Of a stretch of DNA of 64,000 nucleotides, positions 1 through 64,000 are shown one piece after another. A program made the position numbers and the translations under genes. Position 1 is the stretch's first letter. Every line of letters begins with the position of its first letter. Source of the DNA: Planococcus donghaensis (GTDB lineage Bacteria; Bacillota; Bacilli; Bacillales_A; Planococcaceae); the NCBI RefSeq assembly GCF_001687665.2, contig NZ_CP016543.2, forward strand, positions 2,852,001 through 2,916,000. Reading direction: 5' to 3'. Below the pieces are notes generated by a model. The model was given only the letters and a program-made list of their open reading frames with translations, did no database searches and was not told where the DNA came from.

Positions 1-857
1 CCTTGCCATGTTCTTTCTGCTGTAACAGGAGTTGAAACAGCATCTTTTTCGACTCTCTCGCGCGTATCCTTAAAACAACTAGTAACTTGATCAACAAAGT
101 CATTTGATAAATCTTCTTCTAGCAATTCACCATAAAACTTTGCTCCATGAAAGTCATCTTCACCAATATACAGTTTGTTTAAAATGGTTCGACTGACAAG
201 TCCGGATACCGTAGCATTCAGGCATGCACTTGGAATAAGAAAGTCTTCACGCGTGCCGAATAATACTGCACACGCTCCAGGGTCGGCCAGTACAGCCATA
301 TCGTCATGCAAATCCATTTTTTTCGTCTGATTCAAATGATTTACTGCTTTAGTCAATTCTTTTTGAATCGCGCCTTTTCCTGTCCAGCCATCCACAAATT
401 GAATACGGCTTGTCGGATGTGCAGCACGAATTGAATCGATTGCTTTTTCATCGATTCCTTTGTCACGCAAAATCGATACACTATAATGTGGCCAATCCAT
501 ATTCAGAACTTTTTCAGCATACCGGCGAATTAAAATGCCGATTGGGCTGCCTGCACGCGCTAAAGAAACTAGGACAATATCATCGGTTCCTGCGTTCATA
601 AAAATACGGCGTGTTACAAGCCCCACTAAATAAGCTAATTGCTCTTTTGTTTTTACTACTGTTTCGTGATAAAGCTCTGTGTATTCGTCAGAAGGACGAT
701 ATTCCATTGGCAGGCGCTCTGCATAATGAGCCCCTGTTTGAACTGCTTTTTCACGCTCTTCTAAAGTACTTTCAGTAAATACTCCGCTTACATCTTTTAA
801 TAGGAAAGTGATGTCTTCTTTCGGATAACTCGTTTTCACTAAACCGGTAGCTATCAT
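1..857 (-). CDS. StiP-family (putative cysteine protease) protein of ter operon, C-terminus off window
   Basis: The reading frame is open from an ATG at 857 to the window edge, giving 285 codons with no stop. The protein starts MIATGLVKTSYPKEDI and contains GWTGKGAI and a PSACLNATVSGLVSRT stretch, which I recognise from the StiP family found in bacterial ter operons. The start overlaps the stop of the PRTase gene as ATGA, so the two are translationally coupled. Published comparative genomics of ter operons places this family in a module predicted to make or process a nucleoside-like metabolite under stress; the biochemical role is not established. The family assignment is fairly secure, the protease activity is only inherited from the family name. 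Confidence 0.85.
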   Translation of the reverse strand, partial: MIATGLVKTSYPKEDITFLLKDVSGVFTESTLEEREKAVQTGAHYAERLPMEYRPSDEYTELYHETVVKTKEQLAYLVGLVTRRIFMNAGTDDIVLVSLARAGSPIGILIRRYAEKVLNMDWPHYSVSILRDKGIDEKAIDSIRAAHPTSRIQFVDGWTGKGAIQKELTKAVNHLNQTKKMDLHDDMAVLADPGACAVLFGTREDFLIPSACLNATVSGLVSRTILNKLYIGEDDFHGAKFYGELLEEDLSNDFVDQVTSCFKDTRERVEKDAVSTPVTAERTWQ

Positions 858-2224
858 TCGATTTCTTCACTCCTTTTGGTCGTTGTTAGAGAGATCCATT
901 CTACTGGTGCTTTTTCTTCTAAATATGCTAGTAACGGCTGCCACTCGGAGGTTTTAACAACCGACTCAGCAAGCAAATAAATCCGATCAATATCCAATTC
1001 ATTTAAATTATAGATGAATTGGTCTATCCCTTCCGCATCTGGCAAGTTAAATTTCGCTTTTTCTTGAATTGGATAACCTGTTGTCTTTGCGGCAAAAATT
1101 GGACTGCGCGTCGTTGTCTGTACACGTGAATTGCCCCCTAATGCTAAAGCAAAACGAATGGGCAAATACATATTCTCGCCTACTCCAATGACCAATGCTT
1201 TATCGCTTTTTTTTGCCACTTGCGATACTGCAGTTTCTGCCCAACTCGTGATTTCATCGTGTTCTTTACTCGTAAGGCCAAAGCGCCCCGTGTGCGAAAT
1301 ATATTGTTGTTTTGTTTTTGAAGCGGCCGATAATTTGTTTTCGCTTAATTCGATAGACGGAGCTCTTGCTCCTGTCCCATTTAATAGCTTATCTATAGGT
1401 TCTTCAGGTGCTCGGCTATAAACTAATTCAAATTCACCAGACATTAACGACAAGATTTTCAAACTAATGCCTCGCTCATTTATAGCTGTCTCTATTTTTT
1501 CTCGTTGGCTAGCATTCCGCCAATCGAGAATCGACAGCGACACGTAGTGTTTCCCAGGAAATTGATCATCCAATGCACAAACCAAATTCAACAAAGTATT
1601 GCCCGTTGAAATTTCATCGTCAATAAGCACAATGGTTTCAGCTTCTTCAAGCATTCCAGAAGGCGCATATACTTTATGGGAAGTTGCGTGGGAATGTTCT
1701 TCTTCAAAGACAAAAGATGGGGTCATGCCAACAATTTCTTCACGGGTTGTATGAAGATAAGCTGCTTTTTCAAAATGCTGAAAAACTGAATGACCAAGAC
1801 CTGTCGCAGTTTCCGCCATTCCAATAAAAACCGTTTTTTGCGGCATCTCTTTTTTGAATTCGAGTGATTCGATGCTTAGTTCGCGATTTGCTTTGTTGGT
1901 TTCAATCATTTCAACAAGCTGTTTTGTATCCGGATACCCGTCGAGACCTGCTTCTTCTATTAACAAAGAAGCTAGTAACGTTCCTGTTCCAAGTGCTAAA
2001 GATGGATCTACAGCTAAATGTTTAGCAATCAGCTTGCTAACAAATAAAAACTGACGTTTTTTATTGACACGCAAAGCTACAGAAAAAAGCGATTCCGGAG
2101 AAAGTCCAGGATACGTATCTGTAACTGAAATTTCCATCGTTAAGTGATCCCATAATTTAGTATTGATTTGATAATTGGTTCGCCCGGAGATGATTGAGGA
2201 CGTCGATTGGTTGATAGTTTTCAT
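854..2224 (-). CDS. Phosphoribosyltransferase-TRSP domain protein of ter operon
   Basis: This 456-residue protein has a PRPP-binding loop VLIDDEISTGNT at about residues 195-208, typical of type I phosphoribosyltransferases. It is followed by a C-terminal part matching the TRSP domain that accompanies ter PRTases. It probably transfers a phosphoribosyl group in the ter-linked biosynthetic module; the substrate is unknown. The ATG at 2224 makes a 68-bp overlap with the upstream HpcH-like gene, which suggests coupled translation, although a later start cannot be excluded. Its stop overlaps the start of the StiP gene. Order HpcH-like, PRTase, StiP is the usual one for the operon. Confidence 0.86.
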   Translation of the reverse strand: MKTINQSTSSIISGRTNYQINTKLWDHLTMEISVTDTYPGLSPESLFSVALRVNKKRQFLFVSKLIAKHLAVDPSLALGTGTLLASLLIEEAGLDGYPDTKQLVEMIETNKANRELSIESLEFKKEMPQKTVFIGMAETATGLGHSVFQHFEKAAYLHTTREEIVGMTPSFVFEEEHSHATSHKVYAPSGMLEEAETIVLIDDEISTGNTLLNLVCALDDQFPGKHYVSLSILDWRNASQREKIETAINERGISLKILSLMSGEFELVYSRAPEEPIDKLLNGTGARAPSIELSENKLSAASKTKQQYISHTGRFGLTSKEHDEITSWAETAVSQVAKKSDKALVIGVGENMYLPIRFALALGGNSRVQTTTRSPIFAAKTTGYPIQEKAKFNLPDAEGIDQFIYNLNELDIDRIYLLAESVVKTSEWQPLLAYLEEKAPVEWISLTTTKRSEEIE

Positions 2225-3302
2225 TCAGCACCCCGTAGACTTCCGCTTGAGCAATTACTTTTTTAGCCCAGCTCAAATGCGGTTTTACTTCGTTCATTTT
2301 ATTGCGTTTAGGGCTTTGTAAAACACCATTTCTTCCCTGGCTTTCATTAAGGATCAACTTGGCATCTTCATAAGCTTCGAGCGATATGATATGTCCAGCA
2401 TTAACAATTGATACTTGAGATGGATGAATACAAGTTTTCCCTTTAAAGCCGTTTAAAATATCCAATTGAACTTCTTCCCAAAGAGTTTGTTCTGGTTTTG
2501 ACGACAGCCATAGTTGTTCTCCGACAGAAAAATATTCATAGACAGGACCCGAAACGGTGAATCCGTCTTCTGAACGGCCAAACTGGTTTAATATGGCGAT
2601 TAAACAATCACGAATAATATGGACATCATAAACCGTTCGTTCCGCTGGTCGTCGCAAGCCATACAGGCTAGAAAAATCGGTTGCCCCCACGCGCACTGTC
2701 AAAATCCGTTCGGCTTCTGACTGAATAATTTTGTATAATTCCGCTAAAGTCTCCTCACGAGACTCACTGTACAACACTTCTTTTGTTTCCAGTAAAGGCA
2801 GGGCGTATAGCTTTCTACCCGCTGCTTCGCTAGCACGATCGAGTGCCTCAAAAAACAAGGGCAACGTGTCAGGTAAACATTTCGGAAAAACAATTCCTGT
2901 TATAACACTTAATGCGGTTCCGGCATTTTTGATCAATTTATCCAATTGATCCGGTGTACGAATTCGTAAAAACAAAACCGGACCGGCTGCCAATTGTTCA
3001 GCACTTGCTTCTTCGAGCTTTTTAAATTCATTTACTGTATTTTTTTCCGCTTGCTCTAGTTCTGTATCAGCTACTGCATCTTCTAGGCAGACAATTAACG
3101 TAGTTAAGCCAGTAAATGCACCTTTACTATACTCACCATTTAAAATCTTTTGAGCGAAATCCACTCTAGATCCCGGTGTATAAAGTGCTGCGCCTACTGC
3201 TAAACTTAATGTTTCCCGTTTTGTATCACGGTTAAATTCTGCCGGGGAATATTTAAAAAAAGTCTTTAAATCAGAATCGGTTAATCCGTTAAAATGTCTC
3301 AT
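2157..3302 (-). CDS. HpcH/HpaI aldolase / citrate lyase-like protein of ter operon
   Basis: The 381-residue product has the features of the HpcH/HpaI (citrate lyase beta) TIM-barrel family: an N-terminal LYTPGSR segment, VCLEDAVAD with the acidic metal-ligand residues, LFLRIRTPDQLDK, and KGKTCIHPSQVSIVN near the C-terminus. Enzymes of this fold cleave or form C-C bonds on acyl-CoA or small keto acids; the substrate of the ter-associated version is unknown. It is the first gene of the downstream part of the ter cluster, separated from the terD genes by a hairpin at 3368-3399. Its 3' end overlaps the PRTase gene by 68 bp. Confidence 0.86.
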   Translation of the reverse strand: MRHFNGLTDSDLKTFFKYSPAEFNRDTKRETLSLAVGAALYTPGSRVDFAQKILNGEYSKGAFTGLTTLIVCLEDAVADTELEQAEKNTVNEFKKLEEASAEQLAAGPVLFLRIRTPDQLDKLIKNAGTALSVITGIVFPKCLPDTLPLFFEALDRASEAAGRKLYALPLLETKEVLYSESREETLAELYKIIQSEAERILTVRVGATDFSSLYGLRRPAERTVYDVHIIRDCLIAILNQFGRSEDGFTVSGPVYEYFSVGEQLWLSSKPEQTLWEEVQLDILNGFKGKTCIHPSQVSIVNAGHIISLEAYEDAKLILNESQGRNGVLQSPKRNKMNEVKPHLSWAKKVIAQAEVYGVLNENYQPIDVLNHLRANQLSNQY

Positions 3303-3367
3303 ATATGATCCCTCCCGGCATGCTGCCGTAACAGCCCGTTCAAATTATCCATTCCTGTATGAATGGA

Positions 3368-3399
3368 GAAAAAGCAAGGAGACAGTCTCCTTGCTTTTC
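3368..3399 (-). terminator. Intrinsic terminator or attenuator between terD and the HpcH-like gene
   Basis: Arms AAGCAAGGAGAC and GTCTCCTTGCTT form a near-perfect stem just beyond the stop of the second terD. On the minus strand it is followed by a T-rich tract (TTTTTCTCC). As no obvious separate promoter was found for the HpcH-like gene, this may be a partial terminator giving more TerD than downstream enzymes. Confidence 0.75.
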
Positions 3400-3409
3400 C
3401 ATCGTTTCC

Positions 3410-3988
3410 TCAGCTGTTTAAGCCAAAGTCCTTCACAAGCGACTCTAAGCCACCTTGATAACCGCTGCCAATGGCATTAAATTTCCATTCTCCCCCGTGA
3501 CGGTAAAGTTCACCAACTACCACTGCGGTTTCAATTGAGAAATCTTCCCCTAGGTCGTAACGGATCAATTCTTCATTTGTATCGCCATTTACAATACGCA
3601 CATATGAATTGCTTACTTGGCCAAAGTTTTGACCGCGTGCTTCAGCATCATGAATCGTAATTGCAAAAGTGGCTTTTTCAATCGATGCAGGAATGGCTGA
3701 TAGGTTAACGTTTACTTGTTCGTCATCCCCTTCACCTTCACCTGTTTTGTTATCGCCCGTATGCTCTACAGCACCGCCAGCACCCGTCGTATTGTTGTAG
3801 AAGACGAAATCTGCTTCTGAAGCTGTTTTTCCTTCGCCATTTAATAGGAAGACTGAAGAATCTAAATCGAAATCTTGTCCGCCGTCGTATTTATTTGTAT
3901 CCCAGCCTAATCCCACAACTACTTTAGATAAACCTGGGTTACTTTTTGTTAAATCTACTTTTTGACCTTTTGATAAATTAATTGCCAT
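3410..3988 (-). CDS. TerD family protein
   Basis: This 192-residue protein starts [15 protein letters not shown] and carries the TerD calcium-site signatures [11 protein letters not shown] (about residues 39-50) and [13 protein letters not shown] (about 78-90). TerD proteins are Ca2+-binding cytoplasmic stress proteins of the tellurite-resistance and general-stress ter system. It is the second of two tandem terD paralogues, 14 bp behind the first, and matches the length of Bacillus YceD/YceE (about 190 residues). Confidence 0.93.
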
Positions 3989-4002
3989 TACTCCAACACT
4001 CC

Positions 4003-4617
4003 TTAAGAATATTTGTTTGCAATTGATCCGATATCAGGTTCTGATGCGCCTTCACCAATCGCCGAAAACTTCCATTCAGTTCCTTGACGGTAAAGTTCGC
4101 CTGTGATTAACGACATTTTGCCCGCATAGTTTTCTGTTAAGTTGTAATGAACCAGTTCCTCTTTCGACTGATTATCAACTAAACGAATAAATGCGTTTTC
4201 GATCATACCGAAATCTTGTTTCTTTTTCTGTGCGTTGTAAATGTTTACAACAAAAACTAAACGGTGAATTGACGGTGAAATTCGTTTTAAATCAATATTG
4301 ATCATTTCATCGTCGCCGTCACCTTCTCCAGTCAAGTTATCCCCTGAATGGACTACGCTGCCGTCTTTGCTTTTTTTGTTACCGAAATAGATCAAGTTTT
4401 CTTTTGCAGTCAACTTGCCGTTTTCGTCTAGTAATAGAACAGACGCGTCACAATCAACGTCAGCTCCGCCGCCTCCGCCGCCTAATAAATTACTTAAGAA
4501 GCCTCCACTTTTTTTGGTTGCAACTGGATCCCAGCCTAAGCCAACCATAATGCTCGAAAGCGATGAACGTCCTTTTGTTAAATCGATCTTTTGACCTTTT
4601 ACAAGATTAATCGCCAT
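4003..4617 (-). CDS. TerD family protein with inserted Gly-rich loop
   Basis: The product is a TerD paralogue of 204 residues from the ATG at 4617. I chose that start because GGAGAG lies about 9 nt upstream and it aligns with the MAINL start of the neighbour; a GTG three codons earlier is poorer. It differs from the neighbour by an insertion of about 14 residues ([17 protein letters not shown]) between the first strand and the acidic site, where the paralogue has [18 protein letters not shown] is intact. It is the first gene of the leftward ter operon and has a 5' untranslated region of about 180 nt. Confidence 0.92.
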
Positions 4618-4798
4618 TCCTAACACTCTCCATTCATCATTATGTATTCTATTTTAATGGTATCGGTCTAACATGTAAAATTCAACGAGTAAAGCTTACC
4701 GGAAATTTTTAAATTTCTGACAGCTAAAATCCCTCAAGTTACTATAACACGCCGAATTTTCAGACAAATGTTTTCTTAAAACACCTGACGTATACTAA

Positions 4799-4824
4799 TA
4801 CGTATATAAAGCTAGGAAGTTTCA
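4799..4824 (-). promoter_or_regulatory. ECF-sigma (SigW/SigM-type) promoter of the ter operon
   Basis: On the minus strand TGAAAC (4824-4819) is followed after exactly 16 nt by CGTA (4802-4799), the textbook extracytoplasmic-function sigma consensus of Bacillales. It points at the terD genes. In Bacillus subtilis the equivalent yceCDEFGH operon is known to be under ECF sigma factors, which fits. The -10 lies inside a palindrome ACGTAT-ACTA-ATACGT (4788-4803). The rest of the 290-bp gap to the glycosyltransferase shows no other clear element. Confidence 0.72.
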
Positions 4825-4907
4825 TTTTCTTATGTATACTTCTTAAATAGCATGGGTAATGTGAGCTATTGAATCATTTCAGTCAAAATTAGAGAGGGGA
4901 AATAATA

Positions 4908-5846
4908 ATGAAGCTTATCTCGATCGTGGTTCCGGCTTATAACGAAGAAGCCAATATTGCAGCAATGCACCAAAAATTGATGCAGGAACTAGAGTCGCTT
5001 CCATATCGTTATGAAATTATGTTCATTAATGATGGCAGCAGTGATAACACCTTGCGAGAAATTTTGAAATTAGCTGAAGCTCATGAGCATATAAAATACA
5101 TTTCCTTAACACGAAATTTCGGGAAAGAATCTGCCATGCTCGCCGGCTTAAAACGCATTCAAGGAGATGCTGTTATCGTAATGGACAGCGATTTGCAGCA
5201 TCCGCCAACGTTAATTGGGGAAATGATTCAAGGGTATGAAGATGGCTTTAACCAAGTGGTCGCTAAACGCTCGCGTACAGGAGATTCTAAAGTTCGGTCG
5301 TTATTTTCTTCTCTTTATTACAAAATCATCAATTCAATCACGGATGTAGATTTTCAAGACGGTGAAGGAGACTTCCGTTTACTAAGTCGGAAAGCAATCA
5401 ATGCTATTTTGGCATTAAGTGAAAGCAATCGTTTTTCTAAAGGGTTGTTCTCATGGATCGGCCTTAGCAAAAAGACCATTAACTATGAAAATGTATTGCG
5501 TACGGATGGCGAATCAAAATGGTCGTTTAGCAACCTTGTCAATTATGGAATCGATGGGATAATTTCATTTAATATGAAGCCGTTGCGCATTTGTTTTTAC
5601 ACCGGCTTTTTAGTGTTATTTTTGTCTCTCATTTATATTTTCTTCACACTTTATAATATTATGAGAGAAGGAATTGGAGCTCCGGGTTATTTTACGACAA
5701 TTACAGCGATTTTGTTACTTGGCGGCATCCAACTGATCAGTCTTGGTGTGATTGGGGAATACATTGGACGGATTTATAACGAAACAAAACAGCGCCCTCA
5801 CTTTCTTGTAGATATTAGCAATGCGGATGAATATCATGAATCTTAA
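4908..5846 (+). CDS. CsbB-like family 2 glycosyltransferase (polyprenyl-phosphate sugar synthase)
   Basis: The 312-residue protein has a GT2 domain (about 1-225) with VVPAYNEE at the N-terminus, MDSDLQHPP as the D-x-D metal site and EGDFRLLSRKA. Two transmembrane helices follow at about 228-251 and 262-287. This is the architecture of CsbB/GtrB enzymes, which charge undecaprenyl phosphate with a sugar on the cytoplasmic face. RBS GAGAGGGGAAATAAT precedes the ATG. It overlaps the GtrA-like gene by 26 bp. In B. subtilis CsbB supplies GlcNAc-P-lipid for lipoteichoic acid glycosylation; the sugar used here is inferred only. Confidence 0.88.
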   Translation: MKLISIVVPAYNEEANIAAMHQKLMQELESLPYRYEIMFINDGSSDNTLREILKLAEAHEHIKYISLTRNFGKESAMLAGLKRIQGDAVIVMDSDLQHPPTLIGEMIQGYEDGFNQVVAKRSRTGDSKVRSLFSSLYYKIINSITDVDFQDGEGDFRLLSRKAINAILALSESNRFSKGLFSWIGLSKKTINYENVLRTDGESKWSFSNLVNYGIDGIISFNMKPLRICFYTGFLVLFLSLIYIFFTLYNIMREGIGAPGYFTTITAILLLGGIQLISLGVIGEYIGRIYNETKQRPHFLVDISNADEYHES

Positions 5847-6231
5847 AGCGCTGAATACTGAATTTACTCGTTTTATCTTTGTCGGTGTCCTTAATACATT
5901 GAGTTACTACTCCATTTACTTAGTTCTTCACAACCTGTTCAATTTGCCTTACCTTTTGGCACATATCGTGGGCTTTTTAATCAGTTTAAATATTTCATTT
6001 TTCTTAAACTGTTACGTTACGTATCGCATTAAGCCCACTCTAAAAAAATACTTGTATTTCCCATTAACACAAGTTGTGAATATGTCCGTTTCGACTATAC
6101 TTATTTTTGTTTTCGTTGAATTTCTACACCTTAACAGCAATATTGCACCTTTTGCTGCTGTATTGTTCACAGTTCCCATAACCTTTATCGTATCAAGCAA
6201 GATCCTTAAAGATACACCTTCACCAAAATAA
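5821..6231 (+). CDS. GtrA-like four-helix membrane protein (putative lipid-sugar flippase)
   Basis: This 136-residue protein has four hydrophobic helices (about 13-36, 40-60, 76-97 and 102-122), with the GtrA signature FIFVGVLNTLSYYSIY near the N-terminus. GtrA/GtcA proteins are thought to move undecaprenyl-phosphate sugars across the membrane. The gene begins inside the end of the CsbB-like gene; three ATGs lie close together (5821, 5827, 5836) with no separate strong RBS, so the exact start is uncertain and translation is probably coupled. Its position between CsbB- and YfhO-like genes supports the flippase step of one pathway. Confidence 0.87.
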   Translation: MRMNIMNLKALNTEFTRFIFVGVLNTLSYYSIYLVLHNLFNLPYLLAHIVGFLISLNISFFLNCYVTYRIKPTLKKYLYFPLTQVVNMSVSTILIFVFVEFLHLNSNIAPFAAVLFTVPITFIVSSKILKDTPSPK

Positions 6232-6250
6232 GCAAAAAGACGGTGACTCT

Positions 6251-8848
6251 ATGCAAAAGTTTCGACCTATTGTAGTTCTCATGCTCATCAGCCTAATCTT
6301 GTCGGCGATCGGACATCTTGTTTTTCTTCGTCAATGGTCTAATGATCATTTTATGGTAGGGATTAATGATGGCCTTTCACAAATGATGCCTTTTAAACAC
6401 CTTCTCTATCAGCAATATACTCAAGGCGAGTTTTTCTATTCTTTCGATTTTGGTATAGGGGCTGGCACGTTTAGTGAATTGTCTTATTATTTTTCTACTT
6501 CCATTGTATTTTTGGTAACAGTAATAATCGTCTCTATGCTCCAAACATTGCACATTATTCAGACTACCGATGTCTTGTTTTGGGCAAATGCTGCTGTTTT
6601 TATTAGCATTATTCGGTTAGCTGCTATCCTGTTTATCACCACTCGATTATTTATGTATATGAAAATATCTAAACCCGCAGCACTACTAGGCGCTTCACTT
6701 TACGGTATCTCTGGCATGTACTTCCGCCACGTGACGTATTGGGAATTTTTCGCGGATGCTTTTTTATGGCTCCCGATTTTACTGCTGGGGGTTGAAAAGA
6801 TTTTCCGTGAACAAAAGCCCGGCTGGTTTATAATTGCCGTAGCGATTTCCATGATTGATAACTTTTACTTTGCCTATATTAATCTATTACTGACCGCTAT
6901 TTATATTTTGTTCCGTTTGTTTATCCCGTTAGCAGTGAATGAACAAAGTAAAATGAAAAATATGATAAGCTTTTTGGTCGCCGGATCTATTGGTGCTGGC
7001 ATTAGTGCAGTATCGTTTATACCGGCAGTTTATGCCTATTTAAATAACCACCGGCCAGATTTTAAGCAAGAAATTCTTTGGGTGGACGAAGCTATTGATA
7101 ATATTTTATTTAGTAGCTCTATTATTGTCTTGCCTGCATTTTTTGTTCTTGTATTATTTAGCTGGTTTTTATACCGCAATAAAACATTCCGCTTGTTTGC
7201 GCTTCTTGGAATTGTCGCCATTATTATGCACAACAGTCCAATGATCGGCAGTGCTTTTAACGGATTTTCTGCACCGCAATATCGGTGGGAATACTTTTTG
7301 TCGTTAGTTATGGGTGGAGCCGTTGCGGTTGCCATTGACCATTTGCATAAATTCACGTGGCGAAGCTTTTTTATACCAGCTTTACTCGCGATTTTCAGCT
7401 TTTGGTTTTACACATGGAGAGATAAATATTTCGAAATAGATTCACAGTTTTCAACGCTATCCATTAATGCGCTAGTCATTACGTTTACACTGCTATTTTT
7501 GTACACTCTATTTAAGAAAGACTTTATTAAATGGACATTAATGGCATCCATATTGATTTGGACATTGCTTTTTGCCAATTTGTATCAAACTGAAAAAATT
7601 CTTGAAGAAGGAGACATTTCACAAGTTGGCAAAAAACTAATGACGGGTGTCGATTACAACGATCCCGAAATCATTGAATTGTTGGACTATATCCATGAAC
7701 AAGAAAACAATGGACCTTATCGCATCGATTGGATGGAAGGTGTCCGCAACAACACCCCAATTGTTCAAGATTTCCAAGGATTCAGTGCGTATTCGAGTAT
7801 TTTAAATGAAAATTTATTGTATTTTTATTTATATGACCTGGAAATCGATATGGGACGTGAAAGTGTCAGTCGCTATGCGACACTTGGCAATCGTGCAAAC
7901 TTGTACAGTATGCTACAAGGAAAATACATTATTCGTTCTCGTGGAGATTCCAATATTCCATATGGTTTCGATGAAATCCATGCGTCACCCAAATACATCA
8001 TTTATAAAAACAACTATGTCTTACCGTTCGCCCGTTCTACCGCTAACGTATACGAAGAACAGCAATTAGCGGCAGCCTCTCCATTAATGCGCGAACAAGC
8101 TATGTTGACCGGAGTCGTACTTGATCGAGGAGAAGTAGCTGATCCTTTACCAGAGCCGGATGAAAACATTCTCAACTTTGCTACCGTCCCAATCGGTGCT
8201 ACGTTTAACGATGGACTGTTAAAAGTAGTTGAAAGAACAGGTGGCTTAAATTTAAACTTGGACAATCCGCCTAAATCTGGTGGTGATTTATTCGTTTCTT
8301 TCCACTTGATAACAAAAGCAGAAGATCAAGGTTTTTTACTCGAAGTAAATGATTACCAAACGACAAGAAAATCCAATCAGTCGATTTACAAGACATTTGT
8401 AGATGACTTAACCATTCGTATTCCGGCTGAAGATCTGATTAAAATTCGGTTACCTAAGGGTGAATATGAAATAACAGAAATTCAAGTATATGCAGCTTCT
8501 TACCAAGCCCTGCGTAAACAAGCTGATGAGCCAGATTTATCTAGCAATTTATCAATTGATGGTAGCCAAGTCGAGTTGAATTTCGATAATGCAGCGCATG
8601 ATGAATTTTTAAAATTATCTATTCCTTATGAGCGTGGTTGGCGAGCGACAATTAACGGGGAAAAAGTAGAAGTTTTAAAAGCCGATTTTGCATTTATGGC
8701 CCTTCCATTAGAAGCCGGAAACAATAACATTTCTCTTTCTTACCGTCCGCCGTTTTTCAAACCTACGGCTGCAGTAAGTATAGTCTCCCTATTTCTTGGC
8801 TTCGTATTTGTTTTTCGTAAAAGAAGAAGGCAAAATGAAAAAATATAA
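6251..8848 (+). CDS. YfhO-family membrane glycosyltransferase (GT-C-like)
   Basis: The 865-residue product has about a dozen transmembrane helices in its first 450 residues and a large extracytoplasmic C-terminal region (about 460-835). A last helix and a basic tail (RKRRRQ) end the protein. This is the layout of YfhO. In B. subtilis and Listeria, YfhO-like proteins transfer the flipped sugar from undecaprenyl phosphate onto lipoteichoic acid outside the cell. It begins 19 bp after the GtrA-like gene, so synthase, flippase and transferase are in one operon, closed by a strong hairpin. Confidence 0.87.
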   Translation: MQKFRPIVVLMLISLILSAIGHLVFLRQWSNDHFMVGINDGLSQMMPFKHLLYQQYTQGEFFYSFDFGIGAGTFSELSYYFSTSIVFLVTVIIVSMLQTLHIIQTTDVLFWANAAVFISIIRLAAILFITTRLFMYMKISKPAALLGASLYGISGMYFRHVTYWEFFADAFLWLPILLLGVEKIFREQKPGWFIIAVAISMIDNFYFAYINLLLTAIYILFRLFIPLAVNEQSKMKNMISFLVAGSIGAGISAVSFIPAVYAYLNNHRPDFKQEILWVDEAIDNILFSSSIIVLPAFFVLVLFSWFLYRNKTFRLFALLGIVAIIMHNSPMIGSAFNGFSAPQYRWEYFLSLVMGGAVAVAIDHLHKFTWRSFFIPALLAIFSFWFYTWRDKYFEIDSQFSTLSINALVITFTLLFLYTLFKKDFIKWTLMASILIWTLLFANLYQTEKILEEGDISQVGKKLMTGVDYNDPEIIELLDYIHEQENNGPYRIDWMEGVRNNTPIVQDFQGFSAYSSILNENLLYFYLYDLEIDMGRESVSRYATLGNRANLYSMLQGKYIIRSRGDSNIPYGFDEIHASPKYIIYKNNYVLPFARSTANVYEEQQLAAASPLMREQAMLTGVVLDRGEVADPLPEPDENILNFATVPIGATFNDGLLKVVERTGGLNLNLDNPPKSGGDLFVSFHLITKAEDQGFLLEVNDYQTTRKSNQSIYKTFVDDLTIRIPAEDLIKIRLPKGEYEITEIQVYAASYQALRKQADEPDLSSNLSIDGSQVELNFDNAAHDEFLKLSIPYERGWRATINGEKVEVLKADFAFMALPLEAGNNNISLSYRPPFFKPTAAVSIVSLFLGFVFVFRKRRRQNEKI

Positions 8849-8851
8849 CAT

Positions 8852-8894
8852 AAACGGAAACTCCTATCTGTATAAGGAGTTTCCGTTTTCATTT
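8852..8894 (+). terminator. Intrinsic terminator after the yfhO-like gene
   Basis: Arms AAACGGAAACTCCT and AGGAGTTTCCGTTT form a perfect 14-bp stem four bases after the stop, followed by TTCATTTTT. Confidence 0.9.
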
Positions 8895-8917
8895 TTCTAT
8901 GCTCAGTAAGAAGACGG

Positions 8918-8942
8918 GTTTAAGTGAAGTATGTGCGGGAAT
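8918..8942 (+). promoter_or_regulatory. Sigma-B-type promoter for the SDR gene
   Basis: GTTTAA (8918-8923), a 13-nt spacer and GGGAAT (8937-8942) match the general-stress sigma-B consensus GTTTAA-N12-14-GGGTAT with one difference. It lies 40 bp before the SDR start codon. Confidence 0.75.
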
Positions 8943-8982
8943 ATTGACGTTAAATACTACTTAATTTTAAGGAGGAGTTAAC

Positions 8983-9858
8983 ATGACAAAAGATAAATTC
9001 GAACAAATAGATGAACAAGTTGAGCCACAAGAACAATCGACACAACCTGGTTCAGAAGAACAGATGCAACCAGAACCAATTTATGATGATAAAGATTATG
9101 TGGGCTCAGGAAAGCTAAATGGCAAAGTTGCTTTGATCACAGGTGGAGACAGCGGCATTGGCCGTGCAGTGGCAGTAGCATATGCTAAAGAAGGTGCCAA
9201 TATTGCGATTGCTTATCTTGATGAACATGAAGATGCAGATGAAACACTCAAAGCGATTGAATCCTATGGGGTGAAAGGAGTTAAATTTGCTACCGATATT
9301 AGTGATGTAGAAAATTGCAATCAGCTAGTAGTAGATGTCATTTCTGAATTTGGCCAATTAAATATTTTAGTAAATAATGCTGCCAAACAATTCCCACAAG
9401 AAGATTTTTTAGCGATTAGCCCTGATCAATTAATGGAGACATTCTCTACCAACATTTTCAGTATGTTCTATTTAACGCAAGCTGCTCTTCCTCATATGCA
9501 AAAAGGAGACAGCATCATTAACACGTCTTCCGTAACAGCTTATCAAGGTTCTCCTGGACTAATTGATTATTCATCTACGAAGGGTGCGATCACGAGCTTT
9601 ACACGTTCTCTGTCAGCCAACCTTGCGCATCAAGGGATTCGCGTGAATTCGGTCGCTCCTGGACCTATTTGGACGCCATTGATTCCTTCAACTTTTGATT
9701 CAGAGAAAGTTCAAAAACATGGTCAAAACACCTTATTAGAACGACGCGGGCAGCCTTCTGAATTGGCACCTGCTTATGTATACCTAGCTTCTAAAGATTC
9801 TACTTACGTTACCGGTCAAGCCATTCATATTAATGGTGGAGACTTTATCAGTTCTTAA
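8983..9858 (+). CDS. Short-chain dehydrogenase/reductase, general-stress type
   Basis: The 291-residue protein is a classical SDR with an N-terminal acidic, Gln/Glu-rich extension of about 45 residues. The nucleotide site is TGGDSGIGRA (about 54-63), the structural NNA motif is NILVNNAAK and the catalytic Tyr/Lys are in YSSTKGA. The extension and length match the B. subtilis general-stress proteins YdaD (Gsp39) and YhdF. The substrate is unknown. RBS AAGGAGGAG lies 7 nt before the ATG. A sigma-B-type promoter upstream supports a stress role. Confidence 0.9.
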   Translation: MTKDKFEQIDEQVEPQEQSTQPGSEEQMQPEPIYDDKDYVGSGKLNGKVALITGGDSGIGRAVAVAYAKEGANIAIAYLDEHEDADETLKAIESYGVKGVKFATDISDVENCNQLVVDVISEFGQLNILVNNAAKQFPQEDFLAISPDQLMETFSTNIFSMFYLTQAALPHMQKGDSIINTSSVTAYQGSPGLIDYSSTKGAITSFTRSLSANLAHQGIRVNSVAPGPIWTPLIPSTFDSEKVQKHGQNTLLERRGQPSELAPAYVYLASKDSTYVTGQAIHINGGDFISS

Positions 9859-9861
9859 CAC

Positions 9862-9898
9862 AAAAACAGACTCGGCAAAATGTCGAGTCTGTTTTTTT
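9862..9898. terminator. Bidirectional terminator between SDR and LOV-STAS genes
   Basis: Arms AAACAGACTCG and CGAGTCTGTTT flank a short loop, with an A-tract before and a T7 run after, so it can stop both converging genes. Confidence 0.88.
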
Positions 9899-10697
9899 AT
9901 CGCATATTTTGTTTGCTTTTTTCTTCTTGTGCGATGAAATTTAATGCTCTTTCAATTGTCGAGAATGTTACTAAGCGATCATCACGGTCTAAATCATTAG
10001 AAAATTGTTGGGCGGCCGATACAGTTATACCCGTTACATAAAGCTTGCTTCCCATTATTCGAAGCGCATCGTAAATCTGCTTAAACCAATAAAGCGGTGA
10101 ATTTTCATTCCACGATAAGCCGGTAATGTCGATGATGACATATTCAATGCGATGCAATTGAACATATTCACAAATTTTCACTTTCAACGTTTCAAAACGA
10201 TGATGATACATTGTCCCAACGAGTGCTACCGTTGCCACATTTTCTTGTACCGATAAGATTGGCAACATTAATTTTTCGATTTCATCTTCGTTGGCCATGA
10301 TTGCTTGTTGCTGAGAACGTTCGAGCGTAATATCGGTTTGCGTACCGATAAAGTACAATTTCCCTTCAATTCGTACCGGATCAATAACTAGTCGATTCCA
10401 AAACGGCGAGCCGTCTTTACGATAATTTTGAATCGTTACGATGACTTTTTCTTCAGCAGCAATAGCGGTCCGCATCTTTTCAACATCTTCTTTCGCTGTA
10501 CCTGCCCCTTGTAAAAATCGGCAATTGCGCCCTATTATTTCTTCTTGAGAGTAACCCGTCATATCAACAAAAGTTTGATTTGTATAAATAATAGGGTTAT
10601 CCGGTTGCGACGGATCCGTCACGATCGTGCCCACTTTGCTACCATCCAACATTGCTTCAAGCAAAGTAACTTGTACTTCATGGTTTAACTCTTTCAA
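9897..10697 (-). CDS. YtvA-like blue-light sensor: LOV (PAS) plus STAS domains
   Basis: From the TTG at 10697 the protein has 266 residues, close to the 261 of B. subtilis YtvA. I chose this start because GAGGTGG lies 5 nt upstream and it matches YtvA in length; a frame open to 10826 would run over the divergent promoter. The LOV domain (about 10-120) holds GRNCRFLQG with the flavin-adduct Cys intact and the FMN-contact motif IQNYRKDGSPFWNRL. A STAS domain follows (about 145-260, IEYVIIDITGL). YtvA feeds blue-light input into the stressosome and sigma-B. Two sigma-B-type promoters flank this gene, which fits. Confidence 0.9.
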   Translation of the reverse strand: MKELNHEVQVTLLEAMLDGSKVGTIVTDPSQPDNPIIYTNQTFVDMTGYSQEEIIGRNCRFLQGAGTAKEDVEKMRTAIAAEEKVIVTIQNYRKDGSPFWNRLVIDPVRIEGKLYFIGTQTDITLERSQQQAIMANEDEIEKLMLPILSVQENVATVALVGTMYHHRFETLKVKICEYVQLHRIEYVIIDITGLSWNENSPLYWFKQIYDALRIMGSKLYVTGITVSAAQQFSNDLDRDDRLVTFSTIERALNFIAQEEKSKQNMR

Positions 10698-10777
10698 GCA
10701 ATCCACCTCGTCTTTCGTTTCATAAAATAATCCTAGCATAACCACGAAGCGAAATCCAAAGACTCCTCTGCTTTCGC

Positions 10778-10802
10778 GTTTCAGCTTCTCTTCATAGGGT
10801 AA
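10778..10802 (+). promoter_or_regulatory. Sigma-B-type promoter for the DJ-1/PfpI gene
   Basis: GTTTCA (10778-10783), a 13-nt spacer and GGGTAA (10797-10802) match the sigma-B consensus, 40 bp upstream of the ATG at 10843. It sits in the gap between the divergent LOV-STAS gene and the amidotransferase-like gene. Confidence 0.75.
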
Positions 10803-10842
10803 ATAGAAGAACAAGGAATCTTTCATACAGGAGGAAGATATA

Positions 10843-11547
10843 ATGGCAAAAGTATTAGCAGTGTTATCGAGTGGTTATACAAATGAAGAACATAATTACG
10901 TAACCGGTTGGTGGGCAGAAGAACTATTTGCTCCTGCATTAGAACTTGAAAAAGAAGGGCATACAGTTGAACTGGCTTCTGTTGACGGAGGTAAACCTAT
11001 CGTCGACCCGATAAGCATTAGTGCAGAATATGACCCGAATGGCGTATACAAAAAACAATATGAATCCGGGATTGCGGACAAAACCATGCCAATCGTTAAT
11101 GTTAAAGCTAGCGATTACGATGCGATTATGATTGTTGGTGGACATGGTGCAATGTTCGATTTAGCGCACAATGAAGATTTGCACGCCGTGATTAATGTAG
11201 TTTACGAAACAGGTGGAATTGTATCCGCTGTTTGTCACGGACCCGCACCCTTAATTTATACAAAAACAAAAGAAGGACGCCGTTTGCTTGAAGGTCTAAA
11301 AGTAACGGGTTACCCAAATGATAAAGAACCAAAAGAAATTGTCGACTTATTGCCTTTCAGCTTAGAAGACGAATTGAACACCATTGCCAACTATCATGAA
11401 GAAAAAGACCATGACGCCTATGTTGTTTGGGGCAGTAAGCAAATTCTTACAGGACGTGACCCCCAATCTTCTGAGCTGTTCGGTAGAGAATTGGCACAAA
11501 AATTAACGAAACGAACACTTCAAGCGGAAGAAAAGTTCACAAATTAA
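10843..11547 (+). CDS. DJ-1/PfpI superfamily protein (Hsp31-like, type 1 glutamine amidotransferase fold)
   Basis: The 234-residue protein has the DJ-1/PfpI fold with the nucleophile elbow VSAVCHGPAPL (Cys near residue 130), an upstream MIVGGHGAMFD glycine-rich loop and an N-terminal YVTGWWAEEL typical of the Hsp31-like branch. Members act as glyoxalase III-type enzymes or stress chaperones; which applies cannot be read here. RBS AGGAGGAAGATATA precedes the ATG. The sigma-B-type promoter upstream places it in the general stress response. Confidence 0.9.
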   Translation: MAKVLAVLSSGYTNEEHNYVTGWWAEELFAPALELEKEGHTVELASVDGGKPIVDPISISAEYDPNGVYKKQYESGIADKTMPIVNVKASDYDAIMIVGGHGAMFDLAHNEDLHAVINVVYETGGIVSAVCHGPAPLIYTKTKEGRRLLEGLKVTGYPNDKEPKEIVDLLPFSLEDELNTIANYHEEKDHDAYVVWGSKQILTGRDPQSSELFGRELAQKLTKRTLQAEEKFTN

Positions 11548-11594
11548 GCTACTTTAGCTAGAAGAAATAATAATGATTTTAAGGAGGCATTTAT

Positions 11595-11810
11595 ATGAAT
11601 AAAAATAAAAATGAAGATCATGAAGAAGAATATATGGAGGCGACGGAAGAAGAGGCAAAACACCGTTCCCCAGAAGAAAAACAAGGCATTCAAGAACCAC
11701 GAGTAACAGGCTATAAACCGTTACAACTCGGCATGATTGTCTTTGTTATTTTAGTTCTTGTTATCGTTGGTTTTGGATTCGGCACTGATTGGTTCGGTAT
11801 TTTCGACTAA
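11595..11810 (+). CDS. Small acidic single-pass membrane protein, unknown
   Basis: The 71-residue product has a highly charged, Glu-rich cytoplasmic half (about 1-42) and one transmembrane helix (about 47-66, QLGMIVFVILVLVIVGFGFG), ending DWFGIFD. RBS AAGGAGGCATTTAT is strong, and codon use matches neighbouring genes. It lies 47 bp after the DJ-1 gene with no terminator in between, so it may be the second gene of that stress transcript. I do not recognise a family. Confidence 0.75.
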   Translation: MNKNKNEDHEEEYMEATEEEAKHRSPEEKQGIQEPRVTGYKPLQLGMIVFVILVLVIVGFGFGTDWFGIFD

Positions 11811-11836
11811 TTATCTTATGTGATTTTGTCATAATA

Positions 11837-11869
11837 CAAAAGGCTTTCCGATTGTCGGAAAGCCTTTTG
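11837..11869. terminator. Bidirectional terminator
   Basis: Arms CAAAAGGCTTTCCGA and TCGGAAAGCCTTTTG with a TTG loop lie between the converging small membrane protein and htrA genes. Confidence 0.87.
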
Positions 11870-11872
11870 TGA

Positions 11873-13066
11873 TTAGTTATTCTCGGTTAAAGTTAGTTCG
11901 AAATTTTGTAACTCACCATTTCTATAAGCTTTCACCTTTAATGCATCGCCTACTTTTGTTTCATTGTACAAATACTGTCGAAGTTCTAACACGGAATTTA
12001 CAGCCTTCCCGTCTAATTCGACGATGACATCATAAGGTTTCATGCCCGCAGAAGCTGCTCCTGAGTTTTCTACAACTGATTGAACGACAATCCCGCCTTC
12101 AATTTCTGAAGGTAAGTCTAACTGGCTCGTGCGGTATTGTGCCGGCACTTCAGCTAAATCCAAAATAGCTACGCCCATAGATGGTCGGTGTACAGCCCCT
12201 TCTGTTTCTAAATCCGAAATGACTGGAATCGCTGTATTGATCGGAATCGCTAGCCCAATTCCTTCTACAGCATCTTGCGAGATTTTCATCGAGTTAATGC
12301 CGATTAATTGTCCTTTTGCGTTGATTAACGCGCCCCCACTATTTCCGGGGCTAATGGCTGCATCAGTTTGAAGAACTTCTGACTGCCAATCTTCTGTCCC
12401 ATCCTGGTTAATATCCAGCGGTACTAAGCGTTCGGTTCCTGAAATGACGCCTGTGGTAACAGATCCTGAAAATTGTAGACCCAGTGGATTCCCAATGGCA
12501 ATTACCGGTTCTCCTGCTTGTAACACAGATGAGTCTCCAAATTCTGCAACAGTTTCGATACTTTCACCTGGCACTTTTAAGACAGCTAAATCGGTCCAAA
12601 TGTCGGTTCCAAGCACTTCTGCATCAAGTTCTGTGCCATCGGCCAAAGTGACCATCACATCTTGCGCACCTTCTACTACGTGATTATTTGTGACGATATA
12701 CGCCATATCGCCGTCTTTTTTGTAAATAACCCCAGATCCTGCCCCTGCTTCTTGTGACTCTTTTTGGTCACCTGTTTGCGAAGCGAAAGGATTTTGCTGA
12801 GCAATTTGTAAATTAGAAACACCCACAACGGCACTAGAAGTTTCCTCTACAATTTTTGTCACATCTGAAGTCACCACAGTAGATGTTGTTTGCAATCCGC
12901 TAACAGCCTGATTTGTTGAGGTTGTTGTCGCATTTCCAACTTCTCCATCCGTCACACTTGGCAAAATCACACCTACTAATAATGCTCCGGCAACCAGTCC
13001 TGTAAAACTTGAAGCAAAATAGCCTTTTTTGTTTGTTTTTGTTTCGGTTGAATTATAATACCCCAT
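11873..13066 (-). CDS. htrA: HtrA/DegP-like membrane-anchored serine protease (S1C)
   Basis: The 397-residue protein has a short cytoplasmic N-terminus, one membrane anchor (about 17-37), a trypsin-like domain and a C-terminal PDZ domain (about 300-390). The triad is visible: His in VTNNHVVEGAQ, Asp in TDLAVLKV and Ser in SPGNSGGALI. HtrA proteases degrade misfolded exported proteins at the outer face of the membrane. It follows the PrsA-like foldase gene by 13 bp, so folding and degradation factors are co-transcribed. Whether it corresponds to HtrA, HtrB or YyxA of Bacillus cannot be decided. Confidence 0.92.
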   Translation of the reverse strand: MGYYNSTETKTNKKGYFASSFTGLVAGALLVGVILPSVTDGEVGNATTTSTNQAVSGLQTTSTVVTSDVTKIVEETSSAVVGVSNLQIAQQNPFASQTGDQKESQEAGAGSGVIYKKDGDMAYIVTNNHVVEGAQDVMVTLADGTELDAEVLGTDIWTDLAVLKVPGESIETVAEFGDSSVLQAGEPVIAIGNPLGLQFSGSVTTGVISGTERLVPLDINQDGTEDWQSEVLQTDAAISPGNSGGALINAKGQLIGINSMKISQDAVEGIGLAIPINTAIPVISDLETEGAVHRPSMGVAILDLAEVPAQYRTSQLDLPSEIEGGIVVQSVVENSGAASAGMKPYDVIVELDGKAVNSVLELRQYLYNETKVGDALKVKAYRNGELQNFELTLTENN

Positions 13067-13079
13067 CTTTGTGTCCTCC

Positions 13080-13949
13080 TTATTCTGCTAATTCGTTAAC
13101 AATGTTATAAGACTCTGTTTTTTCCGCTAACCATGCTGCGTATTGTGTATTTAACGCTTCATCAAACAACGTTTCTTTTATTTGTTCTTTGCTATCTTCT
13201 AAATCGGCTTCTGTTGCTTCTGTTTTACCAGTAACTTGAATGATATGAAAACCATAATCTGTTTCGACAGGATCACTTATTTCATCTACTTTTAAACTGA
13301 ACGCGGCTTCTTCAAATTCGGGCGTCATTTCACCTGCACCAAACTCTCCTAACGCTCCACCGTTCTCAGCATTGCTTGTGTCTATTGAATATTCAGCTGC
13401 TAGTTCGGCAAAGTCATCACCATCATCTAGTTTTGCTTTTACTTCATCTGCCTCTTCTTGCGTTTCTACCAAGATGTGATTTGCTTCTACTTTTGAAGCT
13501 TGTGCAAAAGTTTCTTTGTTTTCTTCGAAATAAGTACTAATTTGCTCATCTGTTATTTCAATATCGGGTCCGATGATTTTTTCAACTTTCAAGTAGATTT
13601 TCATTTCTTCTTCTAAATCTGCAATCGACATACCACTTGAAGCAAGTGCTTGTTCAAGTCCTTCTGCACCACCATATTGCTCTTCGTAAACAGCCATTTC
13701 TGCATCAATTTCTTCTTGTGTCACTTCAACTTCAGCTTTTTCTGCTTCTTGATTGACCACTTCGTTAGAAATCATTGCATCAAGTGTCGTTGCTCCTGAA
13801 GTAGCTACTAATTTTTCATATAACGCTTCTTTTGTTATTTCTTTGTCTCCTACTTTTGCGACCGTTTCATCCCCATTAAAAGCAGCTAATATAAAAATAG
13901 CGGTTGCCGCTAACACACCAATCGAAATATAAATCATTTTTTTCATCAT
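13080..13949 (-). CDS. PrsA-like parvulin peptidyl-prolyl isomerase without a lipobox
   Basis: The 289-residue protein has an N-terminal hydrophobic segment (about 5-23), a SurA-like N-domain and a parvulin domain (about 150-250) with ANHILVETQEEA, GGALGEFGAGEMTPEFEEA and DYGFHIIQV. These are typical of the extracytoplasmic foldase PrsA. Unlike usual PrsA lipoproteins there is no Cys after the hydrophobic stretch (ILAAFNGDE instead of a lipobox), so it is either membrane-anchored by the uncleaved helix or released. Two ATGs are adjacent; AAAGGGGA lies upstream. It leads the operon with htrA. Confidence 0.87.
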   Translation of the reverse strand: MMKKMIYISIGVLAATAIFILAAFNGDETVAKVGDKEITKEALYEKLVATSGATTLDAMISNEVVNQEAEKAEVEVTQEEIDAEMAVYEEQYGGAEGLEQALASSGMSIADLEEEMKIYLKVEKIIGPDIEITDEQISTYFEENKETFAQASKVEANHILVETQEEADEVKAKLDDGDDFAELAAEYSIDTSNAENGGALGEFGAGEMTPEFEEAAFSLKVDEISDPVETDYGFHIIQVTGKTEATEADLEDSKEQIKETLFDEALNTQYAAWLAEKTESYNIVNELAE

Positions 13950-14039
13950 TATGTCCCCTTTTCCTATTCGTTATATCTAGCTTAACAAGCAAGTATGAAT
14001 AAACTATGACCAGAGTTTTAACAAACATATAAAGTTTTC

Positions 14040-14088
14040 TACACAAAAAAATGAACTAAAGGTTATGACCTTAGCTCATTTTTGTGTG
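14040..14088 (-). terminator. Terminator overlapping the end of the histidine kinase gene
   Basis: Arms ACACAAAAA...CTAAAGGT and ACCTTAG...TTTTTGTGT form a long stem that includes the last codons and stop of the kinase gene. It separates the kinase from the divergently controlled prsA-htrA unit. Confidence 0.65.
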
Positions 14089-15478
14089 GTAACAGAATTA
14101 TGAATTTTGTTCCTTGCCCTTTTTCACTTTCCACTTGGATTTCTCCTTCGTGAAGTGACACCAGTTGCTTAACGATTGATAAACCAAGCCCAAATTGACC
14201 ACTTCCGCGTGATAAGTCCGCTTTGTAAAAACGACGCCACACAAGGTCAATTTCTTCTACATCAATGCCTTCTCCATTATCTTCTACCGTTACCTTCATT
14301 TGTTTCGCTTCCCTATGAGTTGAGATCGTAATGACGCCTTTTTCAGTAAATTGAATTGCATTCTTGACAATATTCATTAGGATTTGAATTAATCGATCCA
14401 TGTCTCCATAAATAACATCTCCAGGATTTGTTTGAATAACAATTTGGTTGCCCTTTTCTTTTGCTTGTAAGTAAAGCTGCTCTTTAATTATTTCCAAAAG
14501 TTCGTCTGCTTCAATTTCTTCTTTCGTTAAAGTTACTTGATTAGATCTAATTTTTTCATAATCCAAGTTTTCATTTACTAAACGTATGAGCCGTTTTGTT
14601 TCTTCACTTGCTAAACGAATGCCTTTTTCTCGCTGATTTTCTTCAATCATATTGTTACGCAAACCTTCCATAATCCCTGCTATTGTTGTTAAAGGGGTGC
14701 GCATTTCATGGGAAACATCTGCCATGAATTGTCGTCTGCGGTTTTCAAGTCGATCGATTTCTTCGTTAGATTGTTGAAGTTTAGCAGCCATTTTATTAAA
14801 GTCATGTGCCAAATCACCAAACTCATCGAAATTTGACTCTGGTAAATTCACATCGTAATGTCCTTCACTTATCATAGATGTCGCTTTTCGCATGCGTTTG
14901 ATTCGGCTAACATGCATTTTAGATAACCCTAAGCTAAGCAACAATGCGATCGCTAGCGCAATTAACACGGCAGTGACTAAAGTTTTATTCAACTCGGCAA
15001 TCATTTCACTTACACCGCTAACAGGAGCAGCAAGAAGAACCCCTCCAGCTAATTGTTCATTTTCGAAATACGGCATCGCTACAAATGTTACCGACAATTC
15101 AAATCGTTCAACATCCCGGTTAACGGTCAATGTTTCCCCTCGTTCAATAACGTTCCATTCTTCTGGCGTCAACTCTACAGGGGGAAAAGAACCTGAGACC
15201 GGGTACATAATCCGACTTTGCTGATCAAAAACGATAAAACTAATGTTTTGCGCTTTTAAAATAGAGACATAGGATTGCAGATTTGTTCCTGGACGTGCTC
15301 GCTCAAGTTCTTGGATGATTTGTCCACCGTATTTCTCCAGTTCTTCTGCCTTTTCAGCATATGCAAAATCATCTACAAAGCGAACAAATAAGATACTCAA
15401 AACCAAAAAAGCAATGAGTAATATACTCATATGGCTAGCGATTAGCTGATAAAAATACTTAATTCGCGTGTTCTTCAA
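14063..15478 (-). CDS. Sensor histidine kinase (HAMP, HisKA, HATPase_c)
   Basis: From the TTG at 15478 the protein has about 471 residues: a first transmembrane helix (about 10-35), an extracytoplasmic domain, a second helix (about 163-185), HAMP, HisKA with FMADVSHEMRTPLTTI (phospho-His) and an ATPase domain with NIVKNAIQF, VEDNGEGI and GLGLSIVKQL. The frame is open to an ATG at 15526, but that would overlap the regulator gene by 68 bp and lacks an RBS; the start remains uncertain. It is coupled to the OmpR-type regulator upstream. The signal is unknown; the neighbouring htrA and prsA-like genes make envelope stress a reasonable guess. Confidence 0.88.
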   Translation of the reverse strand: MKNTRIKYFYQLIASHMSILLIAFLVLSILFVRFVDDFAYAEKAEELEKYGGQIIQELERARPGTNLQSYVSILKAQNISFIVFDQQSRIMYPVSGSFPPVELTPEEWNVIERGETLTVNRDVERFELSVTFVAMPYFENEQLAGGVLLAAPVSGVSEMIAELNKTLVTAVLIALAIALLLSLGLSKMHVSRIKRMRKATSMISEGHYDVNLPESNFDEFGDLAHDFNKMAAKLQQSNEEIDRLENRRRQFMADVSHEMRTPLTTIAGIMEGLRNNMIEENQREKGIRLASEETKRLIRLVNENLDYEKIRSNQVTLTKEEIEADELLEIIKEQLYLQAKEKGNQIVIQTNPGDVIYGDMDRLIQILMNIVKNAIQFTEKGVITISTHREAKQMKVTVEDNGEGIDVEEIDLVWRRFYKADLSRGSGQFGLGLSIVKQLVSLHEGEIQVESEKGQGTKFIILLPHKNELRS

Positions 15479-16139
15479 ATTTATAGCCAACTCCCCATAC
15501 TGTATGGAAAAGCTTGTCTCCGCCATCTATCTTTTTGCGGAGACGCTTAATATGAACATCTACTGTTCGTTCATCGCCATAAAACTGATAGCCCCATACT
15601 TGTTCCAAAAGTTGTTCCCGACTAAATACTTGTTTTGGATGCTGCAGAAAAAATACCAATAAGTCGAATTCTTTTGGTGTTAAACTATCAACGGCTTGAC
15701 CATCTTTTAAAATATCGCGTGTTTCTTTATTGACAATAAAATGGATGGTTTGAATTAAATCCGACACAGGTTCTGGCTTTTGAACTCTTCTCGTCACGGC
15801 TTTTATACGTGCCATTAATGTTAACGGGCTAAAGGGCTTTGTGACATAGTCATCCGCACCCATTTCAAAGCCAATAACTTGATCAGATTCACTGTCTTTT
15901 GCAGTTAACATAATAATAGGAACAGCGCTTCCTTCTTCTCGAATTTTGCGACATAATGCAATCCCATCCATCCCTGGAAGCATCCAGTCCAAAATCAACA
16001 AATCATGTTTACCTTCTTTATATTTTTGGTAGCCTTCTAGTCCATCTGCTGCAAACTCCCCGTTAATGCCTTCTTTTGAAAAAAACAACTCCAACATGGA
16101 ACTGACGCTCGGATTGTCTTCTACGACCAATATTCTCAT
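15459..16139 (-). CDS. OmpR/PhoB-family response regulator
   Basis: The 226-residue protein has a receiver domain with the acidic pair VEDN, the phospho-Asp in LLILDWMLPGMDG, the Thr in MLTAKDS and the Lys in VTKPF, followed by a winged-helix DNA-binding domain (about 128-226, ending TVWGVGYKFEEH). It is the first gene of the two-gene operon with the kinase. It is not close to CssR of B. subtilis by eye, so I give no symbol. The target genes are unknown. Confidence 0.92.
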   Translation of the reverse strand: MRILVVEDNPSVSSMLELFFSKEGINGEFAADGLEGYQKYKEGKHDLLILDWMLPGMDGIALCRKIREEGSAVPIIMLTAKDSESDQVIGFEMGADDYVTKPFSPLTLMARIKAVTRRVQKPEPVSDLIQTIHFIVNKETRDILKDGQAVDSLTPKEFDLLVFFLQHPKQVFSREQLLEQVWGYQFYGDERTVDVHIKRLRKKIDGGDKLFHTVWGVGYKFEEHAN

Positions 16140-16200
16140 CCCGCACCTCCGTCTATCTTTCTCTTAAAGTTAAATGACAAATCCAAAAGACGCAAGAAGA

Positions 16201-16244
16201 TTGAAAGCCGCTCTTCTGTAAAAGAAGAACGGCTCAATATTTTT
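16201..16244. terminator. Terminator between GTPase and response regulator genes
   Basis: Arms TTGAAAGCCGCTCTTCT and AGAAGAACGGCTCAA (one bulge and one wobble) are followed on the plus strand by TATTTTT; on the minus strand the stem lies directly after the GTPase stop. Confidence 0.72.
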
Positions 16245-17257
16245 CAGGCTTTTTGTTCGCGATTTTTGAATTTCTCGAACAACGACCCAATCATGTCATA
16301 ATCAATGTCGATATTGTTTTCGTATGCATATTTCACGCCATAACCAAGCGCTAATGTCATAGATGAGGCGACGGTACCACCAATAACCGATCCTGCTCCC
16401 GGGATAAATTTTAGCGCTTGGCGGTAAATGGTGTGCCCAATTGTTTGCGTCGCAGTTACAACAATCATGTCTTTTGCTGCTTTTTTCGTTAACGGTTTAT
16501 CGTAAAGGTTGGATAATTTAATGATTAAACCTGCTTGTAACGTAGTAAGCGGCAATACATCAGAACCTGGAATGGGTGACGCGCCGATTACCCCAGCTGA
16601 AACACCTGCACCAATAATCCAACGATTAGCCGCTGAGGATTTTTCTTTTATGCTTTTGGCGAAGAGCAGGTCTTTACCCTTCTTTTCGAGCAAAAAAAGA
16701 ATTTCCTTCTTTAAAGTGTCGAGATTTTCTTCTGTTTTTGAAGAAATCGGAATAACTTTGTATTTATTGACAGTATGGTTTTTTATAAACTTTACAATAG
16801 ACGGTATATCTTCCGCAGCATCGATTTTGTTTAAGACGATTAAAATATCTTTGTTATGTTTTTCAATTTCATTGAACTTTTCTTTTTCACTCTCAGAAAA
16901 CACTGTCCCTGCAGCGTTGAGAAAAAACAAGACAACATCCGATTTTTGAACAAATTCCAAAGTTTTTTTAGGATTTTCATCGTTCGGGTCATTTAAACCA
17001 GGTGTATCCATAAATTTGATGTTTTCTAATCCTCTAATATTATAAGGGTCTACGCTGACCGTTTCTCCTGGCATTGGATTTGTGCTAGCAATGTCTTCTC
17101 CAATGATTTTATTGACGGTCGTAGATTTCCCAGCATTTACTTCACCGATTAAAGAAATCAACAGTTCCTGCTCAAGAGAATCGTTTACTTTTTTCATTTC
17201 TCTTTCAAACATCTTATCCATCGCTTGCATAACTTCTTTTTCGAATTCCTTTACCAT
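16244..17257 (-). CDS. Era/dynamin-like GTPase with C-terminal DUF697-like membrane region
   Basis: From the ATG at 17257 the protein has 337 residues; GGGGAG about 10 nt upstream favours this start over an ATG at 17281 that lacks an RBS. GTPase motifs are GEVNAGKST (G1), DTPGLND (G3) and LNKIDAAE (G4). The C-terminal third (about 205-310) is hydrophobic and Gly-rich (GAGVSAGVIGASPIPGSDVLP, FIPGAGSVIGGTVASS), as in the YcjF/DUF697 group. Such proteins are linked to membrane or stress functions but have no defined role. It stands alone between terminators. Confidence 0.85.
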   Translation of the reverse strand: MVKEFEKEVMQAMDKMFEREMKKVNDSLEQELLISLIGEVNAGKSTTVNKIIGEDIASTNPMPGETVSVDPYNIRGLENIKFMDTPGLNDPNDENPKKTLEFVQKSDVVLFFLNAAGTVFSESEKEKFNEIEKHNKDILIVLNKIDAAEDIPSIVKFIKNHTVNKYKVIPISSKTEENLDTLKKEILFLLEKKGKDLLFAKSIKEKSSAANRWIIGAGVSAGVIGASPIPGSDVLPLTTLQAGLIIKLSNLYDKPLTKKAAKDMIVVTATQTIGHTIYRQALKFIPGAGSVIGGTVASSMTLALGYGVKYAYENNIDIDYDMIGSLFEKFKNREQKA

Positions 17258-17327
17258 GACTCCAGTTCTCCCCTCGTGCATACTTACTCATTCTTCACTT
17301 TAACAGCTTTTCTTGAATTCCGGGTAT

Positions 17328-19145
17328 TTACTCCGTATAAACTTTCAATAACGTATCCGCATAGTTCATCAACGTTTCCGTATCTTTAATGTGTTTTTTA
17401 GCTGCGCTATTTTTATTGCGTTTCTCCATAGTCTTCAAATCGTATAGAACATCTGGCAATTTAGCTCCTGGTGCTTTATAAAATTGTTCAGACTGGATAT
17501 AAGAACCACCTGGCATATAATAGCGCATCCCTAGTAAATTCTTTTTATACTGAAATAAGTTATGCCCCATCATTGGATAGTCGTGATCGATTCCGAGTAA
17601 CGCGAGTACTGTTGGCATAATATCCGTTTGACCACCAAGGCGAGTCATTTCGGTTTCTTCAAAAAGATTTCCTCCAGTAAATAACAGTGGAATCGTAAAT
17701 TGATCTTTTAATGAATACTCATGCCCTAAAAACTCTCCTAATAATTGACGATCTTCCTCGGTCACTAAACTGCCGTGCATACCAGAATGGTCTCCTAAAA
17801 TAACGATTAACGATTCATCGTAAAGCTCTCGATCTTTTAGTATTTGAATAAACGAACCGATTTGTTCGTCTGCGTAACGAACCGACTGCAAATAATTGCC
17901 GATATACATGTCCTCATATTCAGAAGGAAGATCTAAATATTGCATAGTGTCAGGCATTTCAAATGGTGTATGACTAGTAACTGTAACAATATTGGCATAA
18001 ATTCGCTCATAGGTTTCGAGCTGTCGCGGTAATTCCCCTGCTACAAAGTCAAACAACACCTCATCTGCTGGTCCAAAGCCAACTTCTTTAACGTTTGGTA
18101 TGTCTTCACTCGAAAAAACCTCTTCGTATCCAAGCACTGGATACAGCACATCACGGTTCCAGAATGTCACTTCATCAGCGTGATACGTTGCCGATCCATA
18201 ACCTTTTCCCTTTAACGCTCTTGCTAACGAAGGTGCTTCTTTTCCGGACAAGCTATTTGATGTCGGAATCATTCCTTGTGGATAAAGCCCTGTGTTGACC
18301 ATCCACTCCGCATCAGAAGTTGTCCCAGCTCCTACTTGTTGAAATACATTTGAAAAATAAGCACTTTCACTCAATAGCTGATTAAGGTTCGGCGTGATTT
18401 TCTGTCCATTTACTGACTTGTCTATAACAAATTCTTGTAAAGACTCAACTTGAATGATAAATAAATGGCGTCCTTCAGCAACTCCGAAACTATCATGTTC
18501 ACGAACTTCGACAAATTTATTGCCTTTTAGTTCTTCTAGTTCTCGATCAGACAACTTAATCGAAGAAGCATGGGCGCTCTCTGTCGACCGGTTATACAAT
18601 TGAGCTACTTGAGACTGCAAATATCCATGTTCCTTCGCAAAATAAGAAACATCAATGATCGACTGCTGCAGGGAATAGGTCACCGTAACAGCACAAATCG
18701 CTGCCATGCTAACTGCCACATGTTTCAAAGCATCTAGCTTTACTGGTTTTTTCCATCGACGTGCCAAAAGGAAAAGCACTAAAGCATCGAGGAAAAACAA
18801 GAAATCCCATGGATTTGAGAGCATCGTAATGGTGCCACCAACAGAGCTCGATTGTGTCAATTGCTGCAAATCATAATAAGAAGGAATGGTCGAATAGTAA
18901 CGCATATATAATGTGATTGTAAAAAAAATAAGGGAAACCAGCAAGTTAAAAATCCAAACGGCTCGCCACATCTTTTTATGAGCAACTAATAAAACGATCG
19001 ATAGCAACAAAGCCCACATTGGGAACTCAATTAAAATAATGTGCCAAATTGATTTCTCATTAAAAATAAGCACACGAAAAGCACTTACTTTCATCAATAA
19101 CAAAAGGTAAATAAGGATATATGGCATAAAATTTGTTTTTTTCAC
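17328..19145 (-). CDS. LtaS-family polyglycerolphosphate synthase-like sulfatase-fold enzyme
   Basis: The 605-residue protein has five N-terminal transmembrane helices (to about residue 170) and an extracellular sulfatase-fold domain (about 215-540). Metal and catalytic residues typical of LtaS are visible: Glu in IIQVESLQEF, the nucleophilic Thr in GAGTTSDAEW and GDHSGMHG. LtaS enzymes polymerise glycerol phosphate from phosphatidylglycerol into lipoteichoic acid. The start is a GTG at 19145 with AGAGGTG 6 nt upstream. It could be the main LtaS or a YqgS/YvgJ-type paralogue. The cassette at 4908-8848 could glycosylate its product. Confidence 0.9.
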   Translation of the reverse strand: MKKTNFMPYILIYLLLLMKVSAFRVLIFNEKSIWHIILIEFPMWALLLSIVLLVAHKKMWRAVWIFNLLVSLIFFTITLYMRYYSTIPSYYDLQQLTQSSSVGGTITMLSNPWDFLFFLDALVLFLLARRWKKPVKLDALKHVAVSMAAICAVTVTYSLQQSIIDVSYFAKEHGYLQSQVAQLYNRSTESAHASSIKLSDRELEELKGNKFVEVREHDSFGVAEGRHLFIIQVESLQEFVIDKSVNGQKITPNLNQLLSESAYFSNVFQQVGAGTTSDAEWMVNTGLYPQGMIPTSNSLSGKEAPSLARALKGKGYGSATYHADEVTFWNRDVLYPVLGYEEVFSSEDIPNVKEVGFGPADEVLFDFVAGELPRQLETYERIYANIVTVTSHTPFEMPDTMQYLDLPSEYEDMYIGNYLQSVRYADEQIGSFIQILKDRELYDESLIVILGDHSGMHGSLVTEEDRQLLGEFLGHEYSLKDQFTIPLLFTGGNLFEETEMTRLGGQTDIMPTVLALLGIDHDYPMMGHNLFQYKKNLLGMRYYMPGGSYIQSEQFYKAPGAKLPDVLYDLKTMEKRNKNSAAKKHIKDTETLMNYADTLLKVYTE

Positions 19146-19313
19146 TCAGAGCACCTCTTTTCTACAGACGAAAAATCTAGTTGAATGTTGCATATATTCA
19201 ATTTAAAAGGGAATAAGAATCTATAGTGTGATTTAGAACTACACACCTCATCAGCAGGCAAGCTAGTTATCTTTTTTTATCCATGAGCCTGACTAACTAA
19301 AAGGAGCGATTCG

Positions 19314-19937
19314 ATGCAACCAGTAAAAGCACTTTTCATCAACACTTCATTAAAAAGTTCAAAAGAACCTTCCCATACGGAAGAGTTTATCAAAGATGTT
19401 CAAGTTCACTATAATCAATTAGGTGTAGAATCTGAAGTTGTGCGTTTGGCCGATTATGCTATAGCCTATGGTGTACAACCAGATATGGGCGAAGGGGACG
19501 AATGGCCGCAAGTTTTTGAAAAAGTAATGGCTGCAGATATTGTAATTATCGGTACGCCTTTATGGCTTGGAGAAAAAAGTTCGTTAGCGACACAAACGAT
19601 TGAGCGTCTTTACGCGAGCAGTAGTGTAACTAATGACAAGGGCCAATCCATCTTCTACAATAAAGTTGGCGGTGTAGCGATTACCGGCAACGAAGATGGT
19701 GCTAAACACGCAGCCGCTTCTGTTCTTTACGCACTTTCTCATATCGGATTTGTCGTTCCTCCAAATGTCGACGCTTACTGGGTGGGCGAAGCAGGTCCTG
19801 GTCCGTCTTATATGGATACTGAAAAAGATAATGAGTTTACTAAAAAAGCGATTAGACGACTTGCTTATAATACGTATCATTTTGCAGGTATGCTTAAAAA
19901 TAACCCGATTCCAAGTGAAGGAAATACACTTGAATAG
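19314..19937 (+). CDS. Flavodoxin-family NAD(P)H-dependent oxidoreductase
   Basis: The 207-residue protein has a flavodoxin-like fold: N-terminal ALFINTSLKSSKEPSHTEE (FMN phosphate loop), IVIIGTPLWLGEKSS (flavin-contact loop) and GVAITGNEDGAKHAA. Members reduce quinones, iron or other small acceptors with FMN; the substrate here is unknown. RBS AAGGAGCGATTCG precedes the ATG. It is monocistronic with a terminator directly after. Confidence 0.87.
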   Translation: MQPVKALFINTSLKSSKEPSHTEEFIKDVQVHYNQLGVESEVVRLADYAIAYGVQPDMGEGDEWPQVFEKVMAADIVIIGTPLWLGEKSSLATQTIERLYASSSVTNDKGQSIFYNKVGGVAITGNEDGAKHAAASVLYALSHIGFVVPPNVDAYWVGEAGPGPSYMDTEKDNEFTKKAIRRLAYNTYHFAGMLKNNPIPSEGNTLE

Positions 19938-19949
19938 TATTCATTTAAC

Positions 19950-19981
19950 AAACTGACAGCCGTTGTGCTGTCAGTTTTTCT
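19950..19981 (+). terminator. Intrinsic terminator after the flavodoxin-family gene
   Basis: Arms AAACTGACAGC and GCTGTCAGTTT with loop CGTTGT, followed by TTC. Confidence 0.87.
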
Positions 19982-19987
19982 ATGTAA

Positions 19988-20518
19988 TTATTGCCATAAC
20001 CGCACTACCGATGTTTGCCCCTTAGTTATTTCTACTTTAAACACGTCTGGGTTGGTCAATTTCCCCCATGCTGAAAAGTCATATTGAGAATCGATACTTT
20101 TTAACAGTAACCCTAGCAAGTTTCCATGAGTTACCGCAGCGGTACCATCTTTCATGTCCTGTAATGCTGCTATTGCACGAGTTGTTGCTTCTCCACCCGA
20201 TTCGCCTCCAACAAATTTCAATTCCGCATCTTCGAATGACGCTTCCAACTTTTCTATCCAATCTGGTAAATCTTCCGAGCTTAATATGCGTTCAGCTAAG
20301 CGCTCATCAATGATGATTGGCAAATCCATTTGTTTAGCCGTTGGTTCAATAGATTGTATCGCTCGCATAAACGGACTCGAAACAACATACTCAACTTTCT
20401 GTTGTTTTAAAAACTCCGCCAAATCCTCTGCCTGTTTTTTGCCAACCTCTGTAAGTTCGGCTTCGGGCGCTTGTCCAGTCGCTTGACAATGCCTAATTAG
20501 ATAAATTGTTTTGTCCAT
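19988..20518 (-). CDS. Histidine phosphatase superfamily protein (phosphoglycerate mutase-like)
   Basis: The 176-residue product starts with the LIRHCQATG catalytic motif (a variant of RHG, with the phospho-accepting His at about residue 9). It has LTEVGKKQAEDLA, SPFMRAIQSIEP (second Arg) and AAVTHGNLLGLLL (second catalytic His). It therefore belongs to the histidine phosphatases acting on small phosphorylated molecules; the substrate cannot be named. It reads alone, between terminators. Confidence 0.88.
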   Translation of the reverse strand: MDKTIYLIRHCQATGQAPEAELTEVGKKQAEDLAEFLKQQKVEYVVSSPFMRAIQSIEPTAKQMDLPIIIDERLAERILSSEDLPDWIEKLEASFEDAELKFVGGESGGEATTRAIAALQDMKDGTAAVTHGNLLGLLLKSIDSQYDFSAWGKLTNPDVFKVEITKGQTSVVRLWQ

Positions 20519-20616
20519 TATTTCTCCACCTTATTTCAATTGATATGTCTCGAGCAAACTGCCTTTTAGTAGTTCCCGCTATATCACACATTCCCCCAAT
20601 TTATACTTTTTAACCT

Positions 20617-20647
20617 CAAAAAAACTCCCGAGCATAAGCTCAGGAGT
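20617..20647 (-). terminator. Terminator of the riboflavin operon
   Basis: Arms ACTCCTGAGC and GCTCGGGAGT (minus strand) around TTAT are followed by a T7 run just past the ribH stop. Confidence 0.82.
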
Positions 20648-20653
20648 AATAAA

Positions 20654-21118
20654 TTATAATTTTTTCATCAAGTTTGCCATTTCAATAGCACCGGCTGCCG
20701 ATTCCCAACCTTTGTTGCCTGCTTTTGTTCCTGCACGTTCGATTGCTTGTTCAATCGAGTCTGTTGTCAATACACCAAAGATTACTGGAATATCTGCATG
20801 GTCACTAGCTCTTGACACACCTTTAGCAACTTCACTGCAAACATAATCAAAATGAGGAGTTGCACCTCTGATGACTGTCCCTAAAGTAACGATAGCATCA
20901 TAGTTTCCACTCATTGCCATCTTTTTCGCAACAAGGGGAATTTCAAAAGCACCTGGTACCCAAGCAATTGAAACATCGTCTGCTCCAACGCCGTGACGTT
21001 TTAACGCATCTTCTGCCCCACTTAATAATTTACTTGTAATAAACTCATTAAAACGTCCTACTACAATTCCGATTCGTAAACCTTCACCATTTAAATAGCC
21101 TTCAAAATGTACAGTCAT
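20654..21118 (-). CDS. ribH: 6,7-dimethyl-8-ribityllumazine synthase
   Basis: The 154-residue protein is full length for lumazine synthase. Recognisable parts are [24 protein letters not shown] [32 protein letters not shown] (catalytic His in PHFDY) and [24 protein letters not shown]. It condenses 5-amino-6-ribitylaminouracil with dihydroxybutanone phosphate. It is the last gene of the operon, 22 bp after ribB. Confidence 0.96.
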
Positions 21119-21140
21119 CTATTCCATCTCCTCTAGTAGA

Positions 21141-21761
21141 TTAATAAGTGGTCATATTTTGTTGTTTTTGTTGGTATGTCACTAAATCTTTAATCGTCAA
21201 AATACCTAAACCAAGTCGGTCTGCTACATGCAACAAGTCGTTAACACGCGCCATTGTGCCATCAGCATTCATAATTTCACATATAACCCCTGCCGGAGGC
21301 GATCCTGCAAGTTTTGCTAAATCCACTGCTGCTTCAGTATGTCCTGTCCGTTCTAAAACGCCGCCATCTTTTGCAATTAAAGGGAAAATATGTCCTGGCC
21401 GTTTAAAATCTGTAGCTTTTGCATCTGGCTTTACTAAGCTCGTAATCGTATGAGAACGTTCAAAAGCACTGATTCCTGTCGTCGTATCTTTATGATCCAC
21501 ACTGATTGTAAAAGCTGTACCATATTCGTCTGTATTGTGATCCGTCATAAGACCAATCTGTAAGTGTTGAGCGATTGATTTTGCGATAGGTACACAGATC
21601 AAGCCTCTTCCTTCAGTTGCCATCAAATTGACGATTTCAGGAGAAGCGAATTCTGCTAAAGCAACAAAATCACCTTCATTTTCTCGATCTTCATCATCAA
21701 TTACTATGATGGCTTTACCATTCTTTAAATCTTCGATGGCTTTTTCTACCGTGTAAAACAT
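21141..21761 (-). CDS. ribB: 3,4-dihydroxy-2-butanone 4-phosphate synthase, stand-alone (no GTP cyclohydrolase II domain)
   Basis: The 206-residue protein holds a complete DHBP synthase domain: [14 protein letters not shown] (metal and catalytic acids), [21 protein letters not shown]-like [19 protein letters not shown] and [12 protein letters not shown]. It makes dihydroxybutanone phosphate from ribulose 5-phosphate. In Bacillus the same gene encodes a fused RibBA of about 400 residues; here the frame stops right after the DHBP domain (ending [10 protein letters not shown]) and ribH follows, so the cyclohydrolase II half is absent from the operon. Confidence 0.93.
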
Positions 21762-21778
21762 TTGTGTCGCGCCTCCTT

Positions 21779-22408
21779 TTAAAATCCGTTTTCTGCTAAC
21801 CAGCTTCTGCTAATTTTCGGCTCTGCTGTTTGAATTCGCTCGGTATACTTCGCTAGTAGATCGCATTCGATATTGACCTTTTCTCCTATGCCTTTTTCTC
21901 CTAATAACGAATCTTCTTGCGTTGTCGGAATAAGAGAAATGGTCACAGTATTATGGGCAAGTGCAAAAATAGTCAAAGAAGTACCATCTACTGCGATTGA
22001 CCCTTTTAGCATCATGTACTTCATTAGATGAGGCTCGAGTTCGATTGTTTTGGTAATTGCATTCGCTTCTTTTTTCACTGAGCGGATCACACCAACGCCA
22101 TCAATATGTCCACTAACAAAATGACCACCGAAACGTCCGTTAGCAGGCATCGCACGTTCAAGATTTACCCTGGAACCTGTTTTCAATTCCTTCATCGTTG
22201 AAGATTTGACTGTTTCCGGAATCACATCAACGGTGAAGGTACTAGAAGTGAATGTCGATACAGTTAAACAAACGCCGTTAATGGAAATACTGTCTCCACG
22301 CTTAACGTCTTCTAAAATTAGCGCACAGGAAATGGTTAGCTCCATTGCTTGTGGCTTAGAGCGAACTGAAGCAACATGGCCAAGTTCTTCAACAATACCA
22401 GTAAACAT
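21779..22408 (-). CDS. ribE: Riboflavin synthase alpha subunit
   Basis: The 209-residue protein shows the duplicated beta-barrel of riboflavin synthase: [10 protein letters not shown] start, [13 protein letters not shown] with [10 protein letters not shown] in the first half and [24 protein letters not shown] and [12 protein letters not shown] [11 protein letters not shown] in the second. It dismutates two ribityllumazines into riboflavin. The start lies directly after the upstream ORF stop, whose last codons ATGGAGGAG supply its RBS, so the two are coupled. Confidence 0.95.
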
Positions 22409-22690
22409 TTAGGCACACTCCTCCATTCTGTTCGCTATAGCGTATTCAATTGTGGGCTTACGAGTTTTCGGGTGCTTTCCACCATGGGGCGTATGGGTGG
22501 TGAGGAAAGAGTTTTGCAGAAGAGTTTGAAACCATAACACAATGTGCCCTGCTTCTTTATCAAGTTGACCAGTTGGATGGCAATTTTTCGTACCTTGAAG
22601 AGGCTCGTTTTCCATAGAGGAACTGAGCAGGGTTAAAAACCGTTGATTTGTATTTCCAGAGACTACTCCCTGATAAAGGTGGTTGGTCAT
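22409..22690 (-). CDS. Unknown 93-residue ORF between FMN riboswitch and ribE
   Basis: The ORF starts at an ATG at 22690 with a perfect AGGAGG 7 nt upstream and ends one base before ribE. It occupies the place where ribD is normally found in Bacillales but is far too short (RibD is about 360 residues). I see no RibD deaminase motif (HAEVHA or PCSHYGKTPPC) in frame, and do not recognise the protein (MTNHLYQGVVSGNTNQ start; Cys at about 37, His-rich middle). It is either a small new protein or the relic of a deleted ribD retained because it delivers ribosomes to ribE. Its RBS is buried in a hairpin, see 22698-22729. Confidence 0.55.
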   Translation of the reverse strand: MTNHLYQGVVSGNTNQRFLTLLSSSMENEPLQGTKNCHPTGQLDKEAGHIVLWFQTLLQNSFLTTHTPHGGKHPKTRKPTIEYAIANRMEECA

Positions 22691-22697
22691 ACAAATT

Positions 22698-22729
22698 CCT
22701 CCTTTCAATTTCTACACATTGAAAAGAAG
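22698..22729 (-). promoter_or_regulatory. Shine-Dalgarno-sequestering hairpin of the FMN riboswitch
   Basis: On the minus strand CTTCTTTTCAAT pairs over 12 bp (two G-U) with ATTGAAAGGAGG, closing an 8-nt loop and hiding the AGGAGG of the 93-residue ORF. There is no T-tract, so the expression platform appears translational rather than a terminator. Confidence 0.75.
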
Positions 22730-22755
22730 AGGCACATAACGAAGCCGATCTCTAC

Positions 22756-22920
22756 ATTCTTCTCCCATCCAGACTGTAACTGTCGGTGCCGGAATTTCAC
22801 CAGCTCCACCGGTTGAACGCTTCAAACATAGTGGCCTATGCTTGTCCTCGTTCAAACGGGTCACGGACTTGCAGTTTCCTGCTCACCGCCGGTAAGGAAT
22901 TTCACCTTGCCCCGAAGAAT
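22756..22920 (-). promoter_or_regulatory. FMN riboswitch (RFN element)
   Basis: The minus strand shows the conserved RFN pattern: P1 arms ATTCTTC and GAAGAAT at the two ends, GGGGCAAGGTGAAATTCC, ACCGGCGGT, AAGTCCGTGACCC, the CCGGTGGAGCTGGTGAAATT segment and CCGACAGT, GGATGGGAG. FMN binding should repress the rib genes downstream. The distance to the ORF leaves room for the SD-masking hairpin at 22698-22729. The rest of the gap up to 23049 holds the untranslated start and no other clear element. Confidence 0.96.
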
Positions 22921-23049
22921 TAGATTCGTAGTTTCGTCCTTTTAATAGTAGCATAGAAAGAAACTGAACCCTATCAATCAAACTGATTATTTTAAATTAA
23001 GAAGCGTTATTTCTAAATTTGCTTTTCTTATTCTAAAGGAGGAACTGAT

Positions 23050-23373
23050 ATGTCCCACCATCAACAAGTAAAAGGCATAAACGTAGATGCTGAAACCCGT
23101 TGTATTCACTACCACTCATCGATTGATCGTATTGCCATTAAGTTTTTCTGTTGCCAAGAATACTTTCCTTGTTTTGAATGCCATGAGGCGGTAGGTTGTG
23201 GAAAGCATGACGTTTGGCCAACCGACCGCTTTCAAGAAAAAGCGATTTTATGCGGTACTTGTGGACATGAATTAACCATTGCCGAGTATTTAACCTGTGA
23301 CTCTACTTGTCCGGGTTGCTCTTCACTCTTCAATCCGGGTTGTAGTTTACATACACACCTGTATTTCAAATAA
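23050..23373 (+). CDS. CHY zinc finger protein
   Basis: The 107-residue product carries the CHY-type zinc-binding pattern: CIHYHSSID, CCQEYFPCFECHEAVGCGKHDVWP, CGTCGHELT and CPGCSSLFNPGCSLHTHLYF. About eleven Cys and several His can bind three zinc ions. Bacterial stand-alone CHY fingers (HOT13-like) have no established function. RBS AAAGGAGGAACTGAT. It is monocistronic and closed by a strong terminator. Confidence 0.9.
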   Translation: MSHHQQVKGINVDAETRCIHYHSSIDRIAIKFFCCQEYFPCFECHEAVGCGKHDVWPTDRFQEKAILCGTCGHELTIAEYLTCDSTCPGCSSLFNPGCSLHTHLYFK

Positions 23374-23374
23374 A

Positions 23375-23418
23375 TAAAAAACCAAGTAAAAGCAACACTG
23401 CTCTCACTTGGTTTTTTT
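23375..23418. terminator. Bidirectional terminator between CHY zinc finger and GNAT genes
   Basis: Arms AAAAAACCAAGT and ACTTGGTTTTTT; the right arm covers the last codons of the converging GNAT gene. Confidence 0.85.
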
Positions 23419-23892
23419 AGTAGATAAAGACATCACGAATTGTTCACCTTTCGAACGCATAATTCGTCTACCGGTATCTATAAATCCAGCTTTTTGGTAT
23501 AGCCGTTGGGCCGGTATGTTGCGCGCGTTGACTCCTAAGACCACTTCATCGAAATTCGGAAATTCCTCTTCCATAAATTCCGGCAGTGCATAAATAGACC
23601 CCGTTGCAATGCCTCTTCCTTGAAATTTCGGGTTAACCGAAAATCCCCTAAGCAATAAAGCCCTAGGATTGTCCGAGTATTTCTTCCGGTCTTCTGATTC
23701 ATCCAACTCAAAAAAACCAGCATCTTCCCCACGCGCTTTAATGATAATAAAATGTTTTGATGGATTACTAGCATCTTTTTCAACGATTTCTTTAGGTAAG
23801 CGTGTAAATTCTAGCTGATGTGTTGGTAAGTCGTAATCGATAGATCGCTTTGAAGAGTAGCGATGCAATGTAACTTCCCTTTTTTTAATCAC
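23404..23892 (-). CDS. GNAT family N-acetyltransferase
   Basis: From a GTG at 23892 (AAGGGGG 9 nt upstream) the protein has 162 residues; the frame is open to an ATG at 23916 that has no RBS. The acetyl-CoA site is clear: LRGFSVNPKFQGRGIATGS (motif A, Q/RxxGxG/A), and GVNARNIPAQRLYQKAGF (motif B). The acceptor substrate is unknown. It lies 46 bp downstream of the metallophosphoesterase gene on the same strand and may be co-transcribed. Confidence 0.86.
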   Translation of the reverse strand: MIKKREVTLHRYSSKRSIDYDLPTHQLEFTRLPKEIVEKDASNPSKHFIIIKARGEDAGFFELDESEDRKKYSDNPRALLLRGFSVNPKFQGRGIATGSIYALPEFMEEEFPNFDEVVLGVNARNIPAQRLYQKAGFIDTGRRIMRSKGEQFVMSLSTKKTK

Positions 23893-23938
23893 TCGAGGCG
23901 GCCCCCTTGTTTTCATTTGCTATCTAGAAAATCGATCT

Positions 23939-24763
23939 TTATTCTTTTTTCAATGTCACTACGACAACTTCCGGACGATTGAAAATTCGGAGAGGAAACG
24001 TACTGTTTCCTAACCCGCGACTAACGACCATTTGGGATTCGGCGTTCTCAAAAATCCCTTCTGTTACTTTTGGAAACCATCCTTGGCCAGTAGCATATAA
24101 CCCACCAATTCCAGGAAGACGAACTTGTCCACCGTGAGCATGTCCTGCAAAAACAATATCCACTTCTGCTTCAGCATAGTTAGCTAGATATTCGGGACGA
24201 TGTACTAATAACAAAGTGAAATCATCAGTCAAATGAGCAGCTTCAAGATAATCATGCGTAACCTCGTCCCCGTGCATTGCAGGTTCGCTTAGTGGGTCAT
24301 CAATTCCTGCAATTTGAAGCGTACTGCCATCCTTTTCCCACTCTACTGAATCATTCGCCAAAACGATCACCCCGCGTTCTTGCAAAGAAGCTGTAATTTC
24401 ATCCACCTTATTTGAAGCTATTTCATGGTTTCCCGTAACAAAATAGACTTTACTCATCTTCACTATTTCATCTACTAACACCAAACTCGCTGACAAATCA
24501 TAGCGATTGCTGTCAATAAAGTCGCCTGTCAAAAAAATCGCATCAGGTTTAGCGGATTGTATTTTCTTTATTAAAGAGGATTGATCTTTCCCAAAAGTTG
24601 CATTGTGCAAATCGGATATTTGAACAATTTTCACTCCATCAAAAGCCTCAGGTAACTCTTCAGAGACTACTGTATATTCTGTGGTTTCTAACCACTTATT
24701 ATTACTCCAAAAGATGCCCCATAAAACTAGCGTGAACAAGATAATCATTACAAGTTTCTTCAT
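23939..24763 (-). CDS. Membrane-anchored metallophosphoesterase (YkuE/YaeI-like)
   Basis: The 274-residue protein has an N-terminal signal-anchor (about 4-20) and the calcineurin-like metal motifs VQISDLHNATFG, FLTGDFID, YFVTGNHEI, LLVHRPEY and FAGHAHGGQVRLP. YkuE-type enzymes act outside the membrane and are thought to hydrolyse phospholipid-linked or UDP-diacylglucosamine-like substrates; the substrate here is not shown by the sequence. No partner gene apart from the GNAT gene downstream is evident. Confidence 0.9.
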   Translation of the reverse strand: MKKLVMIILFTLVLWGIFWSNNKWLETTEYTVVSEELPEAFDGVKIVQISDLHNATFGKDQSSLIKKIQSAKPDAIFLTGDFIDSNRYDLSASLVLVDEIVKMSKVYFVTGNHEIASNKVDEITASLQERGVIVLANDSVEWEKDGSTLQIAGIDDPLSEPAMHGDEVTHDYLEAAHLTDDFTLLLVHRPEYLANYAEAEVDIVFAGHAHGGQVRLPGIGGLYATGQGWFPKVTEGIFENAESQMVVSRGLGNSTFPLRIFNRPEVVVVTLKKE

Positions 24764-24819
24764 ATTTTAATTAGCCTCTATTCGATTCTAATTTTGTTGA
24801 CTGCACTGTAACATGAACT

Positions 24820-25224
24820 TTAAGCATTGCTCATTGTTTCATCTGGCGCGACAATTTCTATTTTTAAGCGATCTGGTCCTTCAAAGAAAACCGCATAATA
24901 ATCTGGTCCGCCCGCATAAGGATGAAGATCTTTATATAAAATTCGTGCCCCTAATTGCTTTATCTTTTCAGTCATTTCGTTTACTTGCGCATGTGACGAT
25001 GCGTGAAATGCTAAATGATTCAATCCTGTTTCTTTGCGATGATAAGGAATTTGTAAAAACTTTTCTTCTGTTTGGACAAAAACTAAGTAGGTAGGACCTG
25101 CCTTATAGCTAAATCCCTCTTCCCATTCTTGAAATAATGAATAGCCTAGAAGTGGCAATAGTTTGCTGTAAAAAGATTTGGATTCTACTAAATTCGAAAC
25201 GTTAAGTTCCACATGGTGCAACAT
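24820..25224 (-). CDS. VOC (glyoxalase/bleomycin-resistance) superfamily protein
   Basis: The 134-residue protein has one paired beta-alpha-beta-beta-beta module: start MLHHVELNVSNLVESKSFYSKLL with the first metal-ligand His, LNHLAFHASSHAQVNE with the second His, and YYAVFFEGPDRLKIEIV with the Glu. Such proteins are metal-dependent lyases, dioxygenases or binding proteins; the substrate is unknown. It is monocistronic. Confidence 0.88.
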   Translation of the reverse strand: MLHHVELNVSNLVESKSFYSKLLPLLGYSLFQEWEEGFSYKAGPTYLVFVQTEEKFLQIPYHRKETGLNHLAFHASSHAQVNEMTEKIKQLGARILYKDLHPYAGGPDYYAVFFEGPDRLKIEIVAPDETMSNA

Positions 25225-25301
25225 ATTCCCCAGCTCCTTTATGCCATTTTAACAGTTGAACCGAAGACTACCTAATCACACTGTTATCATGAAACTCCAA
25301 A

Positions 25302-26084
25302 CTATACTTTCGTCTTTGCTTTATTTTTTTTTGCTGCCCAACTCCCTACAGCAAACAAAAAAATGATAAGAAGGACTGCTATTCCGATAGCCCCCCATAA
25401 ACTACTATTAGCAGAGCCTGTTAACCACTCTACTCCATATTGAGGGATTTTTACGGGTGAAAAAGTCCAGTTTGAGCCGAATAATCCATCAATTAATTGA
25501 ATCAACAAATACGTGCCCAATGCAATAGCTGCAGCAAATCCGCTATTCGGAGCAATAGCACTTGCAACTAGAACGAAAGCCATAACAACTAGCACCCACA
25601 TACTATAAGTTCCTACCATTTGGAATACTTTGATCAATTCCACTTCACCAAAAAATAAGAATGTATAATAATAGCCTGCCAAAAACCCTAACCATACACT
25701 GACTAGAGAAATAACAGATGCCGTTGTCCATTTGCTTAAAAAATAGGCTTTAAATGAGAGCGGTCGAACATACAACAAAGTAGCAGTTCCACTTTTCCGC
25801 TCTCCTGCTATTGTTCCCATATAAGCTAAAATCAGCACCGCAATCCCAATAGTTTGGAATTGCTCCATAATTGCCGCTAACATTTGTTCCGGTGTAGGTG
25901 TCGGCATTTCAAACACCGCTCCTTCTGGCAAGCTTCCAGAGGACTCAAGAATTTGCGGAAGAAAATAATTTGTAGTGGGTTCTACTATGCCCAAAAGAAT
26001 AAAAATTGCGGGTATCCAGTATATTTTATAATTACGTATATTTTCTAGCTGTTCTTTTCTTAATAGCAACAGAAATTGTTTCAT
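25302..26084 (-). CDS. ABC-2 type permease, YxlG-like
   Basis: The 260-residue protein has six transmembrane helices with the ABC-2 pattern, including GERKSGTATLLYVRPLSFKAYFLSKW after helix 2. It overlaps the ATPase gene by 4 bp (ATGA). With the ATPase and the small PLDc_N protein it forms the yxlEFG arrangement known from the sigma-Y operon of B. subtilis. Whether it exports a toxic peptide or maintains envelope functions is not known. No sigma-Y or YxlC/D gene is present here. Confidence 0.88.
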   Translation of the reverse strand: MKQFLLLLRKEQLENIRNYKIYWIPAIFILLGIVEPTTNYFLPQILESSGSLPEGAVFEMPTPTPEQMLAAIMEQFQTIGIAVLILAYMGTIAGERKSGTATLLYVRPLSFKAYFLSKWTTASVISLVSVWLGFLAGYYYTFLFFGEVELIKVFQMVGTYSMWVLVVMAFVLVASAIAPNSGFAAAIALGTYLLIQLIDGLFGSNWTFSPVKIPQYGVEWLTGSANSSLWGAIGIAVLLIIFLFAVGSWAAKKNKAKTKV

Positions 26085-26962
26085 TTATTAGCAACCACCT
26101 TCAGAAAGATTTCTTCTAAGGAGGCATCTTGAAACTCGACTCCTATAATATCCTGTTTTTCCGTAGATAGGACGTAGAGAACTTCCTGCATTGTTGGTCC
26201 TGTTTCAGAAACCGGTAGTAGAACAAAATCTTCTTTAACTTCACATTTCCACGTATGATTGCTTGCGAACTCTAACGCATTGATAGAGTTTCTAAATTTC
26301 ATTTGAATATACGGAGCTGCATGTTTTTTCTTAACATCTTTCAAAGAACCTTGTTCAATCAAACGTCCGTCTCTCATGAATAATAGCTGATCTGTCATTT
26401 CTTCCGCATCATTCAAAATATGAGTAGAATACAAAATAGTCGTATTTTGTTGTAATGATTTTAATAAGTTTATGATTTCTCTGCGTCCTGTTGGATCTAA
26501 TGCCGAGATGGGTTCATCTAGTAAAAGCAATTCGGGCCTGTGAACAATCGCTTGCGCAAGACCTAGCCGCTGCTTCATGCCTCCTGAAAAGCTGCCGGTT
26601 TTTTTATGTAAAGCATTTTCAAGACCTACAAATTCTAACGTTTGTATGGACTGCAACCTTGCTTGTTTAGTATCAACTCCACTGATTTTAGCTGCTAATT
26701 CTGTAAATTCAAGCGCTGTTAGCCATGGAAAAAATTGTGGATATTGAGGAAGAAAACCAATGGATATATCTTTTTTCATTATGATTTCCCCGCTGGTCGA
26801 CGATAACAAATTAGCCAGCATCGATAAACTCGTTGTCTTTCCGGCACCATTTGGACCAATCAATGCCGTAGCCGTCGCTTTCTCTAATGTAAAAGAAAGA
26901 TCTTCAACGGCTGTTTCTCCTCCATAGCGTTTTGTGAGGTTTTCAACTTCTACGATGTTCAA
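26081..26962 (-). CDS. ABC transporter ATP-binding protein, YxlF-like
   Basis: The 293-residue ATPase has Walker A GPNGAGKTT, signature SGGMKQRLGLAQAI, Walker B LLLDEPISALDP and switch His in ILYSTHILND. The C-terminal 90 residues form the accessory region of ABC-2 exporters. It is overlapped by the permease gene downstream and the PLDc_N gene upstream, so all three are translationally coupled. Confidence 0.93.
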   Translation of the reverse strand: MNIVEVENLTKRYGGETAVEDLSFTLEKATATALIGPNGAGKTTSLSMLANLLSSTSGEIIMKKDISIGFLPQYPQFFPWLTALEFTELAAKISGVDTKQARLQSIQTLEFVGLENALHKKTGSFSGGMKQRLGLAQAIVHRPELLLLDEPISALDPTGRREIINLLKSLQQNTTILYSTHILNDAEEMTDQLLFMRDGRLIEQGSLKDVKKKHAAPYIQMKFRNSINALEFASNHTWKCEVKEDFVLLPVSETGPTMQEVLYVLSTEKQDIIGVEFQDASLEEIFLKVVANK

Positions 26963-27153
26963 TAATTTTTCCTCCCTATAACCAAGTATAGAATGGGCCC
27001 AATAAGATTAATAACCACAATAACGATGCCCCACATCCATTTCGGTCCATTTGGGTTAGGGTTTTTCACTAAGTCCACTAAAGCGAAAATCATTAAAGCA
27101 AGTTGAATAAGAAAGATTGGCACTAAAGCCATAATCATTGTAGTTTGATCCAT
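26959..27153 (-). CDS. Small PLDc_N domain membrane protein, YxlE-like
   Basis: The 64-residue product has two transmembrane helices (about 6-27 and 42-60) with the KNPNPNGPKWMWGIVIV linker typical of the phospholipase D N-terminal (PLDc_N) domain. It overlaps the ATPase gene by 4 bp, and is the first gene of the three-gene operon. In B. subtilis YxlE has been linked to negative control of sigma-Y, but that factor is not seen here. Confidence 0.86.
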   Translation of the reverse strand: MDQTTMIMALVPIFLIQLALMIFALVDLVKNPNPNGPKWMWGIVIVVINLIGPILYLVIGRKNY

Positions 27154-27191
27154 TGATACTGCCCCTCCTCTCTCATTTCAAGCTATTTTAT

Positions 27192-27872
27192 TTACCATTT
27201 TAACGATAAAAAAAGTGATGTTAGAAAAGTCTTCTCGGTTTCTCCAATGCTCCACTGATTTATCTCTTTTCGCAAGCTATCTTTTGTCCCGAAACCTTTC
27301 ACAAATCCGTTTAATCGCGCAGCAAAAATCGAGTCTACTAACATATCCTTATTTGGATAAAGCGTTTCCAACTGATCGAGCGCTTTTGGGTAACGCTTTA
27401 AATAGTATTTTTGATGACGTTCTTCTGCCAAAGTAAACTGGCTAAAAAGAGCAACCTCTGTTTCAATTGACTCTCCAAGTTCTGCTTCCATTTCTTTTCG
27501 GATTGTTTCAATTGTTTGCTTTTGTTGATCGGTATGATAATGCAGTAAAGAAATATATTGTCTTCCTTTGTAATTATCACGATTTGGATAGTGATTACGC
27601 CAAAATTCCTTTAGTATAGTTGCGTAGCTAATCACTTGCGGGTCGTATTCAATTTGAAGCGTTTCTGTATGGTCACCCATCATGCGGTAACTAGGAGTTG
27701 GAGTTGTTCCACCTGCAAATCCGACACGCGTTCTCATAATACCTGCCATACTTCCAAACCGCGCATCCGGCCCCCAAAAGCAACCCATTCCAAAAGTTGC
27801 AAGTTCCCATTCTTCTTCATTTGTATAAATTTCTTTTTCAATTGTTTCGATAGTCATTTGTTGATTTGTCAT
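27192..27872 (-). CDS. msrA: Peptide methionine-S-sulfoxide reductase A
   Basis: From the ATG at 27872 the protein has 226 residues; AAGGAG 9 nt upstream supports this start over a frame open to 27908. The catalytic motif GMGCFWGPDARF and the downstream YDPQVISYATILKEFWRNHYP are clear. MsrA reduces the S-epimer of methionine sulfoxide. It has a C-terminal extension of about 45 residues (FVKGFGTKDSLRKEINQW), as in other long Bacillales MsrA proteins. No msrB is fused or adjacent. Confidence 0.92.
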   Translation of the reverse strand: MTNQQMTIETIEKEIYTNEEEWELATFGMGCFWGPDARFGSMAGIMRTRVGFAGGTTPTPSYRMMGDHTETLQIEYDPQVISYATILKEFWRNHYPNRDNYKGRQYISLLHYHTDQQKQTIETIRKEMEAELGESIETEVALFSQFTLAEERHQKYYLKRYPKALDQLETLYPNKDMLVDSIFAARLNGFVKGFGTKDSLRKEINQWSIGETEKTFLTSLFLSLKW

Positions 27873-28027
27873 CACAACAAACTCCTTCCTTCGAAAATTC
27901 CGTAGCAAATACTATACAGCTAGCTGTTTTCCACTTAAAATTACTGTAACAAGACCACTCAGAAAATGCATGATTTAAACACTGCTTTGCTTATTATTTC
28001 CGAGGGAAAAGAAAGTAGGGAGAGATA

Positions 28028-28612
28028 ATGGAAAATCGAAAAAAAGAGATTATTGCTTATTTCAGAGAAATGGATCGCAGCTATTTCATGGACGCTAATA
28101 AAGATCTCGCCTCACTCGATCATGCTCTGCCCATTGGATTTGAACAAACTATCTCACAGCCATCGCTTGTTCTTGAAATGACTTTAGCACTCGATCTTCA
28201 GTCGCACCATAAAGTGTTAGAAGTAGGAACAGGTTCCGGGTTTCAAACTACGTTACTTGCCGTTTTCTCAGGAGCTGTCTACACCATTGAACGAATTGAA
28301 GAATTACACAATCGTGCAAAAGAACGGTTAGCTCAATTAAACATCCACAATATTCACTTTAAATTGGGAGATGGTAGTATAGGTTGGCAAGAACAGGCTC
28401 CTTTTGATCGCATTATGGTAACAGCCGCCGCTTCAGAAGTGCCAGCAGAATTGCTTGACCAATTAAGTAATGATGGAAAAATGGTCATTCCAGTTGGTAA
28501 CTCCTTTAACCAAGAACTGCTCTTAATCGAAAAAGATACTAATGGAAAACTGCACAAGATATCTTTAAACAAAGTGTTATTTGTTCCGTTAAAAGGAAAA
28601 TATGAAATTTAA
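28028..28612 (+). CDS. pcm: Protein-L-isoaspartate O-methyltransferase-like enzyme
   Basis: The 194-residue protein has the SAM-binding motif VLEVGTGSGFQTTLLA (about 58-73), YTIERIEEL (motif post-I), FDRIMVTAAASEVPAELL and DGKMVIPVG, typical of PCMT. It methylates isoaspartyl residues for repair; the family also contains close methyltransferases with other substrates. RBS GTAGGGAGAGATA. It is rare in Bacillus but common in other bacteria. A strong terminator follows. Confidence 0.87.
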   Translation: MENRKKEIIAYFREMDRSYFMDANKDLASLDHALPIGFEQTISQPSLVLEMTLALDLQSHHKVLEVGTGSGFQTTLLAVFSGAVYTIERIEELHNRAKERLAQLNIHNIHFKLGDGSIGWQEQAPFDRIMVTAAASEVPAELLDQLSNDGKMVIPVGNSFNQELLLIEKDTNGKLHKISLNKVLFVPLKGKYEI

Positions 28613-28616
28613 CCAA

Positions 28617-28651
28617 GAAAAGGGCAAGCTCAAAAATGAGCTTGCCCTTTG
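28617..28651. terminator. Bidirectional terminator between pcm and patB-like genes
   Basis: Arms AAAGGGCAAGCTCA and TGAGCTTGCCCTTT with an AAAA loop. Confidence 0.9.
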
Positions 28652-28660
28652 TTGATTTAC

Positions 28661-29857
28661 TTACTTGTTAGAAATGTCTTCAAATTCTTTAGCGATTCGT
28701 TCTAAAGCTTCTTGAATCAGTGGACGCGGTGAAGGTGTACAAATTCGCTGATAAAACTCGCCTTCTTCTCCAAACAGGTTGCCATCTTCTAATAAGACAT
28801 TGGCTTTGTTGTAAATGCGGTCGTGAATTTCCTTTGCCGAAATTCCGTAACCACTAAAATCTAACCACATAATATATGTGCCTTCTGGTATAGCCACTTT
28901 AACTTCCGGCATGTTGTCTGCTAAAAATTCTTTAATATACATCATCGTGCCATCTACATAGTCCTTTAACTGCTCTAGCCAGTCTTCGCCTTCATTGTAA
29001 ACGGCAATTAACGCCGCTATGGCAAATGGAGACGCTAGTTGCATGCCCATTTCAGTAGAGAATTTAGTTCGCAATTCTTCATCAGAGATAATGACATTGG
29101 TGCAATGAAGCCCAGCCACATTAAAGGTTTTATTGATCGCTGTGCATGTAATGATATGATCTTTGTGCTCTGCTACTTTCGCCATTGGCACAAATTTTTC
29201 GCCACGACGAAGCAAATCTCCATGAATTTCATCTGCCACAATTAAGACGTTATGGTTATGACATATAGCCGCCATTCTTTTTAGCTCATCTTCATTGAAG
29301 TTTCGCCCTGTTGGGTTATGGGGATTACACAAAATAAACATCTTTGTGTTGTCCTCTTTTGCTTTTGCTTCAAAATCTTCAAAGTCGATTGAATAATAGC
29401 CATCCTCATCTTTTTTCAATGCATTATTTACGACATGCCGATTATTTCCTTCAATTACAGAAGTAAAGGGAGGGTAAACGGGGCGTTGAATCATGACGCC
29501 GTCTTCTGCATTTGTAAATGCTTTAACTGCAATATTCAATGCATGAACCGTTCCCGGACTGTAAACAACATGCTCTTTTTCTATTGTCCAATTATGTCTC
29601 TTTTGCATCCAAGATTGAATCGCATCAAAATATTCATCTGGAAAAACAGAGTAGCCATAAATTCGGTGGTCAACTGTTTTATGCAATGCATCAACTAATG
29701 GTTGAGGCACTGGTAAATCCATATCTGCAGTAAATAACGGGATGGTGTCTTCATCGTACCTTTCTGTTAGACCAAACTGCTTGATCAATTCTTCTCCGTC
29801 CCATTTCAAGGAGTAAGTGCCTCTTCTATTAATAATTTCATCAAAATTATAGTTCAT
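28661..29857 (-). CDS. patB: MalY/PatB family PLP-dependent aminotransferase / C-S lyase
   Basis: The 398-residue protein is a fold-type I PLP enzyme of the MalY/PatB group: start NFDEIINRRGTYSLKWD, LCNPHNPTGR, VADEIHGDL (cofactor Asp) and TAINKTFNVAGL with the Schiff-base Lys. PatB cleaves cystathionine and cysteine C-S bonds giving homocysteine or sulfide and pyruvate. It stands alone. Its function would feed sulfide into the cell that also carries the persulfide island at 33-38 kb, but this link is inference. Confidence 0.88.
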   Translation of the reverse strand: MNYNFDEIINRRGTYSLKWDGEELIKQFGLTERYDEDTIPLFTADMDLPVPQPLVDALHKTVDHRIYGYSVFPDEYFDAIQSWMQKRHNWTIEKEHVVYSPGTVHALNIAVKAFTNAEDGVMIQRPVYPPFTSVIEGNNRHVVNNALKKDEDGYYSIDFEDFEAKAKEDNTKMFILCNPHNPTGRNFNEDELKRMAAICHNHNVLIVADEIHGDLLRRGEKFVPMAKVAEHKDHIITCTAINKTFNVAGLHCTNVIISDEELRTKFSTEMGMQLASPFAIAALIAVYNEGEDWLEQLKDYVDGTMMYIKEFLADNMPEVKVAIPEGTYIMWLDFSGYGISAKEIHDRIYNKANVLLEDGNLFGEEGEFYQRICTPSPRPLIQEALERIAKEFEDISNK

Positions 29858-29943
29858 ACGAAACTCCCTTTCCTCCAGATCGGTTACTTGACTCTCTCAT
29901 TGATTATCAAAGAAAGCCGGGGGTTATTGCAACCAAATGAACT

Positions 29944-32052
29944 TCAGAACTCCATTTTCAATTTACCGTCTTCTAGTATCAACTTGGCATTGAATTTTTT
30001 TCCGTTTTTCGAAACAAAACCTTTAATAACGGGCGTCTTGCCTTTCGTACACAAATACTCAATTTGCTTGGCGGTTAGTCGTTTTTTCAGGAAAGTCGCA
30101 GGAAAAGATTGCTTGCAACCATTTTCGTATTCCGTGCAATTATAAGAACCTCTTCTAGAGACAATCATGCCTTTTTTACATCGTGGGCAAAGCGCAATTT
30201 CGTCTTTAGCATCAGGCGTGGCAAGTTTTTCTGGCAACCCATTTTTCTGCATTTGAGCTGGTACTTCGTCGAGCAGTTTTTGAATAAATTTGCCGATAGT
30301 AGCTAAAAATACTTCAGCTGATCCTTCCCCGCGTCCAATTTTCTTTAAATACGTTTCCCACTTTGCCGTCATTGATGGACTAGACAATAAATTTCCCTCA
30401 ATAGACTGACATAGAATACGCCCTTTCTCTGTAATCGAAACAATATTTTTAGTAACAGAAATGTATTCATGACGTTTGATCGTTTCAATAATGCCACTTC
30501 TTGTCGCTTCCGTACCAAGGCCTTCAATTTCTTTCAAAATCTCGGTATCCTCTACGTCTTCCACAAGCTTTCCGCATGTCTTCATCATCGCGATTAGTTG
30601 CCCTTCTGTGTAAGGCTTGGGTGGTGTCGTCATACTTTCTTTTATATCAATCTTGCTCTTAACAGGCTCTTGCTCGCGCAATTCCGGCAAGGAAGGCTCT
30701 TGTTTCGCTTCTTTAGAAACAGCAAACAGCTCTTTCCAGCCTTTTTCAAGCTCGGTTTTGCCGGTTGTGAAAAATGGCAATCCTTTAACTTCTGTTGTCA
30801 CTTTTGTTTCTGCATACCGATAATCTTTATGGAACATCGCCAATGTCGTACGCAATACTTCTTCATACAAATTACGCTCGTCTTTCGCTAAGCCTTCAAT
30901 TTTGCGTGCTGTCGGTATTGTTTTGGTCGGGATGATGGCGTAATGCTCTTGAACTTTAGCGCTGTCCACAAAGCGCTTTTTAGGTGCTTTTGACGCGATT
31001 GGAAATGGTGCATTGATGATTTGTTGGTACTTCTCAACTTGTCCTGCCAAATAACTAAATTCACCAGGCGTAATGTGTTGCGTGTCGGTTCTTGGGTAAC
31101 TCACTAATTTTTTCTCGTAAAGGCCTTGCATGACAGATAACACTTTCGCCGGACTGTATTTCCACTTGCGATTGGCCGCTGCCTGCAAAGTCGATAACGA
31201 ATGGAGTTGAGGAGGTGGCGTACGTTTTTCTGTCGTTTTGACTTGTGTCACAACACCCTCTTCTTTTGCTCCAATCGCATGCTTTGTGAGCAATTCCTCT
31301 GCTTCTTTACGCTCTTTTGCACGCAACTTCACTTTGCCTTTGTACCGCCCTTTTTCTGCCTCAAATGAGCCTTCAATTTCATAAAAAGGTTCTGGTACAA
31401 ACGCTTCGATTTCTTTTTCACGCTGGTAAATGAGAAAAACGGTTGGTGTCTGCACGCGCCCAATCGCAAACACTTCGCGTATGCCTTTTTCTTGTAGCAA
31501 TAACGAATACAAACGAGATCCGTTCATACCAACTAGCCAATCACTAATTTGACGCGCCTTGGCTTCTTGATATAGTAATAAGTCTTGTTGATTGTCACGC
31601 AGTTCTTGAAACCCTTTTCTGACTTCATCTGCTTCTAGTGAGTTAATCCATAGACGTTTTATTTTTTTGTTCTTAGCACCTGTATGATAGTAAATGCTAT
31701 AAAATATATTGGATCCTTCCCGGTCAACATCACACGCATTGATGACCGTATCGGTTTGAAATATCAACTTTTTAATGATGCCAAATTGCTGGGCTTTGCC
31801 TCGTGCTATTTGAAACTGATAAGTGTTCGGCAAAATTGGCAAAGCAGCTAATGACCACTTTCCCCATTTCGGATCATAAGCTTTCGGTTCTTTTAACTCC
31901 ACAAGATGTCCAATTCCCCATGTGATATATGCGCCTTCTGGAAAAATCGGATCTGGTGCAATTTCTATAAAACCATCACGTTTTGTGGACTTGAACGCTT
32001 CAGCATAGGCCTTTGCTTGGCTTGGTTTTTCAGCGAGTATCACTGGTTTCAT
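29944..32052 (-). CDS. topB: DNA topoisomerase III (type IA)
   Basis: The 702-residue protein begins VILAEKPSQAKAYAEAF (TOPRIM Glu) and has NACDVDREGSNIFY (TOPRIM DxD), AKARQISDWLVGMNGSRLYS, the active-site Tyr in LVSYPRTDTQHI and EIEGLGTEATRSGIIETI. A C-terminal zinc ribbon (CPRCKKGMIVSRRGSYNC) and a small domain close it. Length is normal for Bacillus TopB (about 727). It relaxes and decatenates single-stranded regions during replication or recombination. It is monocistronic. Confidence 0.95.
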   Translation of the reverse strand: MKPVILAEKPSQAKAYAEAFKSTKRDGFIEIAPDPIFPEGAYITWGIGHLVELKEPKAYDPKWGKWSLAALPILPNTYQFQIARGKAQQFGIIKKLIFQTDTVINACDVDREGSNIFYSIYYHTGAKNKKIKRLWINSLEADEVRKGFQELRDNQQDLLLYQEAKARQISDWLVGMNGSRLYSLLLQEKGIREVFAIGRVQTPTVFLIYQREKEIEAFVPEPFYEIEGSFEAEKGRYKGKVKLRAKERKEAEELLTKHAIGAKEEGVVTQVKTTEKRTPPPQLHSLSTLQAAANRKWKYSPAKVLSVMQGLYEKKLVSYPRTDTQHITPGEFSYLAGQVEKYQQIINAPFPIASKAPKKRFVDSAKVQEHYAIIPTKTIPTARKIEGLAKDERNLYEEVLRTTLAMFHKDYRYAETKVTTEVKGLPFFTTGKTELEKGWKELFAVSKEAKQEPSLPELREQEPVKSKIDIKESMTTPPKPYTEGQLIAMMKTCGKLVEDVEDTEILKEIEGLGTEATRSGIIETIKRHEYISVTKNIVSITEKGRILCQSIEGNLLSSPSMTAKWETYLKKIGRGEGSAEVFLATIGKFIQKLLDEVPAQMQKNGLPEKLATPDAKDEIALCPRCKKGMIVSRRGSYNCTEYENGCKQSFPATFLKKRLTAKQIEYLCTKGKTPVIKGFVSKNGKKFNAKLILEDGKLKMEF

Positions 32053-32189
32053 GTGCGTCTTCCTTTCTTTTTGACCTTACTCTTATTGTACCCCTACAAT
32101 GAAAGAATCAAAGCAAAAAGGCAATTCCCCATAAATTAGGGTATAGTAGATTTTAAGCTAAAGAAACATAGACAAAGGAGTCGTTCACA

Positions 32190-32867
32190 ATGAATAGTAA
32201 AACGGCTTTACTAGCAGGAGCTAGCGGATTGGTTGGTAAAGAATTACTTTATATCCTATTAAACAGCTCAAATTATTCGAAAGTTATCATTTTGGTGCGC
32301 CAACCTCTTGAAATCGCTCATGAAAAGTTACAGCAAGTTACTACAGATTTCGATAAAATGGAGGAATACGCCAAATACTTTGATGTGGATGATGTTTACT
32401 GCTGCCTCGGCACTACTATAAAAAAAGCCGGGTCACAAGAAGCATTTAAAAAAGTGGATTATGACTATCCTCTTAAAATGGCTGAATTGTCCGCATCACA
32501 GCAAGCAAAAAACTTCTTAGTTATTACAGCATTAGGGGCAGACTCTACTTCCAAAGTTTTCTATAGTCGTACGAAAGGGCAATTGCAAGTGCGTCTAAAG
32601 AAATTAGGATTGACTGCTCTCCATATTTTCCAACCTTCTTTGCTCTTGGGGGAGCGAAAAGAATTCCGTTTAGGCGAAAAAGCTGCGGCTTCGTTAAGTC
32701 CCATTTTTAATCGATTTCTGAAAGGGAAAATGGAAAAATACAAACCCGTGGAAGCCAAGTCAGTAGCATTAGCTATGTATGAAGTCGCTCAAATCGAGAG
32801 AACAGGAAACTACACGTATCCATCCGACCGAATCGAAACAATAAGTGGAAAAAGTGCTGAAATATAA
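32190..32867 (+). CDS. NAD(P)-binding Rossmann protein (atypical SDR, HTATIP2-like)
   Basis: The 225-residue protein starts with a Rossmann loop ALLAGASGLVGKELL, and has VYCCLGTTIKKAGSQEAFKKVDYDYP and LVITALGADSTSKVFYSRTKGQLQ. The last carries the Tyr-xxx-Lys-type pair. These are features of the atypical SDR group related to oxidoreductase HTATIP2/TIP30. The substrate is unknown. RBS AAAGGAGTCGTTCACA. It is a single gene with a strong terminator after it. Confidence 0.86.
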   Translation: MNSKTALLAGASGLVGKELLYILLNSSNYSKVIILVRQPLEIAHEKLQQVTTDFDKMEEYAKYFDVDDVYCCLGTTIKKAGSQEAFKKVDYDYPLKMAELSASQQAKNFLVITALGADSTSKVFYSRTKGQLQVRLKKLGLTALHIFQPSLLLGERKEFRLGEKAAASLSPIFNRFLKGKMEKYKPVEAKSVALAMYEVAQIERTGNYTYPSDRIETISGKSAEI

Positions 32868-32902
32868 AAGAGGACGCCTTTTAAAGGGCGTCCTCTTTTA
32901 TA
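32866..32902. terminator. Bidirectional terminator
   Basis: Arms AAAAGAGGACGCC and GGCGTCCTCTTTT enclose a TTTTAAAG-type loop between the converging Rossmann and tauE-like genes. Confidence 0.9.
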
Positions 32903-32904
32903 TG

Positions 32905-33681
32905 TTAAAGAATATCTGACCAGATTTTAATAGCGGTACCTAATATTAATAAGGCCAAAATCCATTGAAGATATTTGGTATTCATTTTTTGTCCTAGCTT
33001 AGCTCCAAGCGGTGCTGCAATAAGACTTGCAACAATCATGATAGATGCTGGACCATACAAAATCTGATCCGTAACAATTTTACCAACTGTTGCACCGATT
33101 GACGACAAGAATGTAATCGCAAGCGAAGTCGCAATCGTCATCCGTGTTGGGATTTTTAATACAATCAGCATAATTGGTACCAAAATAAAGGCACCTGCTG
33201 CGCCTACGATTCCGGCTGCAATTCCGACAGCAAATGCTAATCCTGCTGCTAGCCATTTGTTAAAGGTAACTTGATCAAGCGGAATGTCATCCACACCTTT
33301 TTTAGGCATAAACATCATGATTACAGCAATTGTTGCCAAGACAGCATAAACAATATTAATAGCTTGCTCAGACAACAGCGTTGAACCATAACCACCGATA
33401 AAGCTACCTATTAAAATCGCACCACCCATATACGCGATTAAGGTTTTGTTTAAATAGCCACTACCACGATATGCCCATACACCAGCAATCGTCGCGAAAA
33501 ATACTTGGATAGCACTAATACCTGATACTTCATGGGCACTAAATGCCGTATAACCTAGCATTATTGGTATATAAAGTAACATCGGATACTTGATAATCGA
33601 ACCGCCAATTCCGACCATTCCGGAAATAAAAGAACCAATAAAGCCGATGAGAAATATAACAACGATAAAATCTATGCTCAT
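32905..33681 (-). CDS. TauE/SafE family anion exporter (probably sulfite/thiosulfate)
   Basis: The 258-residue protein has about eight transmembrane helices and the TauE motif [19 protein letters not shown] (4-22) with its repeat in the second half ([19 protein letters not shown]). TauE/SafE proteins move sulfite, thiosulfate or sulfoacetate. It is the last gene of the sulfur island and lies behind a hairpin (33708-33728), so it may be expressed at a lower level. Export of the sulfite formed by the island's persulfide dioxygenase is the likely job. Confidence 0.88.
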
Positions 33682-33707
33682 TTTACATCACCTTTCTAAA
33701 AGGGAAA

Positions 33708-33728
33708 AGGGTATCGTACCGATACCCT
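33708..33728 (-). terminator. Hairpin between tusA and tauE-like genes
   Basis: Arms AGGGTATCG and CGATACCCT around a 3-nt loop are perfect; on the minus strand TTTTCCCTTTT follows. It may be a terminator or attenuator ahead of the exporter gene. The half-sites resemble the island's operators but in the opposite (GGGTAT...ATACCC) order. Confidence 0.65.
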
Positions 33729-33740
33729 CTGGTCCACCTC

Positions 33741-33971
33741 TTAGCCTTTCTTAATCCAAAATTTGAAGACGTCGCCCTCTGTTTGAGAATCCATAAGTTC
33801 GTGTCCACCTGATTTTGCCCATGCAGTTAAATCTGCTTGTGCGCCTTTATCAGTTGCCAAAATTTCAAGAATTTCGCCACTTTCCATAGTTTTCATTTCT
33901 TTTCTTGTTTTTACGATCGGCATTGGGCATGCTAGCCCTTTTGCGTCTAATACTTTAGTTGCGTTCATCAA
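33741..33971 (-). CDS. TusA family sulfur carrier
   Basis: The 76-residue protein has the TusA signature DAKGLACPMPIVKTRKEM with the sulfur-carrying Cys at about residue 16. TusA proteins pass persulfide sulfur between rhodaneses, DsrE proteins and acceptors. RBS CAAAGGAGAGATATTG. It is very similar to the TusA half of the fusion at 35304-35861, so the two are recent paralogues within one operon. Confidence 0.93.
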   Translation of the reverse strand: MMNATKVLDAKGLACPMPIVKTRKEMKTMESGEILEILATDKGAQADLTAWAKSGGHELMDSQTEGDVFKFWIKKG

Positions 33972-34135
33972 TATCTCTCCTTTGAGTTGTTTAATACTAT
34001 TTATTGAATCGACTATTTACTATTCCACTGTTAGCTATTTCACAAACTATCTCTGCTTTTTTGCGAACTTGCGAAAATCTTCGCTGATTTGCTCTATAAC
34101 GAAAATAATTGGCTATTTAAAGGTGTAACTTTTAC

Positions 34136-35263
34136 TTAACGGACGGCACAGCGATTTGGTCCAATTTCCATTTCACGCTGTATTTCTTCATCTGGTGTGA
34201 TTTGACCCATATTTGTTTTGCGAATGTCTTGATAGGCATTCGGCTGTGGCGGTAAGTTTTTTGTAACCATATTACGAAATTCCTGCTCGTCCGAAATATT
34301 CAATCCGTGGTTTTCTTTAAACAAATCACCTAGTTTTTTAGCCACACTGCCATCTTCATTTAACTCATCCATAATCATGAAATGAGCTGGAAGAACAATA
34401 AGTTCGTTTGCTAGATCTTGATAACGCGAGTAAAGAGATTCTCTCAAATCGCCTACCCAGTCTTCTGCAAGACCTGCAAGGTCCGGACGTCCAATTGAAT
34501 CGATGAAAAGAATATCCCCAGTCAACAAGTACTTGCTATCTACGATAAACGAAGTAGAACCAATTGTGTGACCTGGTGAATAAAGAGCTTCCATTTCAAG
34601 TTTCGAGCTTCCAATTGCCACTTCTAACCCATTTTCTAAAGCTGCATATTCAAATACAACACCTTCTGCATCTTTTGGTGGCAAGTAATACGTTGCACCT
34701 GTCGCTTCTGCAATAGCACGACCGCCAGAAATATGATCGGCGTGTAAGTGTGTATCAAAAACATGTTTAATTGTTGCGCCTTTTTCCTGCGCGAAGTCCA
34801 AGAAGATATTTGCCATGCGAGTTGCATCAACTACAGCGGCTTCTCCTTCAGAGATTACCATATAAGACAGGCAACCTTTGCCAAGACGTACAAATTGATA
34901 TAATTCTCCGCCGTTGCTCAATTCACCGACTTTTACTGGTTCCAGATGCTCACTCCAAGCTTTCATACCACCTTGTAGATAAGCTGCTTGAACGCCTTCT
35001 TCTGACAACATTTCTGCTACCATTATAGAAGACCCTTCTTTTGCACAGACCACTAAAATGTCTCTGTCTGTTGGCAATTCTGAAACCACTTCTTCGACGC
35101 CGTCCAATAAATCGAAATAAGGTGTATTCAAATATTGGATATTGCCTCCTTCGATTTTCCAATCCGCGAAGGCATCGCCATTTCGTACATCCAAGATGAA
35201 CAATGGCTGATTGTTTACTACTTTTTTTGCTACTTCACTTGCTGTCATTGCTGTAACCGTCAT
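34136..35263 (-). CDS. Rhodanese-MBL fold fusion (persulfide dioxygenase-like)
   Basis: The 375-residue protein has an N-terminal rhodanese domain (about 5-105; active Cys in [11 protein letters not shown]) and a metallo-beta-lactamase domain (about 120-320) with [38 protein letters not shown] and LPAHFMI. The metal pattern is that of persulfide dioxygenases (ETHE1/CstB), which oxidise low-molecular persulfides to sulfite. The order is rhodanese-MBL, the reverse of Staphylococcus CstB. The C-terminus has a lone Cys (GPNRCAVR). Its RBS TGGAGG lies within an operator-like sequence. Confidence 0.9.
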
Positions 35264-35268
35264 ACAAA

Positions 35269-35286
35269 ATTACCTCCAGGGGTATA
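35269..35286 (-). promoter_or_regulatory. Possible CstR half-operator overlapping the MBL gene RBS
   Basis: On the minus strand ATACCCC-TGG-AGGTAAT shows one full half-site of the island operator followed by a degenerate second half. It covers the Shine-Dalgarno of the rhodanese-MBL gene. Whether it binds a protein is uncertain. Confidence 0.35.
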
Positions 35287-35303
35287 TATTTAGTTAAAAA
35301 TTT

Positions 35304-35861
35304 TTAAACTGTTTTTCCTGTCCAATCTCTCATACCTGGTACTACGTTATAAAGTTTATCAAAGCCTTTTTTGGCCATCGCGTCTCCTGCAATTCCACTT
35401 CTACGACCAGAATGGCAAATGATATAAATTGTGTCTTCTTTTTTCAACTCTTCCATGCGCGTTTCTACATCACCTAAAGCGATATGAACTGCACCGGGAA
35501 TATGAGATTCTTCAAACTCGTCTTTTTCACGAACATCTAAAATTGTAAGATTTTCATCTGTTTCTACTTTTTGAGCAAAATCAGCTAATGCGATTTCAGG
35601 TATGGTAATGGTTTCTTCAGGAGATCCTGCACCATCTTTACGTAGAAAATGGCGCAAAACGTCTCCTTCAGTTTCAGTCCCAATATATTGATGACCTGAA
35701 CTTTTTGCCCATGCTTGAAGATCAGCAGTTGATCCTTTATCTGTCGCAAGAATTTCTAATACTTTCCCTGAATCCATGCTTTTCATTGTTTTTTTTGTTT
35801 TTACGATTGGCATTGGACACGCCAATCCTTTTGCATCTAATGTGAAGTCGATCTGTACCAT
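35304..35861 (-). CDS. TusA-rhodanese fusion sulfurtransferase (CstA-like)
   Basis: From the ATG at 35861 (AAGGAGG 7 nt upstream) the protein has 185 residues: a TusA domain (about 1-75, DAKGLACPMPIVKTKKTM) and a rhodanese domain (about 88-185) with the active loop IICHSGRRSGIAG. It should relay persulfide sulfur between the two Cys. Staphylococcus CstA is a rhodanese-TusA-rhodanese protein, so this is a shorter relative. A frame open to 35921 overlaps the upstream rhodanese gene and is less likely. Confidence 0.9.
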   Translation of the reverse strand: MVQIDFTLDAKGLACPMPIVKTKKTMKSMDSGKVLEILATDKGSTADLQAWAKSSGHQYIGTETEGDVLRHFLRKDGAGSPEETITIPEIALADFAQKVETDENLTILDVREKDEFEESHIPGAVHIALGDVETRMEELKKEDTIYIICHSGRRSGIAGDAMAKKGFDKLYNVVPGMRDWTGKTV

Positions 35862-35904
35862 TAAATTTCCTCCTTGATATTCCGCCTGTTGTTCAGCAGA
35901 TATT

Positions 35905-36201
35905 TTAGTTTGTTTCGCCATTCCAATTCAACATTCCGCCGTCCATGTTCGTAACATTGTAACCTTGATTTTCAAGGAAACTAGTTGCTTGACCACTGCG
36001 TCCACCTGAACGACAAACCATAATGTATTCTTGGGATTTATCAAGTTCGCTCATGCGAGACTCCAATGTTCCTAAAGGAATATTGATCGCACCTGAAATT
36101 TTACCTGCTGCAACTTCGTCTGTTTCACGAACATCGATCAAATTGATTGATTGGTTACTTTCCAATAATTCTTGAACTTCTTGAGTTGTCATGGTTTTCA
36201 T
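35905..36201 (-). CDS. Single-domain rhodanese
   Basis: The 98-residue protein is one rhodanese domain with LIDVRETDEVAAGKI and the active loop MVCRSGGRSGQAT. It ends 43 bp before the CstA-like start. It transfers sulfane sulfur from thiosulfate or persulfides; partners are probably the TusA proteins encoded beside it. RBS AAAGGAGAGATTTATC. Confidence 0.92.
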   Translation of the reverse strand: MKTMTTQEVQELLESNQSINLIDVRETDEVAAGKISGAINIPLGTLESRMSELDKSQEYIMVCRSGGRSGQATSFLENQGYNVTNMDGGMLNWNGETN

Positions 36202-36216
36202 GATAAATCTCTCCTT

Positions 36217-36582
36217 TTATCTGCGGTAAGTGCTCATTCCGCCTCTAATGTTTGTAATTGCGGTAAAGCCATTTTTTTTCAATAATTGGCTTGCTTTGCT
36301 GCTGCGCATTCCACTTTGGCAAATAACGAATGTTTCTTTATCTTTTGATAGTTCATTCATACGTTTCGGGAGTTCATTCAATGGAATGTTTTTAAAGCCT
36401 TTAATGTGATTTCCTTTGAATTCACCTGGTGTTCTTACATCAATATACTGCTTATCTTTTTTACCAAGCTGTGATTTCATTTCTTCTGTGGAAATCGACT
36501 GAACTCCTTTAGTAGGTGTCGTAAATCGATAAACCAACCAAAGAACTGCCGCTCCAATTATGACCCATGTAATCCATTCCAT
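36217..36582 (-). CDS. Membrane-anchored rhodanese
   Basis: The 121-residue protein has one N-terminal transmembrane helix (about 3-19, ITWVIIGAAVLWLVY) and a rhodanese domain with YIDVRTPGEFKGNHI and active loop VICQSGMRSSKAS. It resembles B. subtilis YqhL/YtwF-type anchored rhodaneses. The membrane location would place sulfur transfer near the TauE exporter or respiratory chain. The gene lies 15 bp before the next rhodanese gene in the same operon. Confidence 0.9.
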   Translation of the reverse strand: MEWITWVIIGAAVLWLVYRFTTPTKGVQSISTEEMKSQLGKKDKQYIDVRTPGEFKGNHIKGFKNIPLNELPKRMNELSKDKETFVICQSGMRSSKASQLLKKNGFTAITNIRGGMSTYRR

Positions 36583-36613
36583 CGTGCATCTTTCCCTTCA
36601 TATTTAAGTTTAA

Positions 36614-37096
36614 TTAAATGAATAGGTTAACGTGCCCGTCTTCTGCATCTCCAAGATAAGCTGCAACTCCTGCATACTCAATGTTATCAAGTAGCTCTTC
36701 TTTTTGAAGTCCTAGAAGATCCATTGTCATTGTGCAAGCAATCATTTTTACATCTTGTTCTTCTGCCATTTCAATTAATTGTGGCAAAGATAATGCATTG
36801 TGTTTTTTCATAACTTGTTTGATCATTTTCGGGCCCATTCCACCGAAATGCATATTTGATAAACCAAGTTTATCTGCACCTCTTGGCATCATTTTCGAGA
36901 ACATTGTTTCTAAACGACCTTTTTTCAGCTCTGGTGGATTTTCTTTTCTTAATGCATTTAATCCCCAGAATGTGTGGAAAATTGTTACTTCATGATCGTA
37001 TGCCGCAGCACCGTTGGCAATAATGTAAGCCGCCATTGCCTTGTCATAGTCACCGCTAAATAATACGATCGTAGTTTTCTTTTGCTCTTGTGCCAT
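36614..37096 (-). CDS. DsrE/DsrF-like family protein
   Basis: The 160-residue protein has the DsrE fold: TTIVLFSGDYDKAMAAYIIANGAAA at the start, HEVTIFHTFWGLNAL, and VKMIACTMTMDLLG with the presumptive sulfur-carrying Cys. It is the large DsrE2-type variant found with TusA and rhodaneses, known in other bacteria to carry thiosulfate or persulfide sulfur. It is the first gene of the main island operon, directly behind the regulated promoter at 37179-37221. Confidence 0.88.
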   Translation of the reverse strand: MAQEQKKTTIVLFSGDYDKAMAAYIIANGAAAYDHEVTIFHTFWGLNALRKENPPELKKGRLETMFSKMMPRGADKLGLSNMHFGGMGPKMIKQVMKKHNALSLPQLIEMAEEQDVKMIACTMTMDLLGLQKEELLDNIEYAGVAAYLGDAEDGHVNLFI

Positions 37097-37116
37097 TGTA
37101 TTGCCTCCATTTAAAT

Positions 37117-37130
37117 TACCCGTAGGGGTA
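37117..37130 (-). promoter_or_regulatory. Second CstR-type operator in the dsrE leader
   Basis: TACCCGTAGGGGTA is an imperfect inverted repeat of the same TACCC/GGGTA half-sites as the two promoter operators. It lies in the leader, about 20 bp before the dsrE-like start codon. Confidence 0.6.
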
Positions 37131-37178
37131 TTTATTTTTTCAAAAAAAATAACGTTTTATAGTGACGCCGCACTTTTT

Positions 37179-37221
37179 ATACCCTACAGGGTATGTTAAA
37201 GCATATGTTTTTGATTGTCAA
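37179..37221 (-). promoter_or_regulatory. Sigma-A promoter of the sulfur operon with CstR-type operator at its start site
   Basis: On the minus strand TTGACA (37221-37216), 17 nt and TAACAT (37198-37193) form a promoter. The operator ATACCCT-GT-AGGGTAT (37194-37179) overlaps the last -10 base and the expected transcription start. A bound repressor would therefore block initiation. Confidence 0.75.
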
Positions 37222-37232
37222 ACATTAATTTT

Positions 37233-37493
37233 CTATCTGCTCTTTACGAGTAAGTCTACAGCTTCTTTTACCATGCTTTCAGTACTTTCACCTTTTTCTA
37301 TGCTTTCACGTACGCATGATTCTAAGTTATCGCTAACGATTACTCCAATAGCACGATCTACTGCACTTCTTACTGCTGAGAGTTGCATAACGACGTCTCT
37401 GCATTCGCCTTCGCTCTCAACCATTTTAATTACACCGCGTAGCTGGCCTTCTATTCTTTTCAATCGGTTTTCAACAAGTTTATCGTATTTCAT
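37233..37493 (-). CDS. cstR: CstR persulfide-sensing repressor (CsoR/FrmR family)
   Basis: The 86-residue protein is a CsoR-family all-helical repressor. Cys31 and Cys60 are exactly where CstR has its persulfide-reactive pair. CsoR's copper-ligand pattern is absent: after Cys60 come VRES rather than His-x3-Cys. CstR forms cross-links between the two Cys of neighbouring subunits on reaction with sulfane sulfur, releasing DNA. It lies between two promoters that carry identical-type operators, so it should repress both itself and the dsrE operon. Confidence 0.92.
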   Translation of the reverse strand: MKYDKLVENRLKRIEGQLRGVIKMVESEGECRDVVMQLSAVRSAVDRAIGVIVSDNLESCVRESIEKGESTESMVKEAVDLLVKSR

Positions 37494-37543
37494 ATCGATT
37501 ATGCCTCCTATTAATAAAATAAAGGATATCTTACTTACCCCTT

Positions 37544-37572
37544 ATTTTATACCCCTTAGGGTATGCAGTCAA
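37544..37572 (-). promoter_or_regulatory. cstR promoter with operator inside the spacer
   Basis: TTGACT (37572-37567), 17 nt and TAAAAT (37549-37544) on the minus strand. The operator ATACCCT-AA-GGGGTAT (37564-37549) fills the spacer, which predicts autorepression. Confidence 0.75.
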
Positions 37573-37639
37573 CACATTAGCTTACGATAAAAATCTCTTT
37601 AACATAAAGACCAGCTCGGGTGCATATGTGCATATCTAA

Positions 37640-38023
37640 TTACACAGACTGGTCAATACATTTGATCAATCGTTGTTCAATGTCTTCTGCAATCGATTTA
37701 ATATTTTGGTCTTCTACCATGCCAATCAAAGCAGTTGGTTTTGGCATTCCAATTTTCACACTGTCGCTTTCTTTGTAAACAACGATTTTACAAGGCAGGA
37801 AGTAGCCAATCATCAAGTTTTCAGATAGTACCCGATTTGCTTCTTGCGGATTACAAACTTCTAAAATCGTATAAGGAGTATCGAAATCTTCCCCTTTTTC
37901 TTGAAGCTTCGCAGTTAAATCAAAATTCCAAAGTACGCCGAACTTTTCTGCCTTTAAGTTTTCTTCTAAAGCTTCAACGGCCTCGCTCACTGATTTAGAT
38001 GTATCGACTGTGTAATTGAACAT
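37640..38023 (-). CDS. DUF302 domain protein
   Basis: From the ATG at 38023 (GAGGAGG 8-9 nt upstream) the protein has 127 residues with the DUF302 pattern: FGVLWNFDLTAKLQEKGEDFD, YTILEVCNPQEANRVL and MIGYFLPCKIVVYKE, including the conserved Cys pair (VCNP and LPCK). DUF302 proteins often accompany sulfur-oxidation and rhodanese genes, but their activity is unknown. It lies upstream of cstR in the same direction and has its own partial operator-like sequence at 38061-38075. Confidence 0.87.
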   Translation of the reverse strand: MFNYTVDTSKSVSEAVEALEENLKAEKFGVLWNFDLTAKLQEKGEDFDTPYTILEVCNPQEANRVLSENLMIGYFLPCKIVVYKESDSVKIGMPKPTALIGMVEDQNIKSIAEDIEQRLIKCIDQSV

Positions 38024-38060
38024 ATATAAGTTCCTCCTCATGTTTTTTCGCTCTACAAGT

Positions 38061-38075
38061 ACCCTACCCCGTATA
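38061..38075 (-). promoter_or_regulatory. Partial CstR-type half-site upstream of the DUF302 gene
   Basis: On the minus strand ATACGGGGTAGGGTA contains the GTAGGGTA half of the island operator but the other half is not complementary (ATACGGG for ATACCC). It may be a weak or decayed site. Confidence 0.3.
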
Positions 38076-38119
38076 AAATCGGTTAAACATAAGAAACCTC
38101 AGTTCAAGCTTTTATCTAT

Positions 38120-39502
38120 TCACCAAATAAATGCTGCCCATGTAATTGCGATGGCGAGGATAACCAAGCTTGAATAACTGCCGACAATTATTTGTTCTTT
38201 AAATGAAAGAGCGTTTTTTTGAAAAGCTAAAAATGTGGTTGGTGAATGAATTGGTAATACTGTAACACCACCAATAATCATAATCACTAAAAATGCACTC
38301 GCTATAATCGACAAGTCAAGAATACGTGCATAATTCATAATGATAGGAAAAATAATAATCATTGAAGTCGAGGGTACGACAAATAAAAAACGTAACACAA
38401 AAATAAAACCAGCAATAAAAACAAAATTGCCAACCTCTCCGAGCCCTTCTGGTAAAAAGCTCATCAATTGTTCAGCGAGCACGAGTGCTGTCCCATTCAT
38501 TTCAATTACGTAACCAAGTGAAAAGGAAGATCCTATTAGTAAGAAACTTTCCCAATCATAGTTTCTTATCGTCTGATTGGTTATTAACCCATTAATCGGC
38601 ATTCCATAATACCCTACTAACAAGAGAGGGGCCAATACTAACGGCACTTGTTCATGATCTAAAACAATCCAACTAATAATCATCATGCCAAAAGGTACGA
38701 TCACCCACCAAAAACGTGGCGGGAGTTTTTCATCATTCATTTTAGGAACTTCCCAATTAGTAGCGCCCCTAGCGTCATTTTGCCCCTTAAAGTAAAACCA
38801 AACGCTAAAACTAATAACTAGCATTGCGATCCAAAGTGGTGGAGCAATGCGTAAAAACCATCCGAGCCATGAAATTTCAGTATTTCCAAAATCCTTCAAT
38901 AGTTGCGCCGCCAAAATTGGAAATCCACCGCCGGTAAACACCACCATTGTTGAGTTTTGATTGAACATTCCTATTAAGTACATGCAGTATTTACGAAATA
39001 AGCTTTTTTGTCCAAAGCCGAACTGAACGTTTAGTTGTTCAATAATGGGCTCGAGTATACGAAATCGTGCCACAGCTGACGGCAAAAAAATAGGCATCCA
39101 TAAAATAAGCAGAGGCAATCCGAACAAGATTGCTCGAAATCCACCCCTGCTAAATTTCATAATAATTTGCGCAAACACTCGATCTACTCCTGCTGTTACT
39201 AAAGCTGATGATATAAGAGATAGTACTAATATAAAGTATAGAGCACTAGAAATAAAACCTGTAAAAGCTTCTTCTGGCTCGCCTACCACACCAAACATCA
39301 ACATCAATCCAATCAGTACAAAACTCGATGCCGCAATAGGCAATGAACTGATTGTCCAAAAATAGATGGCAATACCCAACAATAGCAGCGTTAATTGCTG
39401 CTGCAGTGAATACGCAGAGGCAATATCAGGATATATATAGTAGATACTAGTCAAACTCAACAGAAAAAACAGACTCCAAAATCGAAATTTTGAAAGAGCC
39501 AC
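38120..39502 (-). CDS. SLC13/ArsB-superfamily anion permease
   Basis: The 460-residue protein has about 11 transmembrane helices with ion-transporter superfamily features (GFISSALYFILVLSLISSALV, FGLPLLILWMPIFLPSAVAR, FVVPSTSMIIIFPI). It resembles the SLC13/DASS-like group that moves dicarboxylates, citrate or sulfate with Na+. It begins 11 bp after tctA and is thus the fourth gene of the Tct operon, an unusual companion. The substrate cannot be read from sequence. Confidence 0.72.
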   Translation of the reverse strand: MALSKFRFWSLFFLLSLTSIYYIYPDIASAYSLQQQLTLLLLGIAIYFWTISSLPIAASSFVLIGLMLMFGVVGEPEEAFTGFISSALYFILVLSLISSALVTAGVDRVFAQIIMKFSRGGFRAILFGLPLLILWMPIFLPSAVARFRILEPIIEQLNVQFGFGQKSLFRKYCMYLIGMFNQNSTMVVFTGGGFPILAAQLLKDFGNTEISWLGWFLRIAPPLWIAMLVISFSVWFYFKGQNDARGATNWEVPKMNDEKLPPRFWWVIVPFGMMIISWIVLDHEQVPLVLAPLLLVGYYGMPINGLITNQTIRNYDWESFLLIGSSFSLGYVIEMNGTALVLAEQLMSFLPEGLGEVGNFVFIAGFIFVLRFLFVVPSTSMIIIFPIIMNYARILDLSIIASAFLVIMIIGGVTVLPIHSPTTFLAFQKNALSFKEQIIVGSYSSLVILAIAITWAAFIW

Positions 39503-39513
39503 ACCATCCCTCC

Positions 39514-41022
39514 TTACATGTTAGCTAGTTTGCGACGGCTTCTCCATTTTAGAAGACCGGGAATAACTAGTGAGAAGAATGCAATCAAGATTAATGATAG
39601 TGGCAAAGGACTGTTAACGAAGATGGCTAAATTCCCATTAGAAATAGTCATCGATTGTCTGAATGCTTGCTCCATCATTCCCCCTAAGATAAATGCCAAG
39701 ATAAACGGCGGGGCTGGAAAAGAAAAAACTCGCATTGCAAAACCAAGTGCCCCGAAAACAAGAAGCATATAAAGATCAAATACGTTAAAACTAATCGAAT
39801 ACACGCCGATTAAACTAAACATAATAACCAATGAAATCAATAAAGGCCTCGGAATGCTCAATATCTTCGCTAAGTAAGGAATAAGCGGCAAGTTCAAAAT
39901 CAATAGAAAAATATTCCCTACATACATACTGGCAATAATTCCCCAAAAAATCTCTGGACGATCCGTCATTAACAATGGTCCAGGCTGAACGCCTAATACT
40001 AGAAATGCGCCTAGCATAACCGCTGTTGTGCCAGAACCTGGAATACCTAGACTTAATAAAGGAACAAACGCGCCACTTGTAGCCGCATTGTTTGAACTTT
40101 CTGGAGCGGCTAACCCTTTAATAGAACCTTTTCCAAATTCCTCTGGATTTTTTGAAATTCGTTTTTCAAAGATATAACTAATAAATGAAGCGATTGTTGC
40201 ACCTGCACCTGGCAGTACGCCGAGGATAAACCCAACAAATGATTGACGGGTCATTGGGCCGCTCATTTCTTTCAAATCTGCTCTTGTCACTTTTAAGCTG
40301 CCAAGTTTTTGATCATCACTCAAGCTCCGATTTTTCCGATTAAGCACTAACATGCAGACTTCTGCAATAGCAAACAAACCAAGTGCAATAATTAAAAAGT
40401 CAAATCCGTCAAACAAATTTACATTCCCAAACGTAAATCGTTGTGTCCCAGTTTGCGGATCAATTCCGATAGTAACGACCATTACCCCAGCAACTGCAGC
40501 GATCATCGCTTTTATCGTAGAACCTTCAGATAAACTGGAAATGGCGGTTAACCCCATAAGCATCAATGCAAAATAGGCAGGTGGGCCAAACGAGATGGCA
40601 ACACTTGATAAGGCTGGGGCTAACAACATCAGCATAATAACAGAAACCGTTCCCCCGAAAAATGAAGCAATCGCAGCGATGGCTAGTGCTTTCCCAGCCT
40701 TTCCTTGTTGCGCCATTGGGTAGCCATCAAAAGCTGTTGCCACAGTTCCTGAAATCCCAGGAGCATTTAAAAGAATCGAGGAAGTCGATCCCCCAAATAC
40801 AGCGCCATAATATACTCCGGCCATCATGACAAGTGCAGGCGCTGGATCCATTCCATATGTAATCGGAATCATAATGGCTATGGCACTAATGGGTCCAAGC
40901 CCTGGCATCATGCCGATTAGCGTACCGACTATAACACCGATCAAAACAAACAAAATTCCTTCCCAGCTTAAAGCGACTTGAAAACCTGTTATCATTCCAT
41001 CAAAAGCATTCATAAAGTCCAC
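39514..41022 (-). CDS. tctA: Tripartite tricarboxylate transporter, large permease TctA
   Basis: The 502-residue membrane protein has the TctA duplicate structure: GTLIGMMPGLGPISAIAIMIP near the start, YYGAVFGGSTSSILLNAPGISGTVATAFDGYPMA, and the second copy VGFILGVLPGAGATIASFISY. About 11-12 helices. With TctB and TctC it takes up citrate or related carboxylates using a periplasmic-type receptor. It starts 5 bp after tctB. Confidence 0.94.
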   Translation of the reverse strand: MDFMNAFDGMITGFQVALSWEGILFVLIGVIVGTLIGMMPGLGPISAIAIMIPITYGMDPAPALVMMAGVYYGAVFGGSTSSILLNAPGISGTVATAFDGYPMAQQGKAGKALAIAAIASFFGGTVSVIMLMLLAPALSSVAISFGPPAYFALMLMGLTAISSLSEGSTIKAMIAAVAGVMVVTIGIDPQTGTQRFTFGNVNLFDGFDFLIIALGLFAIAEVCMLVLNRKNRSLSDDQKLGSLKVTRADLKEMSGPMTRQSFVGFILGVLPGAGATIASFISYIFEKRISKNPEEFGKGSIKGLAAPESSNNAATSGAFVPLLSLGIPGSGTTAVMLGAFLVLGVQPGPLLMTDRPEIFWGIIASMYVGNIFLLILNLPLIPYLAKILSIPRPLLISLVIMFSLIGVYSISFNVFDLYMLLVFGALGFAMRVFSFPAPPFILAFILGGMMEQAFRQSMTISNGNLAIFVNSPLPLSLILIAFFSLVIPGLLKWRSRRKLANM

Positions 41023-41027
41023 ACCTC

Positions 41028-41486
41028 CTATATTGGTAAAATGCCTTTAGGTAGCGAAATTCCTAAAGCAAAAACAAAGATCACATACATCCCTAAAGGA
41101 AATAAGATTGAAACAATAATGTTGGATTTCCATTTGGTATATCCTAAAAACCATGAACAGAAAAAGATGAAAATTGCAGTCATAATGACAAATCCAATGA
41201 TTTCAAATAATAAAATATAAAGAAAAATCATGGCAAAAACAGCTAGTAAAACCAATAATTCTTTTTTAGGAATATTGCGTTTCTCTTTTTCCGCCTCGGT
41301 TTCAATAGCTTTAGAGAAAAAGAGAGCAACAGATAAAATAATCATTAAGATGCCTAGTCCTTTTGGTATCACATCGGCATCTACTGGTGCATATGGATAA
41401 TTCGGTAATTGAAAGCTTAAAAACAAATAAATGGCTGCTATAACAAATAAGATTAGAGCTATTCTTCGATTGATGGTTAACGGCAA
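41028..41486 (-). CDS. tctB: Tripartite tricarboxylate transporter, small subunit TctB
   Basis: The 152-residue protein has four transmembrane helices with the TctB layout (helices at about 9-26, 41-58, 72-100 and 121-142; motif FQLPNYPYAPVDADVIPKGLGILMIILS). It is placed between tctC and tctA as usual. RBS AAAGGAGGCG. A strong hairpin separates it from tctC. Confidence 0.9.
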   Translation of the reverse strand: MPLTINRRIALILFVIAAIYLFLSFQLPNYPYAPVDADVIPKGLGILMIILSVALFFSKAIETEAEKEKRNIPKKELLVLLAVFAMIFLYILLFEIIGFVIMTAIFIFFCSWFLGYTKWKSNIIVSILFPLGMYVIFVFALGISLPKGILPI

Positions 41487-41515
41487 GTGGAACGCCTCCT
41501 TTATACTGAAAAGAA

Positions 41516-41544
41516 AGAAACCGAATAATTGTTATTCGGTTTCT
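41516..41544 (-). terminator. Perfect hairpin between tctC and tctB
   Basis: Arms AGAAACCGAATAA and TTATTCGGTTTCT with a 3-nt loop, followed on the minus strand by TTCTTTTC. It probably acts as a partial terminator or 3' stabiliser, so that the receptor is made in excess over the permease. Confidence 0.78.
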
Positions 41545-41551
41545 AAATTCT

Positions 41552-42562
41552 TTAGTTTCCTAACCCAATTTCCTCTAATAACACTTCAATTTCTTTGTAT
41601 TCATTGTTTAAAAATTCCTCGTATTCTTCTGAACTTAAGTACATTTCGTTCCAACCATACTTTTTGCGCACTTCAGCAAATTCTTCAGATTCACTTAACT
41701 CTTTGAATTTTTCTTCGTAGTAATCCACTGCCGCCTGATCCATGTTTGGCGGTCCAAAGAACCCGCGCCAGTTGATAAAGCTTTCATCAATTCCTTGTTC
41801 GATAGCTGTTGGGAAGTCTGAAAGAATTTCGCCTTCCATTCGTTCTTCGGCTGTCACACCAAGAACTTTGATGTTTCCAGCACGCACTTGTTCTACCACT
41901 TCTCCAACACCTGTAGAAAATACATCAACTGATCCGTTTAATACCGATGTTAATGCTCCACCATCTTGGTCAGATACATATTTGATTTTCTTTGGATCTA
42001 CACCTGCTGCTTTGGCGATGCGAACAAATTGCATATGATCCATACTTCCGGGAGATGATGTTCCTACGACCGTTACACTCTCAGGATCTTCTTTCATTTG
42101 ATCAAACAAGTCATTCAAATCTTCCCATTCGCTATCTGCACTTACTGCAAATGCGCCATAATCTGCAATCATATTTGCTAATGGTGTAAAGTCTTCATGA
42201 CCATACTCAGACTGTCCATTTAACGGGACAAACATTAAGGGTGGCGAAGAAACAAATAAATTATAAGGACTGTCATCTTGACCCTGAATATATGCCCAAG
42301 CAATGGCTCCACCGCCACCTTCTTTGTTGATAACGGTCATGTTCTTTTCAATAATTCCCGTTTCACCAAAAACTCTTGCCACTTCACGAGCTGTCGTATC
42401 CCAGCCGCCACCAGCTCCAGCCGGTGCTACCATTTCGATATTTTTTGAAGGCTCGAATGCCCCAGCTTCACCTGTATTCGCATTCGTAGATTCTTCTGAG
42501 TTACATCCAGCAAATACGAAAGCACTTGCTGCTAAAATTGTCGTAAGCATTGTTTTTTTCAT
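41552..42562 (-). CDS. tctC: Tct transporter receptor lipoprotein TctC (Bug family)
   Basis: The 336-residue protein has a lipoprotein signal (VFAGC at about 15-19) and the Bug fold: IEMVAPAGAGGGWDTTAREVA, NKEGGGGAIAWAYIQGQ, YLFVSSPPL-like LFVSSPPLMF, VGTSSPGSMDHMQF and WRGFFGPPNM. It captures the carboxylate outside the membrane. It is the first gene of tctCBA-SLC13, with CitAB-type regulators encoded upstream. Confidence 0.92.
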   Translation of the reverse strand: MKKTMLTTILAASAFVFAGCNSEESTNANTGEAGAFEPSKNIEMVAPAGAGGGWDTTAREVARVFGETGIIEKNMTVINKEGGGGAIAWAYIQGQDDSPYNLFVSSPPLMFVPLNGQSEYGHEDFTPLANMIADYGAFAVSADSEWEDLNDLFDQMKEDPESVTVVGTSSPGSMDHMQFVRIAKAAGVDPKKIKYVSDQDGGALTSVLNGSVDVFSTGVGEVVEQVRAGNIKVLGVTAEERMEGEILSDFPTAIEQGIDESFINWRGFFGPPNMDQAAVDYYEEKFKELSESEEFAEVRKKYGWNEMYLSSEEYEEFLNNEYKEIEVLLEEIGLGN

Positions 42563-43023
42563 TCGATTTCCTCCTCGTTTTTTGATTAACTTGAGTATAA
42601 CTTTGAATTTTCAGAATGTAACCGTTTGCAAAATAAGCTATTTAAAGAGTTTTGTGTTCTTTTTGTTCATAAAGTTCACGAAAAAAAGACTGATGAATAG
42701 CATCAGTCTTTACTGTCGAAAAAATTTACATAAGCAGTTTAAGATGGCCTTAACCCGTGCTGGTGTCTTTTTTATAGACGAGTCAAAGAATCTTGAGAAT
42801 TTTCTATAGATGAAGAGCGTACAAAAGAAAAATAGGAGTGAGTCTGGGTTGTCCACATACACAAGTTTATGAAGTCTCAAAACCGTGCTGATCGCTTTGG
42901 GGATGACTCCCGCAAGAAGCCAGGAAAATCGCCTGTCTTCTTGCTTCGTCTACCCCGTAGACGCGCCAGCACTAGTGTCTTTTTTATAAACGAAACGAAT
43001 AAAGAAGAGACTGATATATAATA
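42563..43023. repeat. Gene-free gap with two similar hairpins and an internal direct repeat
   Basis: This 461-bp gap has no credible ORF. A hairpin with arms AAAGACTGATG/CATCAGTCTTT lies at 42685-42711. A related one with arms AGACTGATAT/ATATCAGTCT lies at 43008-43030, and the second also ends the response regulator gene. Between them a 35-bp near-direct repeat occurs at about 42758-42790 and 42969-43005, sharing the core GTGTCTTTTTTATA. There is also an imperfect palindrome around 42895-42970 with CAAGAAGCCAGG and TCTTCTTGC parts. The left hairpin has an A-tract outside, and the right one a T-tract outside. 42563-42684 shows nothing else. Confidence 0.55.
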
Positions 43024-43698
43024 TCAGTCTTTTTTCATGTAATAATGTCGCTCAGGTCTTCCTACAATTCCATATGCTAATTCCGCGTAACATTCTTCAA
43101 TCGTTACAAGGTGTTCTAAGTACCGACGAGCGGTTGTTCGTGAAGCGCCCATTTGTTCGCCCATTTTCTCAGCCGTAATGCCTAATGTGTTTCCTGTTAA
43201 GACGTCTCTTACCTTTTCTAACGTGAGAGGATCGATTCCTTTCGCACCGATCGTTGGCTTTTGAACAAGTTTTACACCAAAAAAATCATCTAAAAAATGC
43301 TGATCAATGTCTTGTGTGTTTTGAAGCGTTTTTTTACCTTCTATGTAGTTCATGATTGTGGAGACAAATCTTTCTAATGTCGCCGGCTTAATAATAATGC
43401 CTTTTACCCCTTTCCGTATAGCTTGCTCTACATATCCTTTATCGTTTTCAGCAGATACTAATATGACATCTGTTTGTGGACTTAAAGTACGTATGTCATC
43501 GATCAAATCAATTCCCAATCCATCCGGCATATAATTATCCAATATAACCAAATCGATTTTTTGCTCTTGTATGGCCTTTAAGGTTTCTTGACAATTGCTA
43601 GCTTTGCCAAGCAATTGTGCTTCGGGGATCTTCTTAAGAAATTGTTCATGGATATTCGCTACGCGAAAATCATCTTCAGCAATATATACTTGTATCAT
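43024..43698 (-). CDS. CitB/DcuR-type response regulator
   Basis: The 224-residue protein has a receiver domain (AEDDFRVANIHEQF, phospho-Asp in LVILDNYMPDGLGIDLI, Lys in IIKPA) and a C-terminal helix-turn-helix typical of the CitB family (ITAEKMGEQMGASRTTARRYLEHL). Such regulators activate carboxylate transporter genes; tctCBA lies directly downstream, so control of it is likely. It starts 17 bp after the kinase gene. Confidence 0.92.
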   Translation of the reverse strand: MIQVYIAEDDFRVANIHEQFLKKIPEAQLLGKASNCQETLKAIQEQKIDLVILDNYMPDGLGIDLIDDIRTLSPQTDVILVSAENDKGYVEQAIRKGVKGIIIKPATLERFVSTIMNYIEGKKTLQNTQDIDQHFLDDFFGVKLVQKPTIGAKGIDPLTLEKVRDVLTGNTLGITAEKMGEQMGASRTTARRYLEHLVTIEECYAELAYGIVGRPERHYYMKKD

Positions 43699-43715
43699 TA
43701 ACTTTTCCCACTTTC

Positions 43716-45290
43716 TTATTTCGGCAAAAAGACTGTAAAAACCGTGCCTTTTTTCAGCTCTGAGCTGACTTCTATCGTTCCTTGTAATTTTTCAACTGCT
43801 TGTTGCACAATTGTCAATCCGTATCCTCGATCTTTTTTTCCAACTTTTGTTGAAAACCCTAGCTTAAATAAGTCTTCCATGTGTTCCGCTGGAATTCCAC
43901 GGCCCGAATCTTCTACCTCGATAACTAAATCGCGGCCTAAATCAGTAACGAAAAAAGAAACTTCTTTAACAGGTTGTTGCACTACTTCTTCAATTGCGTT
44001 GTCTATCAAGTTCCCTAAAATGTGAATCAGCTTAGCAATATCAAAGTGATCCGGAAGTTCTTCTAAAGAGCTATTTTCGTCAATGAGCAGTTCTACTTTA
44101 TTTTCTGATGCTTTGCCCATTTTCCCTAATAAGATTGCTTGAACTTTTTTATCCTTAATGTGGTCGAGCATATATTTTGTCTGATTTTCATGAATTTTGG
44201 TTTCTTGTTGGATCAACTCGATGGCTTCATTCTTTTGTTCGAGCTGCAACAATCCGGATATTGCATATAGTTTATTGGAGTATTCATGTGTTTGAGCCCG
44301 TAATCCTTCTGAGTATTGCTGAATTTCTGATAAAGTTTCCAACACTTCCTGAATATCGGTTTTTTCACGAAAAGTTGATACTGCACCTACAATTTCATTT
44401 TTGTGCATAATTTGGGTCCGATTAATAATCAGCACTTTGTTGCCAATAAGCATTTCTTCGTTGCGCATCACTTTATCTGGTTGCAATGCTTCTTTCATTC
44501 GTGAGTGAGGAAGAACATCAGCAATATCCGAATTAATAACGGCTTGTGTAAGTCCCAGCATTTTTTCGGCAGATTGGTTGATTTCAGTAATTCTTCCCCG
44601 ATTATCAATAGCCACTACTCCCTCTACTATGGAAGAAAGTAACGCTTCACGATCTCGGTACATCGCTGCTATTTCCCTGGGCTCTAATCCCATAGTTTCT
44701 TTTCGAATATTTTTGGCTAACAGAATACTACCAACTACACCAAGTGCCAGAGCTAGCAACACAAACTTTAAAAGCTCTAAGCTTTTTTGAAGAATGATTT
44801 GCTGTACGTCTTCTAACAAGTAACCAACTGAAACTAGTCCAACTACATTTCCGTTGCTATCAAAAACGGGTGCTTTTCCGCGCAAACTCGGACCGAGTGA
44901 ACCTTGAGCTTCAGATGTATAAAATTCGGCATTTAATAATGCACGTTCATTGTCGCCTCCTACCATAGCTTTGCCAATCTTCGACGGAGTAGGATGAGAA
45001 TAGCGAATACCATCTGTATTCCCCACCACAATAAATTCTGCTCCCACTTGTTTTCTCATATACTCAGCTATTGGTTGAATCGTCTCTGCTGGGTTTTCAT
45101 CGTCCATGGCCTCCACCACACTAGGCATAACTGAAATGCCAATTGCAGTTTCAAGTGCACGGGTTCCCACGTTTCCTTTCGTGTCACCCACTTCGTTATA
45201 AATAACAATGCCTCCAAAAAAAACAGTGACAAATAATATCAACGACATACTTAATAGTATAATTTTTGTTTGAAGCGATAAATTCTTCAT
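43716..45290 (-). CDS. CitA/DcuS-type sensor histidine kinase
   Basis: The 524-residue kinase has two transmembrane helices (about 9-29 and 171-191) around a Cache/PAS-like extracytoplasmic domain with FIVVGNTDGIRYSHPTPSKIGK. A cytoplasmic PAS follows (about 212-315), then a SpoOB-type dimerisation helix with the phospho-His in LRAQTHEYSNKLYAISGLL and an ATPase domain with LGNLIDNAIEE and GYGLTIVQQAV. CitA/DcuS kinases sense citrate or C4-dicarboxylates. With the regulator it forms an operon next to tctCBA. Confidence 0.93.
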   Translation of the reverse strand: MKNLSLQTKIILLSMSLILFVTVFFGGIVIYNEVGDTKGNVGTRALETAIGISVMPSVVEAMDDENPAETIQPIAEYMRKQVGAEFIVVGNTDGIRYSHPTPSKIGKAMVGGDNERALLNAEFYTSEAQGSLGPSLRGKAPVFDSNGNVVGLVSVGYLLEDVQQIILQKSLELLKFVLLALALGVVGSILLAKNIRKETMGLEPREIAAMYRDREALLSSIVEGVVAIDNRGRITEINQSAEKMLGLTQAVINSDIADVLPHSRMKEALQPDKVMRNEEMLIGNKVLIINRTQIMHKNEIVGAVSTFREKTDIQEVLETLSEIQQYSEGLRAQTHEYSNKLYAISGLLQLEQKNEAIELIQQETKIHENQTKYMLDHIKDKKVQAILLGKMGKASENKVELLIDENSSLEELPDHFDIAKLIHILGNLIDNAIEEVVQQPVKEVSFFVTDLGRDLVIEVEDSGRGIPAEHMEDLFKLGFSTKVGKKDRGYGLTIVQQAVEKLQGTIEVSSELKKGTVFTVFLPK

Positions 45291-45381
45291 ACTCTATACT
45301 CCCACAAGATACTGAATTTTTAATATTTGTAGTCTATCACACTTTATGTAAAGAAAAAGCTCATTTTCAAGACAATTCAAA

Positions 45382-45414
45382 CAAAAAAACTTCATCCCCT
45401 AATAGAGGATGAAG
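45382..45414 (-). terminator. Terminator of the PfkB-OsmC operon
   Basis: Arms CTTCATCC and GGATGAAG; on the minus strand a T7 run follows, 14 bp after the OsmC stop. Confidence 0.83.
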
Positions 45415-45428
45415 CAAAGAATAAGGCT

Positions 45429-45878
45429 TTAGTTTTCTTTTTGAATATCTGCCTGCAACTCAATTTCCACATTGCCTTTGATCGCACGTGTAATCATGCA
45501 TGAACTTTCGGCTTTTTCTGCTAGCTTTTGCGCTAGCGCTAAGTCCTTTTCTGTCGCGTCACCTTTTAACACCAATTTAGGCTTATGAATAATACGCTTG
45601 TACGTAATGACGCCTTTTTCAACTTCGACAATTCCTTCTGACTCCATGGTGAGCGATTGTTTTTCTAATTTACTACGCTCCATCATGGCAGCAAGCGTAA
45701 TAATGTAACACGTCGCCGCTGCACCTAAGAGCATCTCGTCAGGATTCGTACCGACTCCTGGTCCGTCCATTTCTGGTGGGATCGAGATGTGTGTTTTTAA
45801 ATTACCTGTTTCAATTTCTCCTACATCGTTACGAAGACCTGGCCAATTCGCCTTTAAATGAAAGCTATGCAATGCCAT
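45429..45878 (-). CDS. OsmC/Ohr family protein
   Basis: The 149-residue protein has the OsmC fold with the two redox Cys in GAAATCYIITLAAM and AESSCMITRAI. These proteins reduce organic hydroperoxides, usually with lipoyl or low-molecular thiols. Its ATG shares its A with the stop of the PfkB gene (TAATG), so translation is coupled. The combination with a sugar kinase has no obvious metabolic logic. Confidence 0.9.
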   Translation of the reverse strand: MALHSFHLKANWPGLRNDVGEIETGNLKTHISIPPEMDGPGVGTNPDEMLLGAAATCYIITLAAMMERSKLEKQSLTMESEGIVEVEKGVITYKRIIHKPKLVLKGDATEKDLALAQKLAEKAESSCMITRAIKGNVEIELQADIQKEN

Positions 45879-46822
45879 TACACTTCTCTCCCATCTTTCA
45901 TCTCTTCAATACGCGGCATCGCTGTTAAAGCACCTGCTTTCGTCGCGCAAAGAGCTCCCATTCGATTCCCAAAGTCAGCACACTCTATGACGTCCTGCTG
46001 TGTTTTAGGGAATCCGTTTAAATAGACGTGACGAATAATCCCTGCCATAAATGCATCTCCCGCTCCTGTCGTATCGACAGGTTGTACAGGAATAACCGGC
46101 ACATGGATTGTTTGGTCTTGAAAAACCGCATAAGTACCATTTTCACCATCAGTTACAAAAACCAACGGAATCGCATTGCCAGATAATCGTTCAATTCCCT
46201 CTTCGAGTGAATCTGTTTTCATTAAAAATGCAAGCTCTTCTGTTGTTAGCTTAATGATATCGGCTGTAGGTAAAAATTTCATAACAATTTGACGGCAATG
46301 TCCTTCGCTTTCCCAGCGCAGTGGTCGAATGTTCACGTCATAGGAACAAATAACATTATGCTCTTTTGACAGTTCAATCGCCTTTCGTGTGGTCGCCCTC
46401 GCCTCTGGATGAAAAAGAGTTCCTGAACAAAAATGAAAGCCACTAGCTTGCTCAAAAGATTTGGTGTTTAATTGTGTTTCCGTCACTTGAAGATCCGGAG
46501 TTTCATTCACATACGAAGCAAATACTCGATCAAACTCAGGCGTCAAATGAATATAAACGCCACTGACTCTTTTTTCAGGCACCGTAATTGCGTGTGTTAA
46601 ATCGACCCCTTCTCTTACCAATTCATTGCGTACAAAAGTAGAGGTCTCATCGTCCCCCGTGATGGTGATGAAGTGTGAAGGTATGCCTAACCGACTAACG
46701 CCTGCAGCTACATTTACTGTAGCTCCGCCGAGATGGCGATTAAATGAGGTGTTAGTAGTGTCTGTAGCGATATAATCTACAAACGCATCTCCATATGTGA
46801 GTATGTACTTATTTTTTTTCAT
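45878..46822 (-). CDS. PfkB family carbohydrate kinase (fructokinase-like)
   Basis: The 314-residue protein has the PfkB N-terminal signature (LGGATVNVAAGVSRLG) and the C-terminal one (VDTTGAGDAFMAGIIRHV with the catalytic Asp). Start MKKNKYILTYGDAFVDYIATD is like fructokinase or ribokinase. The sugar phosphorylated is unknown. No sugar transporter or glycosidase gene is adjacent. Confidence 0.9.
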   Translation of the reverse strand: MKKNKYILTYGDAFVDYIATDTTNTSFNRHLGGATVNVAAGVSRLGIPSHFITITGDDETSTFVRNELVREGVDLTHAITVPEKRVSGVYIHLTPEFDRVFASYVNETPDLQVTETQLNTKSFEQASGFHFCSGTLFHPEARATTRKAIELSKEHNVICSYDVNIRPLRWESEGHCRQIVMKFLPTADIIKLTTEELAFLMKTDSLEEGIERLSGNAIPLVFVTDGENGTYAVFQDQTIHVPVIPVQPVDTTGAGDAFMAGIIRHVYLNGFPKTQQDVIECADFGNRMGALCATKAGALTAMPRIEEMKDGREV

Positions 46823-46983
46823 GCGTAATTCTCCTTTGTGTTAAAAACCTTCTTCATTGATATACTAGTAATTGGATAAATTTCAACTAGCATCAGAAGA
46901 CTTCATAATATGAGTCTGTACAATTATACTCTCCATTTTTACAGGCAAGACCGCTTTTCACTAAGTAAAAGGAGGTTTCCACC

Positions 46984-47547
46984 TTGGAAATCAGTATACG
47001 ACAGGCACTTCCTGGCGATGCAAAAAAAGTCGCACCTCTTATTATCAACGCTATCGGTAAAATTGCAAACCATATGACCGCAGAAAAAGATTCTGTAACC
47101 GTACGCGAAAAAGTTGAAGATATGGTGCGTGGAGAAAATACACGTCATAGTTACCACTATACATATGTAGCCACTTTAGCCGGGGACATTGTAGGCATTT
47201 TAGTTCTTTATCATGGCAACCAAGCAGAAGTTTTAGACCGTTATTTGATGGAGCAATTGAAAAAGCAAGGACATGAGCGAATATTTGAACCTGAAGCGCA
47301 TCTAGACGAATGGTATATCGACACTGTTTCAATCGACCCTCCTTATCAAGGACAAGGAATTGGCTCAAAACTACTTGATTACGCAGAAGAACTTGTATCA
47401 TCTAGTGGAAATAGTAAGCTTTCGCTCAACGTCGATGTGGACAAGGAAGGGGCTATTCGTCTTTACAAACGTCTCGGGTATTCTATTGCTGAACCGTGGA
47501 TGATTATTGGCGAGCCTTTCCATCACATGGTGAAAATCATTTCTTAA
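46984..47547 (+). CDS. GNAT family N-acetyltransferase
   Basis: The 187-residue protein starts at a TTG with AAAAGGAGG about 8 nt upstream. The acetyl-CoA motif is IDTVSIDPPYQGQGIGSKLL (about 112-131), followed by LNVDVDKEGAIRLYKRLGY. The N-terminal half (RQALPGDAKKVAPLIINAIG) is typical of the family. The substrate is unknown. The mobile element at 47596 was inserted into the terminator that follows this gene. Confidence 0.88.
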   Translation: MEISIRQALPGDAKKVAPLIINAIGKIANHMTAEKDSVTVREKVEDMVRGENTRHSYHYTYVATLAGDIVGILVLYHGNQAEVLDRYLMEQLKKQGHERIFEPEAHLDEWYIDTVSIDPPYQGQGIGSKLLDYAEELVSSSGNSKLSLNVDVDKEGAIRLYKRLGYSIAEPWMIIGEPFHHMVKIIS

Positions 47548-47570
47548 AGCCTATATTAATATAGAAGAAA

Positions 47571-47595
47571 GCCGCTCCAGAAAATCTGGAGCGGC
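47571..47595. repeat. Left copy of the duplicated terminator hairpin (locus 1)
   Basis: Arms GCCGCTCCAG and CTGGAGCGGC with loop AAAAT. An A-rich stretch (AAGAAA) precedes it, but no T-tract follows, because the element starts directly after. It matches the right copy at 48168-48192 except for one T/C change in the loop. Confidence 0.9.
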
Positions 47596-48167
47596 AGTTT
47601 GTAGATAAAATAGTACTTACTCATTTTTTGTATGCATATAGGATTCTCCGCACCCAGTGGACGCTTTCCGCGGACTCCGCGCTGAGCCTCCTCGTCGCAA
47701 GCTCCTGCGGGGTCTCATCACTTCGTTTTTCCTCTGGAAAGTCAGTGACCGAAGGGACTTCGGACAGTGGCTTTGCGACGAAGCTAGCGCAGCGATGCAG
47801 GAGCATATCTTTGCCCTTCGCCACTTGGTGCTCCGAATCTTGGAGTGAGTAGAGGAAAAAACTTTTCATAAGTTATTTTTATGATGAAGCGTACTAAAGA
47901 ATCTTACTTTGTTTGTAGCAAGAAGCCTTCAACTGGGCTGGTCCACGGAGACTCCTGTGGGACAGCGAAAGCTGAAGACCCCGCAGGAATAGCATTGGCC
48001 GAAGCCTGCGAGGACAAGCTTTTGCGACGAAGCTAGCGCAGCGATGCAGGAGCATGGGTTTTCAGTGACGAGGAGGCTGAAGCTGAGCCCACGGAAAGCG
48101 AAGTGGCCAGCCCGGTTGAAGAGTATACATCACTATTTAGTTTAATAAGACTTTATACACAGTCTGA
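47596..48167 (+). mobile_element. Non-autonomous terminator-inserted element, copy 1 (572 bp)
   Basis: Left end AGTTTGTAGATAAA (with the preceding C, CAGTTTGTAGATAAA) and right end, read inwards, CAGACTGTGTATAAAG are inverted repeats. Inside are two GC-rich imperfect palindromes: module A (about 47641-47846) and module B (47927-48121, ends CTTCAACTGGGCTGG and CCAGCCCGGTTGAAG). Both share a core of about 34 bp containing GACGAAGCTAGCGCAGCGAT. The whole element recurs in inverted orientation at 61808-62378. It sits between two copies of one hairpin, here read as a target duplication. No transposase is encoded; short ORFs inside are palindrome by-products. Confidence 0.8.
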
Positions 48168-48194
48168 GCCGCTCCAGAAAACCTGGAGCGGCTC
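48166..48194. terminator. Right copy of the duplicated terminator hairpin (locus 1)
   Basis: Arms GAGCCGCTCCAG and CTGGAGCGGCTC with an AAAAC-type loop, followed by TTTTT. This copy has kept the T-tract and still works as terminator of the converging metQ gene and of the region upstream. Confidence 0.88.
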
Positions 48195-48214
48195 TTTTTA
48201 GCTTATTACTACTG

Positions 48215-49039
48215 TTATTGCTCAGTCATCCATTGAGGTTTACCGAATCCTTCAAAATTCTCATCGATTACTTTTTCGAATTCTTCCGATTCCACAATTT
48301 CTATTAAATCATTAGCCAATTCACTATCTTCATTTTCTGCTTTAACCGCCACTAAATTACGGTACTGATCTGGCATGTTTTCAAGTGCCAATGCATCCAA
48401 AAGATCCATTTCAGCTGCTAATGCAAAGTTTCCAGGAACAGCGGATAAATCAGATCCTTCAACTGCACGTGGCAATTGACCAGCTTCGATTGGCTGGAAT
48501 ACTAGGTTCTTTTTGTTCGTAATAACATCTCTTTCTGAAATTTTTAAGTCATCTACTTCTGGATCCACTTCAACGAGACCTTGATCTTCAAGAATCTGCA
48601 AAGCACGAGCCGCATTAACAGGGTCATTAGGAATTGCGATGGTTGCGCCATCTTCAATGTCCTCTAATGTATCAAATTGATTAGAGTAAATACCCATTGG
48701 TGCTGTTGGCACAACGATTAAGCCAGACAAGTCCATATTGTTTTCTTTTTCAAAGTTCTCCAAGTAAATGGTGTGCTGGAATAGGTTGGCATCAATATCG
48801 CCACCATCAAGCGCAATATTGGGTTGTATATAATCACTAAATTCTACCAGTTCAACTGTATATCCTTTTTCTTCAAGACCTGGGACAATGGCTTGTTTAA
48901 GCATATCGCTATAAGGCCCTGCCGTAGCTCCTAATTTAATGTCTTTTGAAGGCTCTCCTGATGTTGCTTCGTTTTCTTCACTGCCACATGCCGCTAAAGC
49001 TAATGCACTTGCTGCTACGAGTAATCCTAATTTTTTCAT
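48215..49039 (-). CDS. metQ: Methionine-binding lipoprotein MetQ
   Basis: The 274-residue protein has a lipobox (LAACGSEEN) and the NlpA/MetQ fold: IKLGATAGPYSDML, LVEFSDYIQPNIALDGGDIDANLFQHTIYLENF, and AIPNDPVNAARALQILE. It binds methionine (D or L) for the MetNI importer. It is the last gene of metNIQ, controlled by the SAM riboswitch at 50797-50897. Confidence 0.94.
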   Translation of the reverse strand: MKKLGLLVAASALALAACGSEENEATSGEPSKDIKLGATAGPYSDMLKQAIVPGLEEKGYTVELVEFSDYIQPNIALDGGDIDANLFQHTIYLENFEKENNMDLSGLIVVPTAPMGIYSNQFDTLEDIEDGATIAIPNDPVNAARALQILEDQGLVEVDPEVDDLKISERDVITNKKNLVFQPIEAGQLPRAVEGSDLSAVPGNFALAAEMDLLDALALENMPDQYRNLVAVKAENEDSELANDLIEIVESEEFEKVIDENFEGFGKPQWMTEQ

Positions 49040-49051
49040 GTCATTCTCCCC

Positions 49052-49723
49052 TTATCGTTTATCTATCGCTTTCGCTGTATAGTCTCCTGCTTGTTGAATC
49101 AATTGAACCAACACAATTAAAATTACGACTGTGACAATCATGATGGTGTTGTCGTATCGATAATAACCAAAGCGAATGGCCAAATCTCCTATGCCTCCGC
49201 CACCCACAACACCAGCCATAGCTGAATAAGCAACTAAGCTAATAATCGTTAATGTAATTCCTTGGACGATGCTCGCCTTTGCTTCAGGGAGTAGAACGTC
49301 TTTAATAATCATCCATGGTGTGGCTCCTACTGCAATAGCTGCTTCAATTACCCCTTTATCAATTTCACGAAGTGAATTTTCTACAATTCGCGCGAAAAAG
49401 GGAATGGCTGCAACCGATAAAGAAACACTGGCCGCAACCGGACCGATTGTTGTCCCTGTGATAAGTTTCGTCAAAGGAATAAGTGCTACTAACAAAATGA
49501 TAAATGGAATAGAGCGTACAATATTTACAATAAAGCCAAGCACTGAGTTGACTGGTCGATTTTCAAGAAACAAGCCACGATCTGTTATAAATAGCAAAAT
49601 TCCGAGTGGCAATCCTATAATCAGTGACACCGATAATGAGATGCCGATCATCATTAACGTTTGGAAAAATGCAGTTTGGATTTCTGGCCACAACTCAATA
49701 ATTCGTCCCCATTCAATGTCCAC
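49052..49723 (-). CDS. metI: Methionine ABC transporter permease MetI
   Basis: The 223-residue protein has five to six transmembrane helices and the permease EAA loop (AAIAVGATPWMIIKDVLLPEA). It overlaps metN by 11 bp and precedes metQ by 12 bp. Confidence 0.94.
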   Translation of the reverse strand: MDIEWGRIIELWPEIQTAFFQTLMMIGISLSVSLIIGLPLGILLFITDRGLFLENRPVNSVLGFIVNIVRSIPFIILLVALIPLTKLITGTTIGPVAASVSLSVAAIPFFARIVENSLREIDKGVIEAAIAVGATPWMIIKDVLLPEAKASIVQGITLTIISLVAYSAMAGVVGGGGIGDLAIRFGYYRYDNTIMIVTVVILIVLVQLIQQAGDYTAKAIDKR

Positions 49724-50726
49724 TCGATATCACCTCCACAATTGCTGACCTATTTTCTAAGTATCTCAAAGCCTCCATAACTTCTATTTCAGCGCCTTTT
49801 AACTCCATAACAAAGATACCAAGTGGTCGCTCTTGAATATACTCGATGGCTCCATGTAAAAAGTTACCTTTTACTGAAAAGCTCTGGAGCATGTCGGAAA
49901 TGACGCCTTCACCGGCTACGCCACCTTTAAATAATACTTTTACTAAGGTTCCTTTAAACTCTTTTAAAATATGTACTGGCACATTAAAGGATACGACACT
50001 AGAGATAAATTCCTTTGTTAGTTCTTTTTGAGGATCCGCAAAAATATCGTATACTCGTCCTTCTTCAATCACACGCCCCCCTTGCATGATGGCCATGCGA
50101 TCACAAATTTCTTTTACGACATTCATCTCGTGAGTGATTAACACAATCGTAATGTTCAATATTTGATTGATCTCTTTTAATAACCGCAAAATTGATAAAG
50201 TCGTATTAGGATCGAGTGCTGAAGTTGCTTCGTCACATAGCAGCACCGCGGGATTGTTGGCCAACGCTCGCGCTATGCCGACGCGTTGTTTTTGACCACC
50301 ACTCAACTGTGCAGGATAGACATCCCGTTTATCAGCCAAGCCGACCATTTCAAGCAGTTCTTCTACACGATTTTTAATCTCTTTAGAAGGCGTACCAGCC
50401 GCTCGAAGTGCAAAAGCGATATTGTCATACACCGTCTTTTGACTAATCAAATAAAAATGTTGAAAAATCATGCCGATTTTTAATCGCGCTTTTCTCAATT
50501 GATCGCCACTTAGCGTAGTCAAATCTTTTTTATCGACTACGATACTGCCTGAAGTTGGTCGTTCAAGTAAGTTGATGCAGCGAATCAGAGAACTTTTTCC
50601 GGCTCCTGAATAACCAACAATTCCGAAAATCTCTCCTTTCCCAACTTCAAGTGAGACATTGTCCACTCCGGTGACGGTACCATGCTTTGTTGTATAAGTT
50701 TTTGTCAAATTCTTAATCTGTATCAT
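49713..50726 (-). CDS. metN: Methionine ABC transporter ATPase MetN
   Basis: From the ATG at 50726 (GGGGGGAAGCT upstream) the protein has 337 residues: Walker A GYSGAGKSS, signature LSGGQKQRVGIARAL, Walker B VLLCDEATSALDP and a C-terminal NIL domain (about 265-337) that senses methionine. The frame is open upstream to 50867, but this part lies inside the S-box leader and its terminator, so it is not coding. Confidence 0.95.
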   Translation of the reverse strand: MIQIKNLTKTYTTKHGTVTGVDNVSLEVGKGEIFGIVGYSGAGKSSLIRCINLLERPTSGSIVVDKKDLTTLSGDQLRKARLKIGMIFQHFYLISQKTVYDNIAFALRAAGTPSKEIKNRVEELLEMVGLADKRDVYPAQLSGGQKQRVGIARALANNPAVLLCDEATSALDPNTTLSILRLLKEINQILNITIVLITHEMNVVKEICDRMAIMQGGRVIEEGRVYDIFADPQKELTKEFISSVVSFNVPVHILKEFKGTLVKVLFKGGVAGEGVISDMLQSFSVKGNFLHGAIEYIQERPLGIFVMELKGAEIEVMEALRYLENRSAIVEVISSGH

Positions 50727-50743
50727 AGCTTCCCCCCGGCAAT

Positions 50744-50776
50744 AAAAAAATGCCTCTTTCATCAAGAAAGAGACAT
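50744..50776 (-). terminator. S-box terminator hairpin before metN
   Basis: Arms GATGTCTCTTTC and GAAAGAGGCATT on the minus strand followed by T6-7. This is the expression platform of the SAM riboswitch; SAM binding should favour it. Confidence 0.9.
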
Positions 50777-50796
50777 CGAAAATTTTAATTTCTCGA

Positions 50797-50897
50797 CTTA
50801 TCTTCCGAAATGCTTTTACATTTCGCAGGACTTGGCACCTTCCCAATTGGGGGTTGCCGGACGTCATAGGGCCTACCCCTCGGTCTCTCTTGATAAG
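50797..50897 (-). promoter_or_regulatory. metN: SAM-I (S-box) riboswitch of metNIQ
   Basis: On the minus strand P1 arms CTTATC and GATAAG enclose the S-box core: AGAGAGACCGAGGG, CCCTATGACGTCCGGCAACC, AAGGTGCCAAGTCCTGCGA and AAGATAAG. SAM represses the methionine importer. Confidence 0.96.
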
Positions 50898-50919
50898 TTG
50901 TTATATTAGATTGAATTTT

Positions 50920-50948
50920 ATATTACAGACATAAATTCAGAGTGTCAA
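50920..50948 (-). promoter_or_regulatory. Sigma-A promoter of the SAM riboswitch-metNIQ operon
   Basis: TTGACA (50948-50943), a 17-nt spacer and TAATAT (50925-50920) on the minus strand end about 20 nt before the aptamer. The -35 abuts the stop of the upstream nitrilase-type gene. Confidence 0.82.
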
Positions 50949-51737
50949 TCAAATTTTGAATGTTTCGTATAATTTTTCGCGGCGATCGTCGAATACCGGA
51001 ATTCGTTTTCGAACTTCTTCTACTTCGTTCAAATCAATTTCCACATAACCTATGCCTTCTTCTTTTTTCATGTCTAACCGAATTTCTCCCCACGGAGCAA
51101 CTACCATGGTGCTGCCACCAAAGACGTTGTTCGGATCACTGCCGATGCGGTTAACGCCAACAATAAAACATTGGTTTTCAATCGCACGAGCTTGTAGTAA
51201 CGTACGCCAATGATCAATTCTTGGCTCCGGCCATTCTGCAGACACAAAAATAAGCTTTGCATCGTTCAATGCTTGCGCTCGAATCCACTCAGGAAAACGG
51301 ATATCGTAGCAAATAACACCGCCATAAACGACATTATCCAATTTAAACGTGCCAAGAGAATCGCCTTCTTCTAAATGAATATGTTCATCCATCAATCCAA
51401 AACGATGTGCTTTATCATATTCAGAAACAAGCTCACCTTTTTTATTGACGACATACATCGTATTGTAAAAACCGTTATTTTTCTCTGTTGAAACAGAACC
51501 CCCAACAATGTTTACCGATTTTTCTTTTGCAAAGTTTTTCAACATCTCTACTGTCCGGTTTGTACTGTCCGCCAATGTGTTGAGCTCTGTTAGCGCATAA
51601 CCCGTATTCCACATTTCAGGCAAAACTATCGTATCTGCCCCATTGTCAGCGGCTTCAGTTAAATAGTTCAATACCTGCTGGTAGTTTTTTTCTGGTTCCC
51701 CAAATACAATATCCATCTGAACACATGCAATTTTCAT
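50949..51737 (-). CDS. Carbon-nitrogen hydrolase (omega-amidase, MtnU-like)
   Basis: From the ATG at 51737 (GGAGGAG 5 nt upstream) the protein has 262 residues. Catalytic triad of the nitrilase family: Glu in IVLPEMWNTGY, Lys in YDKAHRFGLMDE, and Cys in YGGVICYDIRFPEWIR. B. subtilis MtnU (YkrU) is thought to hydrolyse alpha-ketoglutaramate-type amides in the methionine salvage pathway. It is divergent from the mtnE-like aminotransferase, the same neighbourhood as ykrU-ykrV. Confidence 0.9.
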   Translation of the reverse strand: MKIACVQMDIVFGEPEKNYQQVLNYLTEAADNGADTIVLPEMWNTGYALTELNTLADSTNRTVEMLKNFAKEKSVNIVGGSVSTEKNNGFYNTMYVVNKKGELVSEYDKAHRFGLMDEHIHLEEGDSLGTFKLDNVVYGGVICYDIRFPEWIRAQALNDAKLIFVSAEWPEPRIDHWRTLLQARAIENQCFIVGVNRIGSDPNNVFGGSTMVVAPWGEIRLDMKKEEGIGYVEIDLNEVEEVRKRIPVFDDRREKLYETFKI

Positions 51738-51822
51738 ATTCTCTCCTCCAGTAGACAAGCTCCTCTAAATTCTATAAGATTCGGAGTAGAAGTGCAATTA
51801 TTTCGAAAATAAGGAGAATTAC

Positions 51823-52986
51823 ATGGACTTTTCTAACCGCTTGCAAAATTTACCGACTCAATTTTTTGCTTCTCTTGTTGCTAAAACAAGCAAAGCTATC
51901 GCTGAAGGACGTGATGTGATTAATCTTGGCCAAGGCAACCCTGATCAGCCAACACCCGATCATATCGTTAAAGCATTGCAAACTGCAGTGACCGATCCAA
52001 AAACGCATAAGTATTCACCTTTCCGCGGAATATCAACTTTACGTCAAGCAGCAGCGGATTTTTATAAACGCGAGTATAACGTAGATATCGACCCTGATTT
52101 AGAAGTCGCGATTATGTGCGGGACAAAAATTGGTTTGGTTGAATTGCCATTAGCATTATTAAACTCAGAGGACCTCTTATTACTGCCTAACCCAGGTTAT
52201 CCTGATTATTTGTCCGGGGCACCATTAGCGAATATTGATTTTGAACTGATGAAACTTGATCCACAAAAAGGCTATTTGCCAAACTTTGATGAGTTATCGG
52301 AATCTGTTCGCACGCGCGCAAAATTAATGTATTTAAACTATCCAAATAACCCAACAGGTGCCGTAGCGAACAAAGAATTTTTCGACGAGACTGTTGCTTT
52401 TGCGAAAGAAAATAACATTGCCATTGTTCACGACTTTGCCTATGGAGCTATTGGTTTTGAAGGTAAAAAACCTACAAGTTTTTTACAGTCTGAAGGAGCA
52501 AAAGAAGTCGGTATTGAAATGTATACATTATCGAAAACGTACAATATGGCTGGCTGGCGCATTGGATTTGCCGTGGGGCATCCGAAAATGATTGAAGCAT
52601 TAAATTTAATCCAAGATCATTTATTTGCTGGATTATTCCCTGCTGTTCAACTAGCTGCAGCTGAAGCGTTAAACGCCGATCAGCAATGTGTCGACGATTT
52701 AGTAAATCTCTATGAAAAACGCAGAAACGTACTCGTCGCCGAATGTGCACGTATTGGTTGGGAAATAACAGCTCCCCAAGGCTCATTCTTTGCTTGGTTA
52801 CCGATTCCAAAAGGTTTTACGAGTATCGAATTTGCTGATTTCCTACTTGAAAAGGCAGATATTGCGGTAGCTGCCGGTAGTGGATTTGGTGATGGTGGAG
52901 AAGGCTTTGTCCGGGTTGGACTACTCGTTGACGAAAGTCGTATTGTTGAAGCAATCAGCCGTATTGAAAAACTAAAGTTATTTTAA
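51823..52986 (+). CDS. mtnE: Methionine-salvage PLP aminotransferase (MtnE/YkrV-like)
   Basis: The 387-residue protein is a fold-type I aminotransferase: INLGQGNPDQPTPDH, LMYLNYPNNPTGA, VHDFAYGAIGFEG and TLSKTYNMAGWRIGF with the cofactor Lys. In Bacillus the enzyme transaminates 2-keto-4-methylthiobutyrate to methionine, using glutamine. Glutamine use would give the alpha-ketoglutaramate handled by the divergent MtnU-like hydrolase. RBS AAGGAGAATTAC. A long terminator follows. Confidence 0.88.
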   Translation: MDFSNRLQNLPTQFFASLVAKTSKAIAEGRDVINLGQGNPDQPTPDHIVKALQTAVTDPKTHKYSPFRGISTLRQAAADFYKREYNVDIDPDLEVAIMCGTKIGLVELPLALLNSEDLLLLPNPGYPDYLSGAPLANIDFELMKLDPQKGYLPNFDELSESVRTRAKLMYLNYPNNPTGAVANKEFFDETVAFAKENNIAIVHDFAYGAIGFEGKKPTSFLQSEGAKEVGIEMYTLSKTYNMAGWRIGFAVGHPKMIEALNLIQDHLFAGLFPAVQLAAAEALNADQQCVDDLVNLYEKRRNVLVAECARIGWEITAPQGSFFAWLPIPKGFTSIEFADFLLEKADIAVAAGSGFGDGGEGFVRVGLLVDESRIVEAISRIEKLKLF

Positions 52987-53036
52987 ACAACAAAAGACAG
53001 CTCCTTGTTTTTAAGAGAGCTGTCTTTTGTTGTTTA
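52985..53036. terminator. Bidirectional terminator between mtnE and lepB
   Basis: Arms AACAACAAAAGACAGCTC and GAGCTGTCTTTTGTTGTT are perfect over 18 bp. Confidence 0.92.
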
Positions 53037-53056
53037 ATCCGCCACATGCGATCTGG

Positions 53057-53590
53057 TTATTCGACAACCCCCACATGTTCGAGTGGTGAAATTCGCACTT
53101 TCACTTCTCCCACAACACTCTTTTCTGAAATAAACCCTAAAACTCGGGAATCAGTACTGTTCAATCGATTATCTCCTAACACAAAATAAGATTCCGACGG
53201 CACAGTAAATTCTTTCAAATCCTCGGTTAATCGCAACATGCCCATTTGTTTTGCCGTTTTTAAATTTTTTTCTAAATAGGGCTCAGTTACTGCTTTTCCA
53301 TTCAAATAAAGTTGATCATCTTGCATGGAAATAACATCACCCGGCACTCCAATTACCCGTTTAATAAAATTTACGCCATTTGGCGCAGTAAAAACAATCA
53401 TGTCGAAATTTTCGATTGAGTAAATTTTCGCTAGCACGACTTTATCATTTTCTTCAAACGTAGGCATCATCGATTCCCCGTGGACGGCTACTGGTTCAAA
53501 CAGAAAATGCCTTGATAGTAAGACAATTAGTACAGTCAAAATGATGACTCGCATCCAAGATATAGATTCTTTTACAGGATCTTTATACAC
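53057..53590 (-). CDS. lepB: Type I signal peptidase
   Basis: The 177-residue protein has one N-terminal transmembrane helix (about 13-29), the catalytic Ser in HGESMMPTFEE, the catalytic Lys in FIKRVIGVPGD and the C-terminal box GDNRLNSTDSRVLG. It removes signal peptides of exported proteins at the outer face of the membrane. Length fits SipS/SipT. It is monocistronic. Confidence 0.95.
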   Translation of the reverse strand: MYKDPVKESISWMRVIILTVLIVLLSRHFLFEPVAVHGESMMPTFEENDKVVLAKIYSIENFDMIVFTAPNGVNFIKRVIGVPGDVISMQDDQLYLNGKAVTEPYLEKNLKTAKQMGMLRLTEDLKEFTVPSESYFVLGDNRLNSTDSRVLGFISEKSVVGEVKVRISPLEHVGVVE

Positions 53591-53827
53591 ATCGTCTCCT
53601 CCTATAACTTTATATCTTTTATTATAATACGCATTATGCTTTGTGCCTACTGCTTGGTTTTATCCTTACAGAAGCAATTAACTTCATAGGCTTTTAACGG
53701 CCCTTTCCAACATAGAATGACGCCTCTAATTCTTACTATCTATATAGCTTACTAGCGTCTGAATCGTCAGACTTTTGAGCCCTTCGCAATTTTATGTTAC
53801 ACTCAATAAAAAATGTAGGTGATTAGA

Positions 53828-54847
53828 ATGGTAGGAAGAAATGATCCATGCCCATGCGGCAGTGGCAAGAAATACAAAAAATGTCACGGAAAACAAGAAA
53901 CTGTATCTATCAACGATTTGGTGAATGAAGAACTATTCAAAGTACGTCAACAGTTCTTCTCGGAAAACCCAAATCAGACACATATTACTGAATTCCGTGA
54001 GTTACAACAAGAATGGCAGCCACATTTGATGAAATCAATGGCTGAAAACGATGCACAAGCATTTGTTATTGAGAATTTCCTGTTCATGAAAAAACCTGAA
54101 CTATGGGAAGAGTTTTTAGAAAAACAAATTGAACTTGCTCAACGTCCAACAACAAAAGAAGTACTTGGAAATTGGAAAGACGTAAAAGTATTCCTTGGTC
54201 AATATATTAAAGGCGATACAGAAAAAGCTCAATTTACAGATGTTTTCACTGGTGAAACCCTTGAAATGGCAGATCAACCACCAACAGATATGGAAAACGG
54301 TCAAGGCTTATTAGCAATCCTTCTTCCAGATTCACGCGTTGGTGATAAAGGCGTTTTATTCTTGAACGGCTATTTAACAGTTGTTGGAGAATTTACTCCA
54401 TTCTTCGAACAACTGAAAGCACAAATCGCTACTGAAAATGCTTCACAAGATGAAAGCTACTTGCGCGATAACTACTTAACCATTGTTGAACAAATTGTTA
54501 AGTACTCAACTGGCCGTGTAGAAGAAAGCATCCAGCTTTCTCCAGAACATGATTCTGTGATGGCTGAACTTGATAAGCATATCGAGAAAGCTGATTTTGA
54601 TGAAGAAACAGTTAGCAATATTACAAGTATTTTAAATAGCTATCTCGTTAGCCAGCAACCAACTGTCCAAAAACCTGAAGCACTTGTAGCAGGATACTGG
54701 AGATTCTTACAGGATCACGAATTGGTGAAAGGCCCTATGCTCTCTTCAAAAGACTTAAGTGAAAAATTCGGTGTATCTTCAAGTACAATCTTGAAACGCT
54801 CTAAAGAATTCAGCGCTTATTTCGAAGAATTGTTAGCCAAAAAATAA
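53828..54847 (+). CDS. SEC-C zinc motif protein with C-terminal HTH-like end
   Basis: From the ATG at 53828 (TAGGTG upstream; a GTG three codons earlier is possible) the protein has 339 residues. The N-terminus is a SEC-C zinc-binding motif, [17 protein letters not shown], as at the C-terminus of SecA. The middle (about 40-280) is acidic and helical without a family I recognise. The end ([23 protein letters not shown]) looks like a helix-turn-helix. A regulatory or nucleic-acid role is possible. The next 200 bp hold DnaA boxes. Confidence 0.85.
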
Positions 54848-54890
54848 TCCCAAAAGCTGTAGCACATTACCGTTTATTGGATATATCAGC

Positions 54891-54921
54891 AAAAAGAGTA
54901 GCCTCGGCTACTCTTTTTTTG
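54891..54921 (+). terminator. Terminator after the SEC-C gene
   Basis: Arms AAAAAGAGTAGCC and GGCTACTCTTTTT, followed by TT and GTTTG. Confidence 0.87.
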
Positions 54922-55002
54922 TTTGTTGATAACTTTAAAGGGAATCATAAAAGAAGGAAGAAAAAACGGTGTCTATAAGGAAATTTCTCTATTTTAATCA
55001 TC

Positions 55003-55102
55003 TTATACACAGTAAACCGCTAATTATTGTGTGCTATGTGGATAAGTTTTTAGAATTTTGTTAATTTTATTGCATAAAAGAAACTTATTAACATGTGGAT
55101 AA
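55003..55102. promoter_or_regulatory. Cluster of three DnaA boxes in an AT-rich gap
   Basis: TTATACACA (55003-55011, plus strand) and two perfect TTATCCACA boxes on the minus strand (55045-55037 and 55102-55094) lie within 100 bp; a one-mismatch box is at 54924-54932. The gap 54848-55133 between the SEC-C and DUF421 genes is otherwise AT-rich and shows no ORF. No dnaA, dnaN or other oriC genes are nearby, so this is not oriC; it could be a DnaA-binding regulatory cluster. Confidence 0.5.
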
Positions 55103-55133
55103 TTTTATTAAAACTAATAAAAGGAGGATGAGT

Positions 55134-55652
55134 ATGTTTGAAATCACACTCAGTAGTTTTATACGAATCGTTACAGTCGGATTTCTAGCTTATGTGGGAC
55201 TTGTTATTTTACTTCGGGTGTCAGGTAAACGAACATTAACAAAATTAAATGCTTTTGACTTGGTCGTGACAGTGGCTTTAGGTTCGACCCTTTCGACTAT
55301 ATTACTCAACAATAGCATAAGTTTACTTGAAGGAATGACAGCATTTGGGATGCTCATTTTATTGCAATATTTGATGACTCTTTTTTCTCTTCATTTCGAT
55401 TGGTTTAACAACTTGATTAAGTCAGAACCACGTCTTTTGTATTTAGATGGAAATTTCTTAAAAAGCTCTATGCGAAAAGAACGCATTAAAGAAATGGAAA
55501 TTCTTCAAGCTATACGAAATACAGGATTTGGATCTACGGAAAAAGTAAAAGCAGTCATCCTCGAAACTGACGGTAGTTTATCAGTTATTAGTAGTGAAAC
55601 AGGCAATGCGTTAAAGCACGTTAACTCAGAAGTAGATTTAAACGAGACCTAA
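55134..55652 (+). CDS. DUF421 membrane protein (YetF-like)
   Basis: From the ATG at 55134 (AAGGAGG 6 nt upstream) the protein has 172 residues. Three N-terminal transmembrane helices (about 8-25, 43-60, 63-84) carry LLRVSGKRTLTKLNAFDLVVTVALGSTLSTILL. A cytoplasmic DUF421 domain follows with RLLYLDGNFLKSSMRKERI and FGSTEKVKAVILETDGSLSVI. YetF-like proteins occur in spore or envelope contexts but their function is unknown. Confidence 0.88.
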   Translation: MFEITLSSFIRIVTVGFLAYVGLVILLRVSGKRTLTKLNAFDLVVTVALGSTLSTILLNNSISLLEGMTAFGMLILLQYLMTLFSLHFDWFNNLIKSEPRLLYLDGNFLKSSMRKERIKEMEILQAIRNTGFGSTEKVKAVILETDGSLSVISSETGNALKHVNSEVDLNET

Positions 55653-55662
55653 TTTATTCACG

Positions 55663-55697
55663 AAAAAAGTGCATGGGTTTTATCCATGCACTTTTTC
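55663..55697. terminator. Bidirectional terminator
   Basis: Arms AAAAAGTGCATGG and CCATGCACTTTTT around a GTTTTAT-type loop between the converging DUF421 and thioesterase genes. Confidence 0.9.
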
Positions 55698-56177
55698 TTA
55701 TGGTCTAGGTGGCTTCACGCGCAATTTTCGGTATTCCCGTCTTGCAGGTGCTGTTTCAAAAAAGAGTTTTTCGCCTACCGATTCCGGCAAAACAGGAGGA
55801 ACAGGGGTTGGTTTGCCATCGTCTCCCATTGCAACCATCGTCAAGAATGATTCTGTCGTTAACTTTTCATCACCTGTTTGAAGGTTCTTTGATTTTACTC
55901 GGACGTAAACTTCCATCGAAGTTCGGCCTGTTGAAGTAACATTCGCCTCAAGTTCTAATACATCTCCAACTTTAGCTGAAGATAAAAAATCAACCGAATC
56001 AATAGATGCTGTTACAACAACTTGACGACGTGCGTGCTTCATTGCCGTAATTCCTGCGATTTCATCGATGTATGCTAAAACTTTCCCCCCAAAAATAGAA
56101 TCCATGTGATTGGTATCAGGAGGAAGAACAAGCTTGGTTTGAATGGTTCTTGATTCTTTCATCGGTTTTGCTTCCAT
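55698..56177 (-). CDS. Acyl-CoA thioesterase, hotdog fold (YkhA-like)
   Basis: From the ATG at 56177 (AAAGGA 10 nt upstream; an ATG at 56183 and a TTG at 56186 are alternatives) the protein has 159 residues. It shows the hotdog signature LVLPPDTNHMDSIFGGKVLAYIDEIAGI with the catalytic Asn-His/Asp region, and VDFLSSAKVGDVLELEANV. It hydrolyses acyl-CoA esters; chain-length preference is unknown. Monocistronic. Confidence 0.88.
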   Translation of the reverse strand: MEAKPMKESRTIQTKLVLPPDTNHMDSIFGGKVLAYIDEIAGITAMKHARRQVVVTASIDSVDFLSSAKVGDVLELEANVTSTGRTSMEVYVRVKSKNLQTGDEKLTTESFLTMVAMGDDGKPTPVPPVLPESVGEKLFFETAPARREYRKLRVKPPRP

Positions 56178-56273
56178 TATCATCAATCCTTTCTATAATA
56201 GCCGTGTTATTGGAAGTTTCCCCAAAACAATAGCCTTTCCTTTATAATATATTGAAATGAGGAGGAATACTTT

Positions 56274-57077
56274 ATGTCAGAGTTATTGAATATTTTAAAC
56301 ACCCCTGAATTCCAGTCCAAAACAACCTTAAAACATCAGCTTCAAAAGCTTGGCATCGTGGCCGGGGACCGAATAATGGTTCATTCATCATTAAAATCTA
56401 TGGGATGGATCGCTGGAGGGGCTCAAGCGGTCGTTGAAGCCTTACTAGAAACTATTACAGAAGCAGGCACTATCATTATGCCCGCTCAGTCTTCGGACAA
56501 CTCAGACCCTGTTTACTGGATGCAGCCACCGGTTCCTGAAAATTGGCATCAATCGATTCGCGACCACCTTCCTGCATTTGATCCTCACTTAAGCGGACTA
56601 CGGGGTATGGGCAAAATTGCCGAATGCTTTCATCGCCACCCAGCGACCATTCGAAGCCCCCATCCTTCTCACTCATTTATGGCGTGGGGGGCCCATGCCA
56701 AAGACTGGATGAGTGAACAGCCGATTGACGATTCTTTTGGAGAAAAATCACCCTTGGCAAAAATGCTACAAGCCAAAGTCAAAATTCTTTTAATTGGGGT
56801 CGATTTCGATTCATGTACAGCTCTTCACTATGCCGAATTTGTTCAAGAAAATCGTTCCACTTCACCACAAGGTGCCGCTATGATACAGGATGGAGAACGA
56901 GTTTGGCAAACATATGACTGTATCGATATGGATTCAGAGCGCTTTCCAGAAATCGCCAAAGCTTTTCCAGGTGTTATTTCTAAAGGCGTATTGGGGCAAG
57001 CCGAAACGCAAATCGTTGATATGAAAGAGATTGTCGAATTTGGAATCGACTGGATTAAGGAACATCCTACAACATAA
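56274..57077 (+). CDS. AAC(3)-fold aminoglycoside N-acetyltransferase family protein (YokD-like)
   Basis: The 267-residue protein has the AAC(3) fold: VHSSLKSMGWIAGGAQAVVEALL (acetyl-CoA loop), GTIIMPAQSSDNSDP, and HPSHSFMAWGAHA and GVDFDSCTALHYAEF with the conserved His residues. Antibiotic acetylation is the family activity, but chromosomal YokD-like proteins in Bacillales often lack a proven resistance role. RBS GAGGAGGAATACTTT. Monocistronic. Confidence 0.87.
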   Translation: MSELLNILNTPEFQSKTTLKHQLQKLGIVAGDRIMVHSSLKSMGWIAGGAQAVVEALLETITEAGTIIMPAQSSDNSDPVYWMQPPVPENWHQSIRDHLPAFDPHLSGLRGMGKIAECFHRHPATIRSPHPSHSFMAWGAHAKDWMSEQPIDDSFGEKSPLAKMLQAKVKILLIGVDFDSCTALHYAEFVQENRSTSPQGAAMIQDGERVWQTYDCIDMDSERFPEIAKAFPGVISKGVLGQAETQIVDMKEIVEFGIDWIKEHPTT

Positions 57078-57084
57078 AACATAG

Positions 57085-57119
57085 AAAATGCCAGCACTCT
57101 TTGAGCAGCTGGCGTTTTT
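57085..57119. terminator. Bidirectional terminator between AAC(3) and Fic genes
   Basis: Arms AAAATGCCAGC and GCTGGCGTTTT with a loop of about 11 nt. Confidence 0.82.
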
Positions 57120-57709
57120 CATGGCGTAATAATTTCGGATAACAATTTTTCTAAACGATCATTGTCTTTATTGAATGAGTCAACAAACGCATTGATAATC
57201 TCTGCAGGTTCACGTACTTTTCCCCACTCTAACTGATAGCCTGCATTTTGTAGCAATTGACGTGCAAATTCACGAATACTACGCCCATTCCCTTCTCGAA
57301 AAGGATGCAAAGCATTCAATTCCGATAGAAAATAAGCTAGTCGACTAACGAGCTGATTTCGTGGCAACTTTTTCAAGTAGTTCTCAGCTTTTAATTCGTT
57401 AAAAATTTTAAGCAACTGTGTTTCAATGTGTTTGGGATGAGCAAAAGACGAAGAACCTTTCGAAATCATTTCTTTTCTCAATTCTCCAGCAAACGGATAG
57501 ACATCTTGAAGGATGTATTGATGAATGGCCAAGTAAGCTTTAACATCTAAAGAGTCTGCTGGCTTTTGTAATCGCAGTTCTGCAAGGCGGAACAAAGAAT
57601 AGACTTTCTCCAATTCTTTCAGCTTTTCTTCATCTTCTACATCAAACAAATTGATCAATACATCAGTACCGGGGTAACAATACATTGAAGCATGTTGATA
57701 CTTAGACAT
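57119..57709 (-). CDS. Fic domain AMP-transferase toxin (VbhT/FicT-like)
   Basis: From the ATG at 57709 (AAGGAAG upstream) the protein has 196 residues with a complete Fic motif HPFREGNGRSIREF (about 127-140: His, acidic residue, GNGR and second Arg) and a flap region around EMISKGSSSFAHP. Fic enzymes transfer AMP from ATP onto target proteins, in FicT toxins onto gyrase and topoisomerase IV. The start overlaps the antitoxin stop by 8 bp. Targets are unknown. Confidence 0.9.
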   Translation of the reverse strand: MSKYQHASMYCYPGTDVLINLFDVEDEEKLKELEKVYSLFRLAELRLQKPADSLDVKAYLAIHQYILQDVYPFAGELRKEMISKGSSSFAHPKHIETQLLKIFNELKAENYLKKLPRNQLVSRLAYFLSELNALHPFREGNGRSIREFARQLLQNAGYQLEWGKVREPAEIINAFVDSFNKDNDRLEKLLSEIITP

Positions 57710-57890
57710 TGAACTTCCTTTTGATGGCCTGATGGAATTGTGCTTCCGTCCGTTCACCAGTTAATACCGATCGAACGAAGTTCTCATCCTCACTTGTCAC
57801 ATCAAATCCTTCTGTAACTAAAGAATGTGAAGCATAGGAAATCGCATGATTGGCTTGTTCATGGGAAACTCGGTTTGCTAAATTCGTCAA
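57702..57890 (-). CDS. VbhA-family antitoxin of the Fic toxin
   Basis: From a TTG at 57890 (AAAGGTGG 8 nt upstream; a GTG at 57902 is the alternative) the protein has 62 residues. It contains the class I Fic inhibitory motif S/T-xxx-E-G/N as SLVTEG, in ANHAISYASHSLVTEG. The Glu is known in VbhA to block productive ATP binding in the Fic site. It overlaps the toxin start by 8 bp, the usual arrangement for coupled synthesis. Confidence 0.87.
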   Translation of the reverse strand: MTNLANRVSHEQANHAISYASHSLVTEGFDVTSEDENFVRSVLTGERTEAQFHQAIKRKFNV

Positions 57891-57999
57891 CGGAATGACC
57901 ACCTTTCATGTAGAAATTATACCATTTCTCTACTGTTTTTTCTATCATCAACCCTTGCTCCATAAAGGTTTCGATCGCATTTTATATACTGAAAAAGAA

Positions 58000-58031
58000 T
58001 AAAAAAACCCGGATGCAAATGCATCCGGGTT
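58000..58031 (-). terminator. Terminator of the aldehyde dehydrogenase-DUF779 operon
   Basis: Arms AACCCGGATGC and GCATCCGGGTT with a 4-nt loop; T7 follows on the minus strand. Confidence 0.88.
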
Positions 58032-58034
58032 CGT

Positions 58035-58397
58035 TTACGCTTGTTGCTGCAATTCTTTACTTTCTTCGGGCGTGAAAGCTCTAGACCTTGTTAAGAACCG
58101 CTTGCCTTCAACTCCCTCTAGTGAAAACATTCCGCCTCGCCCTGGCACGACATCAATAATCAGCTGGGTATGGCTCCAGTAGTCAAACTGGTTTTTATGC
58201 ATATAAAATTCACTGTCTCCGATAACCCCCATTAAAATGTCTTGATCCCCGACAAATAAGTCGCCTTTCGGATAACACATAGGCGAGCTACCATCACAGC
58301 AGCCTCCGGATTGATGAAACATGACAGGGCCATGTTTTTCCTTTAGCAATTCAATCAATTCAAGAGCAGCATCTGTCGCAATTACGCGTTCGACCAT
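58035..58397 (-). CDS. DUF779 protein associated with aldehyde dehydrogenase
   Basis: The 120-residue protein has the DUF779 pattern: GPVMFHQSGGCCDGSSPMCYPKGD (three Cys), FYMHKNQFDYWSHTQLIIDVVPGRGGMFSLEG. Genes of this family lie next to NAD-dependent aldehyde dehydrogenases in many bacteria; the role is unknown, perhaps cofactor or activity control. It follows the dehydrogenase gene by 40 bp on the same strand. Confidence 0.92.
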   Translation of the reverse strand: MVERVIATDAALELIELLKEKHGPVMFHQSGGCCDGSSPMCYPKGDLFVGDQDILMGVIGDSEFYMHKNQFDYWSHTQLIIDVVPGRGGMFSLEGVEGKRFLTRSRAFTPEESKELQQQA

Positions 58398-58437
58398 TGC
58401 TATCCCTACTTTCTTGTAGTCTTTAGACTACATAAGA

Positions 58438-59958
58438 TCAAAAGAATCCTTGCTTGTTTTCATTGTAGCTAACTAACATATTTTTTGTTTGTTGGTAATG
58501 GTTAAGCATCATTAGATGATTTTCACGACCAAATCCAGACATTTTGTATCCGCCAAATGCTGCGTGAGCTGGGTACTGGTGGTAACAGTTTGTCCATACG
58601 CGCCCTGCTTGGATACCACGTCCAAAGCGATAAGCTGTATTCGTATCACGTGTCCAAATTCCAGAACCTAGTCCATATAATGTATCGTTAGCGATTTCAA
58701 GCGCTTCTTCTTTTGTTTTAAACGTCGTAACAGAAACAACTGGACCAAAAATTTCTTCTTGGAACACACGCATCTTGTTGTGCCCTTTAAAGACGGTCGG
58801 TTGGATATAGTAACCTTCTGCTAAATCGCCTTCTAAATGGTTCCGATCACCGCCTGCAAGAACTTCTGCGCCTTCTTGTTTACCGATATCTAAGTAAGAT
58901 TGAATTTTCTCCATTTGCTCTGTAGAAGCTTGTGCTCCCATCATCGTTTCTGGATCAAGCGGATTTCCAAGTTTAATCGCTGCTACACGCTTTAATACAC
59001 GCTCCATAAACTCGTCGTAAATGTCTTCTTGGATCAATGCACGAGATGGACATGTACACACTTCACCTTGGTTTAATGCGAACATAACAAATCCTTCAAC
59101 TGCTTTATCAAGGAAAGCATCGTCCGCGTCCATAATGTCTTTAAAGAAGATATTTGGTGATTTTCCACCCAGTTCCAATGTTACTGGGATTAAGTTTTGT
59201 GATGCATACTGCATGATCATACGACCAGTAGTCGTTTCACCTGTAAATGCTACTTTGCTAATGCGTGGACTTGAAGCAAGTGGCTTCCCTGTTTCAAGAC
59301 CAAAGCCGTTTACAATATTTAAGACACCAGGCGGTAAAATATCACCAATTAATTCGGCTAATACAAGAATACTTGCCGGAGTCTGCTCAGCAGGTTTTAA
59401 TACCACGCAGTTACCCGCAGCTAATGCCGGAGCAAGTTTCCAAACAGCCATTAAAATTGGGAAGTTCCAAGGAATAATTTGACCCACAACACCAAGCGGC
59501 TCATGGAAATGATACGCTACTGTATCGTCATCAAGTTGGCTTAAAGATCCTTCTTGTGCTCGGATTGCTCCAGCAAAATAACGGAAATGATCGATCGCTA
59601 GTGGTAAATCGGCATTTAGCGTTTCACGTACCGCTTTCCCGTTATCCCATGTTTCAGCAACAGCTAACATTTCTAAGTTTTGTTCCATGCGATCGGCAAT
59701 TTTCAGTAAAGCATTGGCACGTTCAGTAACTGAAGTTTTGCCCCACGCATCTTTAGCTGCATGTGCTGCATCAAGTGCTAGTTCTACATCTTCGGCGGTT
59801 GAGCGCGCAATTTCAGTAAATTTTTTGCCTGTAACTGGCGAAACGTTATCAAAGTATTGACCTTTGACAGGCGCTTTCCACTCTCCATTTATAAAGTTCT
59901 CATATTTCTCTTTAAAATTTACTTTTGAACCTTCTGTATTAGGTACTGCATAGACCAT
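58438..59958 (-). CDS. NAD-dependent aldehyde dehydrogenase (ExaC/AldA-like)
   Basis: The 506-residue protein is a full-length class 3/acetaldehyde-type [27 protein letters not shown], catalytic Glu in [12 protein letters not shown], nucleophilic Cys in [11 protein letters not shown] and [10 protein letters not shown]. Its pairing with DUF779 and the N-terminal [14 protein letters not shown] suggest the ExaC type, which oxidises acetaldehyde and other aldehydes. RBS AAAGGGGAGAGATA. It leads a two-gene operon. Confidence 0.93.
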
Positions 59959-60166
59959 TCTTATCTCTCCCCTTTGATCATTTTACCATTATGTACACGC
60001 TTTCATTATTTCATTACCCCTTGGCGTAGTAATAACAGCTTCCCTTCTATATTGTCAAACTAATCTAAAAATTGCAACTGTAAAACACTAATTTTTTTTA
60101 TTCATCCCCTTGGTTCATGTATAATGAGAGCGAGACTAGGAAATACGGTACTGAAAGGAATTTATT

Positions 60167-60874
60167 ATGCGAATCAATAAGTTTTTAAGTGAGACAGGAA
60201 TTACTTCTCGGCGCGGAGCTGATAAGTTTATCGAAGCAGGTCGAGTGACCATTAACGGCAAATTAGCCGAACTTGGTAGTAAAGTAGAATCGAATGATGA
60301 AGTAAAAGTCGATGGCAAGATTATCGAACAACCGCAGCGGCAATACGTCTACTTAGCGTTAAACAAACCAGTAGGCATCACGAGCACAACAGAGCGGCAT
60401 ATTGAAGGAAATATTGTCGATTTCGTTAATCACCCAGAACGTATTTTTCATATAGGCCGCTTGGATAAAGATTCAGAAGGGCTTATTCTATTGACGAATG
60501 ACGGGGATATTGTCAACGAAATTTTACGTGTTGAAAATGAACACGAGAAAGAATACATCGTTAAAGTAGACATGCCCATCACTGAATCTTTTTTATCCAA
60601 AATGGAACAAGGTGTTGAAATTCTTGGAACGAAAACACTTCCAGCAAAAGCTGAAAAATTATCTAGTTACACCTTTAAACTAACCTTACGTCAAGGTTTA
60701 AACCGACAAATCCGTCGCATGTGTTCAGCACTTGGCTATGAGGTTCGGAGTTTAAAAAGAGTCCGCATTATTAATATTTTCTTAGGAGATTTACCTATTG
60801 GTGAATGGCGCGATTTGACAGATGCTGAACGAACAGAGCTGTTCAACCAACTCAATTACACACCAAAACGCTAA
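60167..60874 (+). CDS. rluF: 23S rRNA pseudouridine synthase RluF-like
   Basis: The 235-residue protein has an N-terminal S4 domain (about 1-55, [22 protein letters not shown]) and a RsuA-type synthase domain with the catalytic Asp in [18 protein letters not shown] and [22 protein letters not shown]. The sequence is closest to RluF, which modifies U2604 of 23S rRNA; RluB-like specificity cannot be ruled out. Confidence 0.9.
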
Positions 60875-60887
60875 GGGGGAATTTGAT

Positions 60888-61604
60888 ATGTTAGCCATGA
60901 AAAGCACACCTAACCATACAGGGGTTAAAATTAGCGGCGATTATTTTGATTTGGATGAGCTAAACTTAGCCATTTATAAAATGATTGGGCAAGAAGACCA
61001 GTATTATGGCTATGAAGGATCGAGAATGAGAATCCTTAGTATTTCCCATGAAATCCGGTGTGCCGCTCAAGGCGACCGTAATGTAGACTTTGTGTTTAAT
61101 GGTCTTCACGAACATACAATGAAGCAGCACGAATTAATTGCTCCTGATAAAAATATTTACTTTTCTACTGAAGTGTTGTGGCCTGAAGTAATTTATGCAG
61201 CAATCGCTTTAAAAGATTTCGTGAACTTCTACCAAAAGGATAAAGAATTTCCGTTTTGGGACGTGCACATCCCTACAATTCTTCGCTTTCAATCATTGGT
61301 TCTTGATTGTTTACAAGGGCATGTTCCAGAAGAGGAATTCGATGCTATCTTACAAGCCTTTAACCAACCGGGCTCCGTAAACGATTACGCTATCCAATAC
61401 GTAGACCTATTAAACTTAAAATACATCGGCATGACTAAAAAGCAACGTGAACAAAGTCTATCAACGATCGCAATGAAAATCGCAGTACAAGATCAAGATT
61501 ACACAGCGTTTCGCAACCAAGTAATCGCCGCGGCTTCTCCACATAAAAAGCCGATACACGAAATTTCCATAAAAGCCGAATATCCGGAAAACTTTGAGTG
61601 GTGA
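60888..61604 (+). CDS. Conserved hypothetical protein (DUF6904-like)
   Basis: From the ATG at 60888 (AAGGGGGA 7 nt upstream) the protein has 238 residues; a longer frame would overlap rluF. It starts MLAMKSTPNHTGVKISGDYFDLDELNLAIY and contains GYEGSRMRILSISHEIRCAAQGDRN and EVLWPEVIYAAIALKDFV. It is soluble and lacks an obvious catalytic motif. I recall a similar family labelled DUF6904 but am not certain. It lies 13 bp behind rluF and is probably co-transcribed. Confidence 0.75.
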   Translation: MLAMKSTPNHTGVKISGDYFDLDELNLAIYKMIGQEDQYYGYEGSRMRILSISHEIRCAAQGDRNVDFVFNGLHEHTMKQHELIAPDKNIYFSTEVLWPEVIYAAIALKDFVNFYQKDKEFPFWDVHIPTILRFQSLVLDCLQGHVPEEEFDAILQAFNQPGSVNDYAIQYVDLLNLKYIGMTKKQREQSLSTIAMKIAVQDQDYTAFRNQVIAAASPHKKPIHEISIKAEYPENFEW

Positions 61605-61616
61605 ACAGAAAAGTGA

Positions 61617-61715
61617 AAGTGCCTGTTCAGCTCCGACAGGCATAAGGCAGAACAGCAGTGTGGCGCTCTTTGCCACGCAGCTGGGTTGCCTTATGTCCCG
61701 AGGAGCTAGGCACTT
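61617..61715. repeat. 99-bp branched palindromic element, with a truncated second copy at about 61730-61772
   Basis: Nested inverted arms close in order: AAGTGCCT/AGGCACTT, AGCTCC/GGAGCT, GACAGGCATAAGGCA/TGCCTTATGTCC and an inner stem GTGTGGC/GCCACGC. They form one long branched structure without a T-tract. A second, partial copy (GGCTGCCATG...CGACGGGCATAAG) follows at about 61730-61772. The pattern suggests a palindromic intergenic repeat or a structured RNA. With the mobile element it fills the 783-bp gap 61605-62387; no ORF there is credible. Confidence 0.65.
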
Positions 61716-61780
61716 GCAACTAGACTAGAAAAGCGCAGGCTGCCATGTAGATTCGACGGGCATAAGTACAGAAATCAAAA

Positions 61781-61807
61781 AAGCTCACGCTAACAATGCG
61801 TGAGCTT
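61781..61807. repeat. Left copy of the duplicated terminator hairpin (locus 2)
   Basis: Arms AAGCTCACGC and GCGTGAGCTT with loop TAACAAT, preceded by an A-tract (CAAAA) that is a T-tract on the minus strand. It is identical in all 27 bp to the copy at 62379-62405. Confidence 0.92.
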
Positions 61808-62378
61808 CAGACTGTAGACAAAGTCTTATTAAACTGAATAGTAATGCATAATCTCCAACTGGGCTGGCCACTTCGCTTTCCGTGGGCTCAGCTTCAGCCT
61901 CCTCGTCACTGAAAACCCATGCTCCTGCATCGCTGCGCTAGCTTCGTCGCAAAAGCTTGTCCTCGCAGGCTTCGGCCAATGCTATTCCTGCGGGGTCTTC
62001 AGCTTTCGCTGTCCCACAGGAGTCTTCGTGGACCAGCCCAGTTGAAGGCTTCTTGCTGCAAACAAAGTGAGATTCTATAGTGCGCTTCACCGTATAAACA
62101 ACGTGGTAAAACATTTTCCCTACTCACTCCAGGATTCGGAGCACCTAGTGGCGAAGGGCAAAGATATGCTCCTGCATCGCTGCGCTAGCTTCGTCGCAAA
62201 GCCACTGCCCGAACTCCCTTCGGTCACTGACTTTCCAGAGGAAAAACGAAGTGATGAGACCCCGCAGGAGCTTGCGACGAGGAGGCTCAGCGCGGAGTCC
62301 GCGGAAAGCGTCCACTAGGTGTGGAGAATCCCATATGCATACAAAGAAATGAGTAAATATTTTTTTGTCTACAAGCTG
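61808..62378 (-). mobile_element. Non-autonomous terminator-inserted element, copy 2 (571 bp)
   Basis: This is the reverse-orientation homologue of 47596-48167 along its full length. Its ends are CAGACTGTAGACAAAGTC (61808 inwards) and CAGCTTGTAGACAAA (62378 inwards), clear terminal inverted repeats. Module B lies at about 61853-62047 and module A at about 62129-62332. It is bounded on both sides by the same 27-bp hairpin, different in sequence from the hairpin at copy 1. GC content of the modules is visibly higher than that of flanking genes. No transposase is encoded. Confidence 0.82.
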
Positions 62379-62405
62379 AAGCTCACGCTAACAATGCGTG
62401 AGCTT
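62379..62405. terminator. Right copy of the duplicated terminator hairpin (locus 2), overlapping cupin gene end
   Basis: It is the same 27-bp hairpin as 61781-61807, followed by TTTTTT on the plus strand. Its minus strand encodes the last codons (KLTHC) and stop of the cupin gene. Confidence 0.9.
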
Positions 62406-62708
62406 TTTTGATGCCATAATATGCAGAACAACTAAGTCACTTGGTTCCAGTGCCGTCAACCTATGTCTTTCATTGGACTTTATATGAAGAATATTTTCAG
62501 AAGTCCCTTCAACAACTTTCCCTTCTACTTTAAAAGAAACCTTTCCACTCCACACAACAATGAGAGTATCCGCTGCTGAGTCATACTCCGGAATAGTTTC
62601 TCCAATTTGCAATTGTATATTTACTACATTGGTGTTTTCAAAGCTTAATATTTTTTGAACATGTTTACTTTTCTCACCCAGTAGATTAGGAGTTTCAATC
62701 CATTCCAT
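62388..62708 (-). CDS. Small single-domain cupin protein
   Basis: The 106-residue protein has a single cupin barrel: VNIQLQIGETIPEYDSAADTLIVVWSGKVSFKVEGK and NILHIKSNERHRLTALEPSDLVVLHIM. The usual cupin 1 metal residues (HxH...E) are only partly present: the first motif reads IPEYDSA and the second has NERHR, so metal binding is uncertain. Function is unknown. The last five codons lie in the terminator hairpin used as target by the mobile element. Confidence 0.82.
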   Translation of the reverse strand: MEWIETPNLLGEKSKHVQKILSFENTNVVNIQLQIGETIPEYDSAADTLIVVWSGKVSFKVEGKVVEGTSENILHIKSNERHRLTALEPSDLVVLHIMASKKLTHC

Positions 62709-62755
62709 TCAAACACTTCATTATCTGTTATACAGACTATGTACTCGCTACCAAC

Positions 62756-62803
62756 AAAAAAGCGCATGTTCCTTTGAAAGTTCAAAGGAACATGCGCTTT
62801 TCA
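62756..62803. terminator. Terminator of the glycine betaine transporter operon
   Basis: Arms AAAAGCGCATGTTCCTTTGA and TCAAAGGAACATGCGCTTTT are perfect over 20 bp with a 4-nt loop. Confidence 0.93.
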
Positions 62804-62807
62804 TTAT

Positions 62808-63683
62808 TTATTTACCTAACATTTCATCTACTTTGTCTTGGTTGTTATCGATCCATTCTTGTGCAACTTCTTCAGGATCTCCACCTTCTTCAATCTTCAC
62901 AATCATTTCTTCCACATCGTCAATAGTGATATTCCAGTTACTTAAGAATTCATAAGCTTCTGGTGCACTTTCTTTTAATTCATTGTTTGTAATAACTTCA
63001 ACAGAAGATGTTTCGAAAAATCCTTTATCGTTCGCCAATACTTTTAAATCGAACTTATTGAACATTGTATGTGGTCTCCAACCATAGAAAATGACGGGTT
63101 CTTCATCTGCCATCATTTTTTGAGCTTGAGCCATCATACCGCCCTCTGAAGAGTTTACTTGTGTCATATCAAATTCATAAGCTTCAAGAATTTCGTTACT
63201 TTCAAGTGTAGCGCCTGCTCCTGCTTCAATTCCGTAAAATTTGTTACCAAAATCATCTTCACGGCCTTTTAAATCTTCAAGTGTATTAATATCTTCCATA
63301 TAAGCCGGAACTGTCCAGCCTGTTTCTCCGTCTGGGTAGCTTACGGAAACACTTGAAATGTTATCTTCATACTTATCAAGGTAGGTTTGGTGCATTGGTA
63401 CCCAAGCATCCATGAATACATCTAGATCCCCCCGAGACAATCCTGTGTAAACACTGCCTGCATCTGCACTTGTTTCAACTACTTCATAACCCATGTCTTT
63501 TAAGATCAAACCAGCAACTTTTGTTGGGGGTACTGTACTCGTCCATGGTGTCACACCGAAAGTGATTGTTTTTTGTTCAGCACCTTCAGCCTCTCCTGCT
63601 GCCTCTTCGTTATCAGAACCACAAGCTACTAAAATTGTTGTAAGCAATGCAATCATTGCTAAAAATAATAATTTTTTCATCAT
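62808..63683 (-). CDS. opuAC: Glycine betaine-binding lipoprotein (OpuAC-like)
   Basis: The 291-residue protein has a lipobox (ILVACGSDN) and the OpuAC/ProX fold with the aromatic-cage residues: FGVTPWTSTVPPTKVAG, VFMDAWVPMHQTYLD, GWTVPAYMEDINTLEDL and VIFYGWRPHTMF. It binds betaine or related osmoprotectants for uptake under osmotic stress. It follows the permease gene by 18 bp. Confidence 0.92.
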   Translation of the reverse strand: MMKKLLFLAMIALLTTILVACGSDNEEAAGEAEGAEQKTITFGVTPWTSTVPPTKVAGLILKDMGYEVVETSADAGSVYTGLSRGDLDVFMDAWVPMHQTYLDKYEDNISSVSVSYPDGETGWTVPAYMEDINTLEDLKGREDDFGNKFYGIEAGAGATLESNEILEAYEFDMTQVNSSEGGMMAQAQKMMADEEPVIFYGWRPHTMFNKFDLKVLANDKGFFETSSVEVITNNELKESAPEAYEFLSNWNITIDDVEEMIVKIEEGGDPEEVAQEWIDNNQDKVDEMLGK

Positions 63684-63701
63684 TTATTTCCCCTTTATTT
63701 T

Positions 63702-64000
63702 TTATTTATTTCGAACCAACCCTTGAGTGATTCGATCCATTACAATCGCTAATACTACAATACCTAAACCGCCTGTTAGACCAAGGCCAACGTTTACGGT
63801 AGAAATACCTTCAAGAACTACTGAGCCCAGTCCTGGAGCTCCAATCATCGATGCGATAACTGCCATTGATAAGGCAAGCATCATGGTTTGATTAATACCA
63901 GCCATAATAGAAGGCATAGCCAGTGGCAATTGAACTTTATAAAGCAACTGCCATTTTGTGGATCCGAAAGCTTTTGATGCTTCTACAACGTCCGCCGGAA
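63702..64000 (-). CDS. opuAB: Glycine betaine ABC permease, C-terminal part (cut by window edge)
   Basis: The frame is open from the window edge to a stop at 63702, 98 codons. It has the permease EAA loop ([27 protein letters not shown]) and two last transmembrane helices ([34 protein letters not shown]). It is the permease of the OpuA/ProU-type transporter whose binding protein follows. The N-terminus lies beyond 64000. Confidence 0.93.

Follow-up and report, generated by a model that had tools for sequence, protein, structure and literature searches.

In the window (the whole 64,000-nucleotide stretch of Planococcus donghaensis DNA analysed here), a short element stands between two identical hairpins, which raises the question of what such an element recognizes when it inserts and how a hairpin comes to lie on either side of it. 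The element (copy 2) is 571 bp long and occupies positions 61808–62378 (+ strand). Its terminal repeats are 15 bp long and imperfect: the left one, CAGACTGTAGACAAA (61808–61822, + strand), is common to many Bacillota and to elements with an IS1182 transposase, and the right one (62364–62378) reads CAGCTTGTAGACAAA on the − strand. Copy 2 encodes no transposase, its sole open reading frame of at least 60 amino acids being 83 amino acids long; because it has no transposase of its own, the element is called non-autonomous. No match to the element was found in phages; among plasmids, three Priestia records match 10–12% of it.

The flanking hairpins of copy 2 (61781–61807 and 62379–62405) are the same over all 27 bp, as a sequence-only reading of this locus had noted, and the T-tract of the original terminator comes directly after the right copy. 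Folding gives each repeat a stem of 10 bp and a loop of 7 nt, and the predicted energies as DNA are −11.6 kcal/mol (left) and −11.7 kcal/mol (right), with z scores of −5.4 and −5.0 and none of 200 shuffles folding as well. In the undamaged target the palindrome runs on through the A- and T-tracts, with 17-nt arms, so that the duplicated part consists of the G+C stem and two A:T pairs. The earlier description of a perfectly duplicated 27-bp terminator hairpin is correct, with the amendment that the palindrome is not duplicated entire. A simple terminator scan of 61500–62700 reported the left hairpin on the − strand (two reports in total, close to the shuffle mean of 1.1) and missed the right copy on the + strand. 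Two weak Rfam matches, below the gathering score, both cover the right hairpin.

The copies in the window and their empty sites

The element recurs in inverse orientation at 47595–48166 (copy 1, 572 bp, − strand), to which copy 2 aligns in two long arms (92% and 96%). The hairpins of copy 1, AGCCGCTCCAG.../...CTGGAGCGGC, are unrelated in sequence to those of copy 2. The left one lies at 47570–47595, its last base being also the first base of the element, and the right one at 48167–48192, followed by a T-tract; they differ from each other at one base. On the strength of this one mismatch, copy 2 had been called the younger insertion. The private differences in an alignment of four full-length copies (24 in copy 1, 4 in copy 2, 3 in L032 and 13 in L033) agree with this order; the two copies may have had different sources, and the data point weakly to copy 2 as the younger. 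A 35-bp perfect direct repeat is present inside both copies (61919–61953 and 62166–62200 in copy 2; 47772–47806 and 48021–48055 in copy 1), and in several further copies of the element.

Relatives were compared at both sites for presence or absence of the element. At the site of copy 1, 29 loci were tried, of which 18 had no match to the left flank. Ten of the 11 compared (L270–L279) carry one related hairpin; in the eleventh (L280) another repeat intervenes and the compared stretch ends before any hairpin. In the relative G007 (L270), the bases bordering the site agree with those at copy 1, and a single hairpin, AGCCGCTCCAGAAAATCTGGAGCGGC, precedes the T-tract. At the site of copy 2, 12 loci were tried, three had no match to the right flank, and all nine that were compared (L240–L242 and L244–L249) have a single AAGCTCACGC-like hairpin. 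Since the hairpin stands alone at the empty sites, the duplication was made by the insertion.

The hairpin as target in the host genome and across Bacillota

BLAST with the element against the 3.32 Mb of the host genome (two contigs) gave 64 matches at 29 loci; two of these (L057 and L059) are halves of one element, leaving 28 places, grouped by eye. Hairpins are found on both sides at 19 of the 28 places (L031, L032, L034–L046, L050, L052, L053 and L057/L059). Seventeen of these came from an automatic search for direct repeats beside the ends, in which palindromes were not required, and two (L032 and L057/L059) were recognized by eye; the repeats are perfect in 6 of the 17. By eye, five further places (L033, L048, L051, L054 and L055) have a hairpin left at one of their ends or show a decayed pair, and four (L047, L049, L056 and L058) are fragments without usable ends. 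Flanks that were mostly unstructured or unrepeated were sought across the genome copies and not found.

Several host copies have additional features. In L039, an IS231-like element of the IS4 family is nested in the element copy (about 2810–4455 of that locus), with an 11-bp duplication, and the copy in L057/L059 is split by a similar insertion. Relative to the interior, the terminal pentamers are swapped in L045 and alike at both ends in L050, as if ends and interior could undergo inversion or conversion separately.

To look beyond the host, one genome per species was screened for a 19-base end of the element, CAGACTGTAGACAAAGTCT, which was found in at least 120 stretches. Among the matches listed are Planococcus, Macrococcus/Macrococcoides, Salisediminibacterium, Pseudoramibacter, Enterococcus and many uncultured Clostridia, as well as a small number of metagenome bins whose labels name other phyla. 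Of 122 ends, three left ends with less than 45 nt of flank and one duplicate flank were set aside. In the remaining 118 left junctions, among the matches listed, a hairpin at least as stable as −10 kcal/mol lies in the last 36 nt before the junction in 105 cases, against 9.2% of 2078 random positions from the same loci; 13 miss this threshold and five of these lie above −7 kcal/mol. The strong-hairpin share, among these matches, is 89% at the junction, 25% at 5 nt before it and 31% at 15 nt after it. A second, lower peak (47%), some 40 nt into the element, comes from structure of the element itself.

Among the matches listed, 53 insertions from several genera, the host included, could be resolved at both ends, using a search for direct repeats that did not ask for symmetry. 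In this set the repeats are 16–40 bp long (mean 26.5, sd 5.4) and perfect in 24 cases; the centre of the duplication lies within 1 nt of the hairpin axis in 46, and for 47 none of 200 shuffles gave a better fold. Duplication length is correlated with hairpin length (r = 0.66) and with the length of the G+C-bounded stem (r = 0.59), with automatically set stem bounds that ran into the A/T tracts in some of the 53 rows. In 32 of the 53, on either side, the duplication extends 1–3 nt beyond the outermost G:C pair.

The hairpin, then, is the target and gets duplicated. The sequence-only reading had proposed, from the two copies in the window, that the target is a structure and not a sequence; this is borne out at the 19 host places and in the 53 insertions from several genera, where the hairpins differ from one another and each is duplicated. 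The structures targeted look like intrinsic terminators. At all 49 sites that could be oriented (four of the 53 rows could not), an open reading frame of at least 50 codons ends no more than 200 nt away on at least one side, and at 34 on both sides, by a permissive count made without a control. A fixed orientation of the element relative to the T-tract was also considered and is rejected, with 21 of these 49 sites for, 21 against and 7 ties.

Comparison of 450-nt flanks identified orthologous insertion sites. Within the 53 there are four such pairs (L035/L091, L050/L062, L114/L184 and L162/L177), reducing the set to 49 sites. At four terminators (L035/L091, L053/L097, L054/L061 and L162/L177), a count that takes in three sites resolved at one end only, the element lies in opposite orientations in two species, and these are therefore independent insertions. 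In the pairs L061/L138 and L114/L184 the element points the same way and may have been inherited from a common ancestor; for the orthologous site L050/L062, independence cannot be judged from orientation.

The candidate transposase and the proposed route of insertion

An open gene lies just inside the same end in L095, L132, L127, L155 and L158, and in the partial L129 and L160, and the encoded proteins are mutually similar. The products of L127 and L158 belong to the IS1182 family (NF033551, E values of 1.9e-140 and 8.3e-134, far above the curated cut-off), that of L127 having the domains DDE_Tnp_1_6 and DUF772. The hairpin duplications on the two sides of L132 (Macrococcoides) and L158 (Salisediminibacterium) are perfect and measure 25 and 27 bp, respectively, and the hairpins at the two ends of L127 differ. 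Inside the left end of L132 (about 2380–2429, − strand) and of L158 (about 7852–7902, − strand), a hairpin with a T run was noticed by eye; it is perhaps an inward-facing terminator of the autonomous members' own.

The host genome (G000) has no match to NF033551 at an E value of 1e-3. Since it is without an IS1182 transposase, the acting enzyme is deduced from relatives, and the host copies are now orphans. An IS1182 match of some kind is present in 20 of 46 genomes of the genus, and one above the cut-off in 6 of 46. A search for the parent covered 30 loci (L209–L238), ten of which match one end with at most two mismatches. In the six whose flanks were read, a matching end stands beside a hairpin only in the truncated L218 (G044) and the relic L227 (G007). 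Weaker end matches were seen in L212, L216, L220/L236, L221, L228 and L231, and a distant one in L225. The element has the features by which a MITE is recognized (short length, terminal inverted repeats, target duplication, no transposase, occurrence at 28 places), 571 bp being long for a MITE. Judged by their ends, copy 2 and its kin are non-autonomous IS1182-type elements.

Very probably, an IS1182-family DDE transposase acting in trans brought copy 2, a miniature transposon that is non-autonomous, to this site, where the insertion duplicated a terminator hairpin. It is proposed that both 3′ ends of the transposon would join opposite strands at the 5′ foot of an extruded hairpin, either a cruciform or single-stranded. 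With the ends joined at the hairpin's two 5′ feet, the stagger would be the hairpin itself, and gap repair would copy it; we infer that cutting and joining of this kind is the simplest account of the duplications. For each direction of transcription, the nearer hairpin would lose its T-tract and the farther would keep it, and because the T-tract is kept at the farther hairpin, the genes on both sides would retain a usable terminator. If so, terminators would be a safe harbour for the element.

A variant of this proposal takes as target not a cruciform in duplex DNA but a single-stranded hairpin at a replication fork; it is less likely, and we give it some weight. Any palindrome is open to folding in single-stranded DNA. 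Against this, two symmetric joins on opposite strands would be made most simply in a cruciform, and no orientation preference relative to the A/T tracts was seen in the counts given above, which do not bear on the direction of the fork.

A different explanation is that insertion is broad and the preference only apparent, the copies beyond gene ends being those that persist. Harmful insertions are lost in any genome, and the nearby ends of open reading frames at all oriented sites, in the permissive count without a control given above, would be expected from such a bias. Selection, however, does not set the junction on the foot of the hairpin, from which the strong-hairpin share falls off on both sides, nor would it centre 46 of 53 duplications on the dyad or bring the element twice to the same terminators; survival bias is therefore quite improbable as the source of the pattern.

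Still less probable is that the element replaces the hairpin in the manner of IS1272, the two flanking hairpins being something else. In the available text on the Staphylococcus elements, TnSha1 and IS1272 insert in hairpins, several of them confirmed terminators, and delete part of them with no duplication (PMC4923244), and IS1272 replaces inverted repeats (PMC5678879). As far as these sources describe them, they resemble the present element in having an IS1182-family DDE transposase, 16-bp terminal repeats and hairpin targets without a sequence consensus; they differ in that the hairpin is deleted or replaced with no target duplication, whereas the present element duplicates it whole (PMC4923244, PMC5678879). 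The shared transposase family speaks for replacement, as does a lineage within the genus, made up of elements ending in CTGTCCC and their short derivatives (L342–L361). Twenty copies of these were fetched, of which 16 were resolved and four were not. An exact direct repeat is present in none of the 16, and in 14 the flanks pair over at least 8 nt, the conserved GGGG/CCCC included, in a count made without a control for pairing. From the anatomy of their flanks, the CTGTCCC elements seem to replace the terminator stem-loop, as in the published mode. For the element of copy 2, replacement is contradicted by the empty sites, both flanks being copies of the hairpin that stands alone in relatives.

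That the family is moved by the IS4-family transposase whose gene sits within one element copy (L039) can be dismissed, as the IS231-like element there is bounded by ends and an 11-bp duplication of its own and is thus a later insertion, and the transposases encoded by elements with the right ends are of the IS1182 family.

Hairpin processing in related lineages and known systems

The insertion of copy 2 into a terminator hairpin, with duplication, can be set beside other IS1182 lineages of the genus. In the L211–L214 lineage, whose ends read GAGGCCACTG or, as also written, GAGGCCACTGAAAAAC, the arms of one terminator hairpin lie on either side of the element and the repeat is limited to 6–9 bases around the loop, as read by eye. 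The empty site of L213, in L363–L365, is a GGAGCC TAAAATTA GGCTCC hairpin, the 8-bp middle of which is duplicated in L213; an empty site for L212 was not seen, the compared relatives having unrelated terminators. A fourth lineage, with TTTCATAAC ends (L215, L231 and L238), has no hairpin evident to the eye. A tree was built from 16 transposases, 15 of which belong to four groups, and a single branch sets each group apart from the remaining sequences. The hairpin-duplicating group has support values of 92/99, with a warning from the program that long branches meet. The rows for L155, L160, L216, L217 and L232 were assigned to groups by ends or likeness and not by a resolved insertion.

We lean towards the view that, in this one genus, separate IS1182 lineages process a terminator-hairpin target in three ways: duplication of the whole hairpin (CAGACTG ends), duplication centred on the loop (GAGGCCACTG ends) and replacement of the stem-loop (CTGTCCC ends). 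Replacement is here read from flank anatomy, and loop duplication from four sites examined by eye, one of them with empty sites. The three outcomes are the three branches of a published model, with joining at the 5′ foot, the loop and the 3′ foot, respectively. As given in the figure and its legend (Fig. 13), joining at the 5′ foot (pathway b) duplicates the stem-loop and joining at the loop duplicates the loop; whole-hairpin duplication is drawn there without an example (PMC5678879). If the three-way processing is true, the family is a natural experiment on the positions at which a DDE enzyme cuts an extruded hairpin.

The literature accessible to us contains several partial parallels. IS1182 members "targeting palindromes" were reported by Siguier et al. 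2015 (cited in PMC4923244 and PMC5678879), according to PMC5678879 without detailed data; this palindromic target, a trait of some members of the family, is present in the element described here. Duplications of 4 bp are apparently listed for IS1182 members in the text seen of PMC3196728 and PMC3281130. Insertion sequences that target REP palindromes (PMC1525189) are likewise aimed at palindromic extragenic DNA; REP targets are a sequence family, whereas the hairpins found here share no sequence.

The 53 insertions of the present family can also be compared with elements of other kinds. For most DDE transposons, the duplicated target is short and its length is fixed. IS1549 and IS1634-type elements make long and variable target duplications, as here, with a transposase of another family; their duplications are not known to be hairpins. 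Group IIC introns, which likewise land at terminator hairpins, are RNA-based retroelements and duplicate no target; the two Rfam matches of the 64-kb window at the gathering score include no intron model. IS231 and MIC231, of the IS4 family, have IS231 ends and duplications of 11–12 bp, and are unlike the present element both in their ends and in the size and shape of the duplications, which are here hairpin-shaped and 16–40 bp long.

The IS1182 family and its terminator-hairpin target are thus known already from IS1272, and what is new is duplication of the whole hairpin as the outcome. No published report of whole-hairpin duplication by an IS1182 element was found in the literature accessible to us; subscription papers, reviews or ISfinder may hold one. 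In the present family, the length of the duplication goes with the shape of the target, in several dozen natural cases, some with empty sites, and one branch of a proposed mechanism becomes directly testable in vitro. A terminator that is duplicated and not broken suggests that a transposon may spread between genes at low cost. Searches for element ends that expect short duplications of fixed length would probably misplace the ends of such an element.

Two further features of the window were noted. Copy 2 is adjoined directly on its left, at 61604–61767, by another high-copy repeat (GAAAAGTGAAAGTGCC...), which matches many times in a search of 46 genomes, is tandem in several genomes of the genus and has no Rfam match at the gathering score. 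FMN and SAM riboswitches lie at 22753–22923 and 50795–50899, respectively, both on the − strand.
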